From positions 25,063,501-25,127,500 of the forward strand of contig NC_088308.1 of the NCBI RefSeq assembly GCF_910592395.1: a stretch of DNA of 64,000 nucleotides, given 5' to 3'. Position 1 is the stretch's first letter. The number at the start of each line of letters is the position of its first letter. The notes below the pieces were generated by a model. The model was given only the letters and a program-made list of their open reading frames with translations, was not told the DNA's origin and searched no databases. The stretch comes from Lineus longissimus (Eukaryota > Nemertea > Pilidiophora > Heteronemertea > Lineidae). The position numbers were made by a program, and so were the translations under genes. Of this stretch, positions 1 to 64,000 are shown piece after piece.

Positions 1-1
1 G

Positions 2-15817
<15,816 letters not shown>

Positions 15818-18540
15818 GGGGACGCCACCAGTAACAGTCATGAGGATGTTGTGATAAGGCAATAGGACAGAGGCAGTCGGATCAACGAACCATGGATGTC
15901 AATTCTGAGGAATTTACGTAACTTATACCCTCTGGCTTGAAGCCAATTGTACATAATCGAATAATGTGTGTAAACTTTGGGACATTACATGAATGTATGC
16001 AAAGAGTTAATCATTACAGTGTAAAATTCCTGGCGACCAAAAGATAGACTTAAATGTTATCAGTGTGTAAGTGCATGTGTAAGTTAATGTCATCGAGTAC
16101 AACACTTTAATTTTGTGATATGAGTGGTCACATTTAAAGCTCATCGTAAATTATGGATGCAATTTTAGTTCAAAGCTTAAGGACTTTAGATACATGTATT
16201 TAGCAGGAATTTTGGGAAGGTTTGATGAAATTAATGAATGAATGATTCCTGGAACTTTCAAATTGTTTCAGTATGAGAAATGATCGGTTTTTGCCTATCT
16301 GTAGTATTGACGTTGCCTGACAGTGTTACTTCATGTTGTAGTGCTGTATCCTGTGGGTTGTCATTAGGTGACCTGGAATTTGGAAATCACTTTGTACTCA
16401 TCTTATAGGAGGAAAAGTTGGAATGTTCCCAGAGTTCGTTTGAAATGCACCTCTTCTTTGGTAGTGTTATGCCGCACTGAAGACATACGTATCTCCTAGC
16501 ATTTATGTGAGACAATCTGAAGAAAATTGCCTTTCAAGATGTCATTCTAACAAAGTAACTGCTATTGACTTGTGTCATTTTCAGTACAGAAGTTCCTCAT
16601 TGCCTCAGTCAGAATTGCTGTGTTCAGTCGGGGGGATACAAGAACAATACCATTGCTCAAGACAAGAAAATGCCACATTTGCATTTTTCCATATCATTGA
16701 AGCCTGGGCTTTAATCAGAATCAAATTTTAGAAATAAGGGAAAACAAACTGTATATATACCAGTGACCATGGTAAATGTAATCTTATTTGTTGTCTGAAA
16801 GAAAATGTAACGAGTGCCAAAATTATATGTGTGGGACAATAGACTAGTTTTAATAATACTCAACCCTATTGTACTTATTGGGTTATTCTTGAACAGGCAG
16901 TGCAGTGTTAATTTGGTGTAATAGAAAGAGTGGACAATGATACCGAGATGGAGTGTTGGAAGTCTGATACACAAAGTTGGTATTTGCTAGCGGTCCCTTG
17001 GTTGTCAAAACATGGCTGAACCAGAGTTGAAATCTCAAATGCTTTCATGGGTCGCCAAATAAATGTTGTGTACATATTTGTAAGTAATGCTACAGTTATT
17101 GTTAAAACCATGTGTTGTAAACTTAAGCAATGGTCGAAAGCATTGCTCTGTACATTTAATGTTTCAGATGCTAAGTGGGTCCGTTGACCCCTTCGCAACA
17201 CATCACCCGCCAGGCGGGCGATGCGTTCGGGAGTTGGCCTCGGTGTCTATTTTTGCCCATAACTCGCTTACTATAGGTCCATGCACTTGATTGGGAACCA
17301 CGTTTACGAAGAGATCCGCCACTTCACGTTACATGTAATGTAAAAATGCATGGTGACGTGACGATGGCCAACACTACGTTGTGTAAACCTTGTTCCCAAT
17401 CAAGTGCATGGATCTAGAGACCAAATGCAATTGACAGAGAATTGAATTCTAGACAAAGTAAGCTTGTTTTGGCACACCTGACATCGACATAGCCTAAAGG
17501 GCCCGGCAAACAAGCGATTTTTTTGCTATGTGTAGTGACAAACAAATCTTGTCTGGTGGTAAAACCGCCAATTGCTAGGTTTGATATTGATTGACACGAT
17601 CACTGATTCTTGTCACATGATAGGGCTTTCTCTCCTGAGAAAATCTTTAAGAGTAGTCTGAATGTTCATGTAAAGCTAGCTGATAGCATTGTCTAACAGT
17701 GTTGTTGCCCAGTGAATAGCTATGCAGATACAAGACATGTTTGTTGAACATATTTAACCACTACCTGGACATTAATAGACAAATGACCATTCTGTATCGG
17801 GTGAAACTTTTATATAAGGGAAAAATTAATCCATTTGCCAGAGGATGGCGTTGTAGAATGCTGTTCTGTTGATCTATTGAGGTACATGTACTAACGTGAA
17901 GCAGTTACTTGGGAACAAGCTCTTTGGTATGCATTTTCAGTGAATAGATGTCCTCGCAGTTTTGACAGATTAGTAGCTTCTGCTTTAAATACCCAGCGGT
18001 ATCCATCAAGCATCAAGCAGGGACTATCTATAGACACATCTGCATTTGGATCTTTCATTCCTGACTGAGTCCCTACCTGTCAGGTTGGGCAAAGCTCCAT
18101 TAAGAATAAGTAATATGTATAAACTAATGTGCTAATTTGGCTTGTATAACAGGCTAGTTGATAGCCGTTTGGTAAGAAGTCTTGGAAGCCTAGGGTGGGA
18201 TACTGTAAGTTTTTTGTCTTCATGTGCAGTCAAGTAGTGTGCGAGAAATATGATATTTTCTAGAAAATGAAAATATGGTGATTAATTTAAAGTGCCAAGA
18301 TGTAAAATGCTTCTTAGAACCATCAAAGAAAACCAGAATAATGTGTCTTGTGTTTCAATGTGTAAATTGGAGTTCTAATATCATCTGTACTTAACTTAAT
18401 GGTTGTACAGGTCAAATGTATTAATGTATTTGAGTTGGATAACCTGAAAAAGTACTAGGCCTGTATGTGAAGTGTGCGAGTACATACATGTATATGAGTG
18501 TATAATAACACCATGATGTACTTTGGCAAGGAAATAAAGC
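15818..18540 (+). other. WDFY3 3'UTR and downstream region
   Basis: After the TGA at 15815-15817 there is AT-rich non-coding sequence with no recognisable protein. AATAAA hexamers occur near 17059 and at 18533-18538, so the 3'UTR could extend to about 18.55 kb. A small inverted-repeat element lies at 17277-17412. Confidence 0.5.
17277..17412. mobile_element. short palindromic MITE-like element
   Basis: Arms of about 35 nt at 17277-17311 and 17379-17412 are imperfect reverse complements sharing CCATGCACTTGATTGGGAAC, separated by about 65 nt. The size and structure resemble a miniature foldback element. No target-site duplication is evident. Confidence 0.55.
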
Positions 18541-19798
18541 ATTAAATGATAACCTTGTCTCTTGTCCTATTTTGATCACTAATGTGATACACCCCTTGAA
18601 ATAAACTTTGAGAACTGGGACTGAGTTACTCCTGAAGGTTGCTGCTGGTTCCTGAGGTACCTCAGTTACATGAGCTACTCCAAGTAAACTACTTGAGTTG
18701 GCAAGTGGGATACTTGGGCCTGTCTTCAATAGAGCCCTACCAAAGTCAGAAGAGTCCTGATGCTCCCCAGGTATATGAGGTACTCTGTGTCTTTCTTGGG
18801 TAGGTACATGTAGGACCATACGAAAGTCTGTTAGTTCTGCCTGTCTTTAAGAGTACCGGGAGCTCTTCAGGAGTCTGAGGAGTCTGTCTGCTGTCCCAGG
18901 TACATGAGGTACTCAAAGTCTATGTGTAACGGGTGACAGCAGAGGTGCCCTGTAATTGATATAGCTTCTGTCTTGACTTGGTTTCGAAGAAAACAATAGA
19001 GACAACATCCATGGTACTAGGTACAATCTAATGGTGTCCTGCAATAGAAAGAGCTGCTTTGTCAATGCAGCCATGAAGACAGTCACAACCTGTCCATGCA
19101 GAGACTACGTTGCCTGCACTGGGAACAACGGCAGGGTCTTCTGCAATGGAAAGACTCCTGACTCAATGCATGCTCTTGAAGAATGTCACAATCTCATCAT
19201 GAAGAAACAACCTCACATCCACTGGGGACAACACCAGTGCCTGTAATGGATAGCGCTGCTGTCTCGATGCTCTCTTGAAGACATGTACCACCTTGCAATA
19301 GAGATAAGCGCAAATGCACTGGGGACAACAGCAGCTATCTCAAATGCGATTGGGGAGCCATCTTCAGGTTGTAACTCAAACTAATAGACATCTGAGCTTC
19401 AAGTAAAAATTCACAGACGATATTTGGTTCAATTTAAGCCCACAGGGGGCGTGGGTGTTGAATCGGATTTCGTGACAGTCGTTACCATTTTTTCCTGCAA
19501 TTTGGGCCTGTCTTTAATGAAAATCGGCTGGGATCTTGGAGTTGTTGCGTCAAAATCGGCTAGGGCTGAAAGAGCTAAGATGACTGTGGTGCCAAGTAGT
19601 ACTCAAGTTGTACTTAAAGAGTTGTCAGGTAGATATTCGGTACTACCAGTCTCGTGAGATCAGATAACCAGCTGGCAGAGGTTGGTTGTTCCATTGTCCG
19701 TCCAAAATCCCAAATCAGTTGTCTTGTATCACCCATCTAGAACGCAAGTGTAATGTTGTCTTGTACAGCTAAAGGGCCTTTTGAAGGTTGTGTCAATG
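18541..19798. repeat. degenerate repeats, no gene recognised
   Basis: Two loose repeat families are visible. One, with blocks such as GTACATGAGGTACTC, lies at about 18650-18920. The other has blocks such as GGGGACAACA(C/G)CAG and TGTCTCGATGC at about 18950-19340. Several short ORFs cross the region but none matches a family I know. Confidence 0.4.
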
Positions 19799-20775
19799 TC
19801 TTCCCATCCTGACGACAGCCACAGCCAGGCCACATCAGTCTTGGCTGCTCTACCAAGTAGTCAACATGGTGAGAGAGATGAAAAAGTCACAGTCAGGCCG
19901 AATCAGTCCTGGCTGCTCGACCGTGTTGACAAGGTGAGAGAGATGAGACGGTAACAGCCATGCCAAATCAGTCTTGGCTGCCCTGCCAAGTTGTCAACAT
20001 GGTGAGAAAGATGAGGCAGTCACAGCCAGGCCGAAGCAGTCCTGGCTGCTCCACCGTGTTGACAACATGGCGAGAGAGATGAGACGGTCACAGCCAGGCC
20101 AAATCAGTCTTGGCTGCTCTGCCAAGTTGTCAAAATGGTGAGAGACATGAGGCAGTCTCAGCCAGGCCGAATCAGCCCTGGCTGCTCCACCGTGTTGACA
20201 ACATGATGAGAGAGATGAGACGGTCACCGCCAGGCCAAATCAGTCTTGGCTGCTCTGCCAAGTTGGCAAGATGAGAGAGACAGTCATAGCCCGGCAACAT
20301 CAGTCTTGTTGGCTGCTCTGCGAAGTTGTTAACATGGTGAGAGATGAGACAGTCACAGCCAGGCCGAATCAGTCCTGGCTGCTCCATTGTGTTGACAGCA
20401 TGATGAGAGAGATGGGACGGTCACAGCCAGGTCGAATTAGTCCTGGCTGCTCCACCGTGATGACAACATGATGGGAGAGATGAGACAGTCACAGCCATGC
20501 CACATCAGCCCTGGCCATGGCTGCTCCACCGCGTTGAAAGAGATGAGACGGTCACAGCCAGGCCAAATCAGGCTTTGCTGCTCTGCCAAGTTGGCAACAT
20601 GATGAGAGAGATGAGACAGTCATAGCCCGGCCACACCAGTCTTGTTAGCTGCTCTGCCAAGTTGTCAACATGGTGAGAGAGATGAGACAGTCACAGCCAG
20701 GCCGAATCAGTCCTGGCTGCTCCACCGTGTTGACAATAGTTATGGTGAGAGAGATGAGACGGTCACAACCAGGCC
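19799..20775. repeat. minisatellite of 65-68 bp units in two alternating types
   Basis: About 14 tandem units share GGTGAGAGAGATGAGAC followed by CACAGCCAGGCC. Unit starts measured at 19868, 19933 and 20001 give 65-68 bp. One type ends TCCTGGCTGCTCCACCGTGTTGACA; the other has TCTTGGCTGCTCTGCCAAGTTG. They mostly alternate, so the array is built of roughly 135-bp dimers. Short ORFs within it are by-products of the repeat. Confidence 0.85.
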
Positions 20776-20950
20776 AGGTTTAAAGCACAAATATCAAGAA
20801 AATCACATCAAAAGAATCATTTAATTTATTAAGACAATGTAACTTTTCAAATCTAGATACATGAGAAATATTTTTGATATATCTACTATGACATCTTCTA
20901 TGGGCGGTTATTACCGCAAATAAAGACAAACCAAAGCAAAGACACTTGTG
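20776..20950. other. unassigned gap
   Basis: Short AT-rich stretch between the minisatellite and the piggyBac remnant. It may be part of the decayed 5' portion of that element. Nothing definite is visible. Confidence 0.4.
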
Positions 20951-20975
20951 TAGCATATCAAGGACACGTATCAAG

Positions 20976-22043
20976 GACGACTGACCCCGTCTTGGCCATT
21001 CCAATGTTAGTGCCCTAACAGGCGATTACAATAAGGGCATGTCTGGTATGGACAGATCTGATCAAATGCTGTCATATTACTCAGCTCTTCGCAAAACCAT
21101 TAGATAGTACAAGAAGATGGGGCTTTACTTGCTTGAGATTTGGGTGTCGAATGCCCATATGTTGTATTCTGCTGAAACTGGCACCGCAATGCGCCAACTC
21201 AAGTTTCGCGACACCATCATCAAGCACTTACTTGGGCCAGAAGTTATGGAACGCATAGAGAGACCACCAGTAGCAGTTGCAGATGCGGACCCCTTTCACT
21301 ACTTGAATTCGATTCCACCATCGGAGAAGAAACAACGATCAACGAAACCTTGCCGCGTCTGCACACGACGGGGTATCAGAAAAGAAACCAGGTACTTCTG
21401 TCCAAAATGTAAAGACAAACCGGCTCTCTGTGTGGATGTTTGTTTCAGGCACTTTCACACTGTTTGACTGGCATAAGTTGGTAGAGTGGAGAAAGTAGTT
21501 ACCTATGTACATGATGTACGAGATGTTGAAAGTGTTTCAAAATATTTTGTTATTTTACAGTAATTTCCTTCACAATATTTTTGAACCGCGTACACTTGGA
21601 ATCTTTGATGACACCAACCTTCATGGTGACGAAAATCTGCACGGGAATGTGCACTATTTTTGAATTATACTTTGTTGAATATATGATGTTATGCAAAGGG
21701 TTCTCCATCCATTTCTTTAGTAAAGAACTTTTTCAGGAAAATGAACAGCCTTTCAGGGACAAACAGGCTTCATGGTCACTACTTGTAACATGACTTCCTG
21801 GTGACGATATTGTAACTTGATTTTTTTAATAAAAAATCGTTTTCGTGAGATATTATTTGTTATTCTCATTGCCCATACACTAAACTATTGACACAAGGGC
21901 AAAAATACTGTTAAAATGTCCCATGGGGTGAAATTAACGATGAAGAGGAGTTACTGTACTACGTCTTACTACGAATTTACTCGTAGTCGGCCACCAAGGG
22001 TGACCTTCAACTACGAGTAAACTCGTAGCTGGCAGTCAACGGG
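20976..22043 (+). pseudogene. piggyBac transposase remnant with its 3' terminus
   Basis: The frame reading YNKGMSGMDRSDQMLSYY (from about 21028) continues through LRKTIR, then an in-frame TAG (about 21107) at a position that is normally Trp, then YKKMGLYLLEIW. It ends at 21467 in a Cys-rich zinc-binding tail (CRVC, CPKC, C-x3-C). These match the C-terminal catalytic region and cysteine-rich domain of piggyBac/PGBD transposases; everything upstream is missing. The element terminus GGCAGTCAACGGG ends at 22043 and abuts TTAA (22044-22047), the piggyBac target site. Subterminal palindromes built on CTACGAG-type arms lie at 21968-22030. It is a dead, 5'-truncated copy. Confidence 0.85.
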
Positions 22044-22047
22044 TTAA
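22044..22047. other. TTAA target site at the piggyBac 3' end
   Basis: TTAA directly follows the inferred terminus. TTAA is the obligatory piggyBac insertion site. The matching 5' copy was not found because that end is lost. Confidence 0.6.
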
Positions 22048-22194
22048 GCCTCTTGGCAATATTGTCTAGTTCATTGATGGCTATATAGTCTTAACCACCA
22101 AGGTTTTTTCATCATAGCCATGAATCAACATACTGAAAAACTTAACTGACCGGCCGGAGCCCAAAAACGCCAAAAAGTAAGTATCTTAAAACTC

Positions 22195-22275
22195 ACTCCC
22201 ACCAGGATTCGAACCCACGCACAGTTAGCAACGATATCAGTCCGACGCGCTATGCTCTGGGCTAAAGTTGCCCTT
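22195..22275 (-). mobile_element. tRNA-derived SINE head
   Basis: On the minus strand there is an A-box-like block TAGCCCAGAGCATA (22251-22264), an anticodon-arm-like TCGGACTGATATCG, and a B box GGGTTCGAATCC (22205-22216), correctly ordered and spaced for an RNA polymerase III promoter. The acceptor-stem halves do not pair, so it is not a functional tRNA gene. The anticodon position would read GAT (Ile). Confidence 0.75.
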
Positions 22276-23000
22276 GCGCGTAGAGGCCGACAACTTTGGG
22301 AGGTTTGATCCGGGAGTTTGGTAATCCTTTTCTTTGACAATTTGCGCATGTCTCTGTCACCATTAACCGTTTGCGCATGTCTATACAACGTCACTGCGAA
22401 TTTTGAAAGAGCACAGAACTCATTCGCTCCCGATTTCTCATGAGGGACAGGTGGGTTTCGTGGAATTTGACGAAGCTCATCTGATGTAAGTTCCATGTTC
22501 ACTGTTTATCTGCCGTTTTAAGTCTCTCTTGATTGTTTAGGCCCTAATATCATGTTCTAAAGCGTCCAATTTTATTCAAACTTCGAAATCAATATTGATG
22601 ATGTAGCGAAGTGTACACCGACGTGACCGATCGAGCCGCCATCTTGGTTTTTGGCTTACCTTTGGCTTTTGAATCATGCCGCGGCAGAATATCGATGATA
22701 TTTTTATGGTAGGTGCTCCAATGATTCATCGGTGAGCACAATGGCCCTTGGCCATTTCATTTAGAGAAAATCTTTCTGCTCATTTTTGAGATCCCTGGAT
22801 TTCGTATTCAGCTCATCCCTGGGTTTTGTATCTAAGGTATTTTCATGTTATTCTACAAGATACATGTAGTTTGGGCTGAGACATGCTAAACCAAATTGTC
22901 AGGAGAATCCATAGTCTGAACCCAAGTAAACATTGGCTGACAAACAAAATTAGGCAGTCCTCCTTGGAACTAATTAGCCTCAATGGAGTGTGAACCAAAG
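22276..23000. other. gap with no recognised gene
   Basis: Part may be the remainder of the SINE (22276-22500). From 22500 to 23000 only AT-rich sequence is visible and no coding exon was recognised. Confidence 0.4.
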
Positions 23001-23011
23001 GAATCTATGTA

Positions 23012-23172
23012 ATAAAGGTACAGGAAAAAAAGGTACAGGAAAAAAAGGTACGGAAATAAAGGTACAGGAAATAAAAGTACAGAAAATAAAAGTACTGGAA
23101 ATAAAGATACCGGAAAAAAGGTACTGGAAATAAAGGTACACCAAATGGCATAAATAGGTAAAAAAGGTACAC
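23012..23172. repeat. short tandem repeat with GGTACAGGAAATAAA-type units
   Basis: About ten imperfect 16-18 bp units (AAAGGTACAGGAAATAA and variants) abut the 5' side of the non-LTR element. Confidence 0.8.
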
Positions 23173-23259
23173 AATTTTTTTAGAATTTTTTTAGAATATT
23201 ATGCTCTTCAACTGGTTCCATAACAAAATTGTCCGCAATGTATTAAATTATTTTAAGGC

Positions 23260-25571
23260 ACCGCCTTAGTCACAGAAGAAGGAAAATGGGAAAGAAAAGA
23301 AAAAGGCATAGGCCGAATCTGAACCAGTTGAAGAATGATTTATCCCAGTTGGAGGCAAAAGATTCTAAATTATTTTGGGATTATTTAAAGAAGGTAAAAT
23401 TGGAAACCAAACAAAGGTCACCTGGAGATGATGTTTTTCCAGATACATGGTTTACCCACTTTAAAGGTATACTCTCTGATCCCACGGTGGAACTGGAACT
23501 AAACCCCTTCCGGAAAAATATTGTTGCTCAACTTGAAGCTCTTGAAAGGAGCAATTATAAAGTGGTCCAGAACCACTTGATTATCCAATAACTTCAGATT
23601 AAATACTTCTGGAGTTGAAACAACTAAAAAATGGTAAGGCTGGTGGTCCAGACAATATTCTCAATGAGATGCTCAAGTGAAAATCAAAGTTAGTCAAACC
23701 GCTCAGTAAGCTGTTCAATACCATTCTTGAGTCCGGAAATTTTCCCTCCAGTTGGGCGAATGACTATATGACTGTTTTACATAAAAAAGGTACCAAAAAA
23801 GACCCGAATAATTATAGGGGTATTAGCCTCTCGAGTTGTCTTGGTAAATTATTCACTAAATTAGTCAACACTCGGCTGACATGTTTTTTAAATGCAAATG
23901 GTCATATCCCGCCAGAGCAAGGTGGGTTTCGGAAAAATGTTCGCACCTCGGACAACGCCTTCATCCTTAAGTCTCTTCAAGACAAATACAAATTTAAAGA
24001 AAAAACAGGTCTCTTCTCATGTTTTTTGTTTTTCCAAAGCTTTTGACTCAGTTTGGAGACCTGGTCTGCTCTACAAGCTCCAAAAGTGCAATGTTACAGG
24101 GAATATGTACAATATTATTCAGTCGATGTTTGCAAATAGCTCGACACAAATTAAACTGGCAGACGGTCTCCTTCCCAAAATTGGAACATCTAGAGGTGTC
24201 CGGCAAGGTTGTTCGTTGAGTCCAACTCTTTTTAATTTATTTTTGTCAGATCTGCCAAGCCATTTGTTATCAAATAGTGATGATTGTGTCGAACTTGATT
24301 ATTATAAATTATGTTGTTTACTATATGCTGATGACTTGGTTTTACTGTCCTCCTCTGCTGAAGGTTTGAATAAAACTTGAGCCAGCCTTCAACAGTACTG
24401 CGGTATGTGGAATCTGACAGTGAACAGATCCAAAACAAAGGTAGTTGAGTTTAAAAGTCCACGATTAAGGTGTGACATGGTAAACGCGTATCTATTTAAT
24501 AATTATGTGATTGAGGTAGCAGACAGTTACACTTACCTCGGTATCAAATTTCATGCCTCTGGCAAATGTTCATTCTCTGCAACGGATATATGTCATAAAG
24601 CCAGGAAGGCAGTTTTCAAATTGAAGCATGATCAACCTGTATCACTCTCGCAAGATGTGCATTTATCCATGAAGCTATTTGATGCAATGGTTCTCCCAGT
24701 ATTATCTTATGGATGCGAGATATGGGGTTTTGAGTCGTTAAAATCAAATAACAGTATTGATTCTCTGCAATTAAAATTTTGCAAAGAGGTTTTAGGTGTC
24801 TCTAAATATGCTCCCAATGCTGTTGTGCTTGGGGAACTTGGGAGATATCCTTTGAAGGTTGTTATTCTTACTAGAATTTTATGTTTTTGTGAACATGTAA
24901 CTGACGTTGATAACAATAATCTTCTCCTAAAACTCGCCTTCAAATCTCAGTTAGATAATGTCAAACGGTATCCTAAATCTTCATGGATTGGCACTCTGAA
25001 AAAGTCTTTAAATCTTTCTGGCCTTGGGAACATTTGGCAGTCACTCCTCCACTTCCAGGTGTCAAATGTTGATATTTCTCTGTTTAATATGAGGTTAAAG
25101 GATATGTACCAACAGGAATGGCATTCCATATTGTATAATGATGTACGTAGGAACCCTGCACAGAAAAACAAACTCCGTCTTTACAGACAATTCAAATCAT
25201 CTTTCACATATGAAAGTTATCTATCAATGATGCTACCGACCATTGATCGAATTCATTTAACTAGATTTAGGATAAGTAATCACAAATTAAAAATTGAGTC
25301 TGGCAGATACACGGGCACCCCGGTTGCAGAAAGATTGTGCCCCCACTGCAATAAAGTTGAAACAGAGATTCATTTCCTGTTTGAATGTAATCTTTTCAAC
25401 CATCAACGGTCCCGACTCAACTTGCCTAACTGCAATCTTCCCAATGACTTAAAATTCATAAAAACAATGTCATCTACAGATTTTCATGTCGTGTCATCAT
25501 TGGGACATTTTATAACCAAAGCTTTCAAAATTAGGAACGTAAATGTTGAATACGTTCCTAAATATTTCTAG
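23260..25571 (+). pseudogene. non-LTR retrotransposon ORF2, reverse transcriptase to C-terminal zinc motif, broken
   Basis: Encodes most of a LINE-type ORF2 from just before the reverse transcriptase to the C-terminus. Motifs: NNYRGISLSSC, PPEQGGFR, FSKAFDSVW, GVRQGCSLSPTLFNLFLSDL, the YADD catalytic box (near 24326), YTYLGIKF, and a terminal CPHC...H...C knuckle. It is broken by a stop at 23589, a TGA near 23678, a frameshift near 24015-24046, and an in-frame TGA at 24378. From 24405 the frame stays open for 388 codons to the TAG at 25569-25571. No endonuclease domain precedes it, so the copy is 5'-truncated as is usual for LINEs. Clade is not settled from motifs; a jockey/CR1/I-type lineage is likely. 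Confidence 0.9.
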
Positions 25572-26560
25572 TCCTGTAAATAATCATAGCAGTTACTACA
25601 ATTTTTTGGTTTGTTTGAAATTACATGTACATGCAGTTGCCGCATTATTTGTGTGTTTACTGTCACTGTGTCTTCATAACGCATATGTCTCTGTTTTCTT
25701 CAGAAAACTAGAGCGCTTTTAGACCTCTGATTAGCTGTGCTGTAACGATAGCAACGTGGGATTGTGGTCATGTTGTAAATTTTATTGTTTTGATATTTTG
25801 ATAGTAATGTACATTTGTATTTGTGTTTCGTGCCTTATATGCAAAGATTGTGTTTTGGCCAATAAATTTATTTTTCTTTTCATTGCACCTGGGTGCCTGC
25901 ACCTCATGCCACATCCTGACGGAACCATGTGGTTTAAAAATATACTCCATGATATTTGTCAACGAGGTAGGTGTATAGCAAAAATCTAAGGTCAAGATGA
26001 AAGGTATAACCCCATTCACTTTCTGCCAACTCTTGCTATTCACATTCCAATACTGTATTTACATGGCTATGCTCAAAATTACAGAAAGTTTATTGTGTAC
26101 ATGAATCATTATGAATATATTTAGTACCAAATCAAACATGTCCCAGTGCCCTTACTCTACATATTAGGCACCTTAATTGACCCACTCACGCCTTCTTTTC
26201 AGGTCTGCTCGGGTTATGACTCGTACACACTCATACTCCCTTATTATCTTTTCAACTGTTTCATTGTTGATATCGTCAGGAATATATCCTTTATCCTTCA
26301 GCACTATCACTGCACCAACCATCACTTTACACACCTTCCCTCCCGTGCACTAAAACTGCATTCACCATGCATCAACCCCAGCCCACCCCCATCCTGGCAC
26401 ATTAAAGAATATAATCCTGATTGTATCGTATGATGAAAGAGTTGTTTATCAAAAACAAAGTTCGAGTGCAGAGCCAGATTTCCCCTCTCCTCTGATGTTT
26501 CATCCCAATGATGACAATCAACCCTAACCAAGGACAGAAGGGAGAACAGCAAGGTAGTAT
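25572..26560. other. LINE 3' flank and intergenic sequence
   Basis: AT-rich sequence; the first 250-300 nt may be the LINE 3'UTR. Short ORFs here show no family signal. A (GGTAA)n-like stretch lies at 26578-26597 just before the satellite array. Confidence 0.45.
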
Positions 26561-26597
26561 TCTCGATCCTGCTTCAAGGTAAGGTAAGGTAAGGTTA

Positions 26598-27400
26598 GAT
26601 GTTAGTTTGTAAAGAGAATGAGATGTGATTGTATGCTTGTATCTTTTAAGGCAGCTTCTTCAATTGAAGGATGGATGACCAGCATTGCCAGGCAAGAAGG
26701 AAAAAAGAGAAGGTAGGAGTCTCGATCCCAGACAATGCTTGAGGTCAGGAAATGGCTCAGGCAGTCGAGTTTCGAGGATAGGTAAGATTATGATGTAGAT
26801 GTCAGTTTGTAAAGTGACAAAAGATGCGTAGCTTTAAAATAACAGGCAGAGATCACTTTTTGCAGATTTTTAACATAAATCTGGCTAACCAGTAGGTTAT
26901 TTTTGCATTTGTGTGCGACTGTATGCTTGTATCTTTTAAGGCAGCTTCTTCAATCGAAGGAAGGATGACCAGCATTGCCAGGCAAGAATGAAGACAGAGA
27001 GGGTAGGAGTCTCGATCCGAGACAATGAATGAGGTCAGGAAATGGCGCAGGCAGTCGAGTTTCGAGGGTAGGTAAGATTTAGATGTTAGTTTGTAAAGTG
27101 ACGAAAGATGCTGGCTTTAAAACAGCATGCACTGTTCACTTGTTTGCAGATTTTTAACATAAATCTGGCTACCAGTAGGTTTCAAGCAGCGCTTTAAAAT
27201 AGCATTGCACAGGTCACTTTTGACAGATTTTTAACATAAATCTGGCTACCACTAGGTGGTATGTGGTTGTATGCTTGTATCATTTCAGGCAGCTTCTATA
27301 ATCGAAGGATGAATGACCAGCATTGCCAGGCAAGAATCGAGAAAGAGAAGGTAGGAGTCTCGATCCCAGATAATGCCTGAGGTCAGGAAATGGCTCAGGC
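26598..27400. repeat. 348-bp satellite array, left block
   Basis: Tandem units start at GCAGCTTCTTCAAT (26651, 26941, 27289): the first unit is a 290-bp variant, the next 348 bp. The block stops at 27400 where the BEL/Pao element begins, 112 nt into a unit. The array resumes at 39206 in matching register. Confidence 0.95.
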
Positions 27401-28182
27401 TGTACATTCTAAATGTTCATCGCCCTAGTAAAACACTTTTCAACGCCTTTTCTTCGGAATAAACAAAGTCTTTATATTCTTCGAGTATTTCTCTTACAAG
27501 GGTTAAAATCTATATTGCCTCTAGGGCTTTGCTTTTTGGCTCACCTGTGAGCCTTTACCATCACGCAGCGTCCGTCGTCGTCGTCCGTCGTCGTTAGACA
27601 TGGGTGGCACGTTTTGTTACCGCTAAAGCCACTGAACTGAAACTTAGTACACATGTACCCCTTGGTGACCACTACTCAGAGACTAAAACGCGGTCTCATA
27701 TGTTTCACGGTTTGGCCACCAGGGGGCCAAAGGTAAAAAATGAAGAAATGCGTTTTCTCCCTTATTACTAGTCCGAAAAATTTGAAAAAAATATGGTAGG
27801 TACTTCTACTAATGGGACATCACATATCCTCCGGGTTTTTGATTTGACCTAATTTTCAAGGTAAGATAGGTCAAAGTTCGCCGACGGCACCACTGTTAGT
27901 CAATGGTGGCACGTTTTGTAACCGCTGAGGCTATTGAACTCAAACTTGGTACATATATACCCTTGGGTGACCTTTACTCAGAGACTGAATCGTGGCGTCA
28001 TACGATTTACGGTTTGGCCAATAGGGGGCCAAAGGTCAACAATGAAAATATGCGATTACTCGCCTACGTCTGAAAAATTTGAATAAAATATGGCAGGTAC
28101 TTCTTGCAGTGTTACATCATATATCCTCCGCATTCATTTTTTGGCTCACCTGCCCCTTTTCACCCCCCCCCCCCCGACCCAC

Positions 28183-28266
28183 CCACCCCTGACACCACCC
28201 CTGACCCCACCCCTGACCCCACCCCTGACCCTACCCCTGACCCCACCCCTGACCCCACCCCTGACC
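28183..28266 (+). repeat. 12-bp minisatellite (CTGACCCCACCC)n
   Basis: About seven units; translated in one frame it gives a Thr-Pro-Asp-Pro run. It directly precedes the endonuclease fragment. Confidence 0.9.
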
Positions 28267-28421
28267 CAGTCACTGAAGAAACAACTGATTACCACACCAA
28301 ATTAGACCTTGTATTTACAAATGCACATCATGTGCACCATACAGGGATCATTGACAATTGCTGGTCTGACCATAAAATGATATATACAGCTTTACCAATG
28401 TCAGAATCACTGACTCCATAG
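28265..28421 (+). pseudogene. fragment of a LINE-type endonuclease domain
   Basis: The frame continuing from the Pro-Asp repeat reads DLVFTNAHHVHHTGIIDNCW then SDHKMIYTAL and stops at 28419-28421. The DLVFTN...SDH arrangement is the C-terminal signature of the AP-like endonuclease of non-LTR elements. Only about 50 residues remain and no reverse transcriptase follows, so it is an isolated piece. It could also have come from a host gene with an exo/endonuclease/phosphatase fold, but the repeat context favours a LINE. Confidence 0.55.
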
Positions 28422-28639
28422 CCTCCCCTTTGACACAGGTGAGCACATGGTCCCTGGACCATTTCATTATATATTTCGTGATTTTCTTGATGATATTTCT
28501 GGACGACGTCAAATTGGAAGGATTTTGTTGCGGCAAATGCGCGGATGGGTGGTCGTCGTTTGACGAATTCCATGTCTGCCGCTACTAAAACTGTCTTTAC
28601 TATCAACTCACTCAGGAGCCGTAATGACCGAAACTTACA

Positions 28640-29404
28640 CTCCGCCCAAATCATCTAGCTATAGATTATTTCAAACCTCGCAGTGGAGGGAATGTCCAAA
28701 TTACTCTTAATGTGCCAACTTGGCAACAATGTCCAAATGAATGTTCATTTTTAAGACAAAAGTTTCAAAAAACAAATTTTGAACACAAAGCCATAAAAAT
28801 TGGCAAAAAATATTAATCAAAATGGAACGGGCATTATTTTGGCCCCTACACAGTTCCATATTCAAATACTTTATGGAACGGGCATTATTTTGGCCCCTAC
28901 ACAGTTCCATACTTTATGCTGATTGTACACTAACGCGCAAAAAAGAACCATAAACCAATAAGCTCATCATCAGACGTTATCAATTTATGGTATGATGGAT
29001 CCAGACAACACCACAAATTTACAACGCCCTTTCCGACATCATTGATTTATGATATCACAATGTAAGGAAGTCATTTTTGACCTTATTCCTTTATGATATG
29101 AGAATGTAAGCTATTGCCTTAAAAACAAAAGAACCACAGTTTAGAGTGGAGACGATAGCTCAAGCGTCCTATCGCATCCTCAGTCTTGCATATTGTCCAG
29201 TGCTAGTGGACTCAAACCTAACGTCTGTCCAGTATTAGTGAACTCAAACCTAACGAATGTCCAGTGCTAGTGGACTCAAACCTAACGAATATGAGTCTCC
29301 CGTTCTTCTGCGGCTTCCAGTAGGCAGATCTTGTTGGTTGGTCGCTTAAATGTACCAGTAGCTGTCTTTACAGAAACCTTCCTCACAATGTCATCAGCGT
29401 CGGA
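28640..29404 (-). other. BEL/Pao 3' end: C-terminal pol tail and untranslated region
   Basis: Read on the minus strand from 29404, the frame encodes a short tail with VRKVSVKTATGTFKRPTNK, typical of the last residues of BEL/Pao pol after the DUF5641 region. A roughly 31-bp triplication (GTCCAGTGCTAGTGGACTC and variants) lies at about 29197-29290. A roughly 47-bp duplication with GGAACGGGCATTATTTTGGC lies near 28822 and 28872. The remainder is non-coding up to the LTR. Confidence 0.75.
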
Positions 29405-30304
29405 TATGGCAAGCCAAAGCGGAATTTATTCAAGACTTTAGAATTACCATTCAAGAAGTTAAATATAAGTTCAAGAAGGAAATATATGTTCAAGACTAAA
29501 ATATGTTCAACCCTGAATCAAATGTTTTCAACCTTGAATAAAATATGTTCAACCTTGAATAAAATATGTTCAACCTTGAATAAAATATGTCCAACCTTGA
29601 ACAAAATATATTCAACCTTGAACAAAATATATTCAAGACTCACGTGACCATATTCAAGACGCACGTGACCACAACATTGATGACGTAGTTGCTCATGTTT
29701 TGATGCTTTACGGACTTTCCCGAACCCATGGTACTTGTGTTGCGTTTTGGAGCTCGAATTGTTCGCAAGAGGTTTTGACACATGGTTGTACACGTACCTA
29801 GCCGCCTACACCTGACATGTACTGTAATCCTACACATCATGACATGGATGCCGAGTGAATGTCAGAGTCGATACATGTTTCACAGACATATCAGGCAAAT
29901 TATAGGTTCAAAATGCGCAATGCCTCTCACCTTTCATTCTTAAGGCCGACACCACTGTATCAGATTCTCGTTGTCTTTTAACATGTTTGAGTGTTTAGAC
30001 TATACAGGCAATCAATTATGTCGTGAAACAGAACGCATTAGAAGTACCACAGATTCTACGCTCTACGTCATCAATTTTGTGGTCACGTGCGTCTTGAATA
30101 TGGTCACGTGAGTCTTGAATATATTTTGTTCAAGGTTGAATATATTTTGTTCAAGGTTGGACATATTTTATTCAAGGTTGAACATATTTGATTCAAGGTT
30201 GAACATATTTTAGTCTTGAACATATATTTCCTTCTTGAACTTATATTTAACTTCTTGAATGGTAATTCTAAAGTCTTGAATAAATTCCGCTTTGGCTTGC
30301 CATA
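29405..30304. mobile_element. 900-bp foldback element with about 265-bp terminal inverted repeats
   Basis: Termini TATGGCAAGCC...GGCTTGCCATA are flanked by GTCGGA on both sides (29399-29404 and 30305-30310), a 6-bp target-site duplication. The arms (about 29405-29670 and 30045-30304) are near-perfect reverse complements. They include a run of TTCAACCTTGAA-type subrepeats with ATATGTT/ATATATT and CACGTGACC next to the loop. The 375-bp centre shows no transposase. Disregarding the element and one GTCGGA leaves the BEL/Pao frame uninterrupted across the site, which supports the boundaries. Confidence 0.92.
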
Positions 30305-31044
30305 GTCGGATGGCTCCACAGCAACAATAATCCCAAGTGGGTAATGTCCCCGATGAGCTATTTTTATCTCATCGCACAACATCACCAAATCATTCACAGC
30401 AAAGTCTCTAATTGGTGTGATGCTTTTCGTCCTCTCCTGCAGTGATGTCAAGTATTCCACTCGGAATCGTGCCCAAAATGCATTTATGAGTGCTTGCACT
30501 TGGCGATACCGATTTCTCACAATCAAGTCTCTTTCATAGAAGACTCCTGGTGGATGAGCATGAGCTGGTTCAGGGTTGAGAATTTGATTCGGCGTGATTG
30601 GTGCTGGATCTCTGGCGCTTGAGCTGTTTGCACATAGAGGACGACTATTGTACAAATGTTCACATTCAGCTACAACTGTTGCTAGCTGATCCTCAGTTGT
30701 AACTTGTCCCTTGATTACATTCAGCAGCACTCTCCGCAGTGTCCTAAAAGGCCTCTCCTTATTCCTGGTCTTGAAAACAAGGCTATCCTCTGTTACATTC
30801 CAACCAACTCCTAGCACTCTCTCATGGTGATCTTGATCTGTAGCTTGCTCAAATTCGAAGTCTTGCATTGATGGAGCCCTCCTCTCAGGATCAACTAGCT
30901 GAAGCAATTCTGAGTCATTTGTCACAAATTTTGCAAGTACAAAGCCTCCTTCCTCCATCAGCTTGAAGATCTGCTCCACAATGATTCTAATGCTGTCTCC
31001 CTATCGATTGACCTAATTACGTCATCAACGTAACTGTGACGTAA
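30305..31044 (-). pseudogene. BEL/Pao pol: end of reverse transcriptase joined to integrase C-terminal region
   Basis: Read on minus from 31044: the YVDD catalytic box of the reverse transcriptase lies at about 31016-31027, then RSIDRETA. A one-base frameshift follows near 30985-31005, then the main frame from 30979. This runs through RT-connection sequence (ERVLGVGWNVTEDSLVFK) to about residue 85, then directly into RRVLLNVIKG...LYNSRPL and a DUF5641-type region (RVEYLTSLQERTK, VNDLVMLCDE). In the family the RNase H and integrase catalytic core lie between these parts, so an in-frame internal deletion has removed them. The frame is then cut by the foldback element. Confidence 0.88.
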
Positions 31045-32280
31045 TAGACCGGCAGCCCAGGGTCCTCGGGATGGTTGAACTAGGTACCAATATCTGAGCA
31101 TGGGAGTGGGTAAAGGGTCATCTGAGATGAATAGTGGCAGTCTGCCGGGTACCACCCGTTGCATGTGGGTCTGGGGACCCCCCAAAAGGACCTAAAAATG
31201 GTCCCAAGATAGTTGACTGAGATACCACTTGTAACCAATAACACTCTGTGCTTACTACTAAACATACATCAAAAGTCCTAAAGACAGACATTTTTCGTGT
31301 CGCTAAGGGTCCGCCAGAAGGGCCAAAAAAATGGGCTAGCATAGATGAGCGAGATACCAAGTAAAATTAATGCCAAATGATTAAGCACTGTCCACTGTGT
31401 GTAAAACAGGTTACTCCAGATAAATTGTCCGTTGCACAAGCAGTACCAGACACCCCAAAAATTGACCCCTCGCCCCCAGAGTCCAACTAGGCTAGCTTAG
31501 ATATTGTAGGTACCAACTGAAACCAGGTTTAAATGATCAATCACACCATTGGGAATACAGAATTATCAATGGCAGACAAAATGTCCATTGCTGTGACCCT
31601 GCCAGACCCCCCCCCAAATAGGCCCTGGGGTACAGCTAGGCTAGCCTGGATATTGCAGGTACCAGCTGAAACCAAGTTTAAATGATCAAGCACACCATAG
31701 GGAATACAAAATTATAAATGGCAGACAAAATGTCCATTGCTGTGACCCTGCCAGACCTCCCCCCCCCCCAAATAGGCCCTAGGGTACAGCTAGGCTAGCT
31801 TAGATATTGTAGGTACCAGCTAAAACCAGGTTTAAATGATCAATCACACCATTGGGAATACAGAATTATCAATGGCAGACAAAATGTCCATTGCTCTGAC
31901 CCTGCCAGACCCCCCAAATAGGCCCTGGGGTACAACTAGGCTAGCCCGGATATTGCAGGTACCAGCTGAAACCAAGTTTAAATGATCAAGCACACCATAG
32001 GGAATGCAAAATTATCAACGGCAGACAAAATGTCCATTGCTATGACCCTGCCAGACCCCCCCCCCCATAGGCCCTGGGTTACATCTTGGCTAGCCCAGAT
32101 ATTGTAGGTCGGATGTGGTCGTTAGATGTATACAAAACTACAAGTATCTGAGACAAACTAAAACATATATTTTTTTCAAACATCTAGCTACATGATGGCA
32201 CTGATGCAGGCAAGGTGATAAAAAAAGACATATTGAGAAGTATGATCTCATTAAGAGTTGTTCTTATATCTCACTTTCGC
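31045..32280. repeat. left terminal inverted repeat of the nuclease transposon
   Basis: About 1.24 kb; reverse complement of 34540-35786 with scattered substitutions and poly-C length differences. It contains about four 150-bp subrepeats (starts near 31489, 31642, 31792 and 31938). The inner edge runs into the last codons of the element's gene. Confidence 0.93.
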
Positions 32281-34553
32281 TGTCTGAGTCATCACTCCAT
32301 TCTGGTCCAGAATCCGTGTCATTGTCAGTATCATCATCATACAAGTCTTCAGTTTGCCCGCCGGCGTCTTCATCAGTATTGTCAACTCCCTCACTCCTAC
32401 GATCACCTCCAAAAAGGTTGTCAGGTTCTGCAGGCCCAGGATACCAATCAGGTGTGTAATATCCATGTTCATCCTTCCATCCGTACTGCAGTGGGTCCAA
32501 ATCATGATCTGGTTGTGGAGAGTCCGCATTATCCCAGACAATAGACACATAATGTGCACGGCGAGTCTTATTTGACAGAGCTTTTCCACACGGTAGTAGT
32601 AGCGCACGGTCAACCTTTTTTACATTGGCCATTGGGTTTTCCTGAAATATCAGAATTGACAATGATAGATTTTGGTAGATGAACATTACATTTTTTCGAT
32701 TGAGAAGGATACGGATATCCTTGGTACCCGGTTATACCGGTACTGACATAGTCTTGAAGGGGAAAGGCCTCATATAAAAGGAGATTCGAAATGGTGGGGC
32801 TTTAAGGTTTATAGATCTGTAAACTTACTATTGTATTCTCCAATTATTTTCTGAAGAACATCTCACCTGATTAATTTTTCCTGTCATTTGAACCAGTTTG
32901 TTGTGCCTTGCTCGATTCACTTCCTTCACGTCCTTCATTCCATACAGGGAACACACATACTCCTCCGCTTTCTTTTGGCTTGGTTCTTCTCTGGATGACA
33001 TACTGCTAAACAACTTGATCAAATTCCCATCGTTGTTGTTCTCAAGCAGCTCGTAGGGCTGTAAAACAACGACGTGAAATCACAGCCTGTGAAGGCGTGC
33101 AGGCCAGGCAGTGCAGCTGAAAGTCCGGCTTGTTTCAACTCTAAGGCATTGGCAATGCTTGTTATGTCAATTTACCTGCGGCTGTTGCCTGAACCGCAGT
33201 CCATGATGATCGACTTCAGTGGTATCCCACTCATATTATATTCCGCCCAAGCAGCCCCAAGATTATCACGATGACATCAGTGTCCGAGGCTCGAATGAGG
33301 AGACTACCAGTGACCGAGGCAGCATGGAATGCTATAAGGGTATCTGCTTCCTCATGGTTTCCTTGCAGTGAGTCTGGAGAGTTGACAGTCATCTTGCAGC
33401 TGGTTTGACTGAATACTATGCGAAGACAGTTACCCCCATACGAGACGAGAAGTGTCTTCTTTCCAAGGATGGCCCCGTACTGGTCCTTCTGCCACTCAAT
33501 CATCAAGAATTTGGCCAGTTGATCCTTGAAAATGCCATTCTGCAGCAACTTCTGGCAACTCTGTTAGGGAGCTTGCTCGCTACCACTTATGATGAAAGGT
33601 TGATCTTCAACCCCACGTAATTTTTTTTCACTTTCTTCAAGGGAAGAAGGCAGATACTTGTCAAACAAGACATGAATTTCTTGTCCATGCGCAATGCTTG
33701 AGCAAACATGGCCCAACAGACCTCTTGCAAGATTCCCGTATGAGGATATGTTTCCAACAGCTGAAAGATATGAGTGAAGCAGCAGTCCACCATCAATCAA
33801 TGTGGCATCAATGTGAGGCAGTGTTGTCATTCCGTCTTGCATCGACTCCAGCTTGTCCAAGAGCTTGCTTTTCGTGGTCTTGAGCAGTGAACCATCAGGT
33901 TGAGCAATGGCTAGTGGAAAATCGGTGATGGGGTAGCTAACAACATGTTCCAGGTCGAAGTTGGTCTCTTGAGAAATAACGACCAGCATCCGGATAAACT
34001 TGTCCCGTTGACTGTTGACTACTGGAATGGCTTTAGAACTAGCTGATCGTTTGGTCTTCGTGTTCTCACTCGCAAAGTTATTCACTTTTCTCCGCTTTAT
34101 TGGCTTCAATAATCTGGAGCTATCCTCAACACACTCCTCCCTAAACTTCTTCTGCAGTCCATGACCGGTTGGCAAAGATTTTGTGAGGTACTCTTGGGTT
34201 GTAGCAGAGGCTCCCTTTCCTGTGGCAATGTTCAGCAGGATTGCAGACGTGGAGGCAGGTCCAGAGAATGGGTCACCGGATTCAGTCACTGCATCTAGAA
34301 GAACTTGAGCCTGACGGTTATCCTTCTTAATTCGACTTGGACGAAGCTGTGTTCTCGGTTGCTCTTCTGGTAGGAGTCCTGTCAGTCGCCTCAGCTCGGT
34401 TACAGACATTCCTCGTCGGGTGGAGGTAATGCACCAACGACGAATTGCACTGGTCGAATTCTGGAATCCAACAATTCCCTTCATCGGGGAAGCAGCATCC
34501 CTGTTAACGGTTTGCTCCAGTGTTAAGTCAATCGCTGAAAGAAAGTGAGACAT
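32264..34553 (-). pseudogene. FEN/XPG/XRN-like nuclease of the TIR transposon, decayed
   Basis: The main ORF starts at ATG 34553 (329 codons). Features: basic nuclear-localisation-like KPIKRRK (about 150-156), then RDKFIRMLVVISQETNFDLE, LIDGGLLLHS (D254) and HVLFDKY (D298). An in-frame TAA (33564-33566) interrupts, and the same frame resumes to NHEEADTLIAFHA and RASDTDVIVIIL, ending at 33231. Another frame carries IIMDCGSGN, an in-frame TAA, then LPGLHAFTGCDF. Later parts are KPYELLENNNDG...EEYVCSLYGMKDVKEVNRAR (to about 32873, with a GTGAGA donor) and, after a CAG acceptor near 32645, VDRALLLPCGKAL with an acidic Asp/Glu-Ser tail ending at TAA 32264. The order D, D, E, D-x-D, GCD is that of 5' nucleases (FEN1, XPG, XRN). 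Similar uncharacterised proteins are common in fish and cnidarian genomes. Confidence 0.75.
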
Positions 34554-35786
34554 AAGAACAACTCCTTATGAGATCATACTTCTCAATATGTCTTTTTTTA
34601 TCACCTTGCCTGCATCATTGCCATCATGTAGCTAGATGTTTGAAAAAAATATATGTTTTAGTTTGTCTGAGATATTTGTAGTTTTGTATACATCTAACGA
34701 CCACATCCGACCTACAATATCTGGGCTAGCCAAGATGTACCCCAGGGCCTATGGGGGGGGGGGTCTGGCAGGGTCATAGCAATGGACATTTTGCCTGCCG
34801 TTGATAATTTTGCATTCCCTATGGTGTGCTTGATCATTTAAACTTGGTTTCAGCTGGTACCTGCAATACCCGGGCTAGCCTAGTTGTACCCCAGGGCCTA
34901 TTTGGGGGGTCTGGCAGGGTCAGAGCAATGGACATTTTGTCTGCCATTGATAATTCTGTATTCCCAATGGTGTGATTGATCATTTAAACCTGGTTTCAGT
35001 TGGTACCTACAATATCTAAGCTAGCCTAGCTGTACCCCAGGGCCTATTTGGGGGGGGGGGGGGTCTGGCAGGGTCACAGCAATGGACATTTTGTCTGCCA
35101 TTGATAATTTTGTATTCCCTATGGTGTGCTTGATCATTTAAACTTGGTTTCAGCTGGTACCTGCAATACCCGGGCTAGCCTAGTTGTACCCCAGGGCCTA
35201 TTTGGGGGGGTCTGGCAGGGTCACAGCAATGGACATTTTGTCTGCCATTGATAATTCTGTATTCCCAATGGTGTGATTGATCATTTAAACCTGGTTTCAG
35301 TTGGTACCTACAATATCTAAGCTAGCCTAGTTGGACTCTGGGGGCGAGGGGTCAATTTTTGGGGGTGTCTGGTACTGCTTGTGCAACGGACAATTTATCT
35401 GGAGTAACCTGTTTTACACACAGTGGACAGTGCTTAATCATTTGGCATTAATTTTACTTGGTATCTCGCTCATCTATGCTAGCCCATTTTTTTGGCCCTT
35501 TTTGGGGGGTCTGGCGGACCCTTAGCGACGCGAAAAATGTCTGTCTTTAGGACTTTTGATGTATGTTTAGTAGTAAGCACAGAGTGTTATTGGTTACAAG
35601 TGGTATCTCAGTCAACTATCTTGGGACCATTTTTAGGTCCTTTTAGGGGGTCCCCAGACCCACATGCAACGGGTGGTACCCGGCAGACTGCCACATCTAT
35701 TCATCTCAGATGACCCTTTACCCACTCCCACACTCAGATATTGGTACCTAGTTCAACTAACCCGAGGGCCCTGGGCTGCCGGTCTA
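34540..35786. repeat. right terminal inverted repeat of the nuclease transposon
   Basis: About 1.25 kb; partner of 31045-32280. The inner edge includes the ATG and first codons of the gene (34553 leftward). Any promoter for the gene must therefore lie inside this repeat, and an equivalent promoter copy would sit in the other arm. Confidence 0.93.
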
Positions 35787-36344
35787 TAAGCCTGTTTTGA
35801 TAACTTCTGGGTGATATTTATCAACATTGTCCGTACAGGTTCTCTGCAGTGCATAGCCGGCGTTTCCTGGTGCATGAGTTCCTCCAAAGAAGTTATGAAG
35901 AAGTTGAAACTCGACTACCTCACCATCCAAATTGTTGTCTTCAAACCATAGATAACGACATAAGTTCAAATTGTCACTGATGAAAACTTGATTGAACATA
36001 CAATTTATGTCAGCTTGAATGGCGACTTCTCCGCCCGTGCGAAATCTCAGAAGAACTCCTAGCAGTGAGTTGATGTTATCTTCCCCGAAATATATGTGAT
36101 CATTCAGACAAGATCCTTCATATCTGGCAGCTGCATCCCAGACAATCCTAAGTCTGCCCGGCTTGGCTGGGTGTAGTACACGATGAAAGGGAACATAGTT
36201 TATAACATCATCAGTCTCGCATTCCTCTTCTGGTATTCTTCTTACGTAACCCTTCCTACGGTAATCATCGAAAATGTCACAGTATGCCTGGTATTCAGTT
36301 TTATTTTCTGCAACCAATTTTCCTGCTTTCAGTTTTTTCTTCAC
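35784..36344 (-). pseudogene. BEL/Pao reverse transcriptase, N-terminal part
   Basis: Frame with NYVPFHRVLHPAKPGRLRIV, DAAARYEGSCLNDHIY, AIQADINCMFNQVFI (first catalytic Asp block) and FFGGTHAPGNAGYALQR. It is the fingers/palm of a Pao-type RT. It is cut at 35786 by the TIR transposon; the YVDD half continues at 31044. It is in a different frame from both the segment upstream and gag/protease. Confidence 0.92.
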
Positions 36345-36726
36345 TGACTAATCTCTTGTACACCAACTCACGGTTGTTTGACATCGTACTATAGGAATCT
36401 TTCAACGGAATAGGTACATAGTAATGTCCGTCACATAGATATGTTCCTTCCTCCAAGACATCCCTAGCCTTCAGATCCTCTGCAGAAATTGGTTTCTTGA
36501 AATTGTGTCTGGTTCCTGCATATTCAAATTCTGCCATCTGTATCAGTTTCTGGTTTAAATCCTCATAGCGTTTATCAACTGAGACGAAGTTACAGTCTAG
36601 TTTCCCATGAGGAATCCAACCAAGTAAGGTCCATCCCCATTTTATAGCGTACAGCAACAGGATCTCCTCGATTTGGTCCCGGCCTCCACTCAAGCTGTTG
36701 ATGAGCCTCTGGTACATTGCTGCCAA
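36301..36726 (-). pseudogene. BEL/Pao pol: protease-RT linker segment
   Basis: Open frame of 141 codons reading WGWTLLGWIPHGKLD, then a linker typical of BEL/Pao pol between protease and RT. It overlaps the end of the gag-protease frame and the start of the RT frame. Two frameshifts therefore separate what should be one polyprotein, unless ribosomal frameshifting is invoked; decay is simpler. Confidence 0.85.
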
Positions 36727-39031
36727 CTATAACTTTGATTCTCTCAGTAGGTGCAGTTGAGATTTGAAGATCTTTGAGATGGTCATATTTCATCCATGCT
36801 GCCTTGTCTGGTATGTGTTTCTCACCGATAGGTAGCTGATCCCAAGAGTAGACTTCATTCAACGTAATAGGCTCCTGATCTCCTTCAGCCAAGCTTTCAA
36901 CAACCAGTTCAATTACTGTGCTATAGCCATCTTGAGATCCATGCAGCGTATTCAACGATATCTTCTGTTCAGCCGACTCCAAGGACAGTTCATTGAGTAG
37001 AGACTTTTCACAAAAACATGCGCTCGAGTAAGAATCGATACCAGCCCACGTTCTTACTTCTTTTCCTGTCACTGGTGATTTGACGATGACAGGAAATGCC
37101 GGGAAGTAGACATTATGGCCATTGGTGGTTGTGCATGCATTATCAACATCGTCCTTCTTCGTCTGTTCATCAAAATGTAGGATGGTGTGATGCTTCCTGC
37201 TTGCCTTGCAACCCTTGACTTTGCATTCTTTAGGTAACGGACATTGAGACACCAAGCTGTGGGGTACTTTATCATCCAAGTTCAAACAATTGAAGCATAA
37301 TCTCTGGCCTTTTATAGCTTCCATCCGCTGCTTCCATGGCTTTGACTTCAGGATATCACACTGCCAAATCTTGTGTTCACTTGAACAACCCGAGACTGAG
37401 CATTTCAATGACGCACCATTACCATTACCATTGCTTGCACCATTACCATTACCAGTATTCTTTCTTGTGGCATTACCATTACCATTATTCTTGTTACCAT
37501 TCGACACGAAATAGGTAGACTTCGATGCACTCTGATCATGACTTGTCTTCTTGACATTGGCGCCCCCTGTGCTATTGTGAGTATGGCTTCTCTTGTTATC
37601 AAGTAGTATCGAAAACTCCGAGTCATTTACTTGTAGAGAAATTTTCTTTACAAAGTCAACAACATCTTTGAAGCAAACTTCGCCTTTTTTCTCCCTGAGA
37701 TCCGATGCTTTCTTTAGCCATCCTCTGCGATCGTGAAGTGGTAACTTTGACACCGCGTCAACTAAGTAGCTGGGATGATCCAATGCAGTTTCCTTCCCGA
37801 CACTTGAAATCGAGAGATGAGCTGTCTCCAACAACTCCGAGTATGACCTCAACTCATGCCTTTCTCCCGGCTTGATGTCTACAACCTGTTTCAGCTTCCT
37901 GTGGAACTCTTGAGTGATAAGATGAGGCTGCCCAAATTGTCTATACAGTTCATTCGTTGCTTCTGCGAAAGCTTTCCCTGGTGGTAACATATCGTACTTT
38001 TTAATCACATCATTCGCCTTTCCGAAACAATACTTTCTCAAGTTTTGATATTTCTCACCATCATCCTGAGTCCTGGTTTCTATGTTTGCTTGGAAAGAAC
38101 TTTTGAATCTTGGGTAATCTAAGGGATCGCCAGAAAAACCTTTCAACTCAGGCCGAGGCAATTCTAGGCGAGTTTGCAGTAGCCTCAAATGATTTACGAC
38201 TGCATGTAATCCATCCACCGCAGTGGCATTTGGCTCGCCAATATTGTCGACCGCTCCCAGTACAACAGGTCCTAGTTTTCTATCATGGACACTTGGCCCG
38301 CCATCAGAGTTCATATTTACGAAGTTCACAGTGTCTGGTTGTTGAACCATACTGCCAGACATTTCAAGAGACGGCGCAGTGTTGACATTTGGCCCGCCAT
38401 CAGAGTTTGTATTTACAAAGTTTACAGTAACATGGTCCGGTTGAACCATACTGCCAACCATTTCCTGAGACAGCGCAGTTTTGACATTTGGCCCGCCATC
38501 AGAGCTCGTATTTACAAAGTTTACAGTAACAGTGTCCGGTTGTTGAACCATACTGCCAACCATTTCCAGAGACGGCGCAGTCCTGACATTTGGCTCGTCA
38601 ATCAGACCCTCCTGATTTCCCCACATGGGATCTAACCCATCAGCAGTCATGACGTTCGTTGGTACACTAGTATTCTCGAACTCAAAATCACCTGCTCTAG
38701 AGTCCTGATCGTTGAATTCAATTTCTAGCGCCATCTGATTCTCCAACGCCCTAACCTGGATGTCGAGCAATTTCTCTTGCTCTTCGAGCTCTATTTCCTC
38801 CCTACGTCTCCTGTGTGCTGCTTCTAACTGCACTCTCTTCATTTCCAATTCAGCTTTATTTTGACGAAATTTCAGCTTAATACTTTTGTCACTACAGTTC
38901 GAACGGAAGCTCCCATCCCCACTTGGAAGACTCATGGCACCAGAATCCATGTTCGAATAGCGAGAGAACGGCACCCCCTGGGGATCGAAGCCCAAACTAA
39001 CGTCAGTGTCTTTTACACGTGTGTTCTCCAT
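36590..39031 (-). CDS. BEL/Pao gag-protease ORF (813 codons)
   Basis: Starts at ATG 39031, just inside the 5' LTR. Order: a Glu/Arg-rich coiled coil (about 55-105); three to four imperfect repeats of about 33-35 residues with SLEMVGSMVQQPDTVTVNFV (about 145-245); the DUF1759 gag region (LPRPELKGFSGDPLDYPRFK, about 290-400); an Asn/Gly-rich spacer; and Cys/His clusters (CSVSGCSSEHKIWQCD, CFNCLNLDD, CKVKGCKASRKHH). Then comes a retroviral-type aspartic protease region. At its active site this copy has D-S-Y-S where D-[ST]-G is expected, so the protease is probably dead. The frame stops at 36590, past the protease. The long intact ORF suggests fairly recent insertion. Confidence 0.9.
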   Translation of the reverse strand: MENTRVKDTDVSLGFDPQGVPFSRYSNMDSGAMSLPSGDGSFRSNCSDKSIKLKFRQNKAELEMKRVQLEAAHRRRREEIELEEQEKLLDIQVRALENQMALEIEFNDQDSRAGDFEFENTSVPTNVMTADGLDPMWGNQEGLIDEPNVRTAPSLEMVGSMVQQPDTVTVNFVNTSSDGGPNVKTALSQEMVGSMVQPDHVTVNFVNTNSDGGPNVNTAPSLEMSGSMVQQPDTVNFVNMNSDGGPSVHDRKLGPVVLGAVDNIGEPNATAVDGLHAVVNHLRLLQTRLELPRPELKGFSGDPLDYPRFKSSFQANIETRTQDDGEKYQNLRKYCFGKANDVIKKYDMLPPGKAFAEATNELYRQFGQPHLITQEFHRKLKQVVDIKPGERHELRSYSELLETAHLSISSVGKETALDHPSYLVDAVSKLPLHDRRGWLKKASDLREKKGEVCFKDVVDFVKKISLQVNDSEFSILLDNKRSHTHNSTGGANVKKTSHDQSASKSTYFVSNGNKNNGNGNATRKNTGNGNGASNGNGNGASLKCSVSGCSSEHKIWQCDILKSKPWKQRMEAIKGQRLCFNCLNLDDKVPHSLVSQCPLPKECKVKGCKASRKHHTILHFDEQTKKDDVDNACTTTNGHNVYFPAFPVIVKSPVTGKEVRTWAGIDSYSSACFCEKSLLNELSLESAEQKISLNTLHGSQDGYSTVIELVVESLAEGDQEPITLNEVYSWDQLPIGEKHIPDKAAWMKYDHLKDLQISTAPTERIKVIVGSNVPEAHQQLEWRPGPNRGDPVAVRYKMGMDLTWLDSSWETRL

Positions 39032-39053
39032 ATTCTACAGCAAAGATTTTAAC

Positions 39054-39205
39054 TGTACATTCTAAATGTTCATCGCCCTAGTAAAACACTTTTCAACGCC
39101 TTTTCTTCGGATGGGTGGTCGTCGTTTGACGAATTCCATGTCTGCCGCTACTAAAACTGTCTTTACTATCAACTCACTCAGGAGCCGTAATGACCGAAAC
39201 TTACA
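39054..39205 (-). repeat. BEL/Pao 5' LTR (short, 152 bp)
   Basis: Matches the two ends of the longer LTR, joined at a CGG shared by both edges of the missing segment. It lacks the TATA-like region seen in the long LTR. It abuts CAGGC at 39206. Confidence 0.85.
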
Positions 39206-42200
39206 CAGGCAGTCGAGTTTCGAGGGTAGGTAAGATTTAGATGTTAGTTTGTAAAGTGACGAAAGATGCTGGCTTTAAAATAGCATGCACTGTTCACTTG
39301 TTTGCAGATTTTTAACATAAATCTGGCTACCAGTAGGTTTCAAGCATCGCTTTAAAATAGCATTGCACAGGTCACTTTTGACAGATTTTTAACATAAATC
39401 TGGTTACCACTAGGTGGTATGTGGTTGTATGCTTGTATCATTTCAGGCAGCTTCTTCAATCGAAGGATGGATGACCAGCATTGCCAGGCAAGAATCAAGA
39501 AAGAGAAGGTAGGAGTCTCGATCACAGACAATGCCTGAGGTCAGGAAATGGCTCAGGCAGTCGAGTTTCGAGGGTAGGTAAGATTTAGATGTTAGTTTGT
39601 AAAGTGACGAAAGATGCTGGCTTTAAAATAGCATGCACTGCTCACTTGTTTGCAGATTTTTAACATAAATCTGGCTACCAGTAGGTTTCAAGCATCGCTT
39701 TAAAATAGCATTGCACAGGTCACTTTTGACAGATTTTTAACATAAATCTGGTTACCACTAGGTGGTATGTGGTTGTATGCTTGTATCATTTCAGGCAGCT
39801 TCTTCAATCGAAGGATGGATGACCAGCATTGCCTGGCAAGAATCAAGAAAGAGAAGGTAGGAGTCTCGATCACAGACAATGCCTGAGGTCAGGAAATGGC
39901 TCAGGCAGTCGAGTTTCGAGGGTAGGTAAGATTTAGATGTTAGTTTGTAGAGTGACGAAAGATGCTGGCTTTAAAATAGCATGCACTGTTCACATGTTTG
40001 CAAATCTGGCTACCAGTAGGTTTCAAGCATCGCTTTAAAATAGCATTGCACAGGTCACTTTTGACAGATTTTTAACATAAATCTGGCTACCACTAGGTGG
40101 TATGTGGTTGTATGCTTGTATCATTTCAGGCAGCTTCTTCAATCGAAGGATGGATGACCAGCATTGCCAGGCAAGAATCAAGAAAGAGAAGGTAGGAGTC
40201 TCGATCCCAGACAATGCCCGAGGTCAGGAAATGGCTCAGGCAGTCGAGTTTCGAGAGTAGGTAAGATTTAGATGTTAGTTTGTAAAGTGACGAAAGATGC
40301 TGGCTTTAACACAGCATGCACTGTTCACTTGTTTGCAGATTTTTGACATAAATCTGGCTACCAGTAGGTTTCAAGCATCGCTTTAAAATAGCATTGCACA
40401 GGTCACTTTTGACAGATTTTTAACATAAATCTGGTTACCACTAGGTGGTATGTGGTTGTATGCTTGTATCATTTCAGGCAGCTTCTTCAATCGAAGGATG
40501 GATGACCAGCATTGCCAGGCAAGAATCAAGAAAGAGAAGGTAGGAGTCTCGATCACAGACAATGCCTGAGGTCAGGAAATGGCTCAGGCAGTCGAGTTTC
40601 GAGGGTAGGTAAGATTTAGATGTTAGTTTGTAAAGTGACGAAAGATGCTGGCTTTAAAATAGCATGCACTGCTCACTTGTTTGCAGATTTTTGACATAAA
40701 TCTGGCTACCAGTAGGTTTCAAGCATCGCTTTAAAATAGCATTGCACAGGTCACTTTTGACAGATTTTTAACATAAATCTGGTTACCACTAGGTGGTATG
40801 TGGTTGTATGCTTGTATCATTTCAGGCAGCTTCTTCAATCGAAGGATGGATGACCAGCATTGCCAGGCAAGAATCAAGAAAGAGAAGGTAGGAGTCTCGA
40901 TCACAGACAATGCCTGAGGTCAGGAAATGGCTCAGGCAGTCGAGTTTCGAGGGTAGGTAAGATTTAGATGTTAGTTTGTAGAGTGACGAAAGATGCTGGC
41001 TTTAAAATAGCATGCACTGTTCACATGTTTGCAAATCTGGCTACCAGTAGGTTTCAAGCATCGCTTTAAAATAGCATTGCACAGGTCACTTTTGACAGAT
41101 TTTTAACATAAATCTGGCTACCACTAGGTGGTATGTGGTTGTATGCTTGTATCATTTCAGGCAGCTTCTTCAATCGAAGGATGGATGACCAGCATTGCCA
41201 GGCAAGAATCAAGAAAGAGAAGGTAGGAGTCTCGATCCCAGACAATGCCCGAGGTCAGGAAATGGCTCAGGCAGTCGAGTTTCGAGAGTAGGTAAGATTT
41301 AGATGTTAGTTTGTAAAGTGACGAAAGATGCTGGCTTTAACACAGCATGCACTGTTCACTTGTTTGCAGATTTTTGACATAAATCTGGCTACCAGTAGGT
41401 TTCAAGCATCGCTTTAAAATAGCATTGCACAGGTCACTTTTGACAGATTTTTAACATAAATCTGGCTACCACTAGGTGGTATGTGGTTGTATGCTTGTAT
41501 CATTTCAGGCAGCTTCTTCAATCGAAGGATGGATGACCAGCATTGCCAGGCAAGAATCAAGAAAGAGAAGGTAGGAGTCTCGATCCCAGATAATGCCTGA
41601 GGTCAGGAAATGGCTCAGGCAGTCGAGTTTCGAGGGTAGGTAAGATTTAGATGTTAGTTTGTAAAGTGACGAAAGATGCTGGCTTTAAAATAGCATGCAC
41701 TGTTCACTTGTTTGCAGATTTTTAACATAAATCTGGCTACCAGTAGGTTTCAAGCATCGCTTTAAAATAGCATTGCACAGGTCACTTTTGACAGATTTTT
41801 AACATAAATCTGGCTACCACTAGGTAGTATGTGGTTGTATGCTTGTATCATTTCAGGCAGCTTCTTCAATCGAAGGATGGATGACCAGCATTGCCAGGCA
41901 AGAATCAAGAAAGAGAAGGTAGGAGTCTCGATCCCAGACAATGCCTGAGGTCAGGAAATGGCTCAAGCAGTCGAGTTTCGAGGATAGGTAAGATTATGAT
42001 GTAGATGTTAGTTTGTAAAGTGACAAAAGATGCGTAGCTTTAAAATAGCACTCACAGATCACGTTTTGCCGATTTTTATTAACATAAATCTGGCTAACCA
42101 GTAGGTTATTTTGCAATTGTGTGTGACTGTACGCTTGTATCATATCAGGCAGCTTCTTCAATCGAAGGAAGGATGACCTGCAGCATTGCCAGGCAAGAAC

Positions 42201-42240
42201 GAAAAAAGAGAAGGTAGGAGTCCCAGACAATGCTGAGGCA
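39206..42240. repeat. 348-bp satellite array, right block, with higher-order structure
   Basis: Unit starts (GCAGCTTCTTCAATCGAAGG) at 39447, 39795, 40130, 40478, 40826, 41161, 41509, 41857 and 42149. Spacings are 348, 335, 348, 348, 335, 348, 348 and 292 bp. The 335-bp form lacks GATTTTTAACATAA in one place. The 348-335-348 pattern occurs twice, giving a 1,031-bp higher-order repeat (39447-40477 and 40478-41508). The last unit is a roughly 290-bp variant like the outermost unit of the left block, so both array edges carry the older form. Each unit contains two copies of a CAGATTTTTAACATAAATCTGG motif. Confidence 0.97.
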
Positions 42241-43100
42241 ATTCTTTAATATATCCTCATTCCTTGTCCACCAAGTTGTAGATAGTCCGCAATTTATTGC
42301 CATAGATTGAAGTTTACAGCAATGACTGAGATATTATGTGATATGTGTATGATACATTTCTGCTGAACCATCTAATATATTCAAGAACATCAAAAAAGGA
42401 TTCCAACAACACTGTAAAGATCTAGAGGAGAGAGATTTCCAGGGAGTTTTGAAAAGTCTTGCTTGAGATTTTATTCCAAATTGAACGCGTCATTCTTATT
42501 CTAATATTTTAATGCCTAGGGTCACATCTGAATTACTGAGATCCCCATTCCATAGGACTTCAAAGGAGAACCCATCAAAGATCGTCTCGAAAGACTTGCC
42601 TTGATGAGGATACGCTGCAAAACCACTGACGAAGAAAAATCACTTCATCACCATCATTGTGGAAGTTTTATAGCCCTTTTGGGTCTTCAATTTATAAGGT
42701 TTGTGAAAGATCAGTGCAATACAGTCTATTTTCCATCTCAATTCTTTAATGAGGTATCCTCATTCCTTGTCTTTTATACTGAGAGTCATTATCAAACTGG
42801 TCATTCTCTGTTATTGTTTGTATATCAAAATATGGTGCCTACACAGAAAACCACAAATAGACCAGGCGCTTTATAAAAAGACGAAAAAAACAAAGTACGG
42901 TGGGAAAGTGGTCTCACTTGTAGTAAAAATATAAACGTTTATCTTTCCAGAGATTGTCTAAACTGGTTTTGAAAGTGTCAAGTGTTTCTCTTTGCAGCTA
43001 CAACACAAGGAATACTGTTTGGAACGAACCTGATAAAACAACTATCCATGCACGTTGATACAGAGCAGGACAATCCCCTCGATGCTCTTGTTTGAGGCAA
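42241..43100 (+). other. possible 3' exons of an unrecognised gene
   Basis: Three stretches on + look coding-like but match no family I know: SNIFKNIKKGFQQHCKDLEE (about 42374-42466); DFKGEPIKDRLERLALMRIR after a CCATAG acceptor-like site (42558 on); and TTQGILFGTNLIKQLSMHVD ending ...DALV then TGA, after a CTCTTTGCAG acceptor-like site (43002-43094). Donor sites between them are weak. They could be the tail of a gene whose upstream exons were disturbed by the satellite array, or chance ORFs. Confidence 0.25.
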
Positions 43101-46009
43101 GTGCCAATTCGAGCGCTGACATCACAGGGAATCCCCTATTGACTCGAGTGGTAGCATATGAATTGTCCACAAAATTTTCTTTTATTTCATGAAAAGTGTG
43201 AAATTTGACAGAGTTTTTGAACAATGGCGAGCGGAGAAATCTTGGATATGATGTCATAACATGCTAATTAATAAAAATTTTCAAAACATTCTAAGTTATC
43301 CTGAAATTACATGTTATAAGGTATTACAATCCACTAATAATTCAATTTCATGAATTTGGTCCCTACCGGCCTTTTTGCGTGGCTGGTCACATATTTGTTT
43401 CAAATTGCAACTTCCACGATTTGTTCCAAAATGTGATTTACCTACATGCTTGAAGATCACCTGTATGTAACTGCACATAATCTTGCACTGTGGCCCAGTG
43501 TGTTTTGCACCCTTGAAACTAATGTAATTTAGACCTTTCAAGCCTGAATGCTCTTGGGAGCGCCTTCCTGTTCTCAGATAGTCTGTGAATCAAATAAGCC
43601 ACTAAAGTATGTTGATAACTTTATCATTTAATACTGTGTCATCTTCCTTTGTCCCACATCTTTTATCATTTTTAATTTTTTTAAATTTTTGCAGAGAATT
43701 TTTTTTGCATTACAATTTTTTCCTTTAGTGGTAAATGTTGGTCATTATAGCTAGATTAGAGGTGGGTTAGGCCTACAGGGTTTTGATAGCAGTAGTACAA
43801 CATTAGTTTATTTCATGACTGGCAGTTAGTGCCGTCATCCGTAGCCACTTGTAGTGTAGCTGTTAGCGATATGATTGAGACTAGTGAGTGTAGTAGGTGT
43901 AGGCGCAACGTAGCTAAGGTTAGGCACTCACTGGTCTTTATCTCAACTCCAGGAAGATGACACACTCAGGGTACTGTGGCCAAGCTGAAATACAATCTTA
44001 TCACTGGTTTTAAACTTGCTTGAACCCAGTTGTTTGCTTTATTTGGGAAAAGTTTGTTATCAGATTTCAAAACTCAGAGGCTCAGTGAGCATAATGCACA
44101 GTTTAATGGTAATAGCAGCTCTAAATGGGCACTGGGCTTGAAAGGTTTGAAACATTCAAATGTGATAAAAAGGGTAAGCAAAGGCAATTACTTTTCTCAC
44201 CCATTTTTCTCAATCAAATATTGTTTATAAAATGTAAAATGTATGATGTAAATAATGAAGTACAAAATGTATAATTTTGATGTTTCCCGCGGCACAGCAT
44301 GGAGCGGGAAATAGTTGTCTCCGCGGGGCAGTTGCCTTGGAGGCGCGTGCGGCACGTGATCAGTGCTGGTGGGCGGTGCAGTGGCGCCAGTTTTTTCGTA
44401 GCAGCCGTCGTAGTCACAACCAAGTTTCTTCAGTAATATGTTTATAGCATTTGGGCAATTTGCCTTGTTTGTGGTTATAGCCATAGTACTATATTAGTGT
44501 TAGTAAGTTTTTGCTATGGTTAATGTTGCTCCGGACAAATGTTCAAATTTGTATTTGGTTGTCTTTGCAGAGCAGCTGAGAGGTGTGGCAATCGCCTATG
44601 GACGTGCATTTGTATTGCTCCACCTCCCCCTCCCTTAAAATAAGTAAAAAATAAAACGGGAGTTAGGGTTGGGTGGCACTGGCTGTTCATCTTGGCTTGG
44701 CTGTTTGTCTGAAAGACGGCTTCTTTTTCATTAGGTTAAGGGCTTTTTAGGCGCAAGGTGCGTTTTTCGGTTGCATTTGTCCGGTTCAATTTGGTTCTTG
44801 TACTATGATCCATGTTTTCAGCCAAAGGTGCTGTATATCCTGTAACCTGTGGCTGCTGAGTTAGTAACGATGCAGTAGTTAATAAAGGCTGCGGCATCCT
44901 GTTGTATTATTGACGTTGTTGTTGTTGATTGGCCTCCTTGGGGGAGCCAAGAGGAGACTAAGAAAGTACCTAATTTAAGTTGGCGTTATCTATGTTATTT
45001 AAAGGTTAAAAATGGATTACAGGCCCTTTCTGAAAACTCATCTAGGAGCTGTCTGAACCTTTAATGTGGCAGCACCAGTGGGACCTACTTGCAGGCCCCT
45101 ACTGTAAACTCACCCAGGAGCTATTCAAGCCTTCACCTCTTGATCTTAATACCATTAGGCCCCGCGTGGTGGCGCCGAGGCTGCTGTGGCCCAAACCGCC
45201 CATAATCTTCTCTTATATACTTCTAAATATCATACCATAGAAGAGTATCATTACAAGAAAATATCTAAATGTCCAAAATGTAAACCATGGGAAATTTTAA
45301 ACTTTTTGAAATATAAGCTGACCACATACATTGTTCTGAACGGCTTCTCTTCATTGGGTTGCTGCTCTTAGGTAAGGGTTCTGCGACTCTTTCCACTGGG
45401 CTCGGAAATTCTTCCAGGCCCAACTCTGGTCGGCGAAGATGCTGCCCGCCAGGGATACGTTCAGTCGGACTGTGCTTCTGAACTTGGTTGACGCTCTTTA
45501 GTATGACCCAATCCATTTATGCGCAATTGTCTGCATTTTCGGAATCCATTGCGCAGCCCGGACAGGAAGTAATCCGAAGTTCATCTTACAGTCTTATAAA
45601 TGGTTATCTTTAGGTTGAATTTTGGGTCCTATTCTCCTTTTTGATATCAACGTCATACCATTTTAGATAAATCAGACACATACAGTATACACAAACTAAT
45701 GAGGAATCCATCCGATCTGTTTTCGTGAAAATACTGTCGGTAAAAACATGATTTTTCACATATTTTATTTTTACAAATGGAATTTTTCAATTTTACATGC
45801 CAACATGGTGTCAGGAGTGGGTAACTCGAGTAGGCCCTAGCCGTGTAGGCTAATCCATCCATTAGAGTAGACAGCAGTGGAGACTGTGTAGGCCTACTCC
45901 ATCATGGTACGCCTACATCCTACCTTTCCTAGTCCTAGTCCTACTGTACGGCCCTATATACATGCACACAATAATACTCTATTCACATGCACATACACTG
46001 ATACAGCAC
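43101..46009. other. intergenic gap with no supported gene
   Basis: AT-rich DNA; short ORFs on both strands lack family signals. AATAAAGGCTGCGGCATCC near 44883 and a TGGTGTCAGGAGTGGG block near 45809 (resembling some LTR-element primer-binding sites) hint at old LTR fragments, but no LTR pair was found. Confidence 0.4.
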
Positions 46010-46320
46010 AGGCCTTGAATACAACACTTATCAAGTTGGCCCGGAAGTTGTGACAGTAGGCTATGTTCAGACAATAATAGGACACTTAAGAAGTTGGCCT
46101 GGAAGTGGCGACGGTACGTTTTAAACTCGCACAGTGCCGAAAACATTTCACACGGTTTAGACAATGGGAGACTGCTAGCCTAAAAAATGTGGAATCTCCT
46201 AACTGGTAAAGCGAGGATGCAATCATTCCCGATTCCACATTTAAGCAGTCTCCCAGTGTCTACCTAAAGCGTACCATCACAACTTCCGGGCCAACTCTGT
46301 AGTGTAAGTGTCGTATATCC
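46010..46320. mobile_element. inverted-repeat element just upstream of PARG
   Basis: Two nested arm pairs: 46033-46053 with 46277-46296 (AGTTGGCCCGGAAGTTGTGA, exact over 20 nt) and about 46165-46196 with 46231-46256 (GGAGACTGCT...TGTGGAATC). The structure is MITE-like. It ends about 230 bp before the PARG start codon, so it may lie in the promoter or 5'UTR. Confidence 0.6.
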
Positions 46321-46546
46321 GTTTGGCGTTACCGTTGGCCTTTTTGAGAGGCTCAAACAAAGCCAAGACGCCATGGGATTTTGGAGCCGGAACAAGAGGG
46401 CACCGACTGCCAAGGCACTTTCAGGCAGGGCAGCATCTGCATAATAATCATATTTCTCTTCTCACTCCATCCTACTAATTATTATAAGGTTCTGCTTTTC
46501 AGAATCTAGTCACCCCTGATGGACCAAGGATGTAGCACTTAGCACA

Positions 46547-54498
<7,952 letters not shown>

Positions 54499-55919
54499 GG
54501 ACCATGGAAACAAAAGTGTTATTTGTATTTGATTACAAGGCGATCATCAGAGTCAGGTGCTCTCCTGCCAGATAATTCGTAGTCTTGTGAAAGTGACAAT
54601 ACAGTGGATGTGGGATGAATTAGAAGGATTGTTTACTGGTGCAGTATCAAGACTGATGATTGATGGAGGGTGCCTGTGTTTGTATAGGCTTCTGTACGCT
54701 TCAAAAAAGTAGATTGCCTAAATTATAATCAGATAGGTCAAGAATTATTCTTGTACCGAAACAAGTTTTATACCCATTCAACAAGTGTGAGGTTGGGACT
54801 TTATATTTTGTGAAAGAGCTACAGCATTTTTTTAGGTTATTTATGATTGTCTGTAGATAGTTAAATTTTTAATTTATGATATAATGCTGTGACGGAGCTC
54901 AGTGAAACATGTGCTCGTGTAATCATGCAGTGTGTAAAACAATACATGATAAAATATATTACAGAGAACGAGTTGGCTTGTTTTTATGGGTTGTCTGATA
55001 AAGACATTTTGATGGTATTTGGCCTGGAATGTCCTATGACTCGGAAGAGTGATAAATGATCCTTTGCCTGAAATGTCCTATCATTTTGTTAAGAAACTGA
55101 ATGTGTGACAATTGACATTAAAAATTCCCATTAGACCATGTTGTGAAATGTCCCACATGAGACCATGTTGTGACTCTGACTACAGCCTGCAAGAATGCCT
55201 GACATGTCCCAGCAAAAGAAAATGATTTAAATTTGCTTTTCTTCTTTACTTGCCTGGTGGTGCTCCGACACTTCAACTAGTATTGTTTAAAATATTGTCA
55301 TGCATTTAACATGCATGCAACAAACTAGTGACCCAATGATGGGGTGTTCAGCATGTGATAAATTGAATGGGTTATCACTAGTATGAATCCAAATCTATCA
55401 GATGACCACAAGCGTTGTATAGTTTACATTGAATTCACATTTAATGGTTAACAGTATAAATCAATATAAATCACTTTCACATTGAATTTGTTTTTTCACC
55501 ATTATGACTATGAATTCATATCGCCAAGTTCAGATGGCCACAATCATTGGAGTTCACATTGAATGGTTTATCTCGTCAAGATGCTACAGGTCCTGAGAAG
55601 TAATGAACAATCAAAATATTTGCGAAGGACTCTATGATTTGAGGGACTATCTTTCACTTTACACCAACCATGCACTATGTACACAATGTGCAGCTGATGT
55701 ACGCCGTGGTCATCCCCATCTATTATTAGACTTCAGCTCTAATGACGTATTACGACAAATCCCAAAACGAGGCCTCGCCACAGAATTGGGGGACCAAGTA
55801 TGATCAGCGAACAAGCAAAAATAATTTGCAAAATGTGACATTTTTCATCAATTATCCTTAAGTGATAACGGACCGATTTTTCACTTCATAGGTTTTACTG
55901 GTTATGAATAGCCTACACC
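54499..55919. other. PARG 3'UTR and PITPNC1 5' region
   Basis: AT-rich spacer of 1.4 kb between two genes on the same strand. No clear AATAAA was found for PARG. A variant GATAAA lies near 54948. A 66-codon ORF at 55603-55803 (many Cys/His, no known domain) may be an upstream ORF or chance. Confidence 0.5.
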
Positions 55920-58900
55920 ATGCTTCTGAAAGAATATCGAATATGTATGCCAATATCAGTGGAAGAGGTGATTATTTAGTGCTTGTTATCAGATTTTTAC
56001 TGTCCGGGAATAGAACATTATCCCACTGTTATATATATTATCGATCCTATTATCGGATAATTTTAACTTCAGCCCAGCTTATCATCGAGCTGCTTTTTAT
56101 TCTGTTGGCTGATTGTTGAGCCTGCTCATCCCATGGCCAAAGAGGAAGAGATGGAATAGGCCATGATGACTTTTTTGGTAATTTTGCACCACCACCATAC
56201 TCATACTGCTGTCCACACCAGGTAGGGACGTCCAGGTAACGGTACAGGTCGGGACCAGGACGTCCAGACTCTAGGTGTGCCGATGCAGAGGTACAACACT
56301 GAACACAGGCGAGGATAGGCTAGTGAGGAGGGCCAGGGGCCTTTCTTGTAACTATAGACATATGTCAGCAACATGACACATGATACTCAATTGCCTGTGT
56401 AAAATCCCCTCCACAAAATAATTTCTATGTATTTTATCTATCTTCAATTTCAGTATCATAAAGGTCAACTTTACATGATAGCGAAGCATAGTAATGAGCA
56501 AAGCGAGAAAGGTGATGGTGTGGAAGTGGTGAAGAATGAACCTACTGAAGATCCGGTGCATGGCAAGGGCCAGTACACAGAGAAAAGGATTCATTTACTA
56601 AGGTAAGTCTTATGTACCTGAAGTGAACAGTGTAACGTTTGTGATGATGCTGAAAGTTGACGAGTTTGCTCATTTTCAATTGGCGGTCAATTCATAACAG
56701 CTACGATGTGTTACAGAAGCGAGAACAGGCCACAAGGTTTCAGGAATCGATGTGTTACAGGTGTTCTTGCACAATATGATATCATCTTGTTGATGTGATG
56801 TGAACTTGCACTTTACTACAGGAGAAAATGGGTGAGTTTATCTATTTAAAGTCCTGTGTATGATCAATGATGAGATAAACTTTGTTAAATCTTATTTTCA
56901 GTCGTTTACCTGGTTGGATTAAAGCAATGTTGCCAGTGTTCTGTTATGTAACAGAAAAAGCCTGGAACTACTATCCATTTACTATCACAGAATATACTGT
57001 AAGTATATATTCATGGTCAAAGTTAATGTGGCTTGGTAGTTAGGTAGTTCATCCAACCCACAATCCAAGTGTTGTGGGTTCAAATCCATCTAGTCTGGTC
57101 ATGCACTGTATTTATACTATAGCAGCGATTCATAGCCGGAGACAGAGTGCTTTTGTGGAGACTTGTATTGGTTGTCAAGTACATTGAGGTGATGAACAGT
57201 GTACCTGCATTTTTACAACGCTTGTACGAAAGTCCCTCTATAACTTAAGCACAGGAAATCTGTCAGATTCTGGTCAAACTAATAAGGGCCCTATCATGTG
57301 TTCACAAGAAAAATGTTTACTGAAACTGGTTGTTGACTAATATCTATTCTTGTGAACTGTGCAATTCAGTTGTTACACAATTCTTTTTTTCAGTGTTCAG
57401 TGGTTCCTGGGTTCAGTATACATATCAAGTCATGTTATGAAAACAACAATGGATCATCAGAAAATGTAAGTACATACATTGAATAGCACAACAGATGGGC
57501 CTTTTGCCAAGTGCTAATTGATAGTAATTTTCAACTTCCTGCTTAGTAGTGATGTGCATTGGTGATTGTTGTGCAATTATGGCTATTATAGATGTGAGCT
57601 CACTAATAAACACAACATGCAAGTAAGTTATGTTTTGTTTCGTTTTTGCAGAATAACGAAACTAACTTGTTGTGGTATGATTTGTCGAAAGGACTTTAAA
57701 GGAACTATAGATGCAGGGCTTACATTGTATCACTCCTCAATCAGTGCTAAAGGGTTACTTTACTTTTCAGTGTTTGAACTTACCTGAGGATCAGTTAGAG
57801 AGAGAGGTGGTTCACCTTGATATTGCCTATGATGAATTCCCTGAGAAACATTATAAAGAATCTGAAGTAAGTATTCTGTCCATACAATCAAGTCCTTCCA
57901 ATATGAGAATGACTGTCAGGAAAGTTGACAAAACTATCTGAAGTCATTTGTGTTATACGTGAGTTGTGCGGGAGAAAAGAGAAAATGTTAAAAAGGTGTT
58001 GAAGTTGTAAAGGGTTTTTCAATACCTTATAAATTAAACTACATTCGGTGTCATTGTATCCATTATATTTTTCAGGACTGTAAAAAATTCAAGTCAGTGA
58101 AAACAGGACGAGGACCATTGGAACCAGGTTGGAGGGTAAGAATTTGATGTCACTTATGAAGCATAAATTGGAGAAAAGTTGTGCTGTAAACAACAAACTG
58201 TAGGTCATCATGGCAAAAGGGGATGACATTGAAAGAATAGCTTTAATTGTCTCAGTAAAATTTTAAAAGATTGTCAGCTGAGTTCTCTGCATTATTTCCC
58301 AGCTCCATAGTGTTGGTGTTATGTATTGTGTTATTCAAACCCCTGTGTTATTCAAGTTTCTTACATGATGTTTGCCCAATGATTTACCAATGTACTCATC
58401 ATATGTCACCCGAGTCAACTTTCTTTGTTTTGTTTCAGGATGCCACCGATCCGATAATGTGTTCATATAAAGCAGTTGAAGTGAAGTTTGAGCTTTGGGG
58501 TTTCCAAACGAGAGTTGAGGGTTTCACTCACAGTGTTGTTAGGGATATTCTACTTGTTGGACACAGACAAGCGTTTTCCTGGATCGATGAATGGTTTGGT
58601 GAGTATCATTTGTTTTGATTTGATGGGATTTTGTCGTGAGAAGATGTTTTCCTATACAGATCGTTATGCAGATACTTGGATTACATGTCTTGCAAAGTGT
58701 TTACAATTTAGGGTTGGACACTGCTCAAACAGTCAAAGCTGTGAAATATAATGGCCACGAATATTTCTAGGTTATCAGTACTTTGAAGGAGTAACCTATA
58801 ACGAAGTTGATTGATCTTATTTTCTTTCCAGGCATGAGCATTGACGATATCAGAAATTATGAAAACAAGATGAATGCAGAGACCAATCAAAAGGTTATGC

Positions 58901-58953
58901 AGGCGGAATTGCTGCCCTCATCTACCGCTACTGAGGTGCCAGTTGAAACATAA
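55920..58953 (+). CDS. PITPNC1: cytoplasmic phosphatidylinositol transfer protein 1 (RdgB-beta type), complete (8 exons, 267 aa)
   Basis: Single-domain START-like lipid transfer protein that moves phosphatidylinositol or phosphatidic acid between membranes. Exons: 55920-55967, 56454-56602, 56902-56998, 57394-57465, 57771-57866, 58076-58135, 58439-58598, 58832-58953 (TAA); 804 nt, frame kept throughout. The start MLLKEYRICMPISVEE is the canonical PITPNC1 N-terminus, encoded by a 48-nt first exon. Family motifs follow: KGQLYMIAKHSNEQS, EKAWNYYPFTITEYT, ETVHLDIAYDE-like VVHLDIAYDEFPEKHYKESE, VKFELWGFQTRVE and HRQAFSWIDEWF. The C-terminus is short (268-residue human isoform-like) and lacks the long 14-3-3-binding tail of the 332-aa human form, unless alternatively spliced. 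Confidence 0.95.
55968..58831 (+). other. PITPNC1 introns
   Basis: Seven GT-AG introns of 203-486 nt (longest 55968-56453). In 57466-57770 an additional acceptor-like site (TTTTTGCAG at about 57651) could define an alternative exon, but its frame hits a stop after about 17 codons. Nothing else was seen. Confidence 0.7.
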
Positions 58954-61379
58954 CGTCAAAGCTGGCAATCATATGCAATCTTATGACTGTTCTGAGATGG
59001 CATCCTCATTTCCCTGTTCAAAATTACTCAAGTTCTATATTTGTTTGAAGTGATGTTGGCTGCATGATGTTTCAGAATTAGAATCAAAACTGGTACTCAT
59101 TTGGTTCAATAATTCAAACTGAACAGAACATACATGTCTAACGTTTTTCGTATTGATTTTAAAACTCCTCGATTCTAAAAAAACCGAATGTTGACTGTTC
59201 AAAGACACGCCATGACAAAAACAAAATTCTAAATTGCTTGTTTGTATGTTGCTCGAGCCTTTCATCATAAACTTGAAGCAACGATACCCAGCAATAATAC
59301 AACTTTAAATTGATGAAAAATGCTCACAATAATAGGTTACCTTGTTTGTATCTGTATATTGATATTTGATGTTAAACAATATTTGGTGTATTCAATCAGG
59401 GATAATAGTGTGCAGGGTACAGTTAGTTATTCACAGGTTAAGTTATGTCAGAAAGACTGTCTGCATGCAATGTTCATCTTATTCACATTCCATTTCACTA
59501 TTCCTCTCAAATGGAATGGGAGGTCTAGTGAGTCGGGGAAGTTAATTCTTTGGTTTAGAGCCTGACTTGGGCCAAACTTTCAGTACTGTAGCTCTCTAAA
59601 GGAAAATGAAGTAATGCCAAGTTGTTGACTTTGCATGGCAGCTAAGTGTCTTACTCTTCTCACTTGGCTATGTGGATAGAGTTGTATTGAGTTGTATAAA
59701 GTAAGATAGCTGTAAGGCAAGGGGCTTGATGGATCATAATGGTGAAATGGCTGGTGCAATTTTCTGTTAGTGCCTTAAACTTGGTTCACAGTTTTGCATA
59801 ATAAATGACAGTGCGCATATGCTTATAGTTGCTTCTTATTGGGGAAGCGCAGGCGTAGTGTACAAAGAAAATTACATGGAATCGTTTTGGTGCTTTATGG
59901 TGGTTTCTTCTCCCTGAAGCTTATTAGAATATCATTCCATATCATCCAAGGGATTTTAGTTTTACTGTTTCTGTTGCATGTTACAACAATGAACTGAATT
60001 GGTTATAGAAGTCCAGTGTATATTGGAAAAAATTGCTTTTAGTGTATGAAGGAATTTACCATCATTATCATATTTACCAGTGGGTAACGATGAAAGAAAA
60101 TATAAGGTTTGAAGAAAGTTAGTTGAATACGCAGAAATACTCGTTGAATTATTTGACAAATATTGTCACATCTTTGATTGTCGTGGGGGCTGTACATTAG
60201 GTAAGTAAGAGACACTGATATATGTTGTGGGGAAGTGATGACAGACTTGTTATGGTGCCGGGAGATGAATGTGCATGTGTGAAACAAGGGGAAGACAGCA
60301 CAAAATCTGGCACAAAATCTGATACAGGTTTATTTCTGAATGACATCAATTCCATTAGAAAAACTTGCACTTGACATAAAAACACCAGAGAAATGTGAGT
60401 AACAGCAAAGTTGTTGGGTAGGTATCATTGATATTTGTGACAGGTCACCAGGGACTTCAGCTGTAAAAAAATATAGTGACCCACTATTTATGAGATGTAG
60501 TTCTTTGTTTCCCTTTCATAACCAAACAACTAATGAACTATGCTGCTATTTATGGAACCTGTTGTTGGATTGAGTACAAGTGCACAACAGCTGTGATGTA
60601 AGAAATGATAATGTTAGTTGGTTTGTGACATTGCTGAAATGTTGAGTGCTAGTTTTATTTGGTTTACTGTTAACTTTAGAATATTTATCATTGGGTACAT
60701 TTGTTGTTTTCATTGTACATGTAGTTTACAATTGTGATTATTGGTTTTAGATGTCATTTTAGTTGTAGTTCTTGATTCATTGAAATCTTTCTCATCTGAA
60801 CAAAACAAGTGAAGATTAGAGTTCTAAAATGGATTTTATCAAAATGAAATGGATATCGGTTGGTTGAGTATCTTGACATTAAATATAATGAGAGAAGCAG
60901 TAACTGTAGAGGTTTATTCATAAAGGTAGTGATAATTCAAACAATAACGGAACATGGTGATTTCTTGAATCACACAAATGCTCATGAAAATTTTGATGTG
61001 GTCAATTCTCCCAAGGTTTAAACCACACACCCTTTCTTTCCCTCTCCAAAAGCAGAGGTAGATTGACTTACTGAATGCCTTCACTCGTGTAAGGCGACAG
61101 AGATCCTGTTGACCAGTTTTGGCGGACTCCAAATTTGTACAAAAACATCAAGCCAAGAAATTGTTAGCTGTCAGTAATTCACGATCCACCTCATCTGTAT
61201 CCCCATGTTACTCTAGATGATTCCAGATATTTTACACCACATTATAGACACTATTTACAACTACTGCCTGACTAGTTGCTGTCCAAATCATACATTTATA
61301 TAGATAGAACCAAATAAAATTGTATATTAGAGTCTAATGCATTTCCGAGTTTGATTGATGTTCTGCGCCAAGAGCAGCT
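58954..61379 (+). other. PITPNC1 3'UTR and intergenic region
   Basis: AT-rich non-coding sequence. AATAAA hexamers at 59800-59805 and 61313-61318 are candidate poly(A) signals. The second would make a 2.4-kb 3'UTR. No other gene was recognised. Confidence 0.5.
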
Positions 61380-61531
61380 TATAGAGGTTCTTCACTGACG
61401 TCACATGATGACGTTGCCAAATGTTTTGCACTGCCATATTGGCCGTCTCACGTGGTCACGACGTAAAGGAAATGCATTGGCAGGTGGTCGTCAAAACGTC
61501 GCGTCAGGACGTCACGTGAAGAACCTCTATA
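61380..61531. mobile_element. 150-bp palindromic MITE
   Basis: Ends TATAGAGGTTCTTCACTGACGT and its near reverse complement ACGTCACGTGAAGAACCTCTATA are separated by about 105 nt rich in ACGT and CGTC blocks. The outer TATA could include a TA duplication. It sits in the spacer between the two convergent genes. Confidence 0.75.
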
Positions 61532-61663
61532 GCATTGCTGCATGTGCTCACTGGTTGACCACCCCATGCACTACACTTGTGCTGAGACGCTCTTTTATTG
61601 GTGACAGAAGGTGAAATATTTTCACCAAGAAGATAAAAATACATAAAACCAAAAGCTTTGTGT

Positions 61664-62175
61664 TGATCACTGACATCTTTATTCATAAAATAAAAGCTAT
61701 TTACACAATATACAGAAAATGGCTGGTAGAAACCTAGTAAGTGTACCTAGTGCGTGAAAGACATATCACAGTCATGAGAGTATGTGCAAAATCATTAAAA
61801 TAAGACACAAATTTACTGAGGATTAAAGGTAACCTCCTACAAAGGCACCAAATAACTTTTATCAAACTTACAGTTATTATAGCATGAAATAACAATCCTG
61901 ATTTGCATGGTATATTGAGTGTACATTACTAAACAACATTTAGATAGCAGCAATATCAAAAGTACATTGAAAGTTCTACTGTGGCCGAATTAAAAGAAAA
62001 TCAAAAGATCATACATGTAAAAATATTTTCTAACGCAAGCAGACAGTTTAATGTACATGTACTTCACATATCAACGTGGTACAGTTTACATACTTGTGGC
62101 AACAATGTCAAAGTGATGTTTAGATAAGCAATTTTAGATGAAATTTGTGTAAACATTAAATTGAAATCAAGGTCC
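61664..62175 (-). other. 3'UTR of the UPF0728 gene
   Basis: On the minus strand an AATAAAG hexamer at about 61678-61684 lies roughly 490 nt past the stop codon. The interval is non-coding. This places the two convergent transcripts' ends within a few hundred bases of each other. Confidence 0.5.
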
Positions 62176-63124
62176 TTAATATGCTTCCACAACTGCCTCC
62201 AAAGCTTTGCTGCAAATGTCATCAAGTTTACCATCACCACCTGAGGGAAAAAGATAAACATACATTTCAGAAACATTTTATTATTTTTTCAAGATCAATA
62301 CCACAAGAAAAGTACACCTCATTTCGATTTTGTCGACATCTTAGATTTCCAATGATTGTAACAACTCTGTCTCCTTGCTGCAAGATATTTCCATTTATAC
62401 GTTTTTGAAAGAATTACAGTGCATTCTGAAAACCTTTGTTCTTGGAACTACTGGATATGTGTGTTCACCAGTGGACACTGGAGTTGTAACGTGAATTATT
62501 TTGATGGTAATACATCACCATGGCTGTCACTCTGTAATGACCATACTGAAAAATATTGAACTCAGTGAATTACAATGCAGACAGTCTTATTCATTTTTTG
62601 GCCATACAACGAAAGCTTGCCTGCTGACAATTTAACCTACCATAATCTAATTCTCTGATATCACAGCTGAATATTCGTTCTCCATTTACCCATAACTCAA
62701 CTACATTCCAGTCATTCATCTTAACCAGCTCAGGGTTGTGTCCATCTGCCTTTAAAACAGCTGAGGAGAAAGAGTGAAATTATGATTCGGTCAACAACAA
62801 ATCAGCGACCTACAAGCATCAGGGCATATTCGAGTGCATGATAACAAAGCAATCAGAACCTTTAACTCATAATTTCCCAAACAGTTGTTATGGTTACAAA
62901 AGCCTTAATCCTCCGCCTCCGAAAGGCGAGAACTTAATGTCTGACCAGATACGGGCATAGATTTTCTTGTGGGACACGGCTGACACATGCTGCTGTTTTA
63001 TTAGATTTAAGTTTCCTCCCCAATACTTACTCATTAAGCCCTCGAGTCTGGACTCCCTGTGATCCACAACACCACAACTTTCATATGGACCATAATGGAC
63101 ATAAACTATGGCGTTGGCAGGCAT
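62176..63124 (-). CDS. C10orf53: UPF0728 family protein (C10orf53 homologue), complete (3 exons, 92 aa)
   Basis: Small conserved animal protein of unknown function. Exons on minus: 63124-63031, 62760-62641 and 62240-62176 (TAA); 279 nt, in phase. The N-terminus MPANAIVYVHYGPYESCGVV is the family's characteristic start. Then ADGHNPELVKMNDWNVVELW and CDIRELDYGGDGKLDDIC follow, and it ends EAVVEAY. Length is that of the human short form (about 93 aa). Both introns are GT-AG (CCTCAG acceptor at exon 2, CCCTCAG at exon 3). The human gene lies near PARG. No domain with known activity is visible; do not infer a function. Confidence 0.94.
62241..62640 (-). other. UPF0728 gene intron 2
   Basis: 400-nt intron between GTAGGT donor and CTCAG acceptor on the minus strand. 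No additional feature was seen. Confidence 0.7.
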
Positions 63125-64000
63125 TCTGAAAGTAGATTCATTTGATTTACAGTAGTGGCAGGGGGAGTGCCTGACGGTACTGGTTGGTGCTAAAGTCGCT
63201 AGGCCCTAAAGTAAAGTCAAAGTGCATGGGTGCATGCTGGTCCTGGCCTAGCCCTGCCTAGGCCTAATATTAGGCTACGCAGTCGTAGACTTTCGTCTTT
63301 CTTGGTCAGCAATGTTAGAATGTTCTGAATTTGAGACTAAATGACCCATGGGTTTAGCATATCAAATGCTTATATGATTGATCTACGCATTATATCAGCA
63401 TCGAGTAGAATTTGGGGAGGAAATCGCACCTAAAATCGGTTTAAAAATTGCAGGAAAAAGGCAAAGCATCATCCGTTTCCAAGGACCATTCCTCAGTGGC
63501 GCCCTCTTGTGAGGATTTGCGATTTGTTACATCCGCGATATACACATCGAGGGATGTCGGAGGGATTCGCAGTTGTTTCGCTTCCTGACCTTTTCGCCCC
63601 CAGTCGCTTCGCTCCAGCCAGCCTCGCTCTGCCAGTTGGCCATCTTGACACTAGAGGCGCTGATTTCGTTTCATACGAATTTTTATATTTCGGCACTGGA
63701 GCGAGTTTGGTTGTTACCATGATATTTATACAAAAACTTGCAAAACCTTCAAAGACGGGGCGAAATGAATACAGACTAGCAAATACCTTTACTTCAATAC
63801 TGTACAGAAAGGCCAAGTGTGAATGAGAACATTGGAGCTTTAGATAAAAGCATTTGCCAGTAGTCTTTATTCATATCACCCATTGTCACCCCCAGGATTG
63901 AATAAGACACTGTCAGATACAGTTCCAGATATGACACTGTTAGATACAGTCCCGTATAAGACAGTTACACCTCGTTTGACCAAATAAGACACTGTAGCCT
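63125..64000. other. UPF0728 gene upstream region; no further gene supported
   Basis: Contains the likely promoter of the minus-strand gene. A relatively CpG-rich stretch (63500-63680) has overlapping ORFs on both strands (105 and 107 codons) with no family signal. The last 150 nt hold imperfect repeats of GACACTGT(C/T)AGATACAGT. Confidence 0.45.
63905..63995. repeat. imperfect tandem repeat
   Basis: Three to four units like AAGACACTGTCAGATACAGT run to the window edge; the repeat probably continues beyond it. Confidence 0.7.

Follow-up and report, generated by a model that had tools for sequence, protein, structure and literature searches.

A deleted, non-autonomous DNA transposon of Lineus longissimus, probably Academ/AcademX-like, whose longer relatives are predicted to encode a DDE transposase joined to a FEN/XRN-like nuclease

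The transposon and its insertion site

The window analysed here is a 64,000-nucleotide stretch of the Lineus longissimus genome (C1:25063501-25127500). Within it, positions 31045-35786 form a 4,742-bp unit whose two arms, of 1,234 bp and 1,246 bp, align as terminal inverted repeats (TIRs) at 96.8% identity (Table 1). The junctions read ...GACGTAA/TAGACC on the left and GGTCTA/TAAGCC on the right, the slash marking the element border, and delimit a 3-bp TAA target-site duplication (TSD). When the window flanks are joined into a 400-bp query, a genome search returns an uninterrupted 99% match at C7:12836907-12837304, which is an empty paralogous site for the insertion. The unit is a bona fide transposon insertion; the discrete mobilised element of the original prediction is borne out by its length, its TIRs, its TAA duplication and the empty site on C7, the search for empty sites being a check that the prediction had itself proposed. 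The transposon entered a retroelement on the minus strand (30104-39034), which we take to be of the BEL/Pao type and whose ORF at 36590-39034 (minus strand) contains DUF1759. The tandem units of about 150 bp found in the right TIR (about four, at 34710-35333) are mirrored in the left one. TIR length varies from 732 to 1,246 bp among long copies, perhaps through the number of tandem units.

Table 1. Features of the transposon and of the sequence it interrupts (window positions)
Feature	Positions	Strand	Remarks
Retroelement ORF with DUF5641, presumed BEL/Pao type, host sequence entered by the transposon	30104..31000	-	profile match
TSD TAA, left copy	31042..31044	.	flank reading
Left TIR	31045..32278	+	begins TAGACCGGCAGCCC; 96.8% against right arm
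Open stretch, acidic C-terminal exon	32264..32731	-	ENPMANVKKVDRALL...; like the P0008 C-terminus; borders by eye
End of main exon, beyond the short missing piece	32828..33079	-	
Nuclease domain, other frame, FTGCD	33061..33234	-	one in-frame stop
Nuclease domain continued, HEEADT and SDTDV	33231..33563	-	ends in frame change
Open stretch: end of DDE domain, linker, IDGG and LFDKY	33564..34565	-	closes at in-frame stop
Right TIR	34541..35786	-	inner part with about 4 tandem units of about 150 bp
TSD TAA, right copy	35787..35789	.	flank reading
Remainder of the presumed BEL/Pao-type retroelement	35784..39034	-	ORFs 35784-36347, 36301-36726, 36590-39034

Coding remnant of the window copy

On the minus strand of the unit, the motifs IDGG, LFDKY, HEEADT, SDTDV and FTGCD follow one another in this order but are spread over three frames. 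The five acidic blocks that had been predicted are therefore present and correctly ordered, whereas the single gene frame proposed to carry them is not: the nuclease reading is interrupted by an in-frame stop (33564-33566), by a frame change near 33234 and, beyond the latter, by another stop and a short missing piece. Introns are an unlikely cause of these breaks, because a full-length relative in the same genome (L009, described below) reads through the equivalent region without them. The first open stretch aligns at 73% with the protein P0121 from residue 841 onward, and the window copy has no earlier P0121 match. This stretch includes the D and E of a DLTLEQT motif (34529-34515, minus strand), of which the E (34515-34517), the putative final residue of a DDE triad according to the alignments, is retained where the open frame begins. 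The earlier observation that no DDE motif is visible holds for the window copy, but through deletion alone: most of the transposase part has been lost, and only its tail survives, with the putative final E of the triad. Judged from its sequence, the window copy as it stands cannot code for either DDE or nuclease activity. Searching Pfam and PDB with sequence pieces of the window brought no useful match for the nuclease gene; hits such as bZIP_Maf and DUF4503 fell below cut-off and were disregarded.

The second-best protein match to the window query comes from Lineus longissimus (98% identity, 60% of the query). P0002, a public 417-aa NCBI gene model of this species (LOC135503582), is 98% identical to the window copy and appears to be a piece of the same transposon family rather than a host gene.

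A full-length relative and a deletion subfamily

The genome searched is a 391-Mb assembly of 30 contigs, in which the first 601 bases of the element have 78 matches, often partial ones. Two of these ends lie 8.3 kb apart (C1:11212272-11220555, equivalent to L009:673-8956) and bound an element of 8,284 bp with 732-bp TIRs at 98% identity and a TAT duplication. Two stretches of L009 match the 1,408-aa P0121, one covering residues 2-1049 (69%) and the other residues 1025-1402 (70%). They overlap at a single frame change, and the stop in L009 falls within the tail read beyond it.

Alignment with L009 shows that the window copy and five others (L010-L014) all lack the intervals of about 745-4325 and 6662-7358 of the L009 element. 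The late frame change, the later stop and the missing piece in the nuclease are also common to all six, and four (the window copy, L010, L011 and L012) carry further breaks upstream of the common ones. The six copies are 98.7-100% identical to one another, yet their TSDs (TAA, CAG, CTT, TAA, ATA and TGA) are of five different kinds. The copy in the window is a DNA transposon that is internally deleted and non-autonomous, and the simplest reading is that the six spread recently, after losing the transposase part and breaking the nuclease.

TSD length was assessed on nine copies, namely the window copy and the 8 of 18 fetched loci that have both terminal ends. Of the remaining loci, L016 and L017 share the left flank of L015, of which they look like duplicates, and were set aside because the last 23 bases of one end find no counterpart in them; the other eight were set aside for having a single end with a 200-base query. 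All nine copies match over 3 bp and none over 4 bp; as a control, left flanks compared with the right flanks of other copies match over 3 bp in 2 of 72 cases. The predicted 3-bp duplication is confirmed at the window, but its proposed TWA specificity is ruled out by CAG, CTT, TGA and other sequences, the copies varying between TAA, TAT, CAG, CTT, ATA, TGA, ATT and AAA. Two of the shorter copies lack the nuclease core: L015, of 2.6 kb, with an ATT duplication, and L019:5794-6330, a 537-bp derivative with 99-bp TIRs matching at 100% and an AAA duplication. From its sequence, the latter is a MITE-like product of the window transposon family. In these two single loci, the nuclease could have been lost after insertion.

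A second family in the same genome

A distant family, at about 27% identity to the first, is represented by L027:1741-9094 and L028:2061-9060 on C12, both with an uninterrupted 1,596-aa ORF. Their ends read TAGTG(T/C)AGCGGCCAAGG, and their TSDs are ATA and CAT, respectively; the TIR arms are alike at 94% in L027 and 83% in L028. In alignment, the three DDE residues and the seven nuclease acids are all found in the L027 ORF, and the family supports the same architecture of DDE domain plus nuclease. With 99.4% identity between the two insertions over 6.9 kb, the family has possibly been active recently. Stop-free frames of 1,467-1,639 aa at no fewer than seven loci, L027 and L028 included, match most of P0121 at 27-28%; 33 of 327 candidates were scored in this genome protein search, so that family sizes are lower bounds.

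The nuclease domain

The acidic blocks D, D, E-A-D, D-x-D and G-x-D occur in this order in the window copy (over its three frames) and in its relatives. The fold was examined by modelling and superposition, as the original prediction had suggested, on P0003, a relative with 65% identity over 81% of the window query. In the comparison with known structures, the VIA scores of the P0003 model were 12.9 with XRN1 and XRN2, 12.5 with EXO1 and 12.1 with FEN1. The order of the acidic blocks and the PIN/FEN fold predicted for P0003, rather than for the window copy, both agree with the FEN/XRN-like identity first proposed and point to membership of the FEN/XPG/XRN nucleases. The C-terminal domain of the family would share its fold and acidic blocks with XRN1, EXO1, FEN1 and XPG; it differs from them in its low sequence identity (only 9-16% in the rows listed) and in being fused to a transposase.

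The DDE domain

The N-terminal part of P0003 is absent from the VIA list of the whole model because the nuclease filled that list, and a separate model was made for this part. The DDE domain of L009 lies at L009:4333-6099 on the minus strand. In the model of the L009 fragment (pLDDT 92, pTM 0.91), D93 sits on a first strand, a later strand ends at D251, and E497 belongs to a helix that follows a helical insertion. Rows 1-13 of its VIA alignment comprise the P-element transposase (11.7; 362 aligned residues, rmsd 5.0), Transib (8.8), ISCth4 (8.5), Hermes (8.3) and RAG1 (7.2), with more chains of ISCth4, Hermes and Transib. The fold predicted for the domain is accordingly RNase H-like, with DDE transposases as its nearest matches in the comparison made. 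The best structural match, the P-element transposase (6p5a), shows only 9% identity. P elements make 8-bp TSDs and, to our knowledge, carry no FEN-type domain. Foldseek returned no E-value significant at 0.001 for either the P0003 or the L009 DDE model.

Two protein searches scored the candidates with the most words in common (7,996 and 7,994, respectively) and listed the best 120 of 168 and the best 120 of 123 matches. The alignments drawn from them contain 79 of the 120 proteins listed among 168 (A1) and 71 proteins from the database together with a fragment of L009 (A2). Both the DDE and the nuclease stretches are covered by 84 of 208 aligned sequences. Among these 84, the seven nuclease acids and the E of the DDE triad are present throughout (84/84), the second D in 83 and the first D in 68 (14 gaps, 2 N), giving a full triad in 67. 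The family is in this respect likely to encode a DDE/D transposase, of which the window copy keeps only the tail and the final E. DUF6589 in P0089 (30.2 bits against a cut-off of 27) was the sole Pfam match to reach its curated cut-off in our scans; it was below cut-off or absent in the other proteins scanned (eight and six; P0135, 24.5 against 27), and the scan of the L027 ORF gave no DUF6589 match. Precomputed annotation places PF20231 on P0089 and on 13 of the best 120 of 123 listed proteins, including P0135. A literature search combining DUF6589 and transposon found no paper.

Classification

Academ/AcademX elements encode a nuclease of the XPG type, and Kojima 2020 is reportedly the paper that defined AcademH and AcademX. 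According to excerpts of PMC10045372, AcademH elements make TSDs of 9 or 10 bp and AcademX elements TSDs of 3 or 4 bp, these lengths being related to the helicase and the nuclease that they respectively encode. Academ is treated as a DDE/D superfamily in the portion of PMC10294476 consulted, which also describes Academ ORFs as expanded in bivalves and few in two annelids. The window family resembles AcademX as described there in its 3-bp TSD (3 bp in nine of nine copies, 4 bp in none, and again 3 bp in L027 and L028), in its encoded nuclease, in its DDE/D character and in being a TIR-bearing DNA transposon of animals; the window copy differs in lacking most of the transposase part. AcademH, with its helicase and longer TSDs in the same excerpts, is unlike it.

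The window element is very probably an Academ/AcademX-like transposon, in the form of a non-autonomous deleted copy whose full-length kin carry a DDE domain and a FEN/XRN nuclease. The computed basis for this consists of common ends, 3-bp TSDs, a full-length relative in the same genome, deletions and a broken frame common to six copies, conserved residues, predicted folds and an empty site. We use the suffix "-like", and still consider a separate superfamily, because the comparison with Academ is one of descriptions. A DDE transposon to which a FEN/XRN nuclease is fused but which lies outside Academ would accord with this mode of comparison, with the P-element transposase as best structural match and with the DUF6589 match of P0089, for which the portions of literature searched state no Academ link; it is nevertheless unlikely, given the fit to the AcademX description (PMC10045372, excerpts) and the Academ ORFs reported from bivalves and two annelids (PMC10294476, in part).

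Proposed mechanism and the role of the nuclease

In the Academ/AcademX-like reading, a full-length element of about 8.3 kb would encode one large protein composed, in order, of an N-terminus with Cys/His motifs (recognised by eye), a DDE-type RNase H-like domain containing a helical insertion and, at the C-terminus, a FEN/XRN nuclease. To judge by its fold and residues, the DDE domain would be responsible for cutting the ends and joining them to target strands at positions staggered by 3 bp. The probable task of the FEN/XRN domain is to process ends, flaps or repair intermediates at excision or integration, a guess guided by its nuclease family. The window copy would have been mobilised in trans by the protein of a full-length element, as suggested by the shared deletions and the recent spread. 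It is conceivable, though rather doubtful, that the nuclease is instead an obligatory second catalytic centre of DDE transposition, in a superfamily that may stand apart from Academ; it would then trim non-transferred strands or 5′ flaps, for example to set the exact 3-bp stagger.

The original prediction went further and offered, as its main idea, that the FEN/XRN-like protein could itself be the transposase of a new superfamily, proposing to test whether intact copies always carry this one gene. Its nuclease-fold part stands; its sole-transposase part does not. Although the nuclease is the only large coding remnant of the window copy and its seven acids are invariant in the two-domain sequences, in L009 and in the second family the protein that holds the nuclease also has a DDE-type domain; intact relatives that also encode a standard transposase were what the prediction had named as evidence against itself. 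Moreover, six copies with an identical broken nuclease frame have spread, and L015 and L019 do without the nuclease core, even if that loss could postdate their insertion. Since the longer relatives in this genome encode a DDE transposase with the nuclease attached, it is very unlikely that the nuclease moves the element alone; the full-length relative and the spread of the six copies led us to reject this explanation, and the claim of a PIN/FEN enzyme acting alone as transposase is removed. That the truncated nuclease ORF was kept as a trans-acting protein, such as a repressor, is scarcely credible: six copies retain a long stretch from the same start and NCBI names a piece of it as a gene model (P0002), but the frame change, stop and missing piece lie inside the nuclease in all six, and four have more breaks upstream.

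With DDE plus nuclease as the preferred architecture, the predicted DDE fold, closest in the comparison made to those of the P element, Transib and Hermes, offers a structural handle on a poorly characterised group of transposases. Because a full-length relative, its recent deletion copies, the 537-bp element and a second family whose frame is intact all occur in a single genome, the role of the nuclease domain in transposition could be tested directly.

Other features of the window

Elsewhere in the window, a LINE-like remnant split by a stop lies at 23892-25571 on the plus strand and matches the reverse transcriptase profile PF00078 (E 9e-18), and a gene for a rhodopsin-type G-protein-coupled receptor occupies a single open frame at 2197-3321 on the minus strand (PF00001, E 8e-41).
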